DNA of 64,000 bases from positions 620,001 through 684,000 of the forward strand of contig NZ_JAJSAR010000002.1 of NCBI RefSeq assembly GCF_021729085.1, given 5' to 3'. This document shows positions 1 to 64,000 of the stretch, piece by piece. The notes beneath the pieces are model-generated. The model worked only from the letters and a program-made list of their open reading frames with translations, did not search any database and was not told where the DNA came from. The DNA is from Pseudohongiella sp. O18 (GTDB taxonomy: Bacteria > Pseudomonadota > Gammaproteobacteria > Pseudomonadales > Pseudohongiellaceae). The first letter of the stretch is position 1. Each line of letters opens with the position of its first letter. Position numbers and translations under genes: made by a program.

Positions 1-1
1 A

Positions 2-1627
2 CCGCAGGGCGCCGCGCTGACGGCTGAACAGCGTATTGCCCTGTCCGAGTATCTGGCCGGCGAACCGATGCGCGAGGAGAGCACTGAAATGTCCGTCGCA
101 TCGTCCCGCTGCGAGTTGCCCATGCCAGAATTTGACCTGTCACTTGCCAGTAACTGGAATGGCTGGGGGAACGGATTGAGCAATCCCCGCCACCAGGCTG
201 CGACGGGCACCGCCATTAACGCCAGCAATATTGATCAACTGGAGCTGGTCTGGGCATACGGGCTGGAAAACGCATCCGTCGCACGCGCCCAGCCAACCAT
301 CATTAATGATGTGATGATCCTGGGCAGCACCAGTGGTGAAGTGCGCGCCATGGACCTGGAAACTGGTTGTGACTACTGGACCTTTGAAGCACCACGCGAA
401 GTGCGGGCCGCGGTCACCATCGCTTTCTCCAGTACACATGACACCTGGCTGGCAGTGATCGCCGACGTGTCGAACCAGCTGCATGTACTGGATGCGCGGA
501 CTGGAGAGCTGAAGTGGAGCGCCGAAGTTGACCCGCATCCTTACGCGGTCAGCACAGGTTCACCCGTTGTTTATGACAACAAAATCTTTGTGCCAGTGTC
601 TTCGGCTGAAGTCAGTGCTGCCGGTCGACCTGACCATCACTGCTGTACGTTCCGCGGTAATGTTGCGGCGTTTGATCTCGATACCGGTATCAAACTATGG
701 CATACCTATGTCATGGAAGAGGCAACACTGGCAGGTGAGAATAGTCTCGGCAACCCATTCTATGCTCCGTCGGGCGCGCCTATCTGGCAGGCCCCGAGTA
801 TCGACCCCGAGCGCCGCATCGTCTATGCCGGCACCGGGCAGAACTACAGTCGCCCGGCCAGCAACAGCAGCGACTCGGTGATTGCATTTAATATGGACAG
901 TGGTGATATCGAATGGATCCATCAGACCACAGCCGATGATGCTTTTACCATGGCCTGTGCGCTGGGGCGTGAGCACCCCAACTGCCCGGACGCTGGTCCG
1001 GATGTCGACATCGGTGCACCTATCGTGACAACAACCCTGTCCAACGGGCAGGATATCGTGGTCGCCGGTACCAAGGGTGCAGTCCTGGTCGGACTGGATC
1101 CCGATAACAATGGCGAATTGCTGTGGTCAACACGAGTGGGACGTGGTGGCGCGCTGGGTGGCATCCACTGGGGTATGAGTTTTGATGGTGATGTGCTGTA
1201 TGTGCCGGTTTCTGATCGCGGTGGTCTGAACAGCAACGGCATCACCCCGATGCCCGGCCTGCACGCTGTAGATATGAAAACCGGTGAAGTGCTCTGGTAT
1301 GCACCGGCACCTGAGCGCTGTCAGGAAGGACAGCAGGGCTGCATGGAGGCCTACTCTGGCCCGGCTACCAGCAGTGACGATGTTGTGATTGCCAGCTCAC
1401 TGAATGGTTATCTGTTTGCACACGATGCGCAGACCGGCGAGCTGGTCTGGGAATTCAACACGGTTCAGGACTATCAGACCATCAATAATGTGGAGACACG
1501 AGGTGGTTCCATCGATGCCACCGGTCCGGTGCTCTCTGGCGAATATATGGTAGTGAGTTCTGGTTACGCAACATTCAGCCAGATGCCAGGCAATGCGATT
1601 CTGGTCTTCAAGCTGCGATCTGAATAA
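2..1627 (+). CDS. PQQ-binding beta-propeller dehydrogenase, polyvinyl-alcohol-dehydrogenase-like (5' partial)
   Basis: The reading frame is open from base 2, so the gene begins upstream of the window. The first visible residues (LTAEQRIALSEYLAG) look like the last helix of a cytochrome c domain. They are followed by a PQQ-type beta-propeller with repeated tryptophan-docking blades such as DLETGCDYW, DARTGELKW and DMKTGEVLW. An adjacent cysteine pair in CCTFRGNVAAFD, and the blocks GAPIWQAPSIDP and GTGQNYSRP, fit the polyvinyl alcohol dehydrogenase group, which has cytochrome c first and propeller second. Such proteins are periplasmic and oxidise alcohols with PQQ, passing electrons to the haem. 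The substrate cannot be read from sequence. The gene lies 46 bases before a second PQQ dehydrogenase on the same strand, so the two are probably one operon. Confidence 0.8.
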   Translation, partial: PQGAALTAEQRIALSEYLAGEPMREESTEMSVASSRCELPMPEFDLSLASNWNGWGNGLSNPRHQAATGTAINASNIDQLELVWAYGLENASVARAQPTIINDVMILGSTSGEVRAMDLETGCDYWTFEAPREVRAAVTIAFSSTHDTWLAVIADVSNQLHVLDARTGELKWSAEVDPHPYAVSTGSPVVYDNKIFVPVSSAEVSAAGRPDHHCCTFRGNVAAFDLDTGIKLWHTYVMEEATLAGENSLGNPFYAPSGAPIWQAPSIDPERRIVYAGTGQNYSRPASNSSDSVIAFNMDSGDIEWIHQTTADDAFTMACALGREHPNCPDAGPDVDIGAPIVTTTLSNGQDIVVAGTKGAVLVGLDPDNNGELLWSTRVGRGGALGGIHWGMSFDGDVLYVPVSDRGGLNSNGITPMPGLHAVDMKTGEVLWYAPAPERCQEGQQGCMEAYSGPATSSDDVVIASSLNGYLFAHDAQTGELVWEFNTVQDYQTINNVETRGGSIDATGPVLSGEYMVVSSGYATFSQMPGNAILVFKLRSE

Positions 1628-1673
1628 TAACTCGAAAAATAACAAAACAGTCTGCTGTGAGCAGGGGGAATAG

Positions 1674-3848
1674 ATGATCAAACAAACACACTTGGGTCTG
1701 GTGGCCGCTGCCGCCTTACTGTTGGCAGCCTGCGGTCCTGCAGAGCAGACTGCTCCCACGCAAACGCAAAGCGCGCCGGTAGAGACGCCATCCTATCCGG
1801 CCTATCAGGCGTCGGTGACTACCGAGCGACTGGTTAATGCGGATAACGAACCCGGCCAGTGGATGTCCACTGGACGCTCGTACTGGGAACAGCGCTACTC
1901 ACCGCTGGATCAGATCAACGAAGACACTATCTCTGACCTGGGTCTGGTGTGGTCAGCAGACCTCGATACCAGCCGTGGTCAGGAAGCAACACCCATCATG
2001 GTGGATGGTGCGCTGTACGTCACCACTGCCTGGAGCATGGTGAAAGCCTATGATGCGCGTACTGGCGAGCTGCTCTGGGAATTTGATCCGGAAGTGGATC
2101 GTGCACGAGGCGTAGACGCCTGCTGTGACGTGGTCAACCGTGGCGTTGCAGTATGGGATGGCAAAGTCTTTTTCGGCGCGCTGGATGGTCGCCTGATTGC
2201 ATTGGACGCCGATACTGGTGAACAGGTCTGGAGTGTGGTGACCACGGATCAGAGCCAGCCCTATACTATTACCGGCGCGCCGCGCATCATCGATGGCAAG
2301 GTCATTATAGGTAATGGCGGTGGTGAATACGGCGTACGTGGTTACATCACCGCCTATGATGCCAACAATGGCGACGAAATGTGGCGCTTCTTCACGGTAC
2401 CGGGCAACCCTGAGGATGGGTTTGAACAGCCGGAGCTGGAGTGGGCGGCCGATACCTGGACCGGCGAGTGGTGGGTCATGGGCGGCGGTGGCACCGTCTG
2501 GGACTCCATGGCTTACGATCCCGATTCAAACCTGCTCTACATCGGCGTGGGCAACGGCTCTCCCTGGAACCAGTCACTGCGCAGCCCCGGCGGCGGTGAC
2601 AACCTGTTCCTGACGTCAATTGTGGCGGTCAATCCTGATGACGGCAGTTACGTCTGGCATTATCAGACCGTACCTGGCGAGACCTGGGACTACACGGCTA
2701 CCCAGCAGATCATCGTAGCTGACCTGAATATCGGCGGTGAAACACGCCGGGTTGTGATGCAGGCGCCCAAGAACGGTTTTTTCTATGTCCTGGATGCATT
2801 GACGGGGCGTCTGCTGTCTGCCGAAAACTTCGTGCCGGTAACATGGGCCAGCCATATTGATCTGGAAACCGGCCGACCCGTCGAAATTCCTGAGGCACGC
2901 TACAATGAAACAGGTGTGCCAGTCATCGTGTCACCCGGTGCATTGGGTGGACACAACTGGTATCCCATGTCATTCAGCCAGAAAACCAATCTTGTGTATC
3001 TGCCTGCAACTGAAAACTACATGGGTTACGTAGCCCAGCCCGAATTTGAGAGATCTGAGCGCGGCTGGAACACCGGTACCGACATGGCTGAAGGCGCACG
3101 TCTGGTAGCAGCGGCTGGCGACGCCGCGCCGCAGCGCAGTGCCTACCTGCTGGCGTGGGATCCGGTAGCTCAGCGCGAGGTGTGGCGGCAACCGCAGCTG
3201 GTGCCAACTGCAGCAGCCGGTGTCATGTCCACTGCTGGCGGCCTTGTATTCCAGGGCAACGCGGCTGGCGAATTTGTTGCCTATCGCGATACCGATGGTG
3301 AGCGCCTGTGGTCGCACATCACGCAATCCCACACCGTGGCAGCACCGATCAGCTACATGCTGGATGGCACCCAGTATGTTGCGGTAGTGACAGGTTCACG
3401 CGCCTTGCCACAGGTTGGACCGGGTGCGATTGGATCTACCACGCGTGAATCCAGCAACAACTCCCGTGTGCTGGTCTACGCACTGCAGGGTGATCACCAG
3501 TTGCCGACCGAAATCGCGGTAGCGGAAGAGCAGGAGCTGAATCCTCCGGCGCTTGTTGCCAACAATGAGATGCTGGCTCAGGGCGAGCAGACGTACGGTC
3601 GCTTCTGCAGCGTCTGTCACGGTAACAATGCGGCCAGTGATGGCGCCGGCGTGTTCCCTGATCTGCGTTATTCCGAGCGCCTGCATGACCTGGAAGAGTG
3701 GAATGCGGTAGTGCTGGAAGGTGAACTGGCGGACGGCGGCATGGTCTCATTCTCCGGTCAGCTGGAACCGTCGGACTCTGCCGCTATCCGGCAATATGTC
3801 ATTTCCCGCGCAATCGCGCTGTCAGATGAGCTGCGCTCACAACAGTGA
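1674..3848 (+). CDS. Quinohemoprotein alcohol dehydrogenase (PQQ and cytochrome c), lipoprotein
   Basis: A 724-residue type II quinohemoprotein alcohol dehydrogenase, oxidising primary alcohols to aldehydes. The N-terminus is a lipoprotein signal with lipobox LAAC and acylated Cys20, so the enzyme is probably membrane-anchored on the periplasmic side. An eight-bladed PQQ propeller covers roughly residues 55-600. It carries the vicinal disulfide Cys150-Cys151, a calcium-ligand Asn in GVGNGSPWN (about 294) and the catalytic Asp339 in GETWDYT. Two residues after Asp339 is Thr rather than the Asp typical of lanthanide-dependent enzymes, which points to calcium. The C-terminal cytochrome c domain has CSVCH (645-649) and a likely Met ligand near 690. 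The start is the ATG after a GGGGGA ribosome site. The stop overlaps the GTG start of the next gene. Confidence 0.92.
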   Translation: MIKQTHLGLVAAAALLLAACGPAEQTAPTQTQSAPVETPSYPAYQASVTTERLVNADNEPGQWMSTGRSYWEQRYSPLDQINEDTISDLGLVWSADLDTSRGQEATPIMVDGALYVTTAWSMVKAYDARTGELLWEFDPEVDRARGVDACCDVVNRGVAVWDGKVFFGALDGRLIALDADTGEQVWSVVTTDQSQPYTITGAPRIIDGKVIIGNGGGEYGVRGYITAYDANNGDEMWRFFTVPGNPEDGFEQPELEWAADTWTGEWWVMGGGGTVWDSMAYDPDSNLLYIGVGNGSPWNQSLRSPGGGDNLFLTSIVAVNPDDGSYVWHYQTVPGETWDYTATQQIIVADLNIGGETRRVVMQAPKNGFFYVLDALTGRLLSAENFVPVTWASHIDLETGRPVEIPEARYNETGVPVIVSPGALGGHNWYPMSFSQKTNLVYLPATENYMGYVAQPEFERSERGWNTGTDMAEGARLVAAAGDAAPQRSAYLLAWDPVAQREVWRQPQLVPTAAAGVMSTAGGLVFQGNAAGEFVAYRDTDGERLWSHITQSHTVAAPISYMLDGTQYVAVVTGSRALPQVGPGAIGSTTRESSNNSRVLVYALQGDHQLPTEIAVAEEQELNPPALVANNEMLAQGEQTYGRFCSVCHGNNAASDGAGVFPDLRYSERLHDLEEWNAVVLEGELADGGMVSFSGQLEPSDSAAIRQYVISRAIALSDELRSQQ

Positions 3849-4345
3849 GCACTACTTACTATAGTGTCTACGAGTCTCCGGTCGGCAGTCTGCTGCTGGC
3901 CGGAGATGGCAGTGCACTGACGCTGATTGGTTTTCCCTCTGGCAAGGCTGCGCGTCAGCCTCAACCTGACTGGATGCGTCGCAATGAAGCATTCAAACAG
4001 GTCAAGCAACAACTGCAGGCTTACTTTGCTGGGGAGTTAAAATCTTTTGATCTGAATCTGGCGCCGCAGGGCACTGATTTTCAACGCCAGGTCTGGCAGG
4101 CCCTGCAACAGATTCCCTATGGCGCTACAGCCAGTTACGGTGACATCGCCAGGCAGATAGGCAGGCCTGATGCCAGCCGTGCAGTTGGTGCAGCCAATGG
4201 GCAGAATCCCATTCCAATAGTCATTCCCTGCCACCGCGTTATTGGCAGTGACGGCTCATTAACCGGGTTTGGGGGAGGGCTGGCTTGCAAGCGGCAGTTG
4301 CTGGTGCTAGAACAGCAGCACTCGCCATTTGATTTACTGGGTTAG
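3845..4345 (+). CDS. ogt: Methylated-DNA--protein-cysteine methyltransferase (O6-alkylguanine repair)
   Basis: A 166-residue suicide repair protein that transfers alkyl groups from O6-alkylguanine to its own cysteine. The active-site block IPCHRVIG places the acceptor at Cys129, and it is followed by the GSLTGFGGGL segment typical of the family. The helix-turn-helix part (PYGATASYGDIARQIGRP) precedes it. The start is GTG, overlapping the TGA of the alcohol dehydrogenase by four bases (GTGA). Translation is therefore probably coupled to that gene. The coupling is unusual and may reflect DNA damage from aldehydes made by the dehydrogenase, which is inference. The gene ends 18 bases from a convergent gene, with no evident terminator. 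Confidence 0.95.
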   Translation: MSTTYYSVYESPVGSLLLAGDGSALTLIGFPSGKAARQPQPDWMRRNEAFKQVKQQLQAYFAGELKSFDLNLAPQGTDFQRQVWQALQQIPYGATASYGDIARQIGRPDASRAVGAANGQNPIPIVIPCHRVIGSDGSLTGFGGGLACKRQLLVLEQQHSPFDLLG

Positions 4346-4363
4346 CTGCTCCACAGACCTTGC

Positions 4364-5341
4364 TTAGCTTCTGTTGGCATGTGACTGGTTGCGTCCGGCT
4401 TTCTTGGCCAGATAGAGCGCCTGGTCGCTCTTCTCTATCCACTCCTGATAGGCGTTCATGTCAGGGTTCAGCGTACTGATACCCAGGCTTATTGTGACGC
4501 GCAGGCTCTTTTCTTCCCACTCGATAACAGTATCGGAGAGTTTTTTGCGCAAGCGCTCTGCGTATACCAATGCCTGGTCGATATGGGTTTCGGGCAGAAT
4601 GATGCCGAATTCTTCGCCACCGTAACGCCCGGCAGTATCCGTTGAACGTCGGAATCGCTTCAGAAGACGGCCAACCACGCGAAGAACTTCATCTCCGGCC
4701 TGATGACCATGTGTGTCATTAAATGTCTTGAAGTGATCGATGTCGAACATGATCAGGGAGGCAGGTCGCTGGCTGCGTTTACAGCGCAGAAACTCCTGCT
4801 CAAGACACTCTTCCCAGAAGCCACGGTTGAAGACATCTGTCAGCTTGTCGGTGCGGCTGACAAGTTTGAGGGTGTCATTGGCGGCCTCAAGCTCTTTTTT
4901 CCGCGTGGCTATTTCAGTCACGTCATAGATCAGCAGGCAGACCTGTGAAACCGTGTTGTTGAGGCCGTGCAGCGGGATCAGCGTGACGTTCTGGTACATC
5001 TTGTCAGAGTGGCCTGTCAGCGGGCGTGTGCTCTTGAAATCAAATAGTCTGGGATGTTCCTCCCAGGTGCAGAACGCCCGGCTCTGAAGCTTGAAAACAG
5101 AGTCAATTTTCCGGGTCAGCCAGCTGCGCGGCAGGTCAGGAAACAGCTCGAACAGATTGCGATCACGGGCGTCGCTGATGGGGATACCGCTGTGGTTCTC
5201 CATGAAGCTGTTCCACAGCTGTACATTGTAATTCTCGTCCAGCAGGATCAGGCCATTGTCCAGTGTCTGCAAAAGCTGCATCAGCAGATGCAGGCGCTGG
5301 GTGCTGTCAGGGGATTCGGATGACAATGTCTGAAGTGGCAT
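4364..5341 (-). CDS. PAS domain diguanylate cyclase (GGEEF)
   Basis: A 325-residue cytoplasmic protein without membrane segments. Residues about 18-140 form a PAS sensor fold ending in the DVTEI linker. A short helical connector (about 146-163) leads to a GGDEF domain. The catalytic motif is GGEEF (241-245), the metal-binding FDIDHFKTFND block is intact, and an RxxD inhibitory site (RSTD, 232-235) lies at the proper distance before it. It should make c-di-GMP from two GTP with product inhibition. It lies 12 bases downstream of a CheC-type response regulator on the same strand, so the pair is probably one signalling operon, with the regulator first. The ligand of the PAS domain is unknown. Confidence 0.92.
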   Translation of the reverse strand: MPLQTLSSESPDSTQRLHLLMQLLQTLDNGLILLDENYNVQLWNSFMENHSGIPISDARDRNLFELFPDLPRSWLTRKIDSVFKLQSRAFCTWEEHPRLFDFKSTRPLTGHSDKMYQNVTLIPLHGLNNTVSQVCLLIYDVTEIATRKKELEAANDTLKLVSRTDKLTDVFNRGFWEECLEQEFLRCKRSQRPASLIMFDIDHFKTFNDTHGHQAGDEVLRVVGRLLKRFRRSTDTAGRYGGEEFGIILPETHIDQALVYAERLRKKLSDTVIEWEEKSLRVTISLGISTLNPDMNAYQEWIEKSDQALYLAKKAGRNQSHANRS

Positions 5342-5353
5342 GCAGGTGTCTCG

Positions 5354-6364
5354 TCAGTCAGACGCACTGATCAGCTGAACACGGCTGGTCAGTGCGGGTA
5401 TGGAATCGGAAGTCAGCAACAGCAGCAGGTGACACTCCAGAACCGGATGCATCATCTGATAGGTGATGGTGACAGCGAGCACATCCTGTTCGTTGTGCTC
5501 ACTGTCCAGTAATTCAGCGCATTGCAGGTTGTGGCCCAGCACAGCAGGGTAGCTGTGGTTGAAATCCAGATCGAGCTGCTGGCTGATGCCTTTTAGACAG
5601 GCCCCGACCAGAAGCTCAGAAAGATCTGTCAGAATGCCGGCATCGGTATCGGCCTTGGCTGGCAGGTCGCTGGCGACCAGTGTGCGCAGTTCGCTCATCT
5701 GGTCGGTCCTCATCAGCAGCACACCCTCGCCAGCGATGCCATTGCCACTGAAACCGTGGGATACAGCACTCATTCCGGTACCATCTGCATAGCTGAGGTG
5801 TCGCGGAAGTGTTTTATACGCGCACTCGAGCACATCAGGTACTGGCAGCCCAATAAAGGTGTCCAGCAGGTCACTAAGGTGGCTGCCAGCCTGTCCCATG
5901 GCGACGTTGATGACTTCGCGGAAAGCTTCCTTAAAGTCAGGTGATTGCAGCGCGTCACCGTCAACAATGTGGGCGTGGGCGTCTTCATTGGCAGCGGCAT
6001 CATAGATGCCATAGCGCTCGAGCAATTCCTGAATCTGATCAGCGGTTACGGGCTTTTTGATAAAGTCCAGTGCCCCCTTGGACATGACGCGCCGTCGAGC
6101 CTCTGTCTGTATATCGCCGGAAACCACCAGTACCAGTGTTGGCAGGTCTTCCTGTCGGATGATTTCCAGCACTTCGTAGCCATTCATTACCGGCATGTTG
6201 AGATCCAGAAACAGCAGATCACCCTTGCCCTGGCGGATCATGTCGATGGCTTCCTGGCCGTTCTCGGCAAAGGTGATTTCAACATCCCAGTTTTCCGGGA
6301 GTGAACGCGCCATCTGGCGTCGTGCCAGTCTGGAGTCGTCACATATTAATACGGGTAAGGTCAT
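5354..6364 (-). CDS. Response regulator with CheC/CheX-like phosphatase output domain
   Basis: A 336-residue two-domain protein. The receiver (1-120) has the acidic pair Asp9-Asp10, the phospho-acceptor Asp54 in FLDLNMP, Ser82 and Lys104 in KKP. The C-terminal half resembles the CheC/CheX/FliY phosphatase fold, which dephosphorylates CheY-like receivers. Its first helix carries the ExxN signature (Glu150, Asn153). In the second helix Glu250 is present but the Asn position is Val253, so only one of the two possible sites seems complete. No histidine kinase is adjacent. It may reset another receiver or signal to the PAS-GGDEF protein 12 bases downstream. No clear ribosome site precedes the ATG. 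Confidence 0.82.
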   Translation of the reverse strand: MTLPVLICDDSRLARRQMARSLPENWDVEITFAENGQEAIDMIRQGKGDLLFLDLNMPVMNGYEVLEIIRQEDLPTLVLVVSGDIQTEARRRVMSKGALDFIKKPVTADQIQELLERYGIYDAAANEDAHAHIVDGDALQSPDFKEAFREVINVAMGQAGSHLSDLLDTFIGLPVPDVLECAYKTLPRHLSYADGTGMSAVSHGFSGNGIAGEGVLLMRTDQMSELRTLVASDLPAKADTDAGILTDLSELLVGACLKGISQQLDLDFNHSYPAVLGHNLQCAELLDSEHNEQDVLAVTITYQMMHPVLECHLLLLLTSDSIPALTSRVQLISASD

Positions 6365-6761
6365 CCGTGGGTGGTTCCGATACGTTGCTGGAGATCGCTG
6401 TCAAAAGCCCTCTACTGTAACACACTGTGACAAATTTAGGTAAAGACAAGCGACAGAATTCGGGATTATACTTCGATGAACTCTATTGAGTAACTACACA
6501 GGAGTAGATTTCCATGAAGCTGGTACGACTAAAGATAGCAGCAGCCTGGTGAGACAAGGAGTGTTGTGAATTTAATGTGATCGCTCCGCATCGACGCATT
6601 TCACTTTCTCATTAAACCCCGCCTCATTGTTTCACCTTCGGTATTAAACCCGGGTTCCACGCACCCGACCTTTTGTATTCCAGACCAGTCAGAGCTTTCA
6701 GCACATCGGAATGATGCCGGCAGCGGCTGACATGACTGCGTCCGACTACCGGATTTGAAAC
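6365..6761. other. Divergent intergenic region between the response regulator and the MATE exporter
   Basis: This 397-base stretch has no gene I can support. Leftward, a TTGACA-like box (reverse complement at 6399-6404) lies 16 bases from a weak -10 candidate at 6377-6382, close to the regulator start. Rightward, a TATACT hexamer occurs near 6468. A ribosome-site-like AGGAG precedes a 12-codon reading frame at 6514-6552 that reads like the start of a signal peptide and then stops. No terminator hairpin or strong repeat was found. Confidence 0.4.
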
Positions 6762-8162
6762 ATGTTTGCAAAATTAAAAGCAGGTCTGAGCCTGTTCAAA
6801 CAAGCGCTGGTGGGTAATGCCAGCATCAACTACACAGAAGGCTCGATCGCACGCGCCACCTTCCTGCTGTCCGTTCCGATGATTCTGGAAATGGCCATGG
6901 AGTCGGTGTTCGCGATCGTGGATATCTTTTTTGTTGCCGGGCTCGGCGCGGATGCGGTTGCTACCGTTGGCCTGACCGAAGCAGTGATTTCTCTGCTGTA
7001 CGCTGTCGCGATTGGCATCAGCATGGCCGCAACCGCACTGGTGGCCCGTCGAATTGGTGAACAGAACAAACTCGCTGCTGCCCAGGCGGCCGGACAGGCA
7101 CTCTGGATTGGTCTGTTTGTGTCGAGCGTGGTGGGGGTGCTCGGGTTCTTTTACGCCGATCGCATACTCGCTCTGATGGGTGCCAGTGACAATGTCATTG
7201 CGACGGGCGAAACCTATACGCGCATCATGTTCAGTGGCGCGTTTACGATCGTCTTTCTGTTCCTCAACAATGCCATCTTCCGTGGCGCAGGTGATGCCAG
7301 TATCGCCATGCGCTCGCTGGTTCTGGCCAACGGTATCAACATAGTCCTGGACCCAATGCTGATTTACGGCTGGGGTCCTTTCCCGGAAATGGGGCTGACG
7401 GGTGCTGCGGTGGCCACCAATATCGGGCGTGGCGTCGGGGTTGCCTACCAGCTTTATTATCTGTGCTCGCACAACCGCAGAATTCGGGTGGCCTTGTCAG
7501 ATCTTGTTCTCAGACTCGGCATTGTGCTGCAACTTTGCCGGATATCGGTTGGTGGCATCGCGCAGTACCTGATTGCCACAGCGAGCTGGGTGTTTTTAAT
7601 GCGCCTGGTGTCGCTTAACAGCGCCGATGCGGTGGCGGGTTACACGATCGCCATCCGAGTCATTCTCTTTGTGATCCTGCCATCCTGGGGGCTCAGTAAT
7701 GCTGTTGCGACCCTGGTAGGGCAGAACCTCGGGGCCGGAAAACCAGATCGGGCAGAACGCACAGTCTGGCAGGTGGCGCGTTACAACCTGATGTACATGG
7801 GGGCAGTGGCGTTGGTGCTGATACTGATGCCATCCTGGGTCATGAGCTTTTTCAGCCAGGACCCCGAGGTAGTCAGAAACGGCATCCAGAGCCTGCGCAT
7901 CCTCAGTTATGGATTTGTTTTTCTGGCGATAGGCTCAGTGGTAACCCAGGCGTTCAACGGCGCCGGTGACACCATGACCCCGACCTGGATGAACGTAACC
8001 GCCTTCTGGATCGTGCAGATTCCACTTGCCTGGAGCCTTTCTCAGGGAGCCGGTTGGGGGCCAGAGGGTGTATACTGGTCTGTCTTTATTGCCGATGCCA
8101 CGATGAGTGTTCTGGGCATTGTGCTGTTCATGCGGGGCAGCTGGAAGACGCGCTATGTCTGA
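6762..8162 (+). CDS. MATE family efflux transporter
   Basis: A 466-residue integral membrane protein with about twelve hydrophobic segments in two similar halves. It has the MATE-type starts SIARATFLLSVPMILEMAME and, in the second half, CRISVGGIAQYLIATASWVF. The conserved GAGDT occurs in FNGAGDTMTPTWMN and its counterpart GAGDAS in the first half. The length matches the usual 450-480 residues. It would export cationic or other small molecules in exchange for sodium or protons; the substrate is not predictable. The next gene on the same strand, an XdhC protein, starts 60 bases later and may be cotranscribed, although no functional link is apparent. Confidence 0.9.
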   Translation: MFAKLKAGLSLFKQALVGNASINYTEGSIARATFLLSVPMILEMAMESVFAIVDIFFVAGLGADAVATVGLTEAVISLLYAVAIGISMAATALVARRIGEQNKLAAAQAAGQALWIGLFVSSVVGVLGFFYADRILALMGASDNVIATGETYTRIMFSGAFTIVFLFLNNAIFRGAGDASIAMRSLVLANGINIVLDPMLIYGWGPFPEMGLTGAAVATNIGRGVGVAYQLYYLCSHNRRIRVALSDLVLRLGIVLQLCRISVGGIAQYLIATASWVFLMRLVSLNSADAVAGYTIAIRVILFVILPSWGLSNAVATLVGQNLGAGKPDRAERTVWQVARYNLMYMGAVALVLILMPSWVMSFFSQDPEVVRNGIQSLRILSYGFVFLAIGSVVTQAFNGAGDTMTPTWMNVTAFWIVQIPLAWSLSQGAGWGPEGVYWSVFIADATMSVLGIVLFMRGSWKTRYV

Positions 8163-8222
8163 GGAATCCGTCATCGCTGCGTTGAACGTAGTATCGCTCA
8201 AACTCAAAAAGTCAGGATAGTT

Positions 8223-9197
8223 ATGCAAAGCAGTCAACACCACATCATCAACCGGGTCGCCGCCTGGCTTCGTCAGGATAAAGCCGTATGGTTATGTACC
8301 ATCCTCAAGACCTGGGGCTCGTCACCGCGTCCTGTCGGCGCCATGATGGCCTGCACGCCTGATGGCGAGCTGGTAGGTTCGATTTCTGGTGGCTGTATTG
8401 AAGAAGACTTTTTGCAGCAGCTGCGGGACGGCACCCTTAAGCAGCAATACCAGGAAAATCCCCGACCCTTTGTGGTTCATTATGGCGTGTCCGCTGAAGA
8501 GCAGGCGCGCCTGCGCCTTCCCTGTGGTGGACAACTGCACGTGCTGGTAGAGTTCCTGGCGCCGGACGACGCACAGCGCCAGGTTTTCGATGCGCTGGAC
8601 CAGGCGCTCAATAACCATCGCCCCATCAGCCGTCGCGTTGACCTGGCGTCAGGCGCGGTGACGACACTTGCTGAAACCTCGGACGAGGCGGTGCTGGTTG
8701 ATGAGCAACAGATGATCCACAGTCTGAGTCCCCGCTACAAACTGCTGTTGCTGGGTGCCGGAGATGTCGCCCGCTATGTGGCAGAACTGGCGCTGGTAAT
8801 GGACTATGAGGTGACGCTTTGTGATCCACGCCCCGCCTATCTGGATAACTGGCACGTTGAGGGGGTGCACCTGTCAACAGAGTTGCCGGACGATCTGGTG
8901 CGTGATGGATTCAGCGATCCCTACAGCGGCATCATTGCTCTCGCACATGATCCACGTGTTGACGATATGGCGTTGATGGAGGCCCTGAAGACGCCGGCGT
9001 TCTACATTGGAGCCATGGGCTCTGACCGGACCTCGGCCAATCGACGCGAGCGACTGCCGGAACTGGGACTATCTGAGGACGAGATCAATCGCCTGCATGC
9101 ACCGATTGGCTTCCAGATTGGCAGCAAAACCCCGGCTGAGATCGCTATCGCGATCCTTGCCGAGGTTACTGCGGTCAGGCATGGAATAAAAGCCTGA
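8223..9197 (+). CDS. XdhC/CoxI family protein, molybdoenzyme maturation factor
   Basis: A 324-residue protein of the XdhC/CoxI family. The N-terminal domain has KTWGSSPRPVGAMMA and GSISGGCIEEDF, both family hallmarks. The C-terminal Rossmann-like domain begins at LLLLGAGDVARYVAELA and ends with FYIGAMGSDRTSANRRERL. Characterised members bind molybdenum cofactor and promote its sulfuration and insertion into xanthine dehydrogenase-type enzymes. No such enzyme is in the window. A MocA-like nucleotidyltransferase that could serve the same cofactor lies at 24330-24974. The start has AGGATAG upstream. The stop codon lies inside a perfect hairpin facing the convergent pyrophosphatase gene. Confidence 0.88.
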   Translation: MQSSQHHIINRVAAWLRQDKAVWLCTILKTWGSSPRPVGAMMACTPDGELVGSISGGCIEEDFLQQLRDGTLKQQYQENPRPFVVHYGVSAEEQARLRLPCGGQLHVLVEFLAPDDAQRQVFDALDQALNNHRPISRRVDLASGAVTTLAETSDEAVLVDEQQMIHSLSPRYKLLLLGAGDVARYVAELALVMDYEVTLCDPRPAYLDNWHVEGVHLSTELPDDLVRDGFSDPYSGIIALAHDPRVDDMALMEALKTPAFYIGAMGSDRTSANRRERLPELGLSEDEINRLHAPIGFQIGSKTPAEIAIAILAEVTAVRHGIKA

Positions 9198-9201
9198 CCG
9201 C
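9171..9201. terminator. Perfect 10-bp hairpin at the convergent xdhC-like/ppa junction
   Basis: The arm GCGGTCAGGC (9171-9180) is exactly complementary to GCCTGACCGC (9192-9201), with an 11-base loop. The stop codon of the XdhC gene is inside the second arm, and the pyrophosphatase gene ends seven bases further on. There is no T-tract on either strand, so classic intrinsic termination is doubtful. An RNA 3'-end stabilising or bidirectional pausing role is possible. Confidence 0.5.
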
Positions 9202-9207
9202 TCGCAA

Positions 9208-9831
9208 TCACTCTTGCTCTTGCAGGTGACCATAGTCCTGATCGTAGTCGGCCATTGATGCTGCAATGACTTCAGCCGCGCGGTTAAAGCCGTAAGGCTC
9301 GCCAATTGTGACCTTGTTTTCTTTGCCGGGCACCATCTTGTAGGTGCGGAAGTAGTGGGCGATGCGGTGAATCATGATGGGCGGCAGCTCGCTGATTTCA
9401 TTGACATGGCCAAACGCCGGGTCGTCAACCAGGACGGCGACAATTTTGTCGTCAGCTTCACCACCGTCGTTCATTGGCAGGCCACCAACCACTTTTGCTT
9501 TCATCAGAATTTCAGTACGGTCTATGGCCCGCTCGCTGATCACACAGATGTCCAGCGGGTCACCGTCGCCACATTCAGCGCCAGGCATCAGGTCGCGTAC
9601 ACGATCGCCACAGTAAGTCCGCGGGATAAACCCATACAGCGTGGGCTGTTGTGCGGAAGTCGGCTGAGGTCTGTCGACGCACAGGTATCCCGAATCCTTG
9701 TCAATTTCGTACTTCATCTGATCAAAGGGGCTGATTTCAATGTAGGCGGTAACAATACGCGGAACATCCGGGCCAGCAGCAATGCCGTGCCATGGGTGAG
9801 GGCGCCAGCGGGAAAACTTGGTTTTGCTCAT
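9208..9831 (-). CDS. ppa: Inorganic pyrophosphatase, family I
   Basis: A 207-residue soluble pyrophosphatase that hydrolyses PPi to two phosphates and pulls biosynthetic reactions forward. The family I metal-binding signature is present as DGDPLDICV, with further conserved segments [25 protein letters not shown] and the later [12 protein letters not shown]. It is longer than the roughly 175-residue E. coli enzyme, mainly through an N-terminal arginine/proline-rich segment of about 20 residues and a C-terminal helix. The ATG at 9829-9831 has GGATA about 12 bases upstream. A promoter candidate for this gene lies at 9949-9954. Confidence 0.93.
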
Positions 9832-9948
9832 CTTCGATCAGTATCCTGTGTCAGTAGGTGAATGGTTGACAAAAAATCGGCTTGCCAAGTACCGCATGCC
9901 GACAATAGCGCACCTTTTTAATTAACAATCGGTGCCCAAAAGGCGCGC

Positions 9949-9957
9949 ATTATAACA
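9949..9957 (-). promoter_or_regulatory. Extended -10 promoter candidate for ppa
   Basis: Read on the minus strand the sequence is TGT-TATAAT: a perfect -10 hexamer (9949-9954) with the TGn extension (9955-9957). A weak -35 candidate CTGCAA lies 17 bases upstream, inside the end of the amidase gene. Transcription would start near 9942 and give a leader of about 110 bases before ppa. Confidence 0.45.
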
Positions 9958-9966
9958 ACAGCAGGG

Positions 9967-11388
9967 TCAGCTTGCAGCAATCGGCACAACGCCCTTAATT
10001 AAAGTGTTGGCCAGTTGCAACAGCGTCTGATCGCCTCCCCAGGCGGCACTGAACATCACCCCGATGGGCAAACCCTGCTGGCTCTGCCCCAGCGGCAGCG
10101 AGATGCTGGGCTGGCCGGTGCCGTTAAACAGCGCAGTGAACGGACTGTAAGCTGCGTAACGGCTGGCGTATTCGCGCATGTCCTGACTGTTCATGTCCAG
10201 CCAGCCCAGAGGGGCCGTCGGGTGCGCCAGCACCGGAGACAGTACAAGGTCATATTGCTGGTGGAAGTCTGCCATTTGCCGTTCTATCTGTTTCAGTGTG
10301 TCGATTGCCTGCAGGTATTGATGTGCCGTGGCCTTGATGCCACGCGCGACCATTCGTACCACTGACTCGGACAACTGTGCGTCTTTGAGTTCCAGCTGTT
10401 TTTGCTCCAGCAGAGGCGCGATGATCTGTGCCGCATGAATGTTGATAAGGGTCGCCATGGCTCTGCCCGCGGCTGCGTAATCCACGGGCGGCGCGATTAG
10501 CGCGACCTGATGTCCCATGGCTTCGCAGCGACGCGCAGTTTCCTCTACGGCGGCGTGACATTCAGGGTGAATTTCGCCGTCGCCCGGGTGTTCCAGTTGC
10601 ACAGCGATAGTCAGCTGGCCTGGAGCCCGCTGGCAGGCATCCGTAAAGCTGGGAGGCTGTGGTGGCAGGGCAAACAGGTCTGGTCTGGACAGCTTCTGAA
10701 TATCCAGAAACGCGGCACTGTCGCGCACCGAACGGCAGACAACATGGCTGACGCTCATGCCACTCCAGGCGTTGCCCACATCAGGCTCCGTTACGGTCAG
10801 GCCACGGCTTGGTTTTAGACCAATCAGCCCGCAACAGGCGGCTGGTACACGTATGGAACCACCACCATCGCTGGCGTCGGCGGCGGGAACAATACCGGCT
10901 GCGACGGCACTGGCAGAGCCGCCGCTGCTGCCGCCGGCACTGAATGCCGGGTTATGCGGATTGCGGCACAGGTCAAACAGCGACCACTCTGTAGTTATGG
11001 TCAGGCAAAGCTCAGGGGTATTACTGCTGGCAAAAGGAAGCAGCCCGGCATCGAAGTAGCGTTGTGCAATCCGGCTGTGCTGAAGGGCGACATTGTCGCG
11101 AAGCAATGGAGTGCTGCGTGTATAGGGCCAGTCCTTGACGGCATTGACCTCTTTGATCACAAATGGGACACCCGCCAGCGGACCATCGCCTGGTTTGTGA
11201 TCCTGTCGCCGGGCAAGCTCCATTGCCGATGTGTCTTCACGATGCACCAGTGCGTTCAGCTTCGGGTTGACGGCGTCTGCCCTGGTACAGGCGATGGTCA
11301 GCAACTCCTCGGCAGTGACTTCCTTTTTGCGGCACAACTGTGCCAGTCCAGTCGCGTCGTATTCCATGTACTCGTCAATCGTCAGCAT
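9967..11388 (-). CDS. Amidase signature family hydrolase
   Basis: A 473-residue member of the amidase signature family, with a Ser-cisSer-Lys triad. The Lys lies in PFVIKEVNAVK (about residue 79). The glycine/serine-rich signature GGSSGGSASAVAAG follows, and the nucleophilic serine block DGGGSIRVPAACCG comes after it. The family hydrolyses amide bonds in many small molecules and includes GatA. No gatB or gatC lies nearby and the C-terminal half differs from GatA, so a catabolic or detoxifying amidase is more likely than a tRNA amidotransferase. The start at 11388 has AAGGAAAT just before it. It follows the CoA-racemase/GGDEF gene by 43 bases on the same strand and may be cotranscribed with it. 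Confidence 0.88.
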   Translation of the reverse strand: MLTIDEYMEYDATGLAQLCRKKEVTAEELLTIACTRADAVNPKLNALVHREDTSAMELARRQDHKPGDGPLAGVPFVIKEVNAVKDWPYTRSTPLLRDNVALQHSRIAQRYFDAGLLPFASSNTPELCLTITTEWSLFDLCRNPHNPAFSAGGSSGGSASAVAAGIVPAADASDGGGSIRVPAACCGLIGLKPSRGLTVTEPDVGNAWSGMSVSHVVCRSVRDSAAFLDIQKLSRPDLFALPPQPPSFTDACQRAPGQLTIAVQLEHPGDGEIHPECHAAVEETARRCEAMGHQVALIAPPVDYAAAGRAMATLINIHAAQIIAPLLEQKQLELKDAQLSESVVRMVARGIKATAHQYLQAIDTLKQIERQMADFHQQYDLVLSPVLAHPTAPLGWLDMNSQDMREYASRYAAYSPFTALFNGTGQPSISLPLGQSQQGLPIGVMFSAAWGGDQTLLQLANTLIKGVVPIAAS

Positions 11389-11431
11389 TCAATTTCCTTG
11401 GTCAGCTTATTCGGATCAGTTGAATTGTATG

Positions 11432-13165
11432 TCAATCAAGCACAGTTACATTGCGCCCGGCCGACTTGGCTTCAGTGAGCATGTCGTCGAGCTGTCGCAA
11501 CAAAACGGTAATATCTTTGTCAGCCGTCATGGTAATAATGGCAATGCTGACAGTCAGTTTCATGGACTGTTCATCATCGTCCAGACTGATATCATTAAGT
11601 GTCTGGTGTAAGCGATCCGCCACCGCTCCTGCCTGGTGCTTGTCTGTTGCTGGCAGCAGTATGAGAAACTCCCGATCGCCCCAACGGCAGACAACATCGT
11701 ACTGGCGAAAAACGCTGTCACAGATCCTTGCGAATCTGACCAGTACCTGATCACCCATTTCGTGGCCATATTGCTCGTTGATGTGCCGGAAGTGATCGAT
11801 GTTGGCCAGCAGCAGACAGGCGGTACGGTCGCCGCGCTGAATCCGGGCGTGTTCCTGTCGCAATCGTTCAGAAAAGCTGCGCCGATTGTTCAGCCCGGTC
11901 AAAGAATCAGTGGTTTCCAGCTTTTCCAGTCTGCTCTTCAGGTACTGAACTTCTTGCTGCAGAGCCTCAACCTGTTCGGCTTCCGTATCGGAGTTCAGGG
12001 TATTGACTGACGGTAATTCTTCCGACCAGCGCTGCATGAGGGAGTCGATGTCGGTGACAGTGGGGCTTGCGCCGCAGCTGGAGGGTGTGCGGGAAAAGCG
12101 TGGTGCCGGCGCAGGTTGATACTTGCCAGATTGGCCTGACAGGCTGACAAAAGTCTCGCGTGCCCTGTTGTGTGGGTGCTCTGGCGCTTCCGACATGCTA
12201 AGCACAGGTGCGAAGCAGGCGTCAGTTCCCTCCAGTAATTCACACCACTGTTCGCGGGAGCGCGTTGCGAATAGATGCTTTAGCTGCTCCTGCATGCGGG
12301 GCCAGCTGTTCTGATTCATTTGCTCAAACAACAGTGTATTTTCCTTGTCCGCCTTGACTCCGCAACGCAGCAGCAGCTCCTCATAGAACTGAGGTTCAAT
12401 CGGCGCAATACTGATGAATTTACCATCGGCGCATTTATAGCACTGATAGAACGGAGCACCGCCATCGAGCAGATTTTTCCCTGGTGGCTGTGTCCAGCGC
12501 CCGGAGTTATAAAGCGCATAGGGTAGTGACATCAACAGCGCGGTGCCGTCACTCATTGCAGCATCTATCACCTGGCCCCTGGCTGATTTTGTGCGCTCAT
12601 GCAGGGCAGCAAGCACACCCGACAGCAACAGCATGCCGCCACCACCATAGTCGCCAACAAGGTTGAGTGGTGGGCGCGGTGGGGTCTCTCCATCTGCCAT
12701 AGCATGCAGGGCGCCGCTCAAGGCGATGTAATTGAGATCATGGCCAGCCGCTGCAGCTAGAGGACCCTGCTGCCCCCAGCCGGTCATGCGCCCATAGATG
12801 AGTCGCGGATTGTCCGCCATACACGGCTCTGGCCCGAGGCCGAGCCGCTCCATCACGCCGGGGCGGAATCCCTCCAGCAATACATCCGCCTGTGAAATGA
12901 GTCGTCGTGCCTGTTCAAGATCGCCAGTTTTTTTAAGGTTCAGGGTCAGATTCTGCCGACCACGATCCATGGCATTGAGCGAGCTTTCGTCTTTGCTGAT
13001 TGAGCGCTCTACACGAACAACGTCGGCACCCATGTCGGCCAGCATCATTGCAGTAAACGGAACCGGGCCGATGGCGGCCATTTCCACAACTTTGAGACCC
13101 TGCAGCGGGCCGCCTGATGTTTCCTGCGAGTGCTGGATGCTGTTGTTGTCTGATCTTGGTGTCAT
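11432..13165 (-). CDS. Alpha-methylacyl-CoA racemase domain fused to a degenerate GGDEF domain
   Basis: A 577-residue fusion, counted from the ATG at 13163-13165, which has GGTGAG upstream; the frame also extends to a TTG at 13213. Residues about 20-370 are a family III CoA-transferase domain with the racemase signature: AGHDLNY (His142), GDYGGGG (Asp172) and IEPQFYEELL (Glu257). It should epimerise 2-methylacyl-CoA thioesters for beta-oxidation. A heptad-like stretch (395-419) predicts a coiled coil, followed by a GGDEF domain (420-577). Its metal block IDHFRHIN is present and RxxD is intact (RQYD, 487-490), but GGDEF reads GDREF (496-500). Loss of the second Gly and shift of the acidic residue argue against cyclase activity; c-di-GMP binding is possible. 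The open frame is continuous, with no sign of an assembly join. A CoA-acting dehydrogenase gene is divergent. Confidence 0.88.
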   Translation of the reverse strand: MTPRSDNNSIQHSQETSGGPLQGLKVVEMAAIGPVPFTAMMLADMGADVVRVERSISKDESSLNAMDRGRQNLTLNLKKTGDLEQARRLISQADVLLEGFRPGVMERLGLGPEPCMADNPRLIYGRMTGWGQQGPLAAAAGHDLNYIALSGALHAMADGETPPRPPLNLVGDYGGGGMLLLSGVLAALHERTKSARGQVIDAAMSDGTALLMSLPYALYNSGRWTQPPGKNLLDGGAPFYQCYKCADGKFISIAPIEPQFYEELLLRCGVKADKENTLLFEQMNQNSWPRMQEQLKHLFATRSREQWCELLEGTDACFAPVLSMSEAPEHPHNRARETFVSLSGQSGKYQPAPAPRFSRTPSSCGASPTVTDIDSLMQRWSEELPSVNTLNSDTEAEQVEALQQEVQYLKSRLEKLETTDSLTGLNNRRSFSERLRQEHARIQRGDRTACLLLANIDHFRHINEQYGHEMGDQVLVRFARICDSVFRQYDVVCRWGDREFLILLPATDKHQAGAVADRLHQTLNDISLDDDEQSMKLTVSIAIITMTADKDITVLLRQLDDMLTEAKSAGRNVTVLD

Positions 13166-13280
13166 TGTTGTTTTTCTCACCCGGTGTTGATCTTGTTTTG
13201 AGTGCGCTATCAATAAGCACTTGCTTCAACAGTTCGCATCTTACATGCTTGCATAATTGACTGCATGCGGAGGTTTTACC

Positions 13281-14045
13281 ATGGAGATTCAGGAAAAAAC
13301 AGCATTTGTGACAGGCGCTGCCTCAGGCCTGGGGCTTGCCGCTACCCGGGCGCTGGTCGACAGTGGAGCGAAAGTGCTGATGTTTGACCGTGATGAAGAA
13401 CGGCTGGTTGAAGCTGCAGCGAGTGTGGCGGGGGAGGTGGCCTGGCAGGCTGGCGACATTACAGACGAGCAGAGTGTGCAGCGTGCCATTGATTCTGCAA
13501 TCCAGAAGTTTGGCGGGCTGCATATCAATATCAATTGTGCTGGCATCGGCGGTGCTGCCAAAACCGTGGGCCGCGATGGTGCCATGCCGCTTGATATGTT
13601 TCGCCGAATTGTCGATGTAAATCTGATTGGTACGTTCAACGTACTGCGTCTGTGTGCCGCAGCCATGTGTCAGCGAGAGCTTGAGGATGATGCAGACCGG
13701 GGAGTGATCATCAATGTTGCCTCGGTGGCAGCCTTTGATGGGCAGCGCGGCCAGGCTGCTTACAGCGCCGCCAAGGGCGGACTGGTCGGCATGACGCTGC
13801 CAATTGCCAGAGACCTGGCTCGCGAGCAGATACGGATCATGACAGTCGCCCCCGGTGTCTTTTCAACACCGATGATGCAGGCGGCTCCTGAACAGGTACG
13901 AGACGCCCTGGTGCAGTCTATTCAGTATCCCAAACGGATGGGCCTGCCGGAAGAATTTGCCGATCTGGCGCTATCCATTGTCAGAAATCGCTATCTGAAC
14001 GGCGAGGTGATCCGCCTGGATGGTGGCGTGCGAATGCCGCCCTGA
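13281..14045 (+). CDS. Short-chain dehydrogenase, 3-hydroxyacyl-CoA dehydrogenase type 2-like
   Basis: A 254-residue classical SDR. The NAD-binding motif TGAASGLG is near residue 12, and Asp in MFDRDEER at the end of the second strand indicates NAD preference. NCAGIGG follows, the catalytic Ser is in VASVAAFDGQ, and Tyr/Lys are in YSAAKGG. The long match to the HSD17B10 type (INVASVAAFDGQRGQAAYSA, then MTLPIARDLA and VAPGVFSTPM) suggests oxidation of 3-hydroxyacyl-CoA or 2-methyl-3-hydroxyacyl-CoA. The ATG at 13281 has GCGGAGG seven bases upstream and is preferred over an upstream TTG. It is divergent from the racemase/GGDEF gene, and both fit branched-chain acyl-CoA oxidation. Confidence 0.9.
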   Translation: MEIQEKTAFVTGAASGLGLAATRALVDSGAKVLMFDRDEERLVEAAASVAGEVAWQAGDITDEQSVQRAIDSAIQKFGGLHININCAGIGGAAKTVGRDGAMPLDMFRRIVDVNLIGTFNVLRLCAAAMCQRELEDDADRGVIINVASVAAFDGQRGQAAYSAAKGGLVGMTLPIARDLAREQIRIMTVAPGVFSTPMMQAAPEQVRDALVQSIQYPKRMGLPEEFADLALSIVRNRYLNGEVIRLDGGVRMPP

Positions 14046-14049
14046 AGCT

Positions 14050-15219
14050 TCAGTCTTTGGGGCGCAGCGACAAACCGCCGTAGTCGATATCGGTGCTTTC
14101 CTTTTTGGATTGAGTGCTTTTGTCCTGCTGGCTGACACCAGCAGAAGTACCCAGCTGTCCACCACCGGCCAGTTCAAGTCGCAGCCGCAGATTGTTCTTG
14201 GAATCGGCATTGCGCAGTGCTTCGTCTATGGAAATTCGGCCTTCGCGGACCAGGCCAAAAAGGGCTGAGTCAAATGTGCGCATACCCTGTTCTTCCGATT
14301 TCTCCATAACCTCTTTGATCTCGTCAACTTTCCCCTGACGAATAAGGTCGGTCACCCGCGGCGTACCGAGCAGGATTTCGAAAGCTGCCGCCCTGCGACC
14401 ATCAGTTGAGGGAATAAGCCGTTGTGAGATCAGGCCGCGAAGATTCAGCGACAGGTCCATAAACAGCTGCCGATGGCGCTCTTCCGGGAAAAAATTGATA
14501 ATTCTGTCCAGAGCCTGATTGGCATTGTTGGCATGTAATGTTGCCAGGCAGAGATGGCCGGTTTCTGCAAACGCGATGGCATGTTCCATGGTGTCCTGGC
14601 CGCGGATTTCACCGATCAGGATCACGTCGGGTGCCTGGCGAAGGGTGTTTTTCAGAGCATTCTGATAATTGAGAGTATCTATGCCAACCTCGCGCTGACT
14701 GATCAGGGACTTCTGGTGCGGATAGATAAATTCTATGGGGTCTTCCACTGTGACGATGTGGCCACTGTCATGGGCATTTCGATGATTGATCAAAGCCGCC
14801 AGTGAGGTTGACTTGCCGGTACCCGTACCACCCACAAACAGGATCAGGCCGCGTTTTTCCATGACCAGCTGTTTCAGAATCTCAGGGTGCCCCAATTGCT
14901 GCGGCGTGGGAATGTCAGTCTTGATATGCCTGAACACCAGTGCAGTCTGTCCGCGCTGGCGATAGACATTGACACGAAAACGGCCAACGTCCGGTTCCAG
15001 CCATGCCAGGTTCATTTCGGACTCGCGCCGGAACTGCTCGGCCTGTTCGCTCGACATGATGTGGCTTGCCAGCGCTTCAGTGTCGCGTTGGCTGGCGGGC
15101 GAGTCTGATATTGCACTGACCTTGCCGAAAACCTTTATGCTGGCCGGCGCACCTACGGTCACAAAAAGATCCGAGGCTTCTTTGGCCACCATCGTGCTCA
15201 ACAGGTTCTGAAGGTCCAT
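14050..15219 (-). CDS. pilU: PilT/PilU-family type IV pilus retraction ATPase
   Basis: A 389-residue hexameric ATPase of the PilT/PilU family, driving pilus retraction at the inner membrane. Walker A is GGTGTGKST (about 130-138), the Asp box VEDPIEF follows, Walker B lies in VILIGEIRGQDTM, and the His box is in HLCLATLHANN. The length and the N-terminus MDLQNLLSTMVAKEASDLFVT favour PilU over PilT. The C-terminal extension of about 45 residues (rich in Ser, Lys, Gln) is also PilU-like. The start at 15219 has AGGAG eight bases before it; an upstream frame extension is less likely. No pilT or other pilus gene is in the window. The gene ends five bases from the convergent SDR gene, with a CTGAAGCTTCAG palindrome at 14042-14053 spanning both stops. 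Confidence 0.88.
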   Translation of the reverse strand: MDLQNLLSTMVAKEASDLFVTVGAPASIKVFGKVSAISDSPASQRDTEALASHIMSSEQAEQFRRESEMNLAWLEPDVGRFRVNVYRQRGQTALVFRHIKTDIPTPQQLGHPEILKQLVMEKRGLILFVGGTGTGKSTSLAALINHRNAHDSGHIVTVEDPIEFIYPHQKSLISQREVGIDTLNYQNALKNTLRQAPDVILIGEIRGQDTMEHAIAFAETGHLCLATLHANNANQALDRIINFFPEERHRQLFMDLSLNLRGLISQRLIPSTDGRRAAAFEILLGTPRVTDLIRQGKVDEIKEVMEKSEEQGMRTFDSALFGLVREGRISIDEALRNADSKNNLRLRLELAGGGQLGTSAGVSQQDKSTQSKKESTDIDYGGLSLRPKD

Positions 15220-15238
15220 GGGTATATCTCCTGACGGC

Positions 15239-16252
15239 TCAGAAGCGGCGTTCTGTATACCAGTTGACGTCGCGAGCGTGTTTATCAACCTGATCCGCAA
15301 CGTCCAGCGTCAGTGCGAACAATGCCATACGTACCAGCACTCCATTGTCTGTCTGGCGAAAAATGGCCAGATTGGGGTGTTGGTTCAGGTCATTATCAAG
15401 CTCGTTGGCATCGTCACGAGAGTCACGGGGCAGTGGATGCATGATGACCGTGTTGGGCTGACAGTAACGTGTGTAGATTGCCTGGTTAAGCCGGAAGCGT
15501 CCCCGGTAGAGGTCGGCCTCCATTTTATTGGCGAAACGTTCTTCCTGGATCCGCGTCAGGTACACTATGTCATTGGCGGTCAGGCCTGACTCCATGTCTT
15601 CGGTTTCCACCACTTCGTGACCACGCTGACGGAGTTCTTCAACGATCTCCTCCGGCATGCGCAATTCCCTGGGTGAAATCAGGGTGAAGCGAATATTGCT
15701 GTACAGGCTGACCAGCTGGGACAGTGAGTGGACCGTGCGGCCGTGTTTTAGATCGCCAACCATGGCCAGATGCATGCCGTCGATACCCTGCTGGCGTGAC
15801 ATCAGTTCGCGCTTGATGGTGTAAAGGTCCAGCAAGGCCTGACTGGGGTGTTCATTGGGGCCATCGCCGGCGTTCAGTACCGGTACCCGGCTGGCCCGTG
15901 AAAACTCAGCGACCGAGCCGGCCTGGGGGTGGCGCATGACAATGATGTCGCTGTAGCCGCTCATTACACGTCCAGTGTCGTAGAGAGACTCGCCTTTGGT
16001 CAGCGAGCTGGCTTTGATATCGGTTGTCTCTCGCACTTCACCACCCAGCAGATTAAAGGCGCAACCGAAGCTGACGCGCGTACGGGTACTCGGTTCAAAA
16101 AACATATTACCGAGAATGGCGCCATCAAGCACTTTGGTTACCCGCTCACGGTGCGCATAGGGCCGCATGGCGCTGGCCACGTCGAAGATGCGCTCGACAT
16201 CGCTGCGTTCGAACTGGGACACACTGATGATGTGGGCTCCTGGAAAATGCAT
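15239..16252 (-). CDS. pyrB: Aspartate carbamoyltransferase catalytic chain
   Basis: A 337-residue enzyme of pyrimidine synthesis that condenses carbamoyl phosphate with L-aspartate. The carbamoyl-phosphate site is [12 protein letters not shown], the SLTKGES loop is present, and the aspartate-binding region includes HPLPRDSRDDANELD near the C-terminus. NAGDGPNEHPSQALLDLYT is diagnostic for ATCase as against ornithine carbamoyltransferase. No pyrI regulatory chain and no dihydroorotase-like pyrC' gene is adjacent, so it probably acts as a catalytic trimer or pairs with a chain encoded elsewhere. PilU starts 19 bases downstream on the same strand. The 125-base upstream region is shared with divergent sbcB. 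Confidence 0.94.
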   Translation of the reverse strand: MHFPGAHIISVSQFERSDVERIFDVASAMRPYAHRERVTKVLDGAILGNMFFEPSTRTRVSFGCAFNLLGGEVRETTDIKASSLTKGESLYDTGRVMSGYSDIIVMRHPQAGSVAEFSRASRVPVLNAGDGPNEHPSQALLDLYTIKRELMSRQQGIDGMHLAMVGDLKHGRTVHSLSQLVSLYSNIRFTLISPRELRMPEEIVEELRQRGHEVVETEDMESGLTANDIVYLTRIQEERFANKMEADLYRGRFRLNQAIYTRYCQPNTVIMHPLPRDSRDDANELDNDLNQHPNLAIFRQTDNGVLVRMALFALTLDVADQVDKHARDVNWYTERRF

Positions 16253-16377
16253 AGCTGGTTTCCCTGCAAAGATGGTGACACGACGCCCTGAACAAATCCG
16301 GGCGAATGATTTCTGTCGCCAAGTTTACACCACTTGAGGCACTTCAATAACCGGCCTTCGTGCTATATTCCGGAGCC

Positions 16378-17892
16378 ATGACTTCGAATCAGCACCCCCG
16401 ACACCCAGGCAATGGCTCAGGGCCCAGTCTTTACTGGCATGACTATGAGGCTTTTGGCGCGGACGCACGCCGCGACCGTGCCTGCCAGTTTGCCGGTATT
16501 CGTACTGACATGGATCTGAATGAGGTTGGTGAACCTCTGATTATCTACTGTCAGCCAGCCCTCGATTATCTGCCTCATCCTCAGGCTTGCCTGATTACCG
16601 GGATTACGCCGCAACTGGCGCAGCGTGAAGGCCTGCCAGAAGCGGAGTTCATCCGGCAGATTCACGCGCAATTTAGCCAGCCACAAACCTGTGGCGTGGG
16701 TTACAACAGTATTCGTTATGATGACGAGATGACGCGTCAGCTGCTGTATCGCAACCTTTACGACCCCTACGAACGTGAGTGGAAGAATGGCAATTCCCGG
16801 TGGGATCTGATGGATGTGATGCGCCTTTGTCACGCCCTGCGTCCCACGGGCCTGCAGTGGCCGCAACGAAGCGACGGAGGTGTTTCATTCCGTCTTGAAG
16901 ATCTGAGCCGGGCCAACGGGATTGATCATGCAAATGCACACGATGCGCTGGCTGATGTGCGTGCCACCATCGGTCTTGCTCGCTGTGTCAGACAGTCGCA
17001 ACCGAAACTTTATGATTTCGCATTTGAGCTGCGGCGCAAACACAGTGTCAGTGCCCAGCTGGATCTGGCCTCACATCGGCCAGTGCTGCACGTCAGTGGC
17101 ATGTACCCCGCTGCGCAAGGCTGCCTGACAATTGCCATGCCACTGGCTGCGCACCCAACTGATACAAATGGTGTATTGCTTTATGACCTGATGATTGATC
17201 CCGGGCCCTGGCTCGAATGCGATGTGTCGGCACTCCGGCAGGCGATGTTCACGCCATCGTCAGAGCGGGCGGATGGGGAGCTACGCCTGCCGGTGACCAC
17301 GGTCCATCTCAATCGCAGCCCGATGCTGGCACCAATGGCGACACTGGAGCAGCAGCGCATGCAGGAACTGGGCATTGACATGTCAATTGCGCGCCAACAC
17401 TGGGAGAAAATCCATTCTCAGCCGGACTTCATGCGTCGGATTGCCAGTGCCATGGTCAGCGAGCAGGCGCCATCTGTGCAGATTGATCCAGACTTTATGA
17501 TCTACAGTGGTGGTTTTTTCAGCGACGCTGATAAACGCCTGCTGCAGAAGGTCAGGCAGCTCGACGTGCAGACCTTGAAACAACAGTTTTCTGCAATAAG
17601 CGCTCAGTTTCGCGATGGGCGCTTGCCGGAAATGCTGTTTCGCTATCGTGCGCGCAACTTCCCGTCCACGCTTGATGCAACTGAGCAGCAGCGCTGGCAG
17701 GAATTCTGCAGGCAGCGGCTCCAGCTGGCAGAGCCTGATGATACCGACACACTGGCCGGTCTCAGTGTGCAACAGTGCCGCCAGGAGATTTCTTTGTTAC
17801 GTCAAGAGCTTGGCGGCGAGCCAGAGAAGCTGCAGATACTGGATGCACTGGAACAATGGATCGAGTCAGTTTGCCTGAAACTGGCAAAATGA
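16378..17892 (+). CDS. sbcB: Exodeoxyribonuclease I
   Basis: A 504-residue 3'-5' single-strand DNA exonuclease used in recombination and mismatch repair. The DnaQ-like (DEDDh) domain occupies the first 200 residues, with HDYEAFG (ExoI: Asp and Glu), GYNSIRYDDE and the AHDALADVRAT block carrying the catalytic His and Asp. A SH3-like and C-terminal domain follow, with DPDFMIYSGGFFSDADKRLL and YRARNFPSTL as in the E. coli protein. The ATG at 16378 is preferred over GTG 16360 by homology, since HDYE should be close to the N-terminus. A TATATT hexamer at 16364-16369 would put a transcript start almost at the ATG, so a nearly leaderless mRNA is possible. Confidence 0.93.
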   Translation: MTSNQHPRHPGNGSGPSLYWHDYEAFGADARRDRACQFAGIRTDMDLNEVGEPLIIYCQPALDYLPHPQACLITGITPQLAQREGLPEAEFIRQIHAQFSQPQTCGVGYNSIRYDDEMTRQLLYRNLYDPYEREWKNGNSRWDLMDVMRLCHALRPTGLQWPQRSDGGVSFRLEDLSRANGIDHANAHDALADVRATIGLARCVRQSQPKLYDFAFELRRKHSVSAQLDLASHRPVLHVSGMYPAAQGCLTIAMPLAAHPTDTNGVLLYDLMIDPGPWLECDVSALRQAMFTPSSERADGELRLPVTTVHLNRSPMLAPMATLEQQRMQELGIDMSIARQHWEKIHSQPDFMRRIASAMVSEQAPSVQIDPDFMIYSGGFFSDADKRLLQKVRQLDVQTLKQQFSAISAQFRDGRLPEMLFRYRARNFPSTLDATEQQRWQEFCRQRLQLAEPDDTDTLAGLSVQQCRQEISLLRQELGGEPEKLQILDALEQWIESVCLKLAK

Positions 17893-17933
17893 GTAGAATC
17901 GCGCGCACTTGCACCGCCATGGCTGATTAACGA

Positions 17934-19115
17934 ATGACAGAGTCTTTAGCAGACACACAGCAACAGGATCCATTCCACGATATTCGTCCTTATCACGATG
18001 ACGAGATCAGGCCAGTTCTGGACCAGTTACTGTCAGACAAAGACTTCATCCGCAGTATTGCACATTTTAATTACCCCCGGGCGCATCGCATGTTGCCAGC
18101 AGTGCTGGAATTTCTGGCACGACGCAAGTTGCGTCAGCAACTGCAAAGCGTTCATAACGTGGCAACGATGCAGGATGTCATTGCGGGTTATATGGATCGC
18201 ATGATCGAGCGAACCACAACCGCGCTGACCCACAGCGGTCTCGACCAGTTATCGAAGGACAAATCCTATCTCTTTATCAGCAACCATCGCGACATCGCAA
18301 TGGACCCGGCATTTGTCAATTACATGCTGTATCACGCAGGTTTTGACACACTATACATTGCGATTGGCGACAACCTGCTCAAGCGACCATTTGTTACAGA
18401 TCTGATGCGGCTGAACAAAAGCTTTATTGTTAAACGCTCCCTGAAAGGACGCGAACTGCTGAAATCGAGCAAGCAGTTATCGGCCTATATTCATCATTGC
18501 GTGGAAATCAATCGCAATGTCTGGATTGCCCAGCGTGAAGGCCGCGCCAAAGATGGCATTGACAGGACCGAAACGGCGCTGCTGAAAATGCTCGCCATGC
18601 ATAAACGCAACGCGGGTCTGGCGCAGTCACTTAATGAACTGCACATTGTTCCGGTTTCCATCTCTTACCAGTTTGATCCCTGTGACGCGATGAAAGCCGA
18701 TGAGCTTTATCAGAAACAGACGACCGGCACGTATATCAAAACCGAAAAGAGTGATATCGACAGTATCGTAACGGGTATGGTTGGCTTTAAGGGTGATGTG
18801 CATGTTGCGTTCGGATCAGAGTTGAAGCTTGAAACCGATGATGATGAACAGGTCGCGGCAATGATTGATCAGCAGGTCGTGGATAACTACCGTTTGCAAC
18901 AAACCAATCTGATGGCCTACCGGCAGTTGCGCGATCAAGGCGATAAAGAGCTTCCTGCCCTGACTGACGAAGGTGAGCAGCAGCTTGCCAGCATGCCACA
19001 GGATACAGAAGTGGCCGAACGATTTCAGCAGCGCTTAGCTGCCATGCCGAAAGAAATCCAGCCGCTGGCCTTGCGCATGTATGCCAACCCGGTGGTCAGC
19101 CGTTACCGGCGTTAA
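17934..19115 (+). CDS. Glycerol-3-phosphate/lysophosphatidate acyltransferase-family protein
   Basis: A 393-residue protein with the PlsC-type acyltransferase fold. Motif I is NHRDIAMDPAF (catalytic His and Asp, about residues 118-123), followed by FIVKRSLKGRELL, and then VWIAQREGRAKDG as the phosphate-binding region. The best fit is with the group of long 1-acyl-glycerol-3-phosphate acyltransferase-like proteins whose substrate is not established. There is no signal peptide or obvious membrane helix, so it may be peripheral. It follows sbcB by 41 bases. The C-terminal 100 residues are helical and charged. Its stop codon falls inside a perfect hairpin that faces the convergent DUF349 gene. 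Confidence 0.78.
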   Translation: MTESLADTQQQDPFHDIRPYHDDEIRPVLDQLLSDKDFIRSIAHFNYPRAHRMLPAVLEFLARRKLRQQLQSVHNVATMQDVIAGYMDRMIERTTTALTHSGLDQLSKDKSYLFISNHRDIAMDPAFVNYMLYHAGFDTLYIAIGDNLLKRPFVTDLMRLNKSFIVKRSLKGRELLKSSKQLSAYIHHCVEINRNVWIAQREGRAKDGIDRTETALLKMLAMHKRNAGLAQSLNELHIVPVSISYQFDPCDAMKADELYQKQTTGTYIKTEKSDIDSIVTGMVGFKGDVHVAFGSELKLETDDDEQVAAMIDQQVVDNYRLQQTNLMAYRQLRDQGDKELPALTDEGEQQLASMPQDTEVAERFQQRLAAMPKEIQPLALRMYANPVVSRYRR

Positions 19116-19121
19116 CGGCTG
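19097..19121. terminator. Perfect 9-bp hairpin at the convergent acyltransferase/DUF349 junction
   Basis: CAGCCGTTA (19097-19105) pairs exactly with TAACGGCTG (19113-19121) across a seven-base loop. The acyltransferase stop codon sits at the loop edge, and the DUF349 stop is three bases beyond the second arm. Neither strand has a T-tract, as in the similar hairpin at 9171-9201. Confidence 0.45.
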
Positions 19122-19123
19122 CC

Positions 19124-21043
19124 TCAGGCGCGTTGACGGACGCGCTGCAGTCGCTCTGAAAATGAAGCTCGATCCATCTCGGTAAGGGGGCCGCTGCAAA
19201 TTAGTTGCATCTCTGCCTGCTGTACATTCTCCAGACGTTCCTTCTGGGTCGCTGGCATTCTTCCCAAACCTTTCTGAAGCTGGTTCAGCTGCTGCTGCAT
19301 GCGCAGTGCTTTATCGCTGGCAGGGGAATCCACCCCGCACATGATCTCGGCATCCACGCAGAGTAATCGCATCGCGTCTGCTTGTTGCAGTGCGGCTGCC
19401 TTGATAGTCTTGCCGTCGTCCGGGGCTGCGGCGACGTGAGCAAGCAGTTGTTGAAGTCGCTGTTCGAGCAGATTGCCAAGTGCCGGGTCACCCACTGAGT
19501 CAAAGGCCTGCCATTGAGCAGTGATTTCATCGGCAGTCTCGGTGACCGCTTTTTTGCTCAGCAGCTTTGCTTCAAGTTTCTGACAGTACTCCGCCCGTGC
19601 CGTAATCAACTGCATCAGCTGCATGGTTTTTCTGTCGGGCAGCGTTTTCATTCTGGCATCAAACCGCCTGGCCAGTTTATTGAACTGATCCTGGAGGTTC
19701 TTGCGCTGCGCCTTCATGTCGGGGCTAAGTGCTGCCCTGAAAGCTTTGCTGAGGTCGTTGTACTGAGCTCTGGCGTCAGCGAACTGCTCGTCGTCCAGGG
19801 CCATCAGTGCATTCAGCTGTCCAATGATCTTGCGCGCTTCATTCTCAGCTTTATTACCCTGATTGCGCTGCTCGCGTGACACCTGGTCACGGCGTGCGAA
19901 CAAGGCATCGCAGGCACCTCTGAACTCGGTCCAGAGTTTGCGGTCATCCTGATAGGAGCCCGGGCCCAGAGCTTTCCAGTCTGCCTGCAATTTTTTTGCC
20001 TGATTGATGGCCGCCGCCAGGTCAGCCTCCTCAACCAGCGCTTTGGCCTGGTCGATCAGCGCCTGCTTCTGCGCGTTGTGTAATTGCAGAGCAGAGCGCT
20101 TCTGTTGTTTGAGGGCATTCAGGACGTTATTGAATCGTTGCTGCAGGCTTTTGATCTTGTTCTGGGCAACAGGCGCAAACTTTTTCCAGTCGGTGCGTGC
20201 CTGCTGTTCCAGTTTGACCGCTTCCTGAAGATCAATTGCCTGTTCAGGCTTGTCAGCGAGGGTGGCGACGTATGCCTCAAGCTGTTCGCAGATATTGGTG
20301 CGGGCTATCAGGTTGGCTGCCTGCTTCTCTTTACGTTCTTTGAAATAGACTTTACAGGGCTCAAATGCAGTTTTGCCCAGCTCACTGAATTGCAGCCAAA
20401 GCTCATCGTTGTCATCTGAATGGCCCAGCAGTTTCCATTCGTCCTGTAGTTCACGGATCAGTTTGGCCTTGGCAGCGGGGGCTGATTCGTCAGTTGTCAG
20501 CGCTCGCATTTTTTCGATCAGTTCGCGTTTCTTTTCTGATGCCGCGAACTTCTTCCAGTCCAGTAATTTGGTCAGCTCGGCTTTCAGCGGGGCGAGCAGT
20601 TCCTGCAGGCGCAGCTGTTCAGCTTCTGTAAGCTTCTTTAATGTATTCTGATTGCGATCCCAAAGACTCTGTGCTTCACGCAAACGTCCATCAGTCAGCA
20701 ACTGTTGCAGTGTTGCCTGGGACTTTTCGACCTCCGACACCATGGATGCCTGCCAGTCGTGGTGCTGGGCAATTCGCTCGGCAACTGTACTGGCCAGTGC
20801 CTGCAGGGCGGGGTCGTCTGCACGAGACTCTTCGCTCATCAGGGCTGCAAGGCGGGTCTGCAACACTAGCAATGTCGGCAGGTCTTTATATGATGTATTG
20901 GGAATCGCGTTTTGCAGCTTTTCCTGTTCGGACACAGATGGCCGCGCCGGACGACTTTCGGTGGCGTCTGCGGTGGGCGTATCAGGCTGGCTGGTTGCCT
21001 CCTGCTGGGTTACTGCGTCATCATGTGGTGTCGAAGAAGTCAT
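19124..21043 (-). CDS. DUF349 domain-containing protein
   Basis: A 639-residue, almost entirely helical, charged cytoplasmic protein made of repeated DUF349 units. Recurrent Leu/Trp-rich elements have the pattern LWxxFxxACDALFARRDQ: YQDDRKLWTEFRGACDAL, NDELWLQFSELGKTAFEPC and a weaker DWKKFAPVAQNKIK copy. The first 60 residues are low-complexity and rich in Thr, Gln and Pro. The function is not established; long helical repeats suggest a scaffold or RNA/DNA-associated role, but this is a guess. The ATG at 21041-21043 has GGGAGAG about nine bases upstream and is preferred over a longer frame. The gene is divergent from dinG with promoters that overlap. Confidence 0.85.
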   Translation of the reverse strand: MTSSTPHDDAVTQQEATSQPDTPTADATESRPARPSVSEQEKLQNAIPNTSYKDLPTLLVLQTRLAALMSEESRADDPALQALASTVAERIAQHHDWQASMVSEVEKSQATLQQLLTDGRLREAQSLWDRNQNTLKKLTEAEQLRLQELLAPLKAELTKLLDWKKFAASEKKRELIEKMRALTTDESAPAAKAKLIRELQDEWKLLGHSDDNDELWLQFSELGKTAFEPCKVYFKERKEKQAANLIARTNICEQLEAYVATLADKPEQAIDLQEAVKLEQQARTDWKKFAPVAQNKIKSLQQRFNNVLNALKQQKRSALQLHNAQKQALIDQAKALVEEADLAAAINQAKKLQADWKALGPGSYQDDRKLWTEFRGACDALFARRDQVSREQRNQGNKAENEARKIIGQLNALMALDDEQFADARAQYNDLSKAFRAALSPDMKAQRKNLQDQFNKLARRFDARMKTLPDRKTMQLMQLITARAEYCQKLEAKLLSKKAVTETADEITAQWQAFDSVGDPALGNLLEQRLQQLLAHVAAAPDDGKTIKAAALQQADAMRLLCVDAEIMCGVDSPASDKALRMQQQLNQLQKGLGRMPATQKERLENVQQAEMQLICSGPLTEMDRASFSERLQRVRQRA

Positions 21044-21071
21044 AAAGGCTGCTCTCCCTGATCGGCCCCGT

Positions 21072-21080
21072 ATCATACCA
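21072..21080 (-). promoter_or_regulatory. Extended -10 promoter candidate for the DUF349 gene
   Basis: On the minus strand the sequence reads TGG-TATGAT, an extended -10 element with the hexamer at 21072-21077. Its -35 position (about 21095-21100) coincides with the -10 of the dinG promoter. The transcript start would be near 21065, giving a leader of about 20 bases. Confidence 0.45.
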
Positions 21081-21086
21081 GACAGG

Positions 21087-21095
21087 TGCTATAAT
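21087..21095 (+). promoter_or_regulatory. Extended -10 promoter candidate for dinG
   Basis: TGC-TATAAT is a perfect -10 hexamer (21090-21095) with the TGn extension. The -35 region is poor and coincides with the -10 of the leftward DUF349 promoter, so the two promoters overlap. No CTG-N10-CAG LexA operator is present between the two genes, unlike the SOS-controlled E. coli dinG. Confidence 0.55.
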
Positions 21096-21125
21096 CACAG
21101 CACAGTCTTATCAAGTTGCCAGTTA

Positions 21126-23270
21126 ATGCTCCCCACCGAAGTCAAGGATGAAATCCAGCGCGCCTATAAACAGATTGTCTCAGCCAAGTCGCTGCGACCG
21201 CGCTATGGCCAACGGCTGATGATCGCCGAGATTGCCCGCGCACTGAGCGAAGTGGAAGTGGACGATGAACCGGATGAAGACGGTAAAGTGCATACGCCGC
21301 CCATTTGTGTGGTCGAAGCCGGGACCGGCACCGGCAAAACCCTGGCCTATGTCCTTGCCGCATTGCCACTGGCCAGACATTTAAATAAAAAGGTGGTCCT
21401 GGCTACCGCAACCGTTGCGCTGCAGGAGCAGGTGACGCAGCGCGATCTCCCCGACATTCTCAAACACAGTGGCTTAAGCTTCAGTTTTACGCTGGCAAAG
21501 GGCCGGGGGCGCTATGTCTGCCTGTCGCGTCTTGACCAGGTTCTCAAGGGTAACGCCAGTGAGAACGCGCTGTTCGAACTTTTTGGTGAGGTGGTGGGTG
21601 ATATGGGCGCCGACGGGCGCGATAACCAGGCTCTGTACCAGCGTATGCTGGACAAAATTGCTGACGGTAGCTGGCAGGGCGACCGGGACGACTGGGAAGG
21701 CGTGTTGCGGGAAGACGAGTGGCGACCGGTGACGGTCGAGGCAGGGCAATGTGCTGGCCAGAAGTGCAGCAACTATAGTCGTTGCTGTTTCTATCAGGCA
21801 CGCGATCAGGTGCAAAGCGCAGACTGTGTGGTTGCCAACCACGATCTGGTGCTGGTCGATCTGGCCTTTGGCGGGGGCGCTATTCTGCCAGCGCCGGAAG
21901 ACACCATCTATATATTTGATGAAGCGCACCATTTACCGGTCAAGGCTAACCAGCATTTTGCGGCCAGCACCAGGCTGAACGGTTCGCTGCAATGGCTGGA
22001 GACAGTCAGTAAAACATTGAGCAAGCTGGTGGCCGACACTCGCCTTCCCGACAATGATACCCTGCGCCGCGAATCACGTGAACTTGATCCGGTTGTCCAG
22101 CAGTTGCGGCAATTGCTGGTGGATGCGCGCTTGATGCTGGAGCCGCTTTGCCCGGAAGAAGGCGAGGGCACCTTCAGTTTTGAACTGGGGCGAGTGCCGG
22201 ATGAGGTGCGCGAGCAGGCTGTGCAGATGGCGGCCGGGCATTTTCGCCTGACACGAGGTCTGAAGGAGATAGTGACTCACCTGCGCCGTTTGATTGAGGA
22301 TGCCCAGACGCTTCCAGAGCGTCAGCAGGCAGAACAATGGTTTCCGGTTCTCGGTGGTATGGCCAGCCGCGCCGAGGCCGCAGAAAAACTCTGGCAGACC
22401 TTTGCGGCCCAGGATCGGCAGGAAAGTGCGCCAGCCGCGCGTTGGATGGCCTGGCTGGACGCCGGCGAAAATAAAGACCTGTCGCTTAACAGCAGTCCTG
22501 TGCTGGCTGACCGCACCTTGACGGAACATTTGTGGTCGCGCTGTGCCGGTGCCGTGCTGACTTCGGCAACACTGTCGGCATTGGGCAATTTTGACGTGCT
22601 GACGATGCGCAGCGGTTTGCCGGCCCATACGGTCTATCACCATATCGACAGTCCCTTCGACTACGCAGCTGCGGCACGGCTGACCATCCCTAAAATGAAC
22701 TGTGATCCGGGCAATGCGGCGGCTCACACCGACGCCATCATTAGCTGGCTGCCTAAGCTGATAGATCCTGCCGAGGCAACGCTGGTGCTTTTCAGTTCAC
22801 GCAGGCAGTTGCAGGATGTGTTGGATGGCTTGAAAGCGCCCTGGCGTGAACACGTGCTTAATCAGGATGATTATCAAAAAGCCCAACTGTTGACTTACCA
22901 TCGTCAGCGAATCGACAAGGGGCAGCCCAGTATCATTTTTGGACTGGCCAGCTTTGCTGAGGGGGTAGATTTGCCCGGCGATTACTGTCGCCATGTTGTC
23001 ATCGCCAAAATACCGTTTGCGGTCCCTAACGATCCAATTGAGGCGACGCTGTCGCAATGGCTGCAACAGCAGGGTAAAAATCCATTCATGACCCTGTCGG
23101 TGCCGGAAGCAGCGTTTCGACTGGTTCAGGCAACCGGTCGACTGTTGCGCAGCGAAACTGACAGTGGACGTATCACCATCCTGGATGAGCGACTGGTGAA
23201 CAAGTTCTATGGCAAGGCCATTCTGGATTCATTACCGCCTTATCGACGCGAGATCTTTCCACGCGTGTAG
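21126..23270 (+). CDS. dinG: ATP-dependent DNA helicase DinG
   Basis: A 714-residue XPD-like superfamily 2 helicase (E. coli 716) that unwinds DNA 5' to 3' and resolves D-loops and R-loops. Walker A is AGTGTGKT (about 65-72). Four cysteines for the iron-sulfur cluster lie in the segment CAGQKCSNYSRCC and the following region near 200-225. The DEAH box is FDEAHHLP and late motifs include FASFAEGVDLPG and QATGRLLRSETDSG. The frame is open for 158 codons upstream, but that part overlaps the DUF349 gene antisense and has no helicase similarity. The ATG at 21126 matches the family start. The 3' end overlaps the convergent small membrane protein gene by 31 bases. Confidence 0.94.
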   Translation: MLPTEVKDEIQRAYKQIVSAKSLRPRYGQRLMIAEIARALSEVEVDDEPDEDGKVHTPPICVVEAGTGTGKTLAYVLAALPLARHLNKKVVLATATVALQEQVTQRDLPDILKHSGLSFSFTLAKGRGRYVCLSRLDQVLKGNASENALFELFGEVVGDMGADGRDNQALYQRMLDKIADGSWQGDRDDWEGVLREDEWRPVTVEAGQCAGQKCSNYSRCCFYQARDQVQSADCVVANHDLVLVDLAFGGGAILPAPEDTIYIFDEAHHLPVKANQHFAASTRLNGSLQWLETVSKTLSKLVADTRLPDNDTLRRESRELDPVVQQLRQLLVDARLMLEPLCPEEGEGTFSFELGRVPDEVREQAVQMAAGHFRLTRGLKEIVTHLRRLIEDAQTLPERQQAEQWFPVLGGMASRAEAAEKLWQTFAAQDRQESAPAARWMAWLDAGENKDLSLNSSPVLADRTLTEHLWSRCAGAVLTSATLSALGNFDVLTMRSGLPAHTVYHHIDSPFDYAAAARLTIPKMNCDPGNAAAHTDAIISWLPKLIDPAEATLVLFSSRRQLQDVLDGLKAPWREHVLNQDDYQKAQLLTYHRQRIDKGQPSIIFGLASFAEGVDLPGDYCRHVVIAKIPFAVPNDPIEATLSQWLQQQGKNPFMTLSVPEAAFRLVQATGRLLRSETDSGRITILDERLVNKFYGKAILDSLPPYRREIFPRV

Positions 23271-23470
23271 GCAATACCATTGCGCTTGTCGACTTGATAA
23301 CCAATGGCAGCGCCCACCGCCAGACCGGCAAGCGTCATCCACAAAACGCTACTGGCGAGAGCGCCCAGACCGAAGCCCAGGAAAAGCCCGGCTGTCAGGC
23401 TCATTGGCATTAGTGCAGTGCTGGCTTTTACAGCTCGGGCTTTGCTTTTTCTACGGGGTGGTTTGGCCAT
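23240..23470 (-). CDS. Small two-helix membrane protein, function unknown
   Basis: A 76-residue protein: a basic N-terminus (MAKPPRRKSKARAVKAS), a hydrophobic glycine-rich hairpin (about 23-62, with GLFLGFGLGALASSVLW and LAGLAVGAAIGY), and a basic tail. The two segments are compatible with an inner-membrane glycine-zipper-like hairpin. I do not recognise a family. The ATG at 23468-23470 has GGAGG 12 bases upstream. It overlaps the end of the cyclophilin gene by 20 bases on the same strand and the end of dinG by 31 bases on the other, which supports tight packing and probable cotranscription with the cyclophilin. Confidence 0.6.
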   Translation of the reverse strand: MAKPPRRKSKARAVKASTALMPMSLTAGLFLGFGLGALASSVLWMTLAGLAVGAAIGYQVDKRNGIAYTRGKISRR

Positions 23471-24320
23471 TATTGATTGTGTCCTCCGCGGGAGTAACGC
23501 TAACGGGTCTGACCTGATACACACGTACACTGGCATTCGGATAACGACCAATCTGCTCGACAACGTCCATGCCTGAGGCTACTCGACCCACCACCGTATG
23601 GGTGCCTGTTAGCCAGGGCGCATCTCTTAGCAGGATGACCAGTTCGCCATCATTGGTATTGGGACCATAGTTCGCCATCACGACGCTGCCTGCCAGCGGT
23701 CGGCGGGATGCCAGCGTGCCATCATAGCGATAGCCCATTTGCTCATAAGCCTGCAACAGATTCATGTTGCGCAACTGCCCAAGCACTTCATCCTGGCGTT
23801 GTATCAGCTGCGACTCATTTCTGATATTCAGTCGACGATACAGTGGCATCAACAGCTTGCCCTGAAAATCCATCTGGTCCCGGATATTCAGCCAGGCATG
23901 GGGCCTGCCGCCCGGGTCAAGCACCTGTTGCTGTTCCAGGCCCAGACCACGGGCGTTAATTTCATCAGGTACCGTGGTTGCTGGACGCTCGCGTCCCGCC
24001 CGCTCTGGTGCACCGAGCTGAATCAGTGTGTTGTTGACTGAGCGATGGAAGGTCAGATTGTCATAGTAGGCGCGCTCTGGCGCAGCTAGCTGCCGGACCC
24101 GCTCGACGTTCTGTGGTGCAGCATCGGGAAACAATTCGAGCTGAATATCGCCCAGCGAGCTATTTATTTCCAGCACTGGATTGCGGAGATTGTTCAGCGT
24201 CGGCTCGTTGAACGATTGAGCTTGCACCATCGAACTGAAGCCGGCAACGATTAAGCAAAGCACCGTCAGCGCACAGAGACGACGTAGATTAATCTGGTTG
24301 GTCTGTAAGATCGCAGTCAT
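23451..24320 (-). CDS. Periplasmic cyclophilin-type peptidyl-prolyl isomerase with insertion
   Basis: A 289-residue protein with a Sec signal peptide (hydrophobic core about 17-30, cleavage after VQAQ near 35). The cyclophilin fold starts at PVLEINSSLGDIQLELFPDAAP, continues with YYDNLTFHRSVNNTLIQLG, and ends with TGTHTVVGRVASGMDVVEQI. Between the DEIN strand and the GSVVMANYGPNTN strand lies an extra helical block of about 75 residues (roughly 120-195), absent from standard 165-residue cyclophilins. The usual FMIQGG appears altered to LIQLGA, so isomerase activity may be reduced. It probably assists folding of exported proteins. The next upstream gene on the strand, MocA-like, ends 10 bases before its start. 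Confidence 0.82.
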   Translation of the reverse strand: MTAILQTNQINLRRLCALTVLCLIVAGFSSMVQAQSFNEPTLNNLRNPVLEINSSLGDIQLELFPDAAPQNVERVRQLAAPERAYYDNLTFHRSVNNTLIQLGAPERAGRERPATTVPDEINARGLGLEQQQVLDPGGRPHAWLNIRDQMDFQGKLLMPLYRRLNIRNESQLIQRQDEVLGQLRNMNLLQAYEQMGYRYDGTLASRRPLAGSVVMANYGPNTNDGELVILLRDAPWLTGTHTVVGRVASGMDVVEQIGRYPNASVRVYQVRPVSVTPAEDTINNGQTTP

Positions 24321-24329
24321 GGCGCCATT

Positions 24330-24974
24330 CTAGGCCAGATCGTCCGGCTGGTCGATATCCTGAAGAATGCCAGGATCGTTAACGGGCAGGGGACGTATTG
24401 CGTCGGGTCGGGAGCTAAGCAGGTTTCGCGCGCCGGTGTCACCGTGGCAGTTCTGCAGTTCCTCAAAAAACGTTTGTCCAAAACCGATAGGATGGCCGCG
24501 GCGTCCCTGAAAACTGGGGATTACAATATTGTCCGGGGCGCAGTGTCGCAGTATCTGACGGTAGGTTTCGGTAGCGATGTAGGGCATGTCAGCAAGGCAG
24601 ATCAGGCAACTGGGCCAGTGGGCCGGAATATGCGATGCCCCGGTCGCCAGCGTTCTGCCCATGCCTTCCTCGGCCTGGGAGCACATGACCAGTTTCACCC
24701 GGCGCGGGTCAGCGGATTGCACGTCTTCATAGACGCCCTGTTGTGCCAATTCAGCTCTGCCAACCACAATCACTTCCGGAGCTGCTGCCAACAAATTGTG
24801 AAGTGTTCTTGCGAACAGGGTATCTTCGTCAGGCAGCCTGGCTGCCAACTTGACACTACCGAATCGTCGGCTAAAGCCTGCTGCCAGCAGAACGGCGCCG
24901 CCTGCGCTGGAGAGCCCGGTGAGCTGGGAGGAGGTAGCGGACATGTCGCCGTCAGACAGGTGTGTGCCAGACAT
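24330..24974 (-). CDS. MocA/MobA-like nucleotidyltransferase
   Basis: A 214-residue protein of the MobA-like NTP transferase family. The nucleotide-binding start is GAVLLAAGFSRRFGSVKL, with the LxxGxxxRxG pattern, and CLADMPYI supplies the metal-binding Asp. RRGHPIGFG and GDTGARNLL are typical of MocA/PucB-type proteins, which add CMP to molybdopterin for the xanthine oxidase family. This suits the XdhC protein at 8223-9197, although both are distant from each other and no target enzyme is present. The ATG at 24972-24974 is chosen; a second ATG ten codons in is possible. No clear ribosome site is seen for either. Confidence 0.8.
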   Translation of the reverse strand: MSGTHLSDGDMSATSSQLTGLSSAGGAVLLAAGFSRRFGSVKLAARLPDEDTLFARTLHNLLAAAPEVIVVGRAELAQQGVYEDVQSADPRRVKLVMCSQAEEGMGRTLATGASHIPAHWPSCLICLADMPYIATETYRQILRHCAPDNIVIPSFQGRRGHPIGFGQTFFEELQNCHGDTGARNLLSSRPDAIRPLPVNDPGILQDIDQPDDLA

Positions 24975-25018
24975 AGATATAGACTCATTTGGACAGGGTT
25001 GTTCAAGACACAGCGGTA

Positions 25019-25058
25019 TCCGGCCTGGATGGTATGGCGAAAGACCACCCAGGCCGGA
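25019..25058. terminator. Long hairpin downstream of nrdB
   Basis: TCCGGCCTGG (25019-25028) pairs with CCAGGCCGGA (25049-25058). After a single mismatch the stem continues with TGGT (25030-25033) and ACCA (25044-25047) around a ten-base loop, giving 14 pairs. It lies 23 bases beyond the nrdB stop. It lacks a T-tract on either strand but is the strongest structure at this operon end. It probably terminates or protects the nrdAB mRNA and separates it from the MocA-like gene. Confidence 0.5.
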
Positions 25059-25081
25059 CCCGATGTGTTAACTCTGCCCGA

Positions 25082-26509
25082 TCAATCCCAGCTCAGTGCA
25101 CCACCAGTCTGGTATTCGATGACACGTGTTTCGAAGAAGTTCTTCTCTTTGCGCAGATCCATGATTTCCGACATCCATGGGAAGGGGTTCTTCACACCCT
25201 TGAACTGCTCGGGCAGTCCAATCTGGACCAGACGACGATTGGCAATGAACTGCAGATACTCTTCCATCATGACAGCGTTCATACCCAATACACCGCGTGG
25301 CATGGTGTCGCGCGCGTATTCAATTTCCAGCTGGGTAGCCTGCAGTATCATGCGAGTTGCATCACGCTTCATGGCATCGTCCCACAGTTGCGGGTTTTCG
25401 ATCTTGATCTGGTTGATCATGTCGATGCCGAAGTTCAGGTGCATGGACTCGTCACGCAGAATGTACTGGAACTGCTCGGAAGTACCCGTCATCTTGTTGC
25501 GGCGACCCATGGACAGAATCTGGGTAAACCCGCAATAAAAGAAAATACCTTCCAGGCAGCAATAGAAGGCAATCAGGTTCTTCAAAAGTGCCTTGTCGGT
25601 TTCTGGTGTGCCCGTCGTAAAGTTGGGATCACTCAGTTCCTGAGTGTACTTCAGACCCCAGGAAGCCTTTTTTGCGACCGAAGGGATCTCGTGGTACATG
25701 TTGAAGATTTCACCTTCGTCCATACCCAGTGACTCGATGCAGTACTGGTAGGCATGGGTGTGGATGGCTTCCTCAAATGCCTGACGCAGAATGTACTGAC
25801 GGCATTCCGGATTGGTGATCAGGCGATAGATGGCCAGCACCAGGTTATTGGCAACCAGCGAATCGGCGGTGGAGAAGAAACCCAGGTTACGCTTGACGAT
25901 CAGTCTTTCGTCCGGCGTCAGCCCATTGGCGCTTTTCCAGAGCGCGATATCCGCGTTCATGTTGATTTCCTGCGGCATCCAGTGGTTGGCGCAGCCATCA
26001 AGGTATTTTTGCCAGGCCCAGTCATACTTGAACGGCACCAGCTGGTTCAGGTCAGCGCGACAGTTGATCATGCGCTTGTCGTCAACGGATACGCGTTCCG
26101 TCCACTCTTCGAGCTCCTGCTGACCGGCGCTGATGTCCAGCTTCTCCAGCTCGGCGTGAGCCTGCGCCAGAACGCGCTGGTTATTGGCTTCAGCCTTGGC
26201 ATCTGAAGATGCGTTGGCAGGCAGTTCCGTCTGGGCTGGCTCTGGCGCAAGTGCCTCGTCCATGGCCTGCATGGTTCGAGCGGCTGCCAGCGCTTCATTG
26301 TAGCTGGACGCTGTCTGTTCGGAGACACGTGGTGCCACCGATGAGGCGACACTGTTGTGGCTGGCCTGCGCCGCAGCAGTTGCTGCCGCCTGACCGGCAG
26401 CAGCATTTGCCGACTGTGAGGTGGCGCGAGCGGGTTGGGCTGGTTTTGCCGCCGCCTTGCCGTCGTCCACTGAAGTCGGATCGTCGTAGAACTCATCCCA
26501 AGAAATCAT
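25082..26509 (-). CDS. nrdB: Class Ia ribonucleotide reductase beta subunit
   Basis: A 475-residue R2 subunit that holds the diiron-tyrosyl radical used by NrdA to make deoxynucleotides. The family part starts near residue 100. The iron ligands are recognisable in [12 protein letters not shown] (Asp) and [15 protein letters not shown] (Glu, His, and the radical Tyr at the canonical spacing). It ends with the C-terminal tail TGGALSWD, which docks to the large subunit. After [10 protein letters not shown] comes an Ala/Gln/Ser-rich region of about 80 residues (15-95) that is longer than in typical gammaproteobacterial NrdB. The ATG at 26507-26509 has AGGGGG eight bases upstream and is preferred over a longer frame. 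It follows nrdA by 28 bases. Confidence 0.95.
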
Positions 26510-26537
26510 TTTAACCCCCTGATTTTGAAATTTATTA

Positions 26538-29393
26538 TCACTGACATGCTTCGCAGTCAGGGTCATCGATAGAGCAGGCCTGAGGTACCGGTGCTGGCTC
26601 TGGTGTACTGGAAACGGCATTCAATTTGCTGCCCGCGACCGTCGACTTCTCGGTGCTGGTTGCCGCCAGGGAGCGCAAGTAATAGGTAGTCTTGAGACCG
26701 CGCAGCCAGGCCATGCGATACGTGATATCCAGCTTCTTGCCGTTGGCACCCGAGATATAAAGGTTCAGCGACTGTGCCTGATCGATCCACTTCTGGCGGC
26801 GACTGGCGGCATCCACCAGCCAGCGGGGCTCTACTTCGAATGCAGTCGCGTACAGATCTTTAAGGTGCTGCGGGATACGATCGATCTGCTGCACGCTGCC
26901 ATCGTAGTACTTCAGGTCGTTAACCATGACGTTGTCCCACAGATCCAGTGCCTTGAGGTCACGGATCAGGTATGGGTTAACCACGGTGAATTCGCCCGAC
27001 AGGTTTGATTTGACGTACAGGTTCTGATAGGTCGGCTCGATTGACTGCGATACACCCGAGATATTGGCGATAGTCGCGGTAGGTGCAATTGCCAGTACGT
27101 TGGAGTTACGCATGCCGGTCTGGGCAATGCGCTGTCGCAGTGCTTCCCAGTCCTGGGTCTGACCCATATCGACTTCCAGATACTTCTCGCCCCGCACTTC
27201 CTGCAGCAGCTTCAGTGAGTCGATTGGCAGGATACCCTGATCCCACAGTGAGCCCTTGTAGGACTGGTAGGGGCCACGCTCTTCAGCCAGATCGGTGGAT
27301 GCCTGAATGGCGTAGTAGCTGATGACTTCCATTGATCGGTCAGCAAACTCAACCGCTTGGTCAGAACCGTAAGCGATGCGCTGGGCGTACAGTGCGTCCT
27401 GGAAACCCATCACACCCATGCCCACCGGACGGTGCTTGAGGTTGGAGTTTTCCGCCTGTGGCACCGAGTAGTAGTTGATGTCGATAACGTTATCCAGCAT
27501 ACGCACGGCAGTCTTGATGGTGCGCTGCAGTTTCTCTGTGTCCAGACCCTGTTCGGTGACATGGTTCACCAGGTTGACCGAGCCCAGGTTACAGACCGCG
27601 ATTTCGTCAGCACTGGTATTCAGTGTGATTTCCGTACACAGGTTTGATGAATGAATGGTGCCGACATGCTGCTGTGGTGAGCGCACGTTACACGCATCCT
27701 TGAAGGTGATCCACGGGTGTCCGGTCTCGAACAGCATGGACAGCATCTTGCGCCACAGATCCTTGGCACGCACGGTTTTGTAGATTTCCATTTCGCCAGC
27801 AGCTGCCTTGCGCTCGTACTCTTCGTAGGCACGCTCGAATGCTTCGCCATGCAGGTCGTGCAGTTCAGGTACATTGTTGGGCGAGAACAGCGTCCACTCG
27901 CCGTCATCAAACACGCGCTTCATGAACAGGTCGGGAATCCAGTTGGCCGTATTCATGTCGTGAGTACGACGACGGTCATCACCGGTGTTCTTGCGCAGCT
28001 CCAGGAACTCCTCGATGTCCAGGTGCCAGGTTTCCAGATAGGCACAGACCGCTCCTTTGCGTTTGCCACCCTGGTTGACCGCGACAGCCGTATCGTTGAC
28101 GACCTTCAGGAATGGAACGATGCCCTGGGATTTGCCGTTGGTGCCTTTGATGTTGGCGCCCAGTGCACGCACGGGAGTCCAGTCATTGCCCAGACCGCCA
28201 GCCCATTTGGAGAGCATGGCGTTGTCTTTGATGGCGCTGTAGATGCCATGCAGATCGTCTGGCACGGTGGTCAGGAAGCAGGAAGACAGCTGCGGGCGCA
28301 GGGTGCCGGAATTGAACAGCTGCGGTGTTGATACCATGTAGTCGAAGCTGGAAATCAGATTGTAGAACTCGATGGCACGTGCTTCACGGTCGGTTTCATT
28401 GCTGGCCAGACCCATGGCGACTCGCATGAAGAAAATCTGCGGCAACTCGAAACGCACGCCCTCGCTGTGGATGAAATAGCGATCGTACAGTGTCTGCAGG
28501 CCCAGGTAAGTGAACTGTGTGTCACGCTCGGCTTTCAGGGCTTCACCCAGCACATCCAGGTCAAACTCCAGCAGGTGAGGTGAGAGCAGGCCAAGTTCCA
28601 CGCCTTTTTCAATATAGGGACGCAGCACGGTTGGATAGCGATAGTTCATTTCGCTCTGGGTTGCACTGTCAGTCAGACCGAGGAAACCCAGCGCTTCACT
28701 GCGCAGTGTGTCGAGCAGCAGACGTGCAGTGACGTAGGAATAATTTGGATCCTGCTCAACCAGCGTCCGTGCGGTCATCACCGCAGATGTGCGAACGTCT
28801 TCAAGCTTGACCCCAGGGTAAAGGTTGCGCAGCGTTTCTTCGTAGATGGCATCAGCAGAGACACCTTCCAGTCCGACACAGGCTTCATCAATGACAGTGC
28901 GCAGTCGAACGGTGTCGAGTGGCGCCTGGCTGCCGTCTGGGTAGGTGACCTGAACACTGGTTTCCTGTTGTTGTTCGCGGCTGCGCTGCTGTTCACGCAG
29001 GCGTGTGTGCTCTGCGCGGTACAGTACGTAAGCGCGAGCCACCTTGTGTTCACCAGTACGCATCAGTGCCAGCTCGACCTGATCCTGTATCTCTTCAATA
29101 TGGATAGAGCCACCGGACGGCATACGACGTTTGAAGATGGTGCTGATCTGTGCAGCCATCTTGCTGACAGTTTCACGAACTCGTGCCGAGGCAGCAGCCG
29201 TGCCACCTTCAATGGCCAGATAGGCCTTGGTGATGGCCACCACGATTTTTGACTCATCGTAGGTCACAACGGCGCCATTGCGCTTGATGACCCGCAGTTG
29301 GCCAGGTGCAGTCGCCGGCAGGTCTTGTTCTGCCCGCGGCGCGGCGCGTTGAGCGGTGGGTGTGCTGCCGTAGCTGGGGGTATTGGTCTGCAT
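26538..29393 (-). CDS. nrdA: Class Ia ribonucleotide reductase alpha subunit
   Basis: A 951-residue catalytic subunit. An N-terminal ATP-cone (about 35-125, [18 protein letters not shown]) is followed by a second cone-like unit (about 140-235, [20 protein letters not shown]). This resembles the two-cone NrdA of Pseudomonas and allows dATP inhibition. The catalytic barrel has [15 protein letters not shown], the NLCTEI active-site block and [16 protein letters not shown]. It ends with the shuttle cysteines in DCEACQ. The ATG at 29391-29393 is chosen because GGAG lies six bases before it; another ATG is four codons upstream. NrdR boxes and a DnaA box lie in the upstream region. Confidence 0.95.
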
Positions 29394-29550
29394 TGGATTC
29401 TCCATGAACGCAATGATTTTATTGTTAAGGTAGAAGCAAATTTCTGAATATCGTTGTGCTGTTTTCTGGTACAGATCTTGTGTCAAAAATCGTCATTTCC
29501 GGGCGACAGGCTGTCGACACAGCAGTAATGACGGATGCCAAGCAGGAAAA

Positions 29551-29566
29551 CTACTATATATAGTCG
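29551..29566. promoter_or_regulatory. NrdR box, promoter-proximal
   Basis: The sequence CTACTATATATAGTCG matches the NrdR consensus ACACWATATATWGTGT at 12 of 16 positions, with the central 12 bases perfectly palindromic. It lies about 158 bases before the nrdA start and just downstream of the promoter candidate. NrdR is an ATP/dATP-sensing repressor of ribonucleotide reductase genes; its gene is not in the window. Confidence 0.7.
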
Positions 29567-29585
29567 GTTTTTGCGGACAACACAC

Positions 29586-29614
29586 AAGATAGTGCGCTAT
29601 TGGTCGTATTGCAA
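29586..29614 (-). promoter_or_regulatory. Promoter candidate for nrdAB
   Basis: On the minus strand TTGCAA (29609-29614) and TATCTT (29586-29591) are separated by exactly 17 bases. The predicted start is near 29579, so the proximal NrdR box would be at the start of the transcript. The other NrdR box and the DnaA box would lie upstream. Confidence 0.45.
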
Positions 29615-29635
29615 GTGCTTTTTCTGTGAATATCT

Positions 29636-29644
29636 TGTGGATAA
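29636..29644. promoter_or_regulatory. Consensus DnaA box in the nrdA upstream region
   Basis: TGTGGATAA is the exact reverse complement of the DnaA consensus TTATCCACA. It lies between the two NrdR boxes and about 25 bases upstream of the -35 candidate. E. coli nrdAB is also controlled by DnaA, so a similar link of dNTP supply to replication initiation is plausible. Confidence 0.6.
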
Positions 29645-29667
29645 GGTGTGATTTTTTGTGTATTCGA

Positions 29668-29683
29668 ACACAATATATAGTGG
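29668..29683. promoter_or_regulatory. NrdR box, distal
   Basis: ACACAATATATAGTGG matches the NrdR consensus at 15 of 16 positions. It is 117 bases from the proximal box, about eleven helical turns, so both would face the same side of the DNA. Together they could hold a repression loop over the promoter and DnaA box. The distal box starts 275 bases before the nrdA ATG. Confidence 0.75.
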
Positions 29684-29713
29684 TGAGGTCTCAGATCTGG
29701 CAGTACAAAGGGT

Positions 29714-31543
29714 TCACGCGGGGCAACGGGCAGATCCTGTTTCAAGCATCAGCCCAAGCTGCGTGAGCGTCTGGTCCAGGGATTCAGGATTGACCGGAGG
29801 GGAAAACAGAAACCCTTGCAGAATGTTGCATTGATTGTCGAGCAGGAAATTCGCCTGTGATGCCGTTTCCACACCCTCAGCGACGACCTGCAGCTTAAGG
29901 CGCTGCGCCATCGCGATGATGGCAGTCGTGATGGCGGTGTGTCGGGCGCTTTCCGGCAGGTTGCTGACAAATGAGCGATCAACTTTCAATTTATCCACAG
30001 GCAACTGTGTCAGATAGCTGAGTGATGAATATCCAGTGCCAAAGTCGTCGATGGTCACCGTAACGCCGAGTTTCTTGAGCTCGGTCAGAATCTCGATGGC
30101 CTGTTCGATATTGTCCATCAGCATGCTTTCGGTAATTTCCAGCTCCAGCCAGCGTGGTTCAAGCTGGGTTTCGGTCAGTACTTCACGAACCAGGCTGACC
30201 AGGTTGGAGTCACGAAACTGGCGAGCTGACAGATTGACAGCAACGGTATAGCCGTGCAGGCCGGCCACTTGCAGAGCCTTTATCTGCGCACAGGCCTGGC
30301 GCAGAACAATCTCGCCAACCTGGATAATCAGGCCCGTTTCCTCGGCTACCGGTATGAATCGATCTGGCGGAATCAGATCAACCTGTTCATGTCGCCAGCG
30401 TACCAGCGCCTCGAAGCCACAGATCTTATTGTTGGCAAGATTGATCTGCGGCTGAAAAAATACCACAAAATCGCGATTCGATACTGCCAGCCGCAGTTCA
30501 TTCTCAAGCGACATGCGCGCCTGCGACTCTATGTTCATGTCATCGGTAAAAAACTGAAAATTGTTGCGGCCCTGATCCTTGGCACGGTACATCGCCAGGT
30601 CGGCATTGCGCATCAATACGCTGGCATTCATGCTGTCTTCAGGTGCAATGGTGATACCGATACTGCCACTGACAGTCACCTCCTGGGCACCCAGCTGAAT
30701 CGGCTCGGTCAGTGCCTGAAGTATTTTGCGGGCAACCAGTCCTGCGTCGTCGGCGTGACTGATGTCCGCCAGTAGTATCGTGAACTCATCGCCACCCAGG
30801 CGTGCCACGATGTCTTCTTCGCGCACGCACTCACGCAGCCGCCTGGCGACGGTGGTCAGCAATTCATCGCCGGCATCATGCCCCAGCGTGTCATTGATGC
30901 GCTTGAACTGATCCAGGTCGATAAACAACAGCGCTGTGCTCTTTTTGCTGCGACGCACATGCTTGAGGCTCTGTTCCAGACGGTCCTTAAACAGACGGCG
31001 ATTCTCGAGACCAGTCAGCGGGTCATAAAAAGCAAGCTGTTCCATCTGCGCCTGGGTCTCCACGCGCTCGCTAATGTCTTCAATGTTCAGCACGATATGG
31101 CTTAGCGCGCCCAGGTCGTCATGAATGGGGGAGGCAGTTACCTGTTGCCAGAAGCGTTCGCCATTCTTGCGGGAGCTGACCATGAAGGTTTCCCAGCTAC
31201 TGCCAAGCTGCATGGCTTCCTGCATGGTCAGGTTGTTGGGGTCGGTCAGCTGTTCATTGTTCATCAGCTCGGCGATGCGCCCGACAGCCTCAGCATTGCT
31301 GTAGCCGGTGATCTGCGTGTAGCGGGGATTCACGTATTCGATGATGCCTGAGCAGTCGGCAATGACCACGCCGCTTTGGCTCTGTTCCACAGCGCTGGAG
31401 AGTATTCGCATGGACTGTTCATTGAGCTGGTCACGGCGTGAACGACTGCTGGTCTGGCTTGGCTGCCAGTGCCTGAACACGTAAAAAAGAGGGGCTAACA
31501 AAAGCAGGCTGAACAATAGGGTTGTGATGGTCGCGTTGCTCAT
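29714..31543 (-). CDS. Membrane-anchored PAS-GGDEF-EAL protein
   Basis: A 609-residue protein with one N-terminal transmembrane helix (about 5-23), a PAS domain (about 45-165), a GGDEF domain and a C-terminal EAL domain. GGDEF is intact (250-254), with an RxxD site (REED, 241-244). In the EAL domain FEALVRW (EAL at 378-380), ELEITESML, DDFGTGYSSLSYL, KVDRSFV and VAEGVET are all present, so phosphodiesterase activity on c-di-GMP is expected. With both sites intact it may be bifunctional, or the cyclase half may act as a GTP-sensing regulator. The ATG at 31541-31543 gives a credible membrane anchor. It lies 90 bases downstream of argF on the same strand, with no obvious terminator between. Confidence 0.92.
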   Translation of the reverse strand: MSNATITTLLFSLLLLAPLFYVFRHWQPSQTSSRSRRDQLNEQSMRILSSAVEQSQSGVVIADCSGIIEYVNPRYTQITGYSNAEAVGRIAELMNNEQLTDPNNLTMQEAMQLGSSWETFMVSSRKNGERFWQQVTASPIHDDLGALSHIVLNIEDISERVETQAQMEQLAFYDPLTGLENRRLFKDRLEQSLKHVRRSKKSTALLFIDLDQFKRINDTLGHDAGDELLTTVARRLRECVREEDIVARLGGDEFTILLADISHADDAGLVARKILQALTEPIQLGAQEVTVSGSIGITIAPEDSMNASVLMRNADLAMYRAKDQGRNNFQFFTDDMNIESQARMSLENELRLAVSNRDFVVFFQPQINLANNKICGFEALVRWRHEQVDLIPPDRFIPVAEETGLIIQVGEIVLRQACAQIKALQVAGLHGYTVAVNLSARQFRDSNLVSLVREVLTETQLEPRWLELEITESMLMDNIEQAIEILTELKKLGVTVTIDDFGTGYSSLSYLTQLPVDKLKVDRSFVSNLPESARHTAITTAIIAMAQRLKLQVVAEGVETASQANFLLDNQCNILQGFLFSPPVNPESLDQTLTQLGLMLETGSARCPA

Positions 31544-31633
31544 GTTGGATTTGAAATTATTTCCACGGTTGTTGTCAGTTACACATCCTTGTAATTCTCC
31601 AGCATTAGCCTACAAGCCTCTGGCCATCAAGTC

Positions 31634-32536
31634 CTACCTGGCGTTACAGAGAAACTCCAGCAGCGCTTTTTGAGCGTGAAGTCTGTTTTCTGCTTCGTCC
31701 CAGACCACACTGTCTGGATCGTCCAGCACTTCAGCACTGACTTCCTCGCCACGGTGGGCGGGCAGGCAATGCATGAACAGCGCGTCGGAGGCGGCATGTG
31801 CCATTAATTCACGCGTCACCTGAAAGCCATGGAATTTGTCCAGCCGCTGGCGGCGTTCTTCTTCCTGGCCCATTGATGCCCATACATCGGTGGCAACCAG
31901 TGACGCTCCGGCGACTGCCTCTGCCGGATTGCGCACGATGCTGACCCGGTTGCTGTTGGCGTCCAGCAGGTCCTGATTGGGTTCAAAACCCTCGGGACAG
32001 GCAATTCGCAGTTCAAAATCGAACTGCCGCGCGGCGTTGATGTAGGACTGGCACATATTATGGCCGTCACCGACCCAGGCCACGGTTTTGCCGGCGATGT
32101 CGCCGCGGTGCTCAAAATACGTCTGCATATCTGCCAGTAACTGGCAGGGGTGAAAATCGTCAGTCAATGAGTTGATCACAGGTACAGACGAGTTTCGGGC
32201 AAAGCGCTCCAGTTTGGCATGTTCGAAAGTACGGATGGTGATTACATCGACCATTCGGGACAGAACTTTAGCGCTGTCCTCTATGCTCTCGCCTCGGCCC
32301 AGCTGGGTATCCGAGGGTGACAGAAACAGCGAGGAGCCGCCCAGCTGCGTCATGGCCACCTCGAAGGACACACGTGTTCGGGTAGATGATTTTTCGAAAA
32401 TCATCGCCAGCGTTTTGTTCTTCAGCGTTTCATCGCGCAGGGTAGGGCTTTTTTTCAGAGCGATGGCCCGGTGAATGATGTTGTGCAGTTCCTGTGGCGT
32501 AAGATCCAGCAGTGTCAGAAAATGTCGAGTCGTCAT
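31634..32536 (-). CDS. argF: Ornithine carbamoyltransferase, anabolic
   Basis: A 300-residue enzyme that makes citrulline from ornithine and carbamoyl phosphate in arginine synthesis. The carbamoyl-phosphate loop is [20 protein letters not shown]. The ornithine site has [14 protein letters not shown], and the C-terminal block [19 protein letters not shown] carries the catalytic Cys. The length fits the anabolic form (300-310), and no arcA or arcC is adjacent. The ATG is at 32534-32536. A terminator-like hairpin lies in the leader about 17 bases before the start, which suggests attenuation. It is divergent from grxD. Confidence 0.95.
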
Positions 32537-32552
32537 GGTGATACCAGCTTTA

Positions 32553-32581
32553 AAACTAAAAAGGGCAGCGAGCGCTACCCT
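32553..32581 (-). terminator. Terminator-like hairpin in the argF leader
   Basis: On the minus strand AGGGTAGCG pairs with CGCTGCCCT (one mismatch, two-base loop; + strand 32562-32581) and is followed by TTTTTAGTTTT. That is the form of an intrinsic terminator. It lies between any argF promoter and the argF ATG at 32536. No leftward gene lies upstream for it to terminate, because grxD runs the other way. A TTGCCC-N16-TAATAT promoter candidate precedes it. It may be an attenuator. Confidence 0.5.
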
Positions 32582-32693
32582 CCGACCAAGCGTCGTATAT
32601 TAGCATTTTTTGTCATGGGGGCAATTATCGATTGCCAGTCATTTCATGTAGAATGACGCAACTTCAGTCAATGTACCAACAGGTAAGGGTTTT

Positions 32694-33023
32694 ATGAGTG
32701 TAGAACAGACCATTCGTGATCAGATCAGCGGCAACAATATCCTGCTTTATATGAAGGGGTCACCAGACCAGCCGCAGTGCGGGTTTTCTGCTCAGGCGGT
32801 ACAGTGTCTGATGTCCTGCGGCAAGCGTTTCGCCTACGTCGATGTACTTGCCAATCCTGAGATACGCGCAACATTGCCAGGTATCGCAAACTGGCCGACT
32901 TTTCCCCAGCTGTGGGTTGCCGGCGAGCTGGTTGGCGGCTGTGACATCATCACTGATATGTTCCAGAATGGCGAACTGCAGACGCTGGTCGATCAGGCGA
33001 GTGCGGACGCGCCAAGCGCCTGA
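32694..33023 (+). CDS. grxD: Monothiol glutaredoxin, Grx4 type
   Basis: A 109-residue CGFS glutaredoxin. The active site is in KGSPDQPQCGFSAQAVQ, with the single Cys near residue 29; the glutathione-binding WPTFPQLWV and GGCDIITDM segments follow. Such proteins bind a bridging [2Fe-2S] cluster with glutathione and deliver or sense iron-sulfur clusters, often with BolA partners. A bolA gene is at 40673-40996 in this window. The KGxP motif here is KGSPDQPQCGFS, as in the family. The ATG at 32694 follows AGGTAAGGG. Confidence 0.95.
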   Translation: MSVEQTIRDQISGNNILLYMKGSPDQPQCGFSAQAVQCLMSCGKRFAYVDVLANPEIRATLPGIANWPTFPQLWVAGELVGGCDIITDMFQNGELQTLVDQASADAPSA

Positions 33024-33054
33024 TCTGGCAGCGCATTAGCCGGCGCTGCGTAGT

Positions 33055-33207
33055 TCAGTGCTTCGTTGGCGTGTTGCCCCAGTTCAGCTTGATGTCCGGC
33101 AGTTCTGGGGCCTTGCCATTTTCCTTCTCTCGTTGCTCACGCTTTTTTCGTTCCTCGGCCAATTCCGCGGATTTTTCCTGCAGGGCCTTCTTAAATGCAT
33201 CAGACAT
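33055..33207 (-). CDS. 50-residue charged protein, function unknown
   Basis: A short minus-strand frame of 50 residues begins MSDAFKKALQEKSAEL. It has a highly charged helical middle rich in Glu, Lys and Arg (about 10-32), and ends PDIKLNWGNTPTKH. The ATG at 33205-33207 has a strong GGAGG seven to eight bases upstream. Codon usage looks like the neighbours. It resembles the small uncharacterised proteins often annotated next to grxD or acnB in related genomes, but I do not recognise a named family. It is convergent with grxD (31 bases between the stops). Confidence 0.65.
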   Translation of the reverse strand: MSDAFKKALQEKSAELAEERKKREQREKENGKAPELPDIKLNWGNTPTKH

Positions 33208-33281
33208 GATGACTGTATCCTCCGTCCGAATAAAAGTGTCTGTTCACCGCCAGTATAACGATGGTGTCAACCGGGTGCTAC

Positions 33282-33689
33282 ATGAGCCCGGGTAAATGGC
33301 ACGCTGCCATCGCGTTGTCGCTGGTCATGCTGTTTCTCAGCCTGCCAGGCACTGCGCTTGAGGCGATTCAATCTGGTATCGCTGAGATTTTCGGCTGGCA
33401 AGCTGAGCTCGACAACACGTCAGGACTGCCCACCGACAAGCTGGTCCATATGCTGTTGTTTGCCTGGTTGGCCTGGAGTCTGGTGCTCGGCTGGCCGCAA
33501 AGACGCTTTTATGTGCGAATTGCGGCCTTTATATTGTTTCTTGCCCTGCTTAGCGAGGGTATCCAGTTGCTGGTGCCGGGGCGCTCTGGCGACTGGCTGG
33601 ATGTGGCAGCGGATATCGTAGGAGCCGGTTTCGGTCTGTCTGCGCAACACTTCCTGCGTGAATGGCGCGGCAAAAAAAAGCCCGGCTGA
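33282..33689 (+). CDS. VanZ-like family membrane protein
   Basis: A 135-residue integral membrane protein with four predicted helices. It carries VanZ-family landmarks: DKLVHMLLFAWLAW (conserved Lys and His, about 51-64) and SEGIQLLVPGRSGDWLDVAADIVGAGFG (conserved Glu, Gln, Arg and Asp). VanZ confers low-level teicoplanin resistance in enterococci, but most members have no known role. Two ATGs are possible (33261 and 33282). The second gives a cleaner membrane N-terminus and is used here. The stop codon is embedded in the stem of the terminator of the convergent protease gene. Confidence 0.75.
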   Translation: MSPGKWHAAIALSLVMLFLSLPGTALEAIQSGIAEIFGWQAELDNTSGLPTDKLVHMLLFAWLAWSLVLGWPQRRFYVRIAAFILFLALLSEGIQLLVPGRSGDWLDVAADIVGAGFGLSAQHFLREWRGKKKPG

Positions 33690-33701
33690 GGAGCCGGGCT
33701 T
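33672..33701 (-). terminator. Intrinsic terminator of the M16 protease gene
   Basis: The stem AGCCCGGCT (33679-33687) pairs with AGCCGGGCT (33692-33700) across the four-base loop GAGG, and one further A-T pair closes it. On the minus strand it is followed by eight T residues (33672-33679), a textbook terminator for the leftward transcript ending at 33836. The final codons and stop of the convergent VanZ-like gene are written across the A-tract and stem. Confidence 0.85.
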
Positions 33702-33835
33702 GGAGTCATACTACTATCAAGGGAGAGATAAATGAAACAAAACCCACAATTTTGTCTGCAATCTACCTACACTTACTCAGACTGGAACCGTTTTTAAAAG
33801 TTCCATCCTGACCCAAAAAAATTTCACATACCGTT

Positions 33836-36778
33836 TTACAGCGTTTTAATCGTTAAGCCCAATTGTTCGGCGACTTTGCGCTGAGAGCTGCTGCTGACGA
33901 CACCAGTGCTGGCGTTGCCCGGTTTCAGGTAGCGGCGCGCGACGCGGACCAGATCCTCCATGGTGACAGCAAGCACGGCTTTTCTGAATGCCATGCGGGT
34001 TTCTCGTGTGCGACCAAACTCATTATTGTAATAGTCCTGTTTGGCCGCCCCCGCCGGTGACGTGGATCTGTCCATGCCGCTGATCACGCCCAGAATCGCT
34101 TCTTCCACCAGTTGATGCTGGTGTGTCTCGTCAAGAAGCCAGCTGACAGACTGGTCAAAGTCAGTCAGCGTGTCTGCCAGACGCGGGTCGCGGTAGGAGA
34201 AGAACCGGAAGGAGGCCGATCCTGAATCCTGCTCCGCACCCGCGCCATAGGCGCCACCCTGTTCGCGGATGGCACGGTGCAGGTAGGCATTGCGCAGCAC
34301 ACCGGCCAGCACACACAGGACTGGGTGGTCAGGATGACCTCCTGGTACCGTTGGATAGGCTTTGGCGCAGAAATTGACCTGGCTGTTGGTGGTCCACAAT
34401 TCAGAAGTACTGTCGCGCAGCTCTGGTAACATCAGTGGCTTGTGCGAGCTTTCCACTGGCGGCGCATCACGCCAGCATTGATCCAGCTGCTGCACCAGGG
34501 TCTGCTGGTGGGCTTCCTCACCAATGAGCAGGAAACGCCGTGGTGCTGCTGTAAGGTGCTGCTGTATGCGCCGGAATTTTTCAGTCAGATCATCGACATA
34601 GGAATCCGACTTGATCATTTCTTTGAGGTTTCTTATTGCCGCCAGGCCGGTGAATCGATGATTCAACTCGGCCGTTGGGCTCATGCGGCTGGCGGCCAGC
34701 GAGACGGCCAGGCTGTGTCCGCGACCGGTGACACTGGACTGCTGCCGGGCACTGATCTGGGATAGCAGTTCCTGTATACGCCTGGTCTCATCGAAGCGGG
34801 CATTAAAAAACGTCTCATAAAGCAGCGTTGTCATGTCTGCGTGACGATCAAGCAGCGACTTCGATGACAGCACCAGAATGGCTTTGGATTTTTGTTCGCT
34901 TTCCAGAGTACTGCGGATGCTGGCGTAGCAATTCAGGCCGCCACTGACACTGGCCTGCCAGGTCTGTACAGAACTGTAGTCGCGAGATCCCACGCCGAGT
35001 TCGGTATAAATGCTGGTGTACAGGGGCAGAACATCCAGCAGCTCGGGTTCGAGTTCGGGCAGATCAACAACAATCTGCTGGTACGCAAGGCCATTGGTGC
35101 CCTGTGCATACCAGGTCAATGGTGTACCCTGAGCTGTCTTGAGTTGTCGGGACTCAATGACCGGCAATTCCGGAGGCACATCTTCAAGGCCAACCTTGGG
35201 CAGAATTCCCGGGTCATCCTGCTGCGCCTGGCGTTCCGCCAGCCGGCGGTTCAGCTCAATGATTGCCTTTTTCTCATCATCGTCGAGCTGTTCTTTGATG
35301 GCCTGCAGCCGCGCCGTTTCGGCGTCAATTTCACGCTGTGCCAGCCCTGCATCGGGTGTGAGAGTCAATGTGACGCGGTGCGGATTGTTCAGCAGCAGCT
35401 GTTTGATCAGGCCCTGGATGAACCCTGGTTGTGCGACATCCTCCCGCAGTCGCGTGAGGGCGATTTCAATATCCAGTACTTGTATAGGATCACCGCGATG
35501 CACGGCGGTCGACAGTGCTGACATCATCAACTGTAGTCCGTAAGGCCAGGAATCACCCGATATTTCTCGCTGGTGCAGTTCGAGCTGATGCAGTGCGGCG
35601 TCTACCTGTTCACTGTCCACGCCCGTTTCCGCGAGTCGCTCCAGCGTTTCGACGATCAATGATTCAACGTCTCTGGTGGCATCCTCAGAGCAGCCCTCAA
35701 GGCCACAGATAAAGCTCATCTCACGATTGCTGTCCTCCAGGCCACACAGAGGCGAGGGCGACTGACCAAGCTCTGATGTCTCCAATGCAGACATCAGCGG
35801 GCTTGCACTGTTGTCCAGCAGGACTGAGCTCAGCAATTGAGCACGAAACAGTTCAATCAGGTTGGTGCTCTTGCCAAGCAGCCAGGCTGTGACCACATGA
35901 GTTTTGTCACTTGTACCTTCTTCGGCGTCTACCGCGTAGGACTCCTGTACTCGGATCGGCGCCAGATAGCGTTTTTCGTCAGTGGCTGCAAATTTTATGG
36001 ACAGGCGTTCAAAGCGCTTCAGGGCGAGGTCCTCGAACTGCTCCTGGAGCTCGTGGGCCGGGATATCCCCGTAAGTCATGAAAATGGCGTTACTGGGGTG
36101 GTAGTGTGTCTCGTAGAAACGCTTGAGCTGAGCATAACTGAGATCCGGAATATGAGTCGGCTCTCCTCCACTGTTGTAGTGGTAGGTGCTGGTCGGGAAC
36201 AGATAGCTGGTGACGGTCTGCCACAGGCGAGCAGTGGCAGAGCTCATGGCACCTTTCATTTCATTAAATACAACACCCTTGTATTGCAGATCACTTTCCG
36301 GGTTGCCGTCTTCTGCAAATGCCAGTCGATGGCCTTCCTGGGCAAAGTCCAGTTCGTCCAGATTCGAGAAAAACACTGCGTCCATATAAACCTGCAGCAG
36401 GTTGTTAAAGTCTTTTCTGTTTTTGCTTGCAAATGGGTAGGCGGTGCAGTCACTGCTGGTGAAGGCGTTCATGAAGGTATTGAGTGAACGCCTGATCATC
36501 ATGAAGAAGGGGTCGCGAACCGGGTATTTCTCGCTGCCACACAGTGCGGTGTGTTCAAGGATATGGGCGACACCGGTCGAGTCCATTGGCAGGGTGCGCA
36601 GCGCCACCATAAAAACATTCTCCGGGTTGTCAGACGCCAGGTGATAGTGGCGCGCTCCGGTTTTTATATGTTCAAACTCCTGGACCTCCAGCTGCAAAGA
36701 GGGGATGGCATGGCTGCGCAGCCACTGAAAGCTGGGGTGAGTCTGCGATGGCATTTGCTGACTGGAGGTTTGACTCAT
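33836..36778 (-). CDS. Insulinase-like M16C metalloprotease (PreP/falcilysin type)
   Basis: A 980-residue zinc metallopeptidase made of two M16 halves. The inverted zinc motif HILEH (His72, Glu75, His76) is followed by TALCGSEKYPVRDPFF, which is diagnostic of the presequence-protease group. The distal Glu is in VFNEMKGAMSS, about 100 residues on. The C-terminal half, beginning near LPVIESRQLKTAQG, has the substrate-binding features REQGGAYGAGA and FFSYRDPRL. There is no signal peptide, so it is cytoplasmic and probably degrades peptides. A strong terminator follows at 33672-33701. It lies 18 bases downstream of rapA on the same strand. Confidence 0.92.
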   Translation of the reverse strand: MSQTSSQQMPSQTHPSFQWLRSHAIPSLQLEVQEFEHIKTGARHYHLASDNPENVFMVALRTLPMDSTGVAHILEHTALCGSEKYPVRDPFFMMIRRSLNTFMNAFTSSDCTAYPFASKNRKDFNNLLQVYMDAVFFSNLDELDFAQEGHRLAFAEDGNPESDLQYKGVVFNEMKGAMSSATARLWQTVTSYLFPTSTYHYNSGGEPTHIPDLSYAQLKRFYETHYHPSNAIFMTYGDIPAHELQEQFEDLALKRFERLSIKFAATDEKRYLAPIRVQESYAVDAEEGTSDKTHVVTAWLLGKSTNLIELFRAQLLSSVLLDNSASPLMSALETSELGQSPSPLCGLEDSNREMSFICGLEGCSEDATRDVESLIVETLERLAETGVDSEQVDAALHQLELHQREISGDSWPYGLQLMMSALSTAVHRGDPIQVLDIEIALTRLREDVAQPGFIQGLIKQLLLNNPHRVTLTLTPDAGLAQREIDAETARLQAIKEQLDDDEKKAIIELNRRLAERQAQQDDPGILPKVGLEDVPPELPVIESRQLKTAQGTPLTWYAQGTNGLAYQQIVVDLPELEPELLDVLPLYTSIYTELGVGSRDYSSVQTWQASVSGGLNCYASIRSTLESEQKSKAILVLSSKSLLDRHADMTTLLYETFFNARFDETRRIQELLSQISARQQSSVTGRGHSLAVSLAASRMSPTAELNHRFTGLAAIRNLKEMIKSDSYVDDLTEKFRRIQQHLTAAPRRFLLIGEEAHQQTLVQQLDQCWRDAPPVESSHKPLMLPELRDSTSELWTTNSQVNFCAKAYPTVPGGHPDHPVLCVLAGVLRNAYLHRAIREQGGAYGAGAEQDSGSASFRFFSYRDPRLADTLTDFDQSVSWLLDETHQHQLVEEAILGVISGMDRSTSPAGAAKQDYYNNEFGRTRETRMAFRKAVLAVTMEDLVRVARRYLKPGNASTGVVSSSSQRKVAEQLGLTIKTL

Positions 36779-36796
36779 TACGGGCGATGTCCTCTT

Positions 36797-39583
36797 TTAA
36801 TTCATGATTACCAGGTGGAGGGCTGTCAGTTCGGCTTTTGCGCCAGACAGGCAGTTGTGCAATGCCAGGGTCTGGTCCTTCAGGAACTGAATTTCCTCGT
36901 CTCGTATATTGGGATTGCGCTGCTTTAATGCAAGCAGTCGTTTAATTTCCTGCATCTGGGCCTCAAGCATGGTCTTGCTTGTCTGGCTGGTTAGCTGTTT
37001 GCACTGTTCGCTTGCCAGCTGATTGCCCGTTTGCAGCAGGTCCAGCAGGGACTGTCGGTTTTCCTCAAGGAACTGTGTCGCAGCGGAACGCTCAACGGCC
37101 TGTTGTGTGCTGCCGGGGTAAGCAGATGTCAATGTGACCGGCTCACCTTCCTCATTCAGTGTCAGTGTGACATTGATTGCGCTGTCAGTGAGGTATTTTT
37201 GCAACTGCAGCTGCGCCGGCGCGTCGACCCTGATCCGGTACAGTAGTTGTAGCACGAACTCACCAGTTTTCGGCTGATTCGGGTTCGTGGTCCGGTCGCT
37301 GCTCGATGTGCTGATACAGGCATTGCCATGCGTGGTAGCCAGGACCAGGTCCAATGCACCAATTACCATGGGATGCTGCCAGGTCAGGTGGGCCAGGTCG
37401 TCCCGGACCAGCGCCAGCTGGCGGTCGAAACAGGCGTCAATGCCGGCGTCCGGCAGCCCGGGAAATGCAGGTATCAGCATGTCTTCGCTGGGGACGATGG
37501 TGATGCTGCCGTCGCTGTGGCGCTCATTAAAAACGCCATAGTGATCGAGAACGTCTATAAGCCAGCTGTCCAGTGAGCTGTTGGCTTCAAATTGCTGGAT
37601 CGCTGAGATGATTGTCTGCGCTGCGGCAGCGTCAAACGAGTTCATGTCCAGTAGCTGGTCGCGTCCGTGCTCCAACGATTGGCACACGCCCTCGTGATGC
37701 GCTCTGGCGGCGTCCAGAAAGCCCTCAAATCCAGCAGTCTGAACATCCTGCCCGCTATCGGCGAGGTGAATGCAGCGCTGAAGCTGCTCACGGAACACAG
37801 CCCAGGTTTGCCAGGCTCCCGGTGCAATCTGGCAAAAGGCGTTCAGTGCCCGGTGATACCAGTTGAACAGTACCTCCTGAGAGGTATTGCGCTGGTAGGG
37901 CACATGGATCTGGATGGTGTGGGTCTGTCCGATTCGATCCAGCCTGCCGATGCGCTGCTCCAGCACATCGGGACTGCCGGGCAAATCATATAGAATCAGG
38001 TTGCGACAGAACTGAAAGTTGCGGCCTTCACTGCCTATCTCTGAACAGATCAGTATGCGCGCCGCGTCAGGCTCATCGCTGGCGAAGTAGGCGGCAGACC
38101 GGTCACGCTCCAGCAGGCTCATGCCGCGGTGAAAGACACTGCAGCGTACGCCAGCCAGCCGGAGCTGTTCTTCCAGCGTCATGACAGTGGCATCATCAGA
38201 GCATATCAGCAGTGTCTTGCTGCGATGGTCGTCCAGCCACTGTCGCAGCCAGGCAAGACGAGGATCAGTGTCAGAGTTTGCCGACTTGCCCGTCCTGGGT
38301 TGCGCCGACTCAGCCGAGGCTGGCAAAGGCCAGGCGTGCAGTTCGCGCTCGGGCATGTTGCCGAGGGCACGCCGAGTATTCCTGAACAGGATTCGCCCTG
38401 TGCCATGCTGGTCCAGCAATCGACGGATTTCGTCGCTATCCACTGGCGAGGTATTCCTGATTTTTTCTATTCGTTCGGCGATTTCCTGATAGCGGTGCTG
38501 TTCAGCCTGAAACTGCTCAAAATCGTTAAACCGGGCGGGGTCGATCAGCCTTAGCAGCGCGAAAAAATTCGACTGACCCATTTGTTCAGGCGTTGCCGAC
38601 AGCAGTAACAGTCCTTTTGTGGTGGCAGCCAGACTCGCCAGTGCCTGATAGGCTTCGGTATCGGGCAAGGCCTGTGCAGGCGAACTTTCCAGTTGTAGTT
38701 GCAGGTGATGTGCCTCATCAACAATGCACAGATCCCACTCTACCGACCGGGCACTCGCCAGATGTGCGGGGGAGTTGAGGAATAGCGACAGGGGGCATAA
38801 CACCAGCTGACTGGTGGCGAAGGGATTGTCCTCGCCGCTTTCGATTAACGCCTGGTAGCGCGGCTCATCAATGATGGTGAACAGCAGATTAAAGCGTCGC
38901 AGCATTTCCACCAGCCACTGGTGCAGTAGCGGCTCTGGAACCACTATAAGAACGCGGCTTGCCAGTCCCAGAGTCAACTGCTGCTGCAGAATCAGGCCTG
39001 CCTCTATCGTTTTGCCCAGTCCCACTTCGTCAGCCAGCATAACGCGCGGTGCGTAGCGGTTGGCGACTTCGCTGGCAATATAATACTGGTGTGGAATCAG
39101 GTCGGCACGCGCGCTGCACAGGCCCATCAGGCCGCTGCTCTGGGCGCGCTGAAGCAGGCTGCTGGTTCGTCGCCGCAGCTCAAACCATGTCGCCGACTCG
39201 TACTGGCCTGCCAGTAGACGATCCAGTGGCCGGTTCATACTCAGTGCGTCAGGTAAGGCCTGCTCTGGCAAAGGCTGGGGCGGCCCGTCATTGACACTGA
39301 CCATGTAAACGAAGGTGTGGTGACTACCTTCGTGGCGGGCTTCAATGACTGCGTCAAGCGGCGGCTCGTCGCCGGAGCCGGGAAGGCTGACGGGGTCCCC
39401 CGAAGCGAGTCGTAAGCGGGTCAGAGGCGCCTGGGCCTGAGCATAACGACGGGTTTGCTGGCATGAGCGAAAGGCGACTGCCACTGTGCGGTGATCGAGG
39501 TCGGTTACTATGCCAAGCCCTAATTCTGGCTCTGTGTCGCTGATCCATCTCTGTCCCAGTGCGAAAATACGTGCTTCAGGCAT
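36797..39583 (-). CDS. rapA: RNA polymerase-associated helicase RapA
   Basis: A 928-residue Swi2/Snf2-type ATPase that recycles RNA polymerase. The N-terminal Tudor-like region starts with FALGQRWISDTEPELGLG, as in E. coli RapA. Walker A is LADEVGLGKTIEAGL (about 183-197), the DEAH box is VDEAHHLQ, and motifs V/VI read GSEGRNFQFCRNLILYDLP and EQRIGRLDRIGQ. The ATG at 39581-39583 agrees with the E. coli N-terminus and overlaps the ylqF stop by eight bases (ATGCCTGA), so translation is probably coupled. A longer frame to 39616 is less likely. Codon use is like the neighbours. Confidence 0.93.
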   Translation of the reverse strand: MPEARIFALGQRWISDTEPELGLGIVTDLDHRTVAVAFRSCQQTRRYAQAQAPLTRLRLASGDPVSLPGSGDEPPLDAVIEARHEGSHHTFVYMVSVNDGPPQPLPEQALPDALSMNRPLDRLLAGQYESATWFELRRRTSSLLQRAQSSGLMGLCSARADLIPHQYYIASEVANRYAPRVMLADEVGLGKTIEAGLILQQQLTLGLASRVLIVVPEPLLHQWLVEMLRRFNLLFTIIDEPRYQALIESGEDNPFATSQLVLCPLSLFLNSPAHLASARSVEWDLCIVDEAHHLQLQLESSPAQALPDTEAYQALASLAATTKGLLLLSATPEQMGQSNFFALLRLIDPARFNDFEQFQAEQHRYQEIAERIEKIRNTSPVDSDEIRRLLDQHGTGRILFRNTRRALGNMPERELHAWPLPASAESAQPRTGKSANSDTDPRLAWLRQWLDDHRSKTLLICSDDATVMTLEEQLRLAGVRCSVFHRGMSLLERDRSAAYFASDEPDAARILICSEIGSEGRNFQFCRNLILYDLPGSPDVLEQRIGRLDRIGQTHTIQIHVPYQRNTSQEVLFNWYHRALNAFCQIAPGAWQTWAVFREQLQRCIHLADSGQDVQTAGFEGFLDAARAHHEGVCQSLEHGRDQLLDMNSFDAAAAQTIISAIQQFEANSSLDSWLIDVLDHYGVFNERHSDGSITIVPSEDMLIPAFPGLPDAGIDACFDRQLALVRDDLAHLTWQHPMVIGALDLVLATTHGNACISTSSSDRTTNPNQPKTGEFVLQLLYRIRVDAPAQLQLQKYLTDSAINVTLTLNEEGEPVTLTSAYPGSTQQAVERSAATQFLEENRQSLLDLLQTGNQLASEQCKQLTSQTSKTMLEAQMQEIKRLLALKQRNPNIRDEEIQFLKDQTLALHNCLSGAKAELTALHLVIMN

Positions 39584-40463
39584 GAGTTTCGGGTGTTCCT
39601 GCGGGTGGTTCGCCATTTAATGTTTGATTGGGAGACTCTTCAGGAGGCAGTTCCAGTGTCAGCCGGCCAAGTTTACCTTCCCGAAAGTCATGCAGGAGTA
39701 TTTCCGATACTCTGTGCCAGTCGGTGTCACCGCGCTGGGTCCGACAGGCACGACGCTCGGCCAGTATGCTCATGAACTCTTCTGCTGAGTCGGGAAGCGG
39801 CTGTATGCGGTATCGCTCTATAAGTGCCTCCGGAAAATCCCGGAGCAGAAACTCGGCAGCTTCCATGGCAACATCCTCAAACACAATGGCAGTGTTGCGG
39901 ATCGCGCCAGCGGCCGCCAGTCGGTAGGCCGCGTCCTGATCTTCCAGGCGGGGCCAGAGAACGCCCGGCGTGTCGAACAGGAACCACTGATCATTGAGTT
40001 TGATGCGTTGCTGGTTCTTGGTCACGGCGGGTTCGTTGCCGGTTTTAGCCAGTTTGCGACCGCTTATCTGATTCAACAAAGTGGATTTGCCAACATTGGG
40101 GATGCCAATAATCGCAGCGCTGTAGCGGCGTTTCTGGTGTTGGGCCAGGCGTTGGCAGTGCGTCACAATGGTGGCCGGAAACAGGAGCTGGCCAGTGCCA
40201 TTGGGAAGTGCTGAGCTCTCACCGGCGCGCGTCAGGTGTTTCACCCAGGCGCGTGTCGCGTCCGGATTGGCGAGGTCAGCCTTGTTCAGTATATGGAGGC
40301 AGGGTTTGTGATGCTGTCGGCGCATCTTGTGCAGCAGAGGGTTGCTGCTTGCTGCAGGCATGCGGGCATCGAGTACTTCAATGACTACATCGACCTGTTC
40401 TATCAGTTTGGCCAGTTCCTTGTTGGCCTTGAACATATGTCCGGGATACCAGGATATCGTCAT
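39576..40463 (-). CDS. ylqF: Ribosome biogenesis GTPase YlqF/RbgA type
   Basis: A 295-residue circularly permuted GTPase. The order of motifs is G4 (HILNKADLA, near 57), G5, then G1 (GIPNVGKSTLLNQ, near 120) and G3 (DTPGVLWP). The N-terminus WYPGHMFKANKEL is characteristic. The Bacillus homologue acts in late assembly of the large ribosomal subunit; the role in gammaproteobacteria is less clear. The gene overlaps the start of rapA, so the pair forms an operon with possible translational coupling. Confidence 0.9.
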   Translation of the reverse strand: MTISWYPGHMFKANKELAKLIEQVDVVIEVLDARMPAASSNPLLHKMRRQHHKPCLHILNKADLANPDATRAWVKHLTRAGESSALPNGTGQLLFPATIVTHCQRLAQHQKRRYSAAIIGIPNVGKSTLLNQISGRKLAKTGNEPAVTKNQQRIKLNDQWFLFDTPGVLWPRLEDQDAAYRLAAAGAIRNTAIVFEDVAMEAAEFLLRDFPEALIERYRIQPLPDSAEEFMSILAERRACRTQRGDTDWHRVSEILLHDFREGKLGRLTLELPPEESPNQTLNGEPPAGTPETHA

Positions 40464-40560
40464 AGTGCGGGAGGTTCAGGATGTCAGTGCGGGGGCGCAT
40501 GATAACACGTTGGAATAATCTGTCGTGCTCGACGTTACATCGGGGGTAAGACTTGCGTCG

Positions 40561-40569
40561 TGTTATACT
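40561..40569 (+). promoter_or_regulatory. Extended -10 promoter candidate for bolA
   Basis: TGT-TATACT is an extended -10 element with the hexamer at 40564-40569, about 104 bases before the bolA ATG. No strong -35 is seen. The region between ylqF and bolA is 209 bases with no other signal. Confidence 0.4.
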
Positions 40570-40672
40570 CTGGCTTTAACAGTAAAACGCATCATCAGAC
40601 AGTTTGCGGGTCTTTTGCCGCAAATGTCGATAGATAGTAGATGACAGAAAAGATCGGGAGGGTGTATAGCAG

Positions 40673-40996
40673 ATGACATCAGGACCTATGCAGCAACGTA
40701 TACACCGGAGGGTGATTGCCGATTTGTCGCCCGAGCATTTTGAGCTGATTAATGAAAGTCATCGGCACAGCGGACCAGCCACAGAGTCTCATTTCAAGCT
40801 GATTCTGGCGTCACCGCAGTTCATTGGCCTGAACGCAGTAAAGCGACACCAACTGGTCTATCAGGTGCTGGCCAGCGAATTAAAAGATGGTGTGCACGCG
40901 TTGGCGATGCATCTGTATACCCCTGAAGAGTGGTCAGAAAAGGGGGGGGCGGTTGCTGCTTCACCGGATTGTCGAGGTGGCAGTCTGAGTGGATGA
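40673..40996 (+). CDS. bolA: BolA family protein
   Basis: A 107-residue BolA protein. The fold is recognised by LINESHRHSGPATESHFKL, FIGLNAVKRHQLVYQVL and VHALAMHLYTPEEW. The C-terminus SPDCRGGSLSG corresponds to the SPPCRGAGS end of E. coli BolA, which marks it as BolA proper rather than IbaG. BolA partners with CGFS glutaredoxins (grxD lies at 32694-33023) through a shared iron-sulfur cluster and also acts as a stress-related transcription regulator. A run of eight G residues (40942-40949) occurs inside the gene before this tail. The ATG at 40673 has GGGAGG upstream; an ATG five codons later is also possible. Confidence 0.93.
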   Translation: MTSGPMQQRIHRRVIADLSPEHFELINESHRHSGPATESHFKLILASPQFIGLNAVKRHQLVYQVLASELKDGVHALAMHLYTPEEWSEKGGAVAASPDCRGGSLSG

Positions 40997-41185
40997 AGCT
41001 TGCCAGGAAAGGCAAATTCCGTTAATGTGCCGCCCATTCGTGTTCGCAGGATGTGTCGTGAATGCTAGCTAAAGCAAGAGTAAAACAATAATTATCAATA
41101 CCTTATAGTGAGATTAACCGGTCCTCAGACAAGCGAGAGAAAAAGCGAAGTTTAAAGCGCTGCTGAGTGACACAACGATAGAGGA

Positions 41186-42058
41186 ATGATAATCGTGTTT
41201 GATTTACTCCGACATCCCCGTTTGCCTGCTATTGCGCGCACCGCGTGTGTCAGCGCACTTGCCGTGTTTACCTTTACCGCTTTCGCCCAGTACCGACAGA
41301 CCGGTCCTGTGGTGGACGAGCGCATCATTTTCGATCACACGCAAAACGAAGCAACCGGGGAGGCCACCGTGGTCAGCCCGGAAATGCCTGATTTTGAATC
41401 GCTCGGTGATGTTGATACGCGCAAAGAAGCATTTTTTGAGTTTCTCAGCAGTTATGTAGAGAACGAAAACCGACGTATCGCCGCCACCCGTGCGGAACTG
41501 ATGCCGATGTGGGAAGTGGTTCGTGACGGTATGCCCCTGTCAGCAGTCGAACAGGAGCGTTTTGCCGAGATAGCGGCGGAATACCGTCTTGATGATGCTG
41601 ACCTGAGTAGTGCTGAAGGGCGCCTGAGTGTGGGTCGCGAGCTGGTGCGCCGCGTTGATGTTCTGCCTAAATCACTGGTGCTCGCTCAGGCCGCGAACGA
41701 ATCAGGCTGGGGTACGTCCCGCTTCGCCCGTGAGGGTAATAACATCTTTGGTCAGTGGTGCTTCGATGAAGGCTGCGGGCTGGTCCCCAGACGTCGCGGC
41801 GAGTCACGGTCGCATGAAGTACGTGCGTTTGCCAGCGTGCAGGCCTCTGTGCGTGCTTATTTCCGCAACCTTAATACTCACCGCAGTTATGAAGATCTTC
41901 GAGTGCTGCGCGAAGCCATGCGCATGCGTGATATGCCGCTGGACTCGCTGGTTCTGGCTCGTGGTCTGACACGTTATTCTGAGCGTGGTCAGGCTTATGT
42001 GTCAGAGTTGCAGGACATCATTCGCATCAATCAGTTGCGTCATCGCGACAAGTCCTGA
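41186..42058 (+). CDS. Bax-like glucosaminidase-domain protein
   Basis: A 290-residue exported protein with an N-terminal signal segment (hydrophobic about 13-34, cleavage near AFAQ). The C-terminal half is the glucosaminidase fold of the Bax/FlgJ type. The catalytic Glu is in LAQAANESGWGTSRFAREGNN, followed by IFGQWCF, CGLVPRRRG, FASVQASVRAYFRNLNTH and YSERGQAYVSELQDII. It is likely a peptidoglycan hydrolase acting in the periplasm. The start ATG at 41186 has GAGG six to seven bases upstream. The 189 bases before it hold an AT-rich stretch with a TATAGT hexamer near 41104, but no clear promoter. Confidence 0.85.
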   Translation: MIIVFDLLRHPRLPAIARTACVSALAVFTFTAFAQYRQTGPVVDERIIFDHTQNEATGEATVVSPEMPDFESLGDVDTRKEAFFEFLSSYVENENRRIAATRAELMPMWEVVRDGMPLSAVEQERFAEIAAEYRLDDADLSSAEGRLSVGRELVRRVDVLPKSLVLAQAANESGWGTSRFAREGNNIFGQWCFDEGCGLVPRRRGESRSHEVRAFASVQASVRAYFRNLNTHRSYEDLRVLREAMRMRDMPLDSLVLARGLTRYSERGQAYVSELQDIIRINQLRHRDKS

Positions 42059-42062
42059 GTAC

Positions 42063-43154
42063 TCAATCGGCATTATCAGGGGTGCTTCGCGTCCAGAACT
42101 TGCTGAACCAGTAGTAGCGATTGGTCCCACGCTTCGGTGCTGTGCAGATATAGTTGAAGCGCCGCATCGCGAACTCCTGGCCTTCGGCTGGCTGAATACG
42201 GAAATGCACCGCTTCTCGATCCAGCCACTCCAGCTCCATGGGCTGACCATTGGCGTAACATCCCAGTTGACTGACGTTAAAATCCCCTGCCAGCTGCATG
42301 GTCACTGCCGGGCGGCGGCTGTCAGTCATTGGCGAGACCGGATCGATGTGTCGTACCTCAAAGGCCAGTGAATTCAGTTTGGTTGAAGCAGACTCAATAT
42401 CGGCGAACGAGGCAGCCAATGGGTAGCGTGGCAGAGCCCGGAAATCCGAATGATAACCAACAGCGCCAGAGTTTTGAGCCAGTGCCGTAAACCCCAGCGA
42501 CTCGATCATGTCGAGGATTTCCAGATCGTACTCACCGTACGGGTAGGCCAGTATCTTGTGTGACTGTCCGGTCTGTTCTTCGATGCGCGATTCCGCTGTC
42601 AACAATTCCTCTCGCAATCTTTGCAGTCTTCCTGCGTCGCTCTCGCCCGGCTGGGCGTCCACCATGTGCGGGTGATAAACCATATGATTAGCGATAATCA
42701 CGCCTTCGTCAGCCATCTTGCGTATCTGTGGCCAGGTCAGATATCCAGACTGTTCGTCATCAACTGGTTGAGTGCTGACAAACAGTGTCATGGGGTAGCC
42801 AAATTCCTTCAGCATGGGCCAGCCTGTGGTGTAGATCGACTCGTAGGCGTCATCAAAGGTCAGCGCCGCAACCTTGTCTGGCATCGGCTCCTGATTTTTG
42901 AGGGCCTCAATGACACGGTCCAGTGGCCAGACCGCGAAATCATTATCACGCAGGTATTCCAGTTGTGTGCGCAGTTCCTGGGCTGTCAGGCTGGTAGAGC
43001 GCGGTGTGCTGTCAGATACGTGGTGGTAGATCGTAATCACAGCGTGCTGGGCAATGGCGGGAGATGCCAGTGCGGTGCTTAGCGACACGGCGCAGGCGGC
43101 TAGCTTGATGGCGTTTCTGAGGGGGCTGATTTTTGACGGCTTCTTTGAGTTCAT
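42063..43154 (-). CDS. Exported polysaccharide deacetylase family protein
   Basis: A 363-residue protein with a signal peptide (hydrophobic about 14-34, cleavage after AIAQ). The NodB-like domain has motif 1 LTFDDAYESIYT, motif 2 NHMVYHPHM with the two zinc-binding histidines, and motif 3 AYPYGEYD. It matches the PgaB/IcaB-like group that removes acetyl groups from N-acetylglucosamine polymers. About 110 C-terminal residues form an additional domain of unknown function. The substrate may be an exopolysaccharide or peptidoglycan; no pga cluster is adjacent. The ATG at 43152-43154 has GAGCG upstream and matches the signal peptide better than the longer frame. It is convergent with the Bax-like gene (four bases apart). 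Confidence 0.85.
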   Translation of the reverse strand: MNSKKPSKISPLRNAIKLAACAVSLSTALASPAIAQHAVITIYHHVSDSTPRSTSLTAQELRTQLEYLRDNDFAVWPLDRVIEALKNQEPMPDKVAALTFDDAYESIYTTGWPMLKEFGYPMTLFVSTQPVDDEQSGYLTWPQIRKMADEGVIIANHMVYHPHMVDAQPGESDAGRLQRLREELLTAESRIEEQTGQSHKILAYPYGEYDLEILDMIESLGFTALAQNSGAVGYHSDFRALPRYPLAASFADIESASTKLNSLAFEVRHIDPVSPMTDSRRPAVTMQLAGDFNVSQLGCYANGQPMELEWLDREAVHFRIQPAEGQEFAMRRFNYICTAPKRGTNRYYWFSKFWTRSTPDNAD

Positions 43155-43278
43155 GGCGCTCTTTTGAAATCGGACTGGTGCTGGATGTATTGAGGAATTG
43201 ACTGTCCTGACCATTCTGTCCCATATCCTGCAATGAGTTCAATTTAAATCAGTTTTTCTTTATGCGCGGTAGCTTTTG

Positions 43279-43287
43279 TGGTATAAA
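43279..43287 (+). promoter_or_regulatory. Extended -10 promoter of the rpsB operon
   Basis: TGG-TATAAA (hexamer 43282-43287) is followed by a GC-rich discriminator, GCGCGCGC. This arrangement resembles the extended -10 rpsB promoters known in gammaproteobacteria. The GC-rich discriminator fits stringent control. The expected start is near 43294, about 160 bases before rpsB. Confidence 0.7.
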
Positions 43288-43293
43288 AGCGCG

Positions 43294-43453
43294 CGCTGAA
43301 AAACTGGCCCTCACCGCAGGGTGGTCAACAGCGTAATCTAAATAATGTCACACATGCACCGTCACATGTTTCCTGGGTGCCCGACGATCATATCGGTATG
43401 GGTTGGAGCATGGGGTGTGTGGAGGCCTAACCCTAAGTAAAAAGGTAATTATC
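43294..43453 (+). ncRNA. rpsB 5' leader, probable S2 autoregulatory element
   Basis: A 160-base untranslated leader precedes rpsB. It contains a hairpin around GGCCCT / AGGGTGGTC (43316-43336) and further pairable segments such as CGATCATATCG (43386-43396). In E. coli, protein S2 represses its own operon through a conserved leader. I infer the same from position and length; the fold was not computed. Confidence 0.45.
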
Positions 43454-44233
43454 ATGACTGCAGTATCCATGAAGGACATGCTGAAGGCTGGCGTTCATTT
43501 CGGCCACCAGACCCGCTACTGGAACCCGAAGATGAAGCCGTACATTTTCGGCGCCCGTAACAAGATTCACATTATCAACCTGGAGCACACTGTTCCTGCA
43601 TTCACCGACGCGCTGATGGCCATTCAGAGCCTTGCGTCGCGCAACAAGAAAATCCTGTTTGTTGGCACCAAGCGTGCGGCAGGCAAGATCATCAAGGAAC
43701 AGGCAGAGCGTGCTGGCATGCCTTATGTTGACCACCGCTGGCTGGGTGGCATGTTGACCAACTACAAGACCATTCGTGGTTCTATCAAGCGTCTGCGCGA
43801 TCTGGAAGCCCAGGAAACTGACGGCACACTCGAGCGTCTGACCAAGAAAGAAGCGCTGATGCGTCGTCGCGACAAAGACAAGCTGGAGCGCAGTATCGGT
43901 GGTATCAAGGATATGGCTGGACTGCCAGACGCATTGTTCGTGATTGACGTTGATCACGAGCGCATTGCAATCACTGAAGCCAACAGCCTGCGAATCCCTG
44001 TGATTGGTGTTGTGGACACTAACAGCAATCCAGATGGTATCGACTACCCAATCCCCGGCAACGACGACGCAATTCGCGCCATCGAACTGTATGCGCGGGC
44101 TGTGGCTGATGCCTGTCTGGCTGGCCGTAACCAGGGGAACCAACTGGGTGACAGCGATTTTGTGGAAGTAGACGAAGCAGCACAGGCCAGCGCGCCTGAA
44201 GCGGCAGCTGACGAGAACAGCGCGTCTGCCTGA
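43454..44233 (+). CDS. rpsB: 30S ribosomal protein S2
   Basis: A 259-residue S2 protein. Conserved blocks are [19 protein letters not shown] near the start, [27 protein letters not shown] and [23 protein letters not shown]. The ATG at 43454 (AAGGT seven bases upstream) matches the family start, and an in-frame upstream start is not credible. The C-terminal 30 residues are Ala/Glu-rich. It is the first gene of the rpsB-tsf pair, with a leader typical of autoregulation. Two hairpins follow in the gap before tsf. Confidence 0.97.
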
Positions 44234-44241
44234 TGGCTGCG

Positions 44242-44270
44242 TGAATGCTGCCGGCAAACGGCAGCATTCA
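44242..44270 (+). terminator. Strong hairpin in the rpsB-tsf gap
   Basis: TGAATGCTGCCG (44242-44253) pairs exactly with CGGCAGCATTCA (44259-44270), 12 pairs with a five-base loop. No T-tract follows. It lies nine bases past the rpsB stop and may protect the upstream mRNA end after processing. Confidence 0.5.
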
Positions 44271-44300
44271 TCATCGGTTGAGTAACTCCATTTTTCGAAG

Positions 44301-44327
44301 AAAAGGGGCTAGGCCCCTTTTTTTCAA
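44301..44327 (+). terminator. Intrinsic terminator or attenuator between rpsB and tsf
   Basis: AAAAGGGGC pairs with GCCCCTTTT across a three-base loop and is followed by further T residues (44318-44324). It is about 50 bases before tsf. It probably lets part of the transcription stop after rpsB so that S2 and EF-Ts levels can differ. A further promoter for tsf is not obvious. Confidence 0.75.
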
Positions 44328-44378
44328 AGTATTCAAAGTATTTAGACATTAATATAGAGATAATTTGAGGCGTTTATT

Positions 44379-45260
44379 ATGGCTAACATTACAGCAGGTA
44401 TGGTCAAGGAGCTGCGTGAGCGCACCGGTCTGGGCATGATGGATTGCAAAAAGGCTCTGGTTGAAGCCGAAGGCGACATGGAAAAAGCGATTGAAGACCT
44501 GCGTAAGTCAAGCGGTCTGAAAGCAGCCAAGAAAGCCGGTCGTACTGCTGCTGAAGGCGTTGTGATCACGCGTGTGGCGGACGATGGCAGCTACGCAGTT
44601 GTGGTCGAAGTGAACAGCGAAACAGACTTCGTGGCACGTGATGACAACTTCCTGGGCTTTGCCAACAAAATTACTGACCAGGCATTTGCTGGCAAGGAAA
44701 GTGACGTCGAGAAGCTGCTGGCTTCCGGCATTGAAGACGAGCGTCAGGCGCTGGTACAGAAGATCGGTGAGAACATCAATCTGCGTCGTATTCAGGTTGT
44801 TGAAGCGCCTGCAGGTGGTGTAGTTGACGCATACGTGCACAGCAATAACCGTATTGCCGTGCTGGTCGCCCTGTCCGGTGGCAATGCTGAACTGGCGCGA
44901 GATGTAGCGATGCATGTTGCGGCCGTTAACCCAATGGTTGTGCGTGCTGATGACGTTCCCCAGGAAGTTCTGGATAAAGAGCGGGAGATTTTCACGGCCC
45001 AGGCGGCAGAGAGTGGCAAGCCTGCAGAGATCATTGCCAAGATGATCGAAGGCCGCATTCGCAAATACGTGTCAGAAATTACACTGCTGGAACAGGCATT
45101 CGTTAAGGATCCTGATCAGACTGTCGGCGCGTTGCTGAAAGCAGCCGGTGCTGATGTGGTCGGATTTGTCCGCTACGAAGTCGGTGAAGGTATCGAGAAA
45201 GAAGTTGTCGATTTTGCTGAAGAAGTTGCTGCGCAGGCAGCAGCTGCCAAAAAGCAGTAA
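44379..45260 (+). CDS. tsf: Translation elongation factor Ts
   Basis: A 293-residue nucleotide exchange factor for EF-Tu. The N-terminal UBA-like domain contains [19 protein letters not shown]. The core includes [18 protein letters not shown] (Asp and Phe wedge into EF-Tu), [10 protein letters not shown] and [11 protein letters not shown]. The length fits the family (about 283-295). The ATG at 44379 has GAGGCG eight bases upstream. It is transcribed after rpsB through a likely partial terminator. Confidence 0.97.
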
Positions 45261-45276
45261 AATCTGGCTCACTGGC

Positions 45277-45304
45277 TCTGCAGCCGGCAATCGCCGGTTG
45301 CAGA
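45277..45304 (+). other. Hairpin in the tsf-pyrH gap
   Basis: TCTGCAGCCGGC (45277-45288) pairs with GCCGGTTGCAGA (45293-45304), 12 pairs with one G-U and a four-base loop. No T-tract follows, so it may be an mRNA processing or stability element rather than a terminator. Confidence 0.4.
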
Positions 45305-45360
45305 CCACAGCAGCTGACTGGAGATGCGTCCTTAAATCTAACCCTTGACTGGAGTAAACC

Positions 45361-46098
45361 ATGGCAAAAGCGGATAAAAAGTATAAACGCATACTCCTGA
45401 AACTGAGCGGCGAAGCGCTGACGGGCGAGGCCGACTTCGGTATCGATCCCAAAGTGCTTGACCGTATGGCAGTCGAGGTTGGACAGCTGATAGGCCTTGG
45501 CATTGAGGTTGGCATGGTTATCGGTGGCGGCAACCTGTTCCGCGGCGCCGCGTTGCACTCGGCAGGTATGGAGCGCGTTACCGGCGACCATATGGGTATG
45601 CTGGCAACCGTCATGAATGCGCTGGCGATGCGTGATGCGCTTGAAAGGGCTGGTATCTCAACCCGTGTCATGTCTGCGATACCCATGAGTGGCGTGGTGG
45701 AGCATTATGATCGTCGTGCCGCCATTCGTCATCTGCGCAATGGCGATGTTGTCATCTTCGCTGCTGGCACCGGCAATCCATTTTTTACCACCGACTCGGC
45801 AGCCTGCCTGCGTGGCATCGAAATTGATGCACAACTGGTGCTCAAAGCCACAAAAGTTGATGGCGTTTACTCTGCGGATCCAATGCGAGTGCCAGATGCC
45901 GTCAAATACGACTACCTGACTTATGATGAAGTACTCGACAAGAAGCTGGGGGTCATGGACCTCACAGCAATCTGTCTGGTGCGCGATCACGATATTCCGG
46001 TCTGCGTGTTCAACATGCAGAAGCCCGGGTCGCTGTTGAATAATGTAATGGGAACAACCGATGGCACGCTGATTGGCGTCGTCCGACCAGAAGTCTGA
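45361..46098 (+). CDS. pyrH: UMP kinase
   Basis: A 245-residue amino-acid-kinase-fold enzyme that phosphorylates UMP to UDP. Characteristic segments are [46 protein letters not shown] and [15 protein letters not shown], followed by [13 protein letters not shown]. It acts as a hexamer, activated by GTP and inhibited by UTP. The ATG at 45361 has TGGAG about eight bases upstream. The recycling-factor gene starts 12 bases after its stop, so they are cotranscribed. Confidence 0.97.
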
Positions 46099-46110
46099 CA
46101 GGGGAACGTA

Positions 46111-46668
46111 ATGATTGAAGAGATCATCAAAGATGCCGGCGAGCGCATGGACAAATCCATCCAGTCGCTGGAGCTGGCGTTTAATAAAATTCGGACCGGG
46201 CGCGCCCATCCGGGCATCCTGGACAGTGTAAACGTGCCGTACTACGGGGCAGACACACCGCTTAACCAGCTGGCCAATATTACCGTTGAAGAAGGCCGTC
46301 TGCTGGTTGTGACTCCTTGGGAGCGCCCCCTGATTGGTGATATCGAAAAAGCCATCATGAAATCAGATCTGGGTCTGAATCCATCCAACAATGGTGAGTC
46401 CATCCGTGTACCGATGCCAGCCCTGACGGAAGAAACCCGTCGCGAATATACCAAACAGGCCAAGGCCGAAGCGGAAAACGCGCGAGTCGCAATCCGCAAT
46501 ATTCGCCGCGATGCCAACAGCACGCTCAAAGATCTGCTTAAGGACAAGGAGATCAGTGAAGACGAGCAGCGCCGTGCAGAAGAGCGCATCCAGAAGTTGA
46601 CTGATAAACACATTGCGGCTGTTGAAGCCACATACAGCGAGAAAGAGAAAGACTTGCTGTCAATCTGA
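46111..46668 (+). CDS. frr: Ribosome recycling factor
   Basis: A 185-residue factor that, with EF-G, splits post-termination ribosomes. The family core is RTGRAHPGILDSVNVPYYG and the conserved C-terminal RRDANSTLKDLLKDKEISED. The length (185) is normal. The start ATG at 46111 has GGGGAACG upstream. The gene sits between pyrH and uppS in the conserved order. Confidence 0.97.
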   Translation: MIEEIIKDAGERMDKSIQSLELAFNKIRTGRAHPGILDSVNVPYYGADTPLNQLANITVEEGRLLVVTPWERPLIGDIEKAIMKSDLGLNPSNNGESIRVPMPALTEETRREYTKQAKAEAENARVAIRNIRRDANSTLKDLLKDKEISEDEQRRAEERIQKLTDKHIAAVEATYSEKEKDLLSI

Positions 46669-46688
46669 AACCCTGGGTGGAACCGGAT

Positions 46689-47456
46689 ATGCAGAACAAG
46701 GACGGTGACGCGCAGACAGACGCTCGCAGCTTGCCACAGCATGTTGCCATCATCATGGATGGCAATAACAGGTGGGCCCGCAGTCGCGGCGAGCGTGGTG
46801 CAGTAGGGCATCGAGTGGGTGCGCAGATTGCCCGGGACGTGGTGTTTGGATGTGTGGATCGTGGAATTCCCTATCTGACCCTGTTTGCCTTCAGCAGCGA
46901 AAACTGGCTGCGGCCACGCAAGGAAGTACAGGGCCTGATGGCGCTGTTTCTGAATGTCCTGCAGCGCCATGAAATCGGCATGATGCATGAGCGTAATGTG
47001 CGACTGCAGTTCATTGGCAATCGTAGTTCCTTTGCACCCCGACTGCAGAGGCATATGAATGACGTTGAAAAACTGACGCGCAATAATACCGGGACGGTTG
47101 TGACTGTTGCTGCTGACTATGGTGGGCGCTGGGATATCGCACAGGCTGCCAGAGTTATGGCTGAGAAAGTTCAGCAAGGGGAGATTGCGGCATCTGATAT
47201 CACCCCTGAGCTGCTTCAACAACACATCTGTCTGGGTGATGTCCCGGAGCCGGATTTGTGCATACGAACTGGTGGCGAGCAACGCATCAGCAATTTTTTG
47301 CTGTGGCAGTTCGCCTATACTGAGTTCTATTTTACAGAGTGCTTCTGGCCTGACTTCAATGATCAGGTTTTTCAGCTGGCATTGGATGATTACAGTCGTC
47401 GACAGCGCCGTTTTGGCAGACAATCTGGTAGCGACGACGAATTGAACAATAATTAG
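46689..47456 (+). CDS. uppS: Undecaprenyl diphosphate synthase
   Basis: A 255-residue cis-prenyltransferase that extends farnesyl diphosphate to C55 undecaprenyl diphosphate for cell-wall lipid carriers. The signature IIMDGNNRWARSRGE carries the catalytic Asp, and the segments LTLFAFSSENWLRP, GRWDIAQAA and DLCIRTGGEQRISNFLLWQ define the family. The ATG at 46689 is chosen; a GTG four codons earlier is possible. It starts 20 bases after frr and ends nine bases before cdsA. Confidence 0.96.
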   Translation: MQNKDGDAQTDARSLPQHVAIIMDGNNRWARSRGERGAVGHRVGAQIARDVVFGCVDRGIPYLTLFAFSSENWLRPRKEVQGLMALFLNVLQRHEIGMMHERNVRLQFIGNRSSFAPRLQRHMNDVEKLTRNNTGTVVTVAADYGGRWDIAQAARVMAEKVQQGEIAASDITPELLQQHICLGDVPEPDLCIRTGGEQRISNFLLWQFAYTEFYFTECFWPDFNDQVFQLALDDYSRRQRRFGRQSGSDDELNNN

Positions 47457-47465
47457 AGGTTTGAA

Positions 47466-48377
47466 TTGCTCAGGCAGAGAGTTCTGACAGCCATCGTCAT
47501 GTTGCTCGGGTTGTACCTTGGCACCGCCTGGCTACCAGCGCCATATTTTGCAGTGTTTCTTGGCCTGGTTCTGCTGCCGGCGCTCTGGGAGTGGGGGCAA
47601 CTGATGGGCCTGCGGCGCGCTGCTGAGCAGGCGGTCTGGACGCTGGGGTTTGCTGCAATTCTGATGCTCACCTTATTCCTGGTGTCACGCTCATCAGTAC
47701 CCGGTGCAGATCTCGATGTAGCTGGTCAGTCACTGGGTACGGCAGTTTCCTCAATCAACGAAATGGCCCTCACTATGCTGATGGCTTTCGCGACACTGTT
47801 CTGGTTCTGGGTTTTCTGGACTATCAGACAGTACCCCAGTGGGCAGCATCGCTGGCAACAGCGCTGGAAAATCGGCGCACTCGGTGTGCTTTGTCTGCTG
47901 CCTACCTGGCTGGGACTGTACTACCTCAAGATGATTGAATCCTCGGGCGTGCTGGTTTTTGTGCTGGTGGCACTGGTCAGTGTTGTCGACATCGGAGCAT
48001 ATTTCAGCGGTCGAAAATGGGGTAACAGACGCCTGGCTCCAGCCTTGAGCCCGAAAAAATCCTGGGCCGGGTTCTGGGGCGGTCTGGCAAGTTGTGTTGC
48101 CCTGAGTGCGCTCCTGCTCGCCTGGCTGCACAGTCGTCAGCCCCTGAGTATTGATTTATGGGCGCTGTTGATGTGCCTGGCGGTGCTGCTGGCCGTTCTG
48201 TCGGTGGTCGGAGACCTTTTCGAGAGCATGCTCAAACGACATCGCGGTATTAAAGACAGTGGCCGCAGTCTGCCGGGTCATGGTGGTGTGCTTGATCGTA
48301 TCGATAGCCTGATGGCTGCTACACCCGTATTTGTGCTTGCCCTGATCCTGCTCCGCGCCATGCCGGAGGTCCTGTGA
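47466..48377 (+). CDS. cdsA: Phosphatidate cytidylyltransferase
   Basis: A 303-residue membrane protein with about eight helices that makes CDP-diacylglycerol for all phospholipids. The CDS signature is SMLKRHRGIKDSGRSLPGHGG followed by VLDRIDS, and it is intact. The start is TTG at 47466 with AGAGG seven bases upstream, which fits the membrane N-terminus LRQRVLTAIVMLLG. The stop overlaps the dxr start by four bases (GTGA), so translation is coupled. Confidence 0.95.
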   Translation: MLRQRVLTAIVMLLGLYLGTAWLPAPYFAVFLGLVLLPALWEWGQLMGLRRAAEQAVWTLGFAAILMLTLFLVSRSSVPGADLDVAGQSLGTAVSSINEMALTMLMAFATLFWFWVFWTIRQYPSGQHRWQQRWKIGALGVLCLLPTWLGLYYLKMIESSGVLVFVLVALVSVVDIGAYFSGRKWGNRRLAPALSPKKSWAGFWGGLASCVALSALLLAWLHSRQPLSIDLWALLMCLAVLLAVLSVVGDLFESMLKRHRGIKDSGRSLPGHGGVLDRIDSLMAATPVFVLALILLRAMPEVL

Positions 48378-49588
48378 ACGTAACTGAAAAGCGATTGACG
48401 GTACTCGGGTCTACCGGCTCGGTTGGCGTCAACACGCTGGATGTGGTCCGCAAAAATCCGCAGTTCTCTATTTATGCCCTGACGGCAAACACCAATCACC
48501 AGTTGATGACGCAGCAATGTCTTGAGTTCGCACCTGCTTATGCCGTCATGACTGATGCTGATGCCGCGCAGCAGCTTCGACAGGCCTTGCAGTCTGCTGG
48601 GAGCGAAACAGTAGTCCTCGGCGGCGTGGAAGCCCAGTCGCAGGTAGCCAGCGCCGCGGAAGTTGACGCCGTCATGGCTGCCATTGTCGGCGCGGTCGGA
48701 ATGCTTCCGGCATTGGCTGCGGCATCAAGCGGCAAGCTGGTGTTGCTCGCAAACAAGGAAGCTCTGGTCATGGCCGGTGAGCTGTTTATGCAGGCTGCCC
48801 GGGAAAGCCAGGCGACAATCCTGCCAATAGACAGTGAGCACAATGCAATCTTTCAGTGTCTGCCTGCCTCAGCTCAGCAGGGGGAAGCCAAGCTGTTGAA
48901 GGCCGGTATCCGCAAAGTGATACTGACAGCCAGCGGTGGGCCATTCCTGAGCGCCGACACCAGTCAGCTTGACCGGGTAACCCCGGAACAGGCCTGCAAG
49001 CACCCGAACTGGTCAATGGGGCGCAAAATTTCAGTCGATTCGGCAACCATGATGAATAAGGGACTGGAGTTTATCGAGGCCTGCTACCTGTTCGACCTTG
49101 CCCCGGACCGTGTTGATGTCCTCGTTCATCCGCAGAGTATCGTCCATTCCATGGTTGAGTACGAAGACGGGTCGGTGCTGGCCCAGCTGGGCAGCCCTGA
49201 TATGCGTGTGCCCATTGCTCATGCACTGGGCTGGCCGTCCCGGATCAGCTCCGGTGCGAGCTTTCTTGACCTTGCGGCAGGTCCGGATCTTCAGTTTATG
49301 CGGCCTGACATGACACGCTTTCCCTGTCTTGAACTGGGAATCGAAGCGGCCAAGCGCGGTGGCGCCTCGCCTGCAGTGCTTAATGCTGCCAATGAAGTGG
49401 CGGTGGCTGCATTCCTGGGCAGACGGGTGGCGTTTACTGACATATCACGTATCATCGCCGCCACACTTGAGCAAATAACTTGTCGCGGGCCGGTCTCACT
49501 GGCTATGATTCAAGAGATGGATACGCAGGCGAGGTCGGTGGCAGGCGAATTGGTTGCCACCTTGCAAAGGCGCTCACGCACTGCATAA
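48374..49588 (+). CDS. dxr: 1-deoxy-D-xylulose 5-phosphate reductoisomerase
   Basis: A 404-residue enzyme of the MEP pathway that makes 2-C-methyl-D-erythritol 4-phosphate with NADPH. The nucleotide motif is TVLGSTGSVGVNTLDVV. The metal and substrate sites are PIDSEHNAIFQCL, ASGGPFL, HPNWSMGRKISVDSATMMNKG and VLNAANEVAVAAFLG. The start is GTG overlapping cdsA. With uppS it provides isoprenoid carriers, which explains the placement in this operon. Confidence 0.96.
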   Translation: MNVTEKRLTVLGSTGSVGVNTLDVVRKNPQFSIYALTANTNHQLMTQQCLEFAPAYAVMTDADAAQQLRQALQSAGSETVVLGGVEAQSQVASAAEVDAVMAAIVGAVGMLPALAAASSGKLVLLANKEALVMAGELFMQAARESQATILPIDSEHNAIFQCLPASAQQGEAKLLKAGIRKVILTASGGPFLSADTSQLDRVTPEQACKHPNWSMGRKISVDSATMMNKGLEFIEACYLFDLAPDRVDVLVHPQSIVHSMVEYEDGSVLAQLGSPDMRVPIAHALGWPSRISSGASFLDLAAGPDLQFMRPDMTRFPCLELGIEAAKRGGASPAVLNAANEVAVAAFLGRRVAFTDISRIIAATLEQITCRGPVSLAMIQEMDTQARSVAGELVATLQRRSRTA

Positions 49589-49604
49589 CAATCCGGTGGA
49601 GTTT

Positions 49605-50996
49605 ATGCTGCAAACCCTGATAGTCAATATATTGGCCCTGATTGTCACCCTGGGCATTCTCGTTACCATTCACGAGTTTGGACACTTCTGGGTGGCCAGG
49701 CGCTGTGGCGTCAAAGTGCTGCGCTTCTCCATTGGGTTCGGCAAGGCGGTAAAAACCTGGGTAGGCAAGGATGGCACTGAGTACGTCATAGCCCCGATTC
49801 CGCTGGGTGGTTATGTGAAGATGCTTGGCCAGGAAGACACCAATGCTGAAGCCGGCAGCTCGGTTCCTGAATCGCAGCGTCATATGGCTTTCAACTACAA
49901 ACCCATCTGGCAGCGATTTGCCATTGTAGCGGCGGGGCCACTGGCCAACTTCCTGCTCGCGATTCTGGTGTTCTGGGTAATCAATGTTGCCTACGGCCAG
50001 CGTGGTATTGCGCCGGTGATTGCCAACGTGGAAACTGAATCACCGGCATGGCAGGCCGGTCTGCGCCCGGGTGACGAAATACTGGCCGTCGATGGTCAAC
50101 CCGTGGACATCTGGCAGCAGGTGGTCATGGCGCTGCTCGATAGAATGGGCGAGAGCGGCGCCGTGAGTATTTCGGCATCACCAGGCAACAGCGATGCCGT
50201 CAACGAGTACAGTCTGTCTATCAACAGCTGGTTGTCGGACACCACCGAACCCAACCCGCTTGTTGAACTGGGCATCGTGCAGTATGAGATTCCTCCGATT
50301 ATCGACATGGTTGTGCCGGGTGGAGCTGCCGAGACAGGAGGCCTGCAATCCGGGGATCGGATAGTTGCGGCTGATGGCGAGACAGTGACCGACTGGATGC
50401 AATGGGTCAATATCGTTCGAGGCTCAGCGGAACTGCCTCTGGAAGTTGTTGTCCAACGCGGAGCGTCCGAGGTGGCGTTGACTTTGGTGCCAGACGTCGG
50501 GCAGGCGCAGGATGGCAGTCGAATTGGTGTGATCGGGGCTGGTGTGCAGGCATTTGATCTGTACGGAAGCCTGCCACCGGAGCATCGGCGCGAGGTGTCT
50601 TACAACCCGCTGACTGCGATTGTCCCGGCGGTAGTGGAAACCTGGGACAAGTCGGTGTTCGTGCTCGACTCAATTAAAAAGATGGTTGTCGGGCTGATTT
50701 CCGTCAAGAATATTAATGGTCCAATTACCATTGCGCAGGTTGCTGGTGAAACGGCGACATATGGTCTGGAAGTATATCTCGGCTTTTTGGCAATCCTCAG
50801 CATAAGTCTGGGCGTGCTTAATCTGCTGCCTATACCGGTGCTCGATGGAGGTCATTTGTTGTATTACACCATAGAAGCTATCATACGCCGTCCCGTGCCA
50901 GAGCGCGTTCAGGCGATGGGCTTGCAACTGGGATTGCTGATGATCGGGGGTATCATGATGTTGGCCCTGTATAACGATGTGACTCGACTGCTGTAA
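49605..50996 (+). CDS. rseP: Site-2 protease RseP
   Basis: A 463-residue intramembrane zinc protease. The HEFGHF motif is in the first helix (about 22-27). The second catalytic motif LNLLPIPVLDGGH lies near residue 405. Two PDZ domains lie between (about 130-220 and 225-310). In E. coli it cleaves anti-sigma factor RseA in the envelope stress response and clears signal peptides. The ATG at 49605 has GGTGGAG upstream and is preferred over the longer frame that overlaps dxr. It is followed at once by bamA. Confidence 0.95.
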   Translation: MLQTLIVNILALIVTLGILVTIHEFGHFWVARRCGVKVLRFSIGFGKAVKTWVGKDGTEYVIAPIPLGGYVKMLGQEDTNAEAGSSVPESQRHMAFNYKPIWQRFAIVAAGPLANFLLAILVFWVINVAYGQRGIAPVIANVETESPAWQAGLRPGDEILAVDGQPVDIWQQVVMALLDRMGESGAVSISASPGNSDAVNEYSLSINSWLSDTTEPNPLVELGIVQYEIPPIIDMVVPGGAAETGGLQSGDRIVAADGETVTDWMQWVNIVRGSAELPLEVVVQRGASEVALTLVPDVGQAQDGSRIGVIGAGVQAFDLYGSLPPEHRREVSYNPLTAIVPAVVETWDKSVFVLDSIKKMVVGLISVKNINGPITIAQVAGETATYGLEVYLGFLAILSISLGVLNLLPIPVLDGGHLLYYTIEAIIRRPVPERVQAMGLQLGLLMIGGIMMLALYNDVTRLL

Positions 50997-51062
50997 ATGA
51001 CGGCAGGGCACGGCTGACATCAAAAAATTTACCAAGAATAAGTCCGGACTCGTTAGAACTTC

Positions 51063-53777
51063 ATGATTAGAATTTGCCGTAGTGTATTGCTGACGAGTGC
51101 CTTATTGGGCACTACCGTCATGACCACCAGTGTTCCAACAGTCGCCCAGAATCAGCAACAGGGCTTCGAAATCACCGATATCCGAATTGACGGGCTGCAA
51201 CGCATCTCTCCGGGGGTGATGTTCAGCCTGCTGCCAGTCAGCATTGGTGACTACTTTGAACCCGGCATGGCTGCTCAGGTCATTCGGGCCATTACCGAAT
51301 CACAGTATTTTGAAGAGGTCGAAGTCGCCCGCGAAGACGGCGTCCTTCTGATAACGGTCCTCGAACGTCCGTCAGTCAGTGAAATCAATATTTCGGGTAA
51401 CCGCGTTCTGCAGACAGAAGATATTCTGCGCAATATGGAATCCGCTGAAATCGTTGAGGGTGGTATCTTCACCCGTTCTACGCTGGAAGCGATCCGTCAG
51501 GGTATCCAGGAAGTGTATTCGTCTCGTGGGCGATATGGCACTACCGTTGATATTGAAGTAACCGATCTGCCACGTAATCGTGTTGCCATTGACATGACGG
51601 TGAACGAGGGTGAAGAAAGTCGCATTCGTGGCGTCAATGTTGTTGGCAATAACGTCTATGAGAATGACGAACTGCTGGAGCTGATGGACCTTGGGGTGAA
51701 GCCCTGGTACCTGCCTTTCAGTGGTCGTGACAATTATTCACGAGAGCAGTTTGAAGGTGACCTCGAACGTATCACGTCGCACTATCTGGACAACGGTTTT
51801 GCCCGGTTCAATATCGATTCGACACCGGTTTCAGTTACCCCGGATAACGAAGACATCTATATCACCATCAATGTCAGTGAAGGGCAGGCCTACACGGTCA
51901 GCAACGTGGACCTGGTGGGTGACCTGGTTAATGCCGAAGCGATTCTGCGCGCCTACACACTGGTGGGTCCCGGTCAGACTTATTCCCAGGCGCTGATCAC
52001 GGCCAGCGAAGAATACATGACGCAGATTCTTGGCAATCTGGGTTATGCCTTTGCTGAAGTTGAAGGTGTGCCAGAGGTAAACGACGAAGATCAGACAGTT
52101 GAAGTGATATTTTATGTTGAACCTGGTGCGCGGACCTACGTCAATCGCATCAACTACCGGGGCAACATTGCGACAGCGGACGATGTCCTGCGCCGCGAAA
52201 TGCGACAGCTTGAAAGTGCACCGGCCTCAAGTCAACAGATCGAGTTTTCCAAAGTGCGCCTGGAGCGCCTCGGTTACTTCTCTACGGTAGAAGTGGAAAC
52301 CGTTGAAGTCCCGGGCATGACCGACCAGATCGATGTCGAATTCGACGTTGAAGAACAGAACTTCGGCAGCATTTCATTCAGTGTTGGGTCTGGTGGTGGA
52401 GGTGACTGGTTCATTTCCACAGACCTGCAGGCCGAAAATTTTCTGGGGACAGGTCGAACAGTTTCTGTAGGTCTGAACCGAAGCTATTACAGCTCCAGTG
52501 CCCGCTTCAGTTACGTGGACCCTTACTACACGCCTGATGGTGTCAGCCGCGGCTTCAGTCTGTTTGCCCAGAAGCAGGACTCTTTCCTGAACGTTGCCAG
52601 TTTCTCGACGACGTCCTATGGCGGCTCAGTCAGCTTCAGCTATCCTATAGATGAATTCCAGCAGATTGGTTATAACCTGGGTTACAGCCATACAGAATTG
52701 ACTTCCGGCACCGGCTTCTCCGTGCAGGAAATCGAATCTACACCCAAACTGAATCCGAATATCAATCGCTACATTATCAGTCCGGCCAATATCAATCCCT
52801 GGGAAGGTCCCGTGCGTGATGCCATTTTTGGCAACATCAGTGACCTGTCGGAGGAATATCTTAATCAGGGCGTAGAACCAGGTTTCATTGATAAGTATGG
52901 TCGCTCTTTCGACAATTTTACCATCACAACTAACTGGATCCGCAATACGCTGAACAGAGGCCAGCTGGCTACCCGAGGCTTCTTCCAGCAGGCGTCGGCA
53001 GAAATAACCCTGCCAGGCAGCGATCTGGAATATTACCGCCTGAGTTACAACACTGACTATTACAAGCCGGTGTTTGGCGAAGACTGGGTATTCCGACTGC
53101 GAACCAATTTTGGTTACGGTGACGGTTATGGCGATACCGGTGAGCTGCCGTTTTTCCAGAACTATTTTGCGGGTGGTCTTGCCTACAACGGTTCTGTTCG
53201 CGGCTTTGAGGAAAACAGCCTGGGACCGCGCAGTACACCGCCGGCTATATACAGCACAGACTTCACCGAGCTGGCAAAAGATGAAAATGGCGACATCATC
53301 ATCAACGAGGCAGGCAGTCCGCAAGGTTTTGATCGCAACTCACAGGGCTACGTAACGGCGCCGGTGCTTGATGAGAACAACCAGCCCTTACTGGACGAAA
53401 ATGGCAACCAGTTGCGTCAGTTGGTCACCAGTACGCGGGATATCTATGGCGATCGTAACAATTTTGGTGGCAACCTGCTGACAACAGCTTCATTCGAGCT
53501 TCTGTTCCCGCTACCGTTTGTTGATGATCGCAGCCGTGTCCGTTCAAGCCTGTTTGTTGACGTAGGCAGTGTGTTCTCAACGGATTGCACCCTGCGTCAG
53601 ACGCGTAACAATAACTGCTCCGATTTCGACACTGGCGAGCTGCGCTACTCGGTTGGTGTTGGCGTGACCTATCTGTCGCCATTTGGACCTTTGACTTTCT
53701 ACCTGGCCAAACCGTTCACCAAAGACGACAACGACCGTACCAAGAGTTTCGACTTTACGATTGGAGCAGGTTTCTGA
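51063..53777 (+). CDS. bamA: Outer membrane protein assembly factor BamA
   Basis: A 904-residue Omp85 protein that inserts beta-barrels in the outer membrane. It has a signal peptide (cleavage near VAQ, residue 29) and five POTRA domains (about 32-425), with repeat starts such as FEITDIRIDGLQRIS, RIRGVNVVGN and TYVNRINYRGN. A 16-stranded barrel follows. The VRGFEENSLGPRS loop-6 motif is near residues 711-723. The barrel ends KSFDFTIGAGF, with aromatic Phe last. It is about 90 residues longer than E. coli BamA because of extra extracellular loops, especially after VRGF. Essential; located between rseP and skp as usual. Confidence 0.95.
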   Translation: MIRICRSVLLTSALLGTTVMTTSVPTVAQNQQQGFEITDIRIDGLQRISPGVMFSLLPVSIGDYFEPGMAAQVIRAITESQYFEEVEVAREDGVLLITVLERPSVSEINISGNRVLQTEDILRNMESAEIVEGGIFTRSTLEAIRQGIQEVYSSRGRYGTTVDIEVTDLPRNRVAIDMTVNEGEESRIRGVNVVGNNVYENDELLELMDLGVKPWYLPFSGRDNYSREQFEGDLERITSHYLDNGFARFNIDSTPVSVTPDNEDIYITINVSEGQAYTVSNVDLVGDLVNAEAILRAYTLVGPGQTYSQALITASEEYMTQILGNLGYAFAEVEGVPEVNDEDQTVEVIFYVEPGARTYVNRINYRGNIATADDVLRREMRQLESAPASSQQIEFSKVRLERLGYFSTVEVETVEVPGMTDQIDVEFDVEEQNFGSISFSVGSGGGGDWFISTDLQAENFLGTGRTVSVGLNRSYYSSSARFSYVDPYYTPDGVSRGFSLFAQKQDSFLNVASFSTTSYGGSVSFSYPIDEFQQIGYNLGYSHTELTSGTGFSVQEIESTPKLNPNINRYIISPANINPWEGPVRDAIFGNISDLSEEYLNQGVEPGFIDKYGRSFDNFTITTNWIRNTLNRGQLATRGFFQQASAEITLPGSDLEYYRLSYNTDYYKPVFGEDWVFRLRTNFGYGDGYGDTGELPFFQNYFAGGLAYNGSVRGFEENSLGPRSTPPAIYSTDFTELAKDENGDIIINEAGSPQGFDRNSQGYVTAPVLDENNQPLLDENGNQLRQLVTSTRDIYGDRNNFGGNLLTTASFELLFPLPFVDDRSRVRSSLFVDVGSVFSTDCTLRQTRNNNCSDFDTGELRYSVGVGVTYLSPFGPLTFYLAKPFTKDDNDRTKSFDFTIGAGF

Positions 53778-53783
53778 TCACAG

Positions 53784-53792
53784 TGCTATAAT
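53784..53792 (+). promoter_or_regulatory. Extended -10 promoter candidate for skp
   Basis: TGC-TATAAT is a perfect extended -10 element (hexamer 53787-53792), identical to that of dinG. It begins six bases after the bamA stop. An eight-pair hairpin (53799-53818, CCCTGATC/GGTCAGGG) lies at the start of the leader. It would allow skp and the lipid A genes to be expressed independently of bamA. Confidence 0.6.
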
Positions 53793-53863
53793 GCGCCTCC
53801 CTGATCGACTGGTCAGGGCCAAATTCATGTAAGTTTCTAATTATTTAGAATAGGGTGATGATG

Positions 53864-54373
53864 ATGAGAAAGATGATGATACTGGTTGCTGCCTGGCTGC
53901 TGGTTGGCAACACGGCAATGGCGCAGTCGCAACCGGTTATAGGTATCATTAACCTCGAACAGGCACTGTTTAACACAGATGCTGCCCGTGAGCTGGAAGC
54001 GAACACCCGTAGTCAATTTGCGTCTGATGAGCAGCGTCTGGAGCGATTGAACACTGAATTGCGTGAGATCATCGAGCGCGCCCAGCGTGATGAATCCATC
54101 CTGAGCGAGCAGGAACTGCAGCAGCTTAACTCCGACGCCGAAGAGCGTCAGGTACAGATGCAGGTTATTGCCGAGCGCCTGCAGAATGCCTGGAATCAGC
54201 GTCAGCAGCAGTTCATTGAAAGCCAGCGTCAGTTCCTCGGACAGGCAATTGAGGCGGTGGTTGAAGAAGGTAATTACGATCTGGTTCTCAATGCAGAGTC
54301 TGTTGCATACTTCAATAACAGCTATGACATCACTGCGCTGGTGACGGCGAAACTCAACGAGCTGGCACGTTAA
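53864..54373 (+). CDS. skp: Periplasmic chaperone Skp/OmpH
   Basis: A 169-residue exported protein with a signal peptide (cleavage after AMAQ, near 23). The long alpha-helical arms carry repeated acidic/glutamine-rich heptads, as in the Skp trimer tentacles. The start IIGIINLEQALFN is a conserved strand. The protein carries unfolded outer-membrane proteins to BamA, which fits its place after bamA. Four start codons lie in a row (GTG 53855, ATG 53858, 53861 and 53864); the last has the best spacing to AGGG (53852-53855). The real start is therefore uncertain by up to three codons. Confidence 0.9.
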   Translation: MRKMMILVAAWLLVGNTAMAQSQPVIGIINLEQALFNTDAARELEANTRSQFASDEQRLERLNTELREIIERAQRDESILSEQELQQLNSDAEERQVQMQVIAERLQNAWNQRQQQFIESQRQFLGQAIEAVVEEGNYDLVLNAESVAYFNNSYDITALVTAKLNELAR

Positions 54374-54398
54374 GCGCCCTGAAGTTGCGGTAAAGACG

Positions 54399-55460
54399 AT
54401 GGGATCTGTCACGCTGGGTGAGTTGGCACAGCATCTTGGCACTGAGCTGAATGATGCTGGCCAGCGGGTGACAGATCTTCCCATCACAGGTCTTGCGACC
54501 CTGGCCACAGCTACATCCGGTCAACTCAGTTTTCTCAGTAATCCCAAGTATATCAAGCAGCTGGCGAAGTCAGATGCCTCAGCATTTATTGTGCACCCGG
54601 ATATGCTCGAGCTGGTTGACAAACCCTGCCTGGTGACCCGCAAGCCCTACGTCGCTTACGCGCATGCGTCACAACTGTTCGCCAGAATGGAAGCACAGGA
54701 ATCCGGGGCAGATCACGACGGGTCGGGTATCGATGCCAGTGCGCGGGTCAGTCCCAAGGCAGTGATCGGCGAAAGAGTCGTCATCGGGCCCGGCACCGTC
54801 ATAGATGCAGCTGTTGTTATTGGTGACGGCACCCGGATAGGCGCCAATGTCAGCATAGGTCGCGGTTCCCGCCTCGGCAGCGACTGTGTTATCCACGCCA
54901 ATGTCAGTATTTATCATCGAGTACACATCGGTAGCCGTGTTATTTTGCACTCTTCAGTCGTTATCGGCGCCGATGGATTCGGGTTTGCCTTCGATGGTGA
55001 GCGTTCGGTAAAGATCGCCCAGCTTGGGTCTGTAAGATTGGGAGACGACGTCGAAGTAGGGGCAGGCAGTACCATTGATCGCGGAGCTCTGGACGACACC
55101 GTGATTGGTAACGGCGTAAAGATAGACAATCAGGTCCAGATTGGGCATAACTGCACAGTAGGGGATCACACGGTCATCTGCGGATGTACCGCATTGGCCG
55201 GCAGCACGCACATTGGTCGCTACTGCCTCATCGGCGGTGGTGTAGGGATAACCGGACATCTGACAATTGCCGACAAAGTAAGCATTGGGGCGATGTCCAT
55301 GGTCAGTCGTTCTGTGGACAAGCCAGGTGTTTATGCATCGGGCGCGATACTGCAGGAAAGCAGTCAATGGCGCCGTAATGCGGTGGCGCAGACCAAGTTG
55401 GCAGACCTGTCCAAAGCGCTGCGAACTATTGAAAAGCAACTGGGCAAACGCCAGTTGTGA
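54399..55460 (+). CDS. lpxD: UDP-3-O-(3-hydroxyacyl)glucosamine N-acyltransferase
   Basis: A 353-residue trimeric acyltransferase of lipid A synthesis (third step). The N-terminal uridine-binding domain (1-105) precedes a left-handed beta-helix made of hexapeptide repeats (about 108-320), such as [20 protein letters not shown]. The catalytic His region [15 protein letters not shown] and the acyl-carrier segment [11 protein letters not shown] are present. The ATG at 54399 has no strong ribosome site but agrees with the family start. It lies 26 bases after skp. Confidence 0.95.
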
Positions 55461-55477
55461 CACTCAGGAATAAAACT

Positions 55478-55921
55478 ATGATGAATGTGGAAGAAATCAA
55501 GGAGTACCTGCCCCAGCGATACCCGTTTTTGCTGGTGGATCGTGTGGTCAGCATGGAGCTGGGCAAATCAATCGTGGCGTACAAAAATGTCACTGTGAAT
55601 GAACCCTTTTTTAACGGGCATTTCCCAGATTATCCGATTATGCCAGGCGTTCTCATTATCGAAGCGCTGGCGCAGGCTGCTGGTGTGCTGGGCTTCAAAA
55701 GCCAGGAGAAAAAACCCAAGGACGGTTATCTGTACTACTTTGTAGGTGCGGATGAAGTCCGACTGAAACGGCCAGTGGTGCCAGGCGATCGACTGACGCT
55801 GGAAGCCACTATCCTGACCAGTAAGCGCGGGATCTACAAATTCCAGTGCCGCGCTTCCGTCGACAATGAACTTGTCGGTGAAGCGACAATCATGTGCGCA
55901 GAGAGGAAGCGAGAACAGTGA
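55478..55921 (+). CDS. fabZ: 3-hydroxyacyl-ACP dehydratase FabZ
   Basis: A 147-residue hot-dog-fold dehydratase of fatty acid synthesis. The active-site His lies in [20 protein letters not shown] and the Glu in the same helix. [10 protein letters not shown] at the N-terminus is the family signature. It competes with LpxA for 3-hydroxyacyl-ACP. The ATG at 55478 has AGGAA eight bases upstream; a second ATG follows at once. Its TGA overlaps the GTG start of lpxA. Confidence 0.96.
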
Positions 55922-56688
55922 TAGACCCGCGCGCGATCATTGACCCTTCTGCCAAAATAGCTGACAACGTCAGTATTGGACCCTGGAGTATTATCGGTCC
56001 CAATGTTGAAATTGGTGAAGGAACGACCATAGCGTCTCATGTCGTTATCAAATCGAACACCCGGTTGGGTAAAGGTAATCAGGTGTACCAGTTTGCATCT
56101 GTTGGTGAGGATCCGGCTGACAAGAAATTTGCTGGAGAAGATACCTGGCTGGAAGTAGGCGACAACAATATCATCAGAGAAGGCTGTACGCTGCACAGAG
56201 GTACCGGTGCGGGCGGGTCGTATACGCGTATTGGCAGTAACAACCTGCTGATGGCGTACGTACACGTTGCACATGACTGTATCGTCGGGAACAACACGGT
56301 ATTCGCCAACAACGCAGGTTTGTCCGGGCACGCCGAGGTTGATGACTGGGCGATTCTGGGCGGTTTTGCCGGGGTTAACCAGTTTCTACGTATTGGTGCG
56401 CATGCCATGGTTGGTGGTATGACACATATTTCGCATGACGTGCCTGCCTACGTAATTGTCAGCGGCTCTCCTGCAGCCGTTCGCAGCGTCAACACAGTAG
56501 GGCTTGAACGTCGCGGCTTTGACGCAGAAACCGTCAAACTAATTCGGGATGCGTTTAAAACTGTCTATAAGCGTGGCCTGAGCCTGGAAGAGGCGCGTGA
56601 AAGTCTGACACCAGTTGCAGAAACAAACCCCGCATTGGCAGTTTTTCTGAAATCCATCACCGGATCGACAAAAGGCATTCACCGCTAG
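55918..56688 (+). CDS. lpxA: UDP-N-acetylglucosamine O-acyltransferase
   Basis: A 256-residue enzyme that starts lipid A synthesis. A left-handed beta-helix of hexapeptide repeats (about 1-185) includes the catalytic His in [13 protein letters not shown] and the substrate segment [12 protein letters not shown]. The C-terminal helical domain begins near [15 protein letters not shown]. The start is GTG at 55918 with GAGGAAG upstream, overlapping the fabZ stop (GTGA). The length is close to E. coli (262). Confidence 0.96.
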
Positions 56689-56730
56689 GCGGCCCCGGTT
56701 CCAGTCACAACGTTAGTTGATGAGGCAGGT

Positions 56731-57903
56731 ATGCTGATAGGGATCGTTGCCGGAGAAGAGTCTGGCGATATTCTGGGAGCGGGGCTGATGCAGCAGTTGC
56801 GTCAGCGTTATCCTGAGGCCCGGTTTATGGGCGTCGGTGGCCCCCGGATGCTCGCGCAGGGATTCGTCAGCATTACCCCCATGGAACGCCTTTCGGTGAT
56901 GGGGTTTGTTGAACCTCTGGGGCGGTTGCCTGAATTGCTGCGCCTGAAACGGGACTTGCTGTCGCTCTATCAGCGCGAACGTCCTGCCGTCTTTATTGGT
57001 ATCGACTCACCCGGTTTTAACCTGCGGCTGGAGCAACCACTGCGTGCGTCCGGTATCAAAACAGTTCATTATGTGAGCCCCAGTGTCTGGGCTTGGGGAG
57101 AGGGACGCATCAAACGCATTGCTCAATGCGTTGACCTGATGCTGACACTGTTTCCATTCGAATCAGAAATTTATCGCAGCAATGCAATCCCGGCGCGCTG
57201 CGTTGGGCATCCACTGGCAGACGAGACCGACCCCGATGCCGATCAGCAGGCCGTAAAGCTGCATCAGCGGGAGGCCCTGGGGCTGGCCAGTGATGCCGAC
57301 TGGATCTGTTTGATGCCAGGTAGCCGTCGTAACGAAGTACAGAGGCTGGCACCGGTTTTTCTTGACGCAGCGATTGCCTGTCTGCGACAGCGCAGCACAG
57401 TTCGGTTTGTCATACCCTGTGCCAACGATTCACGCTACCATCAGCTTGTGCAGATGATGGATCAGCACGCGGCGTTGAGCCCGGAAATCAGAAATCACTT
57501 TGTATTATTGAACGGCCAGTCGCATGAGGCCATGCAGGCCTGTGATCTGGTTGTACAGGCATCAGGCACCGCGACGCTGGAAGCCATGTTGCTGCAGCGT
57601 CCCATGGTGGTCTGCTACAAACTTGCGCCAATCACCTGGATGCTGGCGTCGCGCATGTTGCGGGTGCCGTGGGTTGCATTGCCCAATCTGCTAGCCGGCA
57701 GGCAGCTGGTGCCGGAGTACCTTCAGCACGCAGCCACACCAGAGGCAGTCACGCAGTGTCTGCTGACCTGGCTGAACGAACCGGAGCGAACTGAGAATCT
57801 GGCTGAAGAGTTTGCCCGGATTCACCGCACTCTGAAACGCGATGCCAACCGTCAGGCTGCTGAGGCTGTAGCAGAGCTGATCGAGACTGAAGCTGGCAGC
57901 TGA
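56731..57903 (+). CDS. lpxB: Lipid-A-disaccharide synthase
   Basis: A 390-residue membrane-associated glycosyltransferase that joins UDP-2,3-diacylglucosamine and lipid X. Family landmarks are IVAGEESGDILGAGLM at the N-terminus, FIGIDSPGFNLRLE, HYVSPSVWAWGEGRIKRI and LMPGSRRNEVQRLAP, and QASGTATLEAMLLQRPMVV in the C-terminal half. The ATG at 56731 has GAGGCAGGT upstream. A cysteine-rich short frame lies in the gap before rnhB. Confidence 0.96.
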   Translation: MLIGIVAGEESGDILGAGLMQQLRQRYPEARFMGVGGPRMLAQGFVSITPMERLSVMGFVEPLGRLPELLRLKRDLLSLYQRERPAVFIGIDSPGFNLRLEQPLRASGIKTVHYVSPSVWAWGEGRIKRIAQCVDLMLTLFPFESEIYRSNAIPARCVGHPLADETDPDADQQAVKLHQREALGLASDADWICLMPGSRRNEVQRLAPVFLDAAIACLRQRSTVRFVIPCANDSRYHQLVQMMDQHAALSPEIRNHFVLLNGQSHEAMQACDLVVQASGTATLEAMLLQRPMVVCYKLAPITWMLASRMLRVPWVALPNLLAGRQLVPEYLQHAATPEAVTQCLLTWLNEPERTENLAEEFARIHRTLKRDANRQAAEAVAELIETEAGS

Positions 57904-57925
57904 CACCCTGGCGGAACGGAAAGAC

Positions 57926-57988
57926 ATGAAGTGCTGCACCAGCTGTGCTTTCTGTTATCAAAAAACAATAACACCAGAAGGAAAGTAG
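57926..57988 (+). CDS. Candidate 20-residue cysteine-rich leader peptide upstream of rnhB
   Basis: The frame [20 protein letters not shown] has four cysteines in ten residues (CC-x2-C-x2-C). It begins with ATG seven bases after a CGGAAAG element, and its TAG stop is one base before the TTG start of rnhB. The ribosome site of rnhB (GAAGGAAAG) is inside it, so translating it would affect rnhB initiation. It may be coincidental. No homologue is known to me. Confidence 0.25.
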
Positions 57989-57989
57989 C

Positions 57990-58634
57990 TTGGTGGATAC
58001 TCATCTGCAATCTGGATTTGAATTTGCTTCTGACATCTCTGGCCCGATAGCAGGAGTTGATGAAGCTGGCCGTGGGCCTTTGGCCGGCGCTGTTTACGCG
58101 GCGGCTGTTATTCTGCCAGAAAAATATGATCTGCCCTTCCTGAATGACTCAAAAAAACTGACCGAGAAGCGACGACTGAATCTATTTCGCCAGATTCAGG
58201 AGCAGGCGGTATGTTACGCCATAGCTTGTGCCGAGCCCGAAGAGATTGATCAGCTGAACATACTGCAGGCCAGCCTGTTGGCCATGCACCGCGCGGTAGA
58301 TGCTCTGTCTGAGACCCCCGAATTTGTCTTTGTAGATGGCAATCGCTGTCCTGTCTGGTCCTATCGATCGACAGCTGTTGTGCAGGGTGACAGCCGTGTT
58401 GATTGCATTGCGGCAGCATCGATTCTTGCCAAGGTTGCGCGCGACAATGTTATGCTCGAACTGCACGAGCAGTACCCTGACTACGGCTTTGCAAAGCACA
58501 AGGGATATCCAACAGCCGAGCATCTGGCTGCCCTGGAACGACTGGGCCCCTGCAACGCGCACCGCCGAAGTTTTGCACCAGTCAAAGCCCGCCTGGCACA
58601 GGCGCCAAATCTGAGGCAGGTGGGCAGGAATTGA
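57990..58634 (+). CDS. rnhB: Ribonuclease HII
   Basis: A 214-residue enzyme that removes RNA from RNA-DNA hybrids, including single ribonucleotides. The catalytic motif is [15 protein letters not shown] (Asp and Glu), with a further Asp in FVDGNRCP and one in [32 protein letters not shown] closes the fold. The start is TTG at 57990 (GTG one codon later), with AAGGAAAG upstream. It follows lpxB and precedes dnaE in the usual order. Confidence 0.95.
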
Positions 58635-58659
58635 TACATCGATGGAGACACACTGACAG

Positions 58660-61600
58660 ATGAGCGGCCTAGATTTTGTCCACCTTCGGGTTCACACAGA
58701 ATATTCTATTGTCGACGGACTGGTTCGTGTCAAACCGCTGATCAACACCGTCGCCGAAGCGGGTATGCCGGCGGTCGCAGTAACAGACCAGAGCAACCTG
58801 TTTGCCATGATCAAGTTCTACAGCGGCGCCATGGCGGCAGGTGTAAAACCCATTTGTGGCTGCGATATTCTGGTTGAGAACACGGACAACCGGGAACGCC
58901 CGTTTCCCCTGGTGTTGCTGGTCCGTAATCTTAATGGTTACCGCAATCTGACGCGCCTGATTTCCATGTCGTATACGCAGAAAGAGGGGCATGGCAGCCC
59001 GACCATCAAGCGTGAATGGCTGGAGACACATGCTGACGGGCTGATTGCTTTGTCAGGCGGTCCGGAAGGTGAGGTCGGGCGACTGTTGAATGAACGCGAT
59101 ACCGCCGGTGCGCGCAGCGCCCTTGACTGGTGGATGAGACTTTTTCCGGAAAGTTTTTTCCTTGAAATACAGCGCTGTGGTCGTGCTGGCGAAGAGGCCT
59201 ATATTCAGGCCGCGGTGAACCTCGCCTCGGAAGCCAGCTGCCCATTGGTTGCTACCAACGATGTGCGCTTTCTCAAGCCGGAAGATTTTGAAGCACATGA
59301 AGTGAGAGTGTGCATTCATGAACGTCGCACGCTCGATGATCCGCGCCGCCCGCGTCACTACACAGAGTCGCAGTACCTGAAGACCCCGGATGAGATGCGA
59401 GAGCTGTTTGCCGATATCCCGGAGGCGCTGAGTAATACCGTCAGTATTGCCATGCGCTGCAATCTTGATATCGAGCTGGGTAAACCCTTCCTGCCCAATT
59501 ATCCTGTGCCACCGGGTATGAGTATGGACGAATACTTTCGTCAGCTCAGTCGCGAGGGCCTGGAGCAGCGACTCCCGAGACTGTTCTATGAATCTCACGG
59601 GCGCAGCTATGAAGCACAGGATGCCGATTGCATGGCTTTCAGTGAGCCGTACTACAAGCGCCTCGATTTCGAGCTGGATGTCATCATACAGATGGGATTT
59701 CCTGGTTATTTTCTTATCGTGATGGAGTTCATCCAGTGGGCCAAGAACAATGGTGTGCCGGTTGGGCCGGGGCGAGGCTCGGGCGCAGGGTCAATTGTAG
59801 CTTATGCGCTGGGCATCACTGATCTGGATCCACTTAAATATGACCTGCTGTTTGAGCGCTTCCTGAACCCGGAAAGGGTTTCCATGCCTGATTTCGACGT
59901 CGACTTCTGCATGGAGGGGCGTGACCGTGTGATTCAGCACGTTGCTGAACTATACGGGAAGGACGCAGTGTCCCAGATTATCACTTTCGGAACCATGGCT
60001 GCCAAAGCTGTAGTACGAGACGTGGCACGTGTGCAGGGTAAATCCTATGGTCTGGCGGACAAGTTATCCAAACTGATTCCATTTGAAGTCGGTATGACGC
60101 TTACCAAGGCTATGGAACAGGAAGAAGCCCTGCGCGAATTTGTCGAAGGTGACGAAGACGCCCAGGAAATTATGGAGATGGCGTTTAAACTCGAAGGTAT
60201 CACGCGCAATGTTGGCAAACATGCCGGTGGCGTGGTGATTGCGCCAACGGTGCTGACTGACTTCTCACCGCTTTACTGTGACGAGAACGGCGACGGTCTG
60301 GTCACTCAGTTCGACAAGAACGATGTGGAAACCGCCGGGCTGGTCAAGTTTGACTTTCTTGGTCTTCGAACGCTGACCATTATTGACTGGGCAATCAAGA
60401 TGATTAACGCCCAGGAGCCTGACCGTCACAACAATCCTCTCGATATTACAGCCATCCCACTGGATGATGCCCGGGTGTATCAGCTGCTGCAGCGGGGCGA
60501 TACCACTGCAGTGTTTCAGCTGGAATCCAGAGGGATGAAGGAATTGATTCGTCGCCAGTTGCCCAGCTGTTTTGAAGATATCGTGGCATTGGTGGCCTTG
60601 TTCCGTCCTGGCCCGCTGCAGTCGGGAATGGTGGATGATTTTATTAACCGTAAACATGGTCGTGCGGATGTTGCTTATCCACACCCTGACCTGGAGCCGG
60701 TATTGAAGAACACCTATGGTGTGATTCTTTATCAGGAACAGGTGATGCAGATTGCCCAGGTGCTTGCCAATTACAGCCTGGGTGAAGCGGATATGCTGCG
60801 CCGTGCGATGGGCAAAAAGAAACCGGAAGAAATGGAGAAACAACGCTCCATTTTCCTCGAGGGTGCGGCTGCCAATGGGCTGGATGCGGATCTGGCTGGA
60901 TCCATTTTCGACCTGATGGAAAAATTTGCCGGCTACGGTTTTAACAAGTCACACTCGGCGGCTTACGCGCTGGTATCCTATCAGACTGCCTGGCTGAAGC
61001 AGCATTACCCGGCCTATTTCATGGCGGCGGTGTTGTCGGCCGATATGCAGAACACCGACAAGGTGGTTACCCTGATTGAAGAATGCCGGTCAATGGAGCT
61101 GCCACTTGTCGAGCCCAGCGTGAATATTGGCGCCTACAATTTTACCGTCAATGACAAGGGCGAAGTGGTTTATGGCCTTGGTGCGATCAAAGGCCTGGGG
61201 GAGGGCCCGATCAACGCCATTATTGAAGCGCGTAATGCAGGGGGTGCGTTCACGTCATTGCTCGACTTCTGCCAGCGGGTGGACCTGAAGACGGTCAATA
61301 AACGTGCTTTGGAGGCCATGGTTAAAGCAGGCGCCATGGATTGCCTGGTGGATGCCGATGCAGATACAGCGCGTGCACGGTTGTTTGCCTCAATCGCCGA
61401 CACTGTTCAGGCAGCGGAGCAGAGCAGCCGCAATCAGGCCGCCGGCGTGATGGATATGTTTGGTGATATTGCACCTGTCACTGAATCCTCTGATGCAGCA
61501 GCGCTCAAACCAGCCCGGCCTTGGAGCCAGCAGCAACGTCTTCGCGAGGAGAAGGAAACCCTGGGCCTGTATCTGAGCGGTCACCCCATCGATGAATATC

Positions 61601-62220
61601 TGCCCGAATTGTCACGTCTGACCAGGGACCGGATCGCCAATCTTCGGCCGGAACGAGAAGCTCAGTGGGTTGCTGGCCTGGTAGTCGGTATGCGCACAAT
61701 GCGCAGTCAACGCGGCGACCTGATTGCATTTATCACGCTTGACGACCGAAGCGGGCGATTCGAAGTGTCACTGTTTGCAAAAGAGTACGAGCAATATCGT
61801 GATCTTCTGCAGAAAGACGCCATCCTGCTGGTTGAGTGCCAGGTGTCCATGGACGATTTCAGTGGTGGCATGCGTGGCCGCACACGGCAGGTACTGAGTC
61901 TGACACAGGCCCGGCAGAAGTTTGCCCGTGCGCTTGAGCTGACACTGAGCGCCGACCGGCTGCACCCCGACTTCAGCAAGCGGCTGGCGGCGTGCCTTGA
62001 TCCTTATCGCCGGCCATTACCGGTCACCGGGACGGATCCTGACGAGAACGCAGAACCAGTGCTGAAGCCTTGCCGGGTGCGCATATGCTATCGGCGACCG
62101 GACGTGGATGGGTGGTTACAGCTGGGTGATGACTGGTGTGTGCTGCCAGAGCAGGACCTGCTGCAGGAGCTGGGTGAAATGTTTGGTCGTGAGTCAGTTG
62201 CTGTCGCTTACGGGCACTGA
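58660..62220 (+). CDS. dnaE: DNA polymerase III alpha subunit
   Basis: A 1186-residue replicative polymerase. The N-terminal PHP domain starts FVHLRVHTEYSIVDGL. The palm has the catalytic aspartates in PDFDVDFCMEGRDRVI (near residue 410), after the GPGRGSGAGSIVAYAL block. Fingers include FNKSHSAAYALVSYQTAWLK. The C-terminal half has a tandem helix-hairpin-helix, an OB fold (AGLVVGMRTMRSQRGDLIAF) and the tau-binding end. It is about 25 residues longer than E. coli DnaE. The ATG at 58660 follows rnhB by 25 bases. Confidence 0.97.
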   Translation: MSGLDFVHLRVHTEYSIVDGLVRVKPLINTVAEAGMPAVAVTDQSNLFAMIKFYSGAMAAGVKPICGCDILVENTDNRERPFPLVLLVRNLNGYRNLTRLISMSYTQKEGHGSPTIKREWLETHADGLIALSGGPEGEVGRLLNERDTAGARSALDWWMRLFPESFFLEIQRCGRAGEEAYIQAAVNLASEASCPLVATNDVRFLKPEDFEAHEVRVCIHERRTLDDPRRPRHYTESQYLKTPDEMRELFADIPEALSNTVSIAMRCNLDIELGKPFLPNYPVPPGMSMDEYFRQLSREGLEQRLPRLFYESHGRSYEAQDADCMAFSEPYYKRLDFELDVIIQMGFPGYFLIVMEFIQWAKNNGVPVGPGRGSGAGSIVAYALGITDLDPLKYDLLFERFLNPERVSMPDFDVDFCMEGRDRVIQHVAELYGKDAVSQIITFGTMAAKAVVRDVARVQGKSYGLADKLSKLIPFEVGMTLTKAMEQEEALREFVEGDEDAQEIMEMAFKLEGITRNVGKHAGGVVIAPTVLTDFSPLYCDENGDGLVTQFDKNDVETAGLVKFDFLGLRTLTIIDWAIKMINAQEPDRHNNPLDITAIPLDDARVYQLLQRGDTTAVFQLESRGMKELIRRQLPSCFEDIVALVALFRPGPLQSGMVDDFINRKHGRADVAYPHPDLEPVLKNTYGVILYQEQVMQIAQVLANYSLGEADMLRRAMGKKKPEEMEKQRSIFLEGAAANGLDADLAGSIFDLMEKFAGYGFNKSHSAAYALVSYQTAWLKQHYPAYFMAAVLSADMQNTDKVVTLIEECRSMELPLVEPSVNIGAYNFTVNDKGEVVYGLGAIKGLGEGPINAIIEARNAGGAFTSLLDFCQRVDLKTVNKRALEAMVKAGAMDCLVDADADTARARLFASIADTVQAAEQSSRNQAAGVMDMFGDIAPVTESSDAAALKPARPWSQQQRLREEKETLGLYLSGHPIDEYLPELSRLTRDRIANLRPEREAQWVAGLVVGMRTMRSQRGDLIAFITLDDRSGRFEVSLFAKEYEQYRDLLQKDAILLVECQVSMDDFSGGMRGRTRQVLSLTQARQKFARALELTLSADRLHPDFSKRLAACLDPYRRPLPVTGTDPDENAEPVLKPCRVRICYRRPDVDGWLQLGDDWCVLPEQDLLQELGEMFGRESVAVAYGH

Positions 62221-62324
62221 TGCCAGTGCGGCTGGACAGGCCGAAAGCTGGCTGTCAGAAAGGAGATATGGGTCTGAATGACAGGACGGGACAGGGTGGC
62301 GTGATATTTGTTATCATCCGATCC

Positions 62325-62330
62325 TATAAT
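62325..62330 (+). promoter_or_regulatory. -10 element candidate upstream of accA
   Basis: TATAAT (62325-62330) lies 29 bases before the accA ATG at the end of a 138-base gap after dnaE. No good -35 or TGn extension is present. No intrinsic terminator was seen after dnaE, so readthrough may also feed accA. Confidence 0.35.
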
Positions 62331-62358
62331 GTCTTACAAAGGCTGATTTAACGCGACT

Positions 62359-63312
62359 ATGAATCCCAATTATCTAGATTTTGAGCAACCGATTGCCGAT
62401 CTTGAAGTCAAGATCAATGAACTGCGCCTTGTCAGTGATGACAATGAGTTGAATATCGGTGAAGAAATTCAGAAGCTGCAGGAAAAAAGCACCAAGCTGA
62501 CAGAGAAAATCTACGCAAACCTGACGCCCTGGCAGATTTCCCAGGTTGCTCGTCACCCTCTGCGCCCTTATACACTGGACTACATCCAGCATATATTCAC
62601 CGACTTTGATGAGCTGCATGGTGATCGGCTGTTTGCTGATGACCAGGCATTAGTGGGCGGTGTGGCGCGACTGGATGGCAAGCCTGTCATGGTTATTGGG
62701 CACCAGAAAGGCCGCGGGACCAAGGAGAAGGTGCGACACAATTTTGGTATGCCGCGCCCCGAGGGCTACCGCAAGGCGCGACGATTGATAGAAATGGCAG
62801 AGCGTTTCAGGCTGCCAGTGCTCAGCTTTATCGATACGCCCGGGGCTTATCCCGGTATTGATGCTGAGGAGCGCGGCATTAATGAGGCGATTGCTGAAAA
62901 CATGGCGATGATGTCGCGTGTCAGAACGCCGCTGATTGCCACCGTCACTGGTGAAGCAAATTCCGGGGGGGCGATCGCTATTGGCATCGCTGACCACCTG
63001 AATATGCTGCAGTACTCAACCTACACCGTCATTACCCCGGAAGGCTGCGCCACGATTCTCTGGAAATCAGCTGAACACGCACCTGATGCCGCTGAGGCAA
63101 TGGGTGTGACATCCAAACGACTTGAGGAACTGGGCATCGTTGACAGCACAATTCCGGAACCGCTGGGTGGTGCTCACCGGGACATAAAAACCATGGCTGA
63201 GAACATCAAGGCATCACTGGTGGATCAGGTTGAACGTCTGCAGAACATGGAGATAGACAACCTCATCGAACGCCGTTATCGACGTCTGATGAGTTACGGA
63301 ATCACTCGCTGA
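62359..63312 (+). CDS. accA: Acetyl-CoA carboxylase carboxyltransferase subunit alpha
   Basis: A 317-residue subunit that, with AccD, transfers carboxyl from biotin to acetyl-CoA. Conserved blocks are [15 protein letters not shown] at the N-terminus, [41 protein letters not shown] and [12 protein letters not shown] (oxyanion region). The length matches E. coli (319). It provides malonyl-CoA for the fatty acids used by FabZ and lipid A synthesis in the same cluster. Confidence 0.97.
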
Positions 63313-63358
63313 GCCCCGGCTCTGATTGCTGTTTTTGCGGTCCGCAGGAGCGCGTCAC

Positions 63359-64000
63359 GTGAATTTGCAGCAAAGACTTCTCGACTCTATCGATGAATTA
63401 CAGCGCCAGTTGCCGCGTAAGCGGCAGCTGGTGCTTGCTTTTAGTGGTGGACGGGACTCTACCGTATTGCTGCATCTGCTCTGGCAGTTGGGGGCTCAAC
63501 TGCCTCTTGGGCTGCGTGCCGTCCATGCTAACCATGGACTGTCGCCCAATGCTGACGACTGGCAGCGGCATTGCGAAACGCAGTGCAGGGATAGGGCGAT
63601 ACCATTGCAGGTCTGCAGACTGGAACTGGGCCCCGATGATACCGGCAGTATTGAGATGCGCGCGCGTCAGGCCCGCTACCAGGCCTTTTCGGAGATTCTG
63701 GGCAGTGATGAGGTTCTTTTAACGGCGCATCATCTGGACGACCAGGCAGAAACCGTTCTTTTGCAATTGATGCGAGGCAGTGGTCCGCGAGGTCTGGCGG
63801 GTATACCCAGGTGTCGTGAATTGGGTGACGGGCATATCTGGCGACCACTGCTGGACCTGGGCGCAGAGCAGCTGGCCGAATTTGCCAGCGACCAGTCACT
63901 CAACTGGGTGACCGACGAGAGCAATCAGGATGTTGACATTCGACGCAATCACTTGCGTCTGGAAGTAGCGCCGAAACTCGCGGAGAAGTGGCCAGCCTGG
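63359..64000 (+). CDS. tilS: tRNA(Ile)-lysidine synthetase (3' partial)
   Basis: The frame starts at GTG 63359 with AGGAG nine to ten bases upstream and is open to the window edge (214 codons). The PP-loop ATP-binding motif is LAFSGGRDSTVLLHL, followed by VHANHGLSPNADDW, TAHHLDDQAETVLLQLMRG and the later NQDVDIRRNHLR, all typical of TilS. The enzyme attaches lysine to C34 of the minor isoleucine tRNA so that it reads AUA. The C-terminal domains are outside the window. It follows accA as in many gammaproteobacteria. Confidence 0.93.
   Translation, partial: MNLQQRLLDSIDELQRQLPRKRQLVLAFSGGRDSTVLLHLLWQLGAQLPLGLRAVHANHGLSPNADDWQRHCETQCRDRAIPLQVCRLELGPDDTGSIEMRARQARYQAFSEILGSDEVLLTAHHLDDQAETVLLQLMRGSGPRGLAGIPRCRELGDGHIWRPLLDLGAEQLAEFASDQSLNWVTDESNQDVDIRRNHLRLEVAPKLAEKWPAW

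Follow-up and report, generated by a model that had tools for sequence, protein, structure and literature searches.

In the window, by which we mean the whole 64,000-nucleotide stretch of Pseudohongiella sp. O18 DNA analysed here, a single minus-strand open reading frame joins an alpha-methylacyl-CoA racemase (AMACR) to a coiled coil and a GGDEF domain with a degenerate active site. It is possible, and we propose it only tentatively, that this dead cyclase domain lets c-di-GMP gate the only AMACR of the cell directly; the domain would have been gained from an operon neighbour, the racemase having taken the seat of a GAF sensor. The earlier note on this DNA had proposed one frame uniting a complete racemase, a coiled coil and a GGDEF domain, and both the open reading frame and the Pfam matches bear this out. 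The gene is laid out as follows.

11432..13213, minus strand: fused racemase-GGDEF gene, a single open reading frame, with the same frame in G008 (a second species, independently assembled; G000 is the window genome)
12023..13114, minus strand: AMACR domain, residues 34-397 (alignment to MCR 1x74, 386 bits; PF02515)
11978..12022, minus strand: joining stretch, residues 398-412 (alignment to the racemase and GAF-GGDEF proteins of G009, a sister species)
11912..11977, minus strand: coiled-coil stalk, residues 413-434 (sequence; one continuous helix in the model)
11450..11911, minus strand: degenerate GGDEF domain, residues 435-588 (Pfam, model and Foldseek)

The fused gene has 593 codons when read from a TTG and gives 577 amino acids from the ATG at 13165, which is where the gene had earlier been ended; an in-frame GTG lies five codons upstream of this ATG, and TTG, GTG and ATG are all candidate starts. 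Pfam placed CoA_transf_3 (PF02515) at residues 37-379 (4e-78) and GGDEF (PF00990) at residues 435-588 (8e-39), and no third domain was found at E 0.001.

The racemase part aligns with the M. tuberculosis racemase MCR (1x74) over MCR residues 2-358 of 360. Among solved chains the scores were 386 bits for MCR and 338 bits for FAR, as against 117 bits for YfdE (4hl6), the highest-scoring chain that does not bear a racemase name. Judged from these alignments, and from a full-length PF02515 match that is nearer to AMACR than to the CoA-transferases, this part of the fusion is a full-length AMACR domain. The likeness to MCR holds along the full length, but the MCR chain, at 360 residues, ends about where the joining stretch of the fusion starts, whereas the fusion continues. 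MCR His126, Asp156 and Glu241, which we take to be the catalytic residues, are all kept and are invariant in the nine aligned racemase rows (9/9); they coincide with the three signatures, His142, Asp172 and Glu257, that had been read from the sequence before.

12740..12742, minus strand: catalytic His (MCR His126; His142 in ATG numbering; MCR alignment, codon checked)
12650..12652, minus strand: catalytic Asp (MCR Asp156; Asp172 in ATG numbering; MCR alignment, codon checked)
12395..12397, minus strand: catalytic Glu (MCR Glu241; Glu257 in ATG numbering; MCR alignment, codon checked)

Three PF02515 matches were found in the window genome, the fusion among them. The other two proteins match CoA-transferase models, below the cut-offs, and have Tyr and Phe at the position of the AMACR catalytic His in alignments read by eye. 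Since both are CoA-transferase-like and lack the catalytic His, no AMACR-type gene other than the fusion was found in the genome, and for that reason control by c-di-GMP would gate 2-methylacyl-CoA epimerisation.

A model of the last 198 residues (mean pLDDT 83.5) gave SiaD (7e6g; E 4e-19, TM 0.88 by query) and PleD (2wb4) as the best Foldseek matches, in agreement with a GGDEF fold. The domain was compared with a PleD reference sequence that had been checked against solved chains, and the following sites were located by alignment and codon check.

11801..11803, minus strand: Asn471, in place of the metal ligand Asp (PleD D327)
11666..11680, minus strand: GDREF instead of GG[DE]EF (PleD G369D, E370R)
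11696..11707, minus strand: RQYD, primary inhibitory site (PleD R359, D362)
11612..11614, minus strand: Arg534, second I-site Arg (PleD R390)
11843..11845, minus strand: Arg457, secondary I-site Arg (PleD R313)

We take PleD D327 and E370 to be metal ligands, and R313, R359, D362 and R390 to form the c-di-GMP inhibitory site. Relative to PleD, the fusion carries D327N, K332R, G369D and E370R in both G000 and G008, all four positions being intact in G009 and in G122, a member of another family. GG[DE]EF and the metal Asp of an active diguanylate cyclase are thus replaced by GDREF and Asn471, and with both metal carboxylates gone it is very unlikely that the C-terminal domain has cyclase activity. 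An altered first glycine alone can be tolerated (AGDEF; PMC3974145), but the fusion is not such a case. All four I-site residues checked are kept in G000 and G008 (the R313 equivalent is Leu in G122), and RQYD, placed five residues before the motif and accompanied by Arg534 and Arg457, amounts to a receptor motif of the PopA type. The earlier note had described GDREF as a dead-looking catalytic site and RQYD as an intact RxxD at its canonical position, and on both points, including the spacing of the two motifs, it was right; its inventory of sites, however, missed the loss of the metal Asp D327 and the kept equivalents of R313 and R390.

Retention of RxxD is weak evidence for regulation, because the motif is present in 38/38 of the GGDEF domains compared, the two fusions included (35/38 also have R390), a set comprising every match to the G009 domain that phmmer gave at 1e-10 across 33 loci, with no hit discarded. 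G009 and G122 have 95 positions in common, 63 of which the fusion keeps and 32 of which it changes, and from 63/95 the chance of keeping all three shared I-site residues without special selection is about 0.29. The kept I-site and the stalk nevertheless fit a c-di-GMP receptor best, with binding, direction and effect on the racemase all inferred. That the AMACR carries its dead GGDEF domain as a c-di-GMP allosteric module has, in our estimate, nearly an even chance of being correct. The C-terminal part would now be a regulatory module of the racemase, in which the stalks of two chains might pair in the manner of ordinary GGDEF dimers; c-di-GMP held at RQYD, Arg534 and Arg457 would crosslink the dead GGDEF domains of both chains, and the changed stalk geometry would pass to the racemase dimer and alter its activity or assembly. 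Such control would set 2-methylacyl-CoA epimerisation, and hence entry into beta-oxidation, by the cellular c-di-GMP level. There are 31 GGDEF matches in the window genome, the fusion included, which suggests an active c-di-GMP network. If c-di-GMP does set the racemase, a direct line would run from the messenger to lipid catabolism, and branched-chain acyl-CoA oxidation would be wired to a biofilm and motility signal.

To our knowledge, few metabolic enzymes beside GlgX are under c-di-GMP control of this kind, and GlgX has no GGDEF domain. GlgX of Streptomyces, a glycogen debranching enzyme and so, like the fusion, a catabolic enzyme, is described in PMC9530166 as allosterically set by c-di-GMP at an RxxD subunit interface, but its c-di-GMP site lies in the RxxD of the enzyme's own N-domain. 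PopA is an example of a degenerate GGDEF receptor with its RxxD retained (PMC12564702), and PopA, PelD and CdgA are named as inactive-GGDEF receptors in PMC3974145, which also puts GGDEF proteins with degenerate active sites at about a quarter. PopA resembles the fusion in its dead A-site and RxxD I-site, but PopA is a response regulator whereas the partner in the fusion is a metabolic enzyme; furthermore, c-di-GMP binding was shown for PopA, PelD and CdgA, while for the fusion it is a prediction.

It was also considered that the ligand of the dead GGDEF domain is GTP, or some other nucleotide, bound in its guanine pocket, with the resulting change reaching the racemase by way of the stalk, a reading which we hold to be quite unlikely. 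PleD N335, D344, K442 and R446, presumably the contacts of guanine and phosphates, are all kept in the fusion. GTP binding in the inactive-GGDEF precedents, however, needs Mg2+ and a near-intact site, and here both metal ligands are lost and the Asp at G369 should crowd the triphosphate. The precedents themselves favour GTP sensing, as the inactive GGDEF domains of PdeB, CC3396, RbdA and RmcA bind GTP and control a neighbouring enzyme (PMC9061725). In PdeB, RbdA and RmcA, according to that paper, the inactive GGDEF serves a partner enzyme as a module for allostery or docking, as is proposed for the fusion, but the partner is an EAL phosphodiesterase and the ligand is GTP, and PdeB is given without RxxD, whereas the fusion has it.

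The stalk is made of three heptads, VEALQQE-VQYLKSR-LEKLETT (residues 415-435), leading into TDxLTGLxNRR, the usual start of a GGDEF domain. In the 198-residue C-terminal model one helix covers model residues 11-39, which are residues 406-434 of the protein, and the coiled coil that had been placed between racemase and GGDEF is therefore upheld. A model of the whole fusion (AlphaFold, alignment of 9) had a mean pLDDT of 54.6 and gives nothing on contacts between the parts. When the two stalks are aligned, the heptad core positions are V or L in 6/6 in the fusion as opposed to Q, M, L, T, L and L in G009, so that the stalk of the fusion is nearer to an ideal coiled coil. This would also suit a GGDEF part that carries no nucleotide signal and is a module for dimerisation or docking, be it of the racemase dimer, on another cyclase, at the pole or in a complex, which we consider unlikely but worth keeping in mind. 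AMACR is already a dimer, and what is kept in the fusion is the set of four I-site residues, not interface residues alone; both points speak against it. On its side are the large number of further GGDEF matches that the genome contains and the degenerate GGDEF domain of PdeB, which docks on HubP/FimV (PMC9061725).

The fused gene of G008 also has 593 codons and the same joint; 32/593 residues differ (94% identity), and there are no indels or stops between the G000 and G008 genes. The differences at codon positions 1/2/3 number 10/8/59 in the racemase and 6/2/27 in the stalk and GGDEF domain. For G000 against G008 (NG86, 300 bootstraps), dN/dS was 0.099 (0.054-0.167) in racemase residues 34-397 and 0.090 (0.030-0.187) in residues 413-593 of stalk and GGDEF; the 15-residue joint gave 0.062, with an interval of 0-0.50, the stretch being too short to judge. 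Since both halves have a dN/dS near 0.1, the C-terminal part is as constrained as the enzyme. Values for the neighbours were 0.101 (short-chain dehydrogenase, SDR), 0.122 (amidase) and 0.065 (a PAS-GGDEF gene), and more conserved genes gave 0.008 (pyrB) and 0.007 (MatE); neither half of the fusion ranks with the most constrained genes in this region.

These results bear on two further explanations. That the two genes were joined by chance and the tail is a relic which the protein tolerates, folded and soluble and without a function of its own, agrees with its rarity (two species) and with the loss of the catalytic site, the catalytic set being changed at the background rate (4/12 as against 32/95 of the shared sites). 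We think it improbable given a dN/dS over stalk and GGDEF as low as that of the racemase, with no stop or indel. That the frame is an artefact of assembly or annotation joining two genes may be suggested by the two genes of the close relative G009, but this is scarcely credible and was rejected: two independent assemblies carry the same joint at 94% identity with codon-periodic differences, and the joint lacks GAF, which is not what a simple frameshift would produce. The equal constraint on both halves, together with the same gene free of indels in a second species, thus argues that the fusion is neither an artefact nor a decaying tail.

The origin of the fusion was followed in 15 genus genomes, with these genes flanking it in the window.

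9967..11388, minus strand: amidase-signature gene, 43 bp downstream of the fusion on the same strand
13257..14045, plus strand: divergent SDR gene, syntenic partner of the racemase (gene comparison)

The fusion is present in two of the genomes, G000 and G008, with the amidase behind it. In G009 a racemase of 381 aa and a GAF-GGDEF protein of 346 aa (L046:8660-9700), the latter with intact GGEEF, metal Asp and RxxD, are encoded by separate genes; the two lie on the same strand with a 17-bp overlap, and the GAF-GGDEF gene stands between racemase and amidase. In 10/15 (G001, G002, G003, G004, G006, G007, G010, G011, G013 and G014) the racemase adjoins the amidase with no GGDEF gene between them; in G006 and G011 a contig end truncates the racemase, the racemase-amidase junction being visible. 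G005 has about 5.9 kb between racemase and amidase (L069:1174-7027), with no GGDEF match inside, and as the two genes are adjacent in other members this stretch is possibly an insertion. G012 had no AMACR-type match at 1e-90, only a distant CoA-transferase match. Absence from close relatives had been named in advance as a finding that would speak against the fusion; it is indeed absent from 13/15, but it is present in the independent G008. With two genomes fused, one with separate overlapping genes and ten without a GGDEF gene, the pattern points to a recent lineage-specific fusion and not to a sequencing join.

In alignments to MCR and to the G009 proteins, the joint lies directly past the natural end of the racemase and ahead of the stalk, and its 15 residues (398-412) stand at the point where the G009 cyclase has a GAF domain and the fusion nothing equivalent; with GAF gone, the racemase sits where the sensor was. 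The G009 GAF-GGDEF protein is the closest relative of the C-terminal part, at the same locus, with an aligned stalk and the same I-site residues, but it is encoded by a separate gene and has a GAF domain and an intact GGEEF and metal Asp, which the fusion lacks. A tree of the 38 GGDEF domains grouped G000 with G008 (1.00), then G009 (0.92) and then G122 (0.97), and a tree of five neighbouring markers, which took in 12 of the 14 genomes given, placed G009 as sister to G000 and G008 (1.00), with one deeper node weak (0.30). It is therefore supported by the sequences that adjoining, overlapping AMACR and GAF-GGDEF genes became one in an ancestor of the two species, and likewise that the cyclase lost its GAF sensor and metal-binding catalytic residues while fold, stalk and I-site residues stayed. 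Among 293 sampled genomes of the order the nearest relative of the G009 GAF-GGDEF protein was that of G122 (57% identity), and in the 19 kb read around its gene tblastn found no racemase relative; acquisition of the GAF-GGDEF gene by transfer is possible. One scan of viral contigs gave no relative of the GGDEF part.

How degenerate GGDEF domains become receptors has mostly been inferred after the fact. Here one locus offers, in sister species, the state before (an overlapping pair with an intact cyclase) and the state after (a fusion under purifying selection, with a dead-looking cyclase and a kept I-site). If the proposed control by c-di-GMP is true, the unfused, ancestor-like state is still alive in a sister species, and with both genes side by side in a relative the origin of a possible metabolic switch becomes readable and testable.

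The fusion appears to be rare. Among the matches listed, both parts were covered in 2/56 relatives; with the top three candidates per genome scored, they were covered in 1/369 class genomes and, among the matches listed, in 1/390 order genomes, the window genome itself in either case. These three samples overlap, and they could have missed a fusion that is rare or very divergent. In a scan across the genomes of 84,980 species, which reaches close relatives only, 1/12 loci covers both parts. The domain order that the earlier note suggested looking for in related genomes was thus recovered in G008 and, among the matches listed, in none of the other relatives, class or order genomes sampled. Independent fusions elsewhere were rejected, as GGDEF was in the racemase frame in 0/19 loci (13 regions with long frames or with matches extending well beyond the racemase end, picked by eye from racemase matches, and six earlier loci). 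A literature search on GGDEF with methylacyl-CoA racemase, covering literature outside subscription, found none titled on such a fusion.

Other racemase frames and neighbours were seen in these searches. In three members of a sister genus (L030, L031 and L032 in G021, G030 and G026; L063-L065 are the same places) an acyl-CoA ligase and then a racemase share one frame of 891-909 aa, and AMP-binding and AMP-binding_C domains mark a real ligase ahead of the racemase. Other long N-terminal extensions of racemase frames are Arg/Ala-rich runs at loci of 64-69% GC (five checked) and were taken for chance open frames. In a distant order member (L100, G099) a CHASE-GGDEF-EAL frame (from 4893 onward) lies 785 bp behind a racemase (2950-4107) on the same strand, a closeness that is probably due to chance.

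At the locus itself, the amidase gene and the fusion probably form one operon. A scan of 9900-13400 found no sigma-70-like promoter site (shuffles mean 1.7) and four terminator-like sites (shuffles mean 3.5). An acyl-CoA dehydrogenase gene lies behind the SDR gene and before pilT in 9/9 other genus members whose stretch reaches that far (G001, G002, G003, G004, G007, G009, G010, G013 and G014); G005, G006 and G011 were out of reach and G012 was not included.

L046:11656-12804: acyl-CoA dehydrogenase gene

In G000 and G008 no such gene is present between SDR and pilT (window 14046-14049), and the best acyl-CoA dehydrogenase match anywhere is 35% identical. With the dehydrogenase missing from the locus in these two genomes, the lineage marked by the fusion is also the one marked by the loss of this partner.

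Further GGDEF proteins were noted along the way. Elsewhere in the window genome, L056:1118-3268 encodes a receiver-EAL-GAF-GGDEF protein of 716 aa that has a degenerate GDDDF motif and keeps RxxD. Diguanylate cyclase genes gather at the racemase locus, as an unrelated GGDEF gene stands beside pilT in G003, G007 and G013.

L049:9404-10633, L050:4141-5334 and L051:9436-10626: unrelated GGDEF genes beside pilT

The conserved PAS-GGDEF gene of the window (4364-5341) adjoins a response regulator gene.
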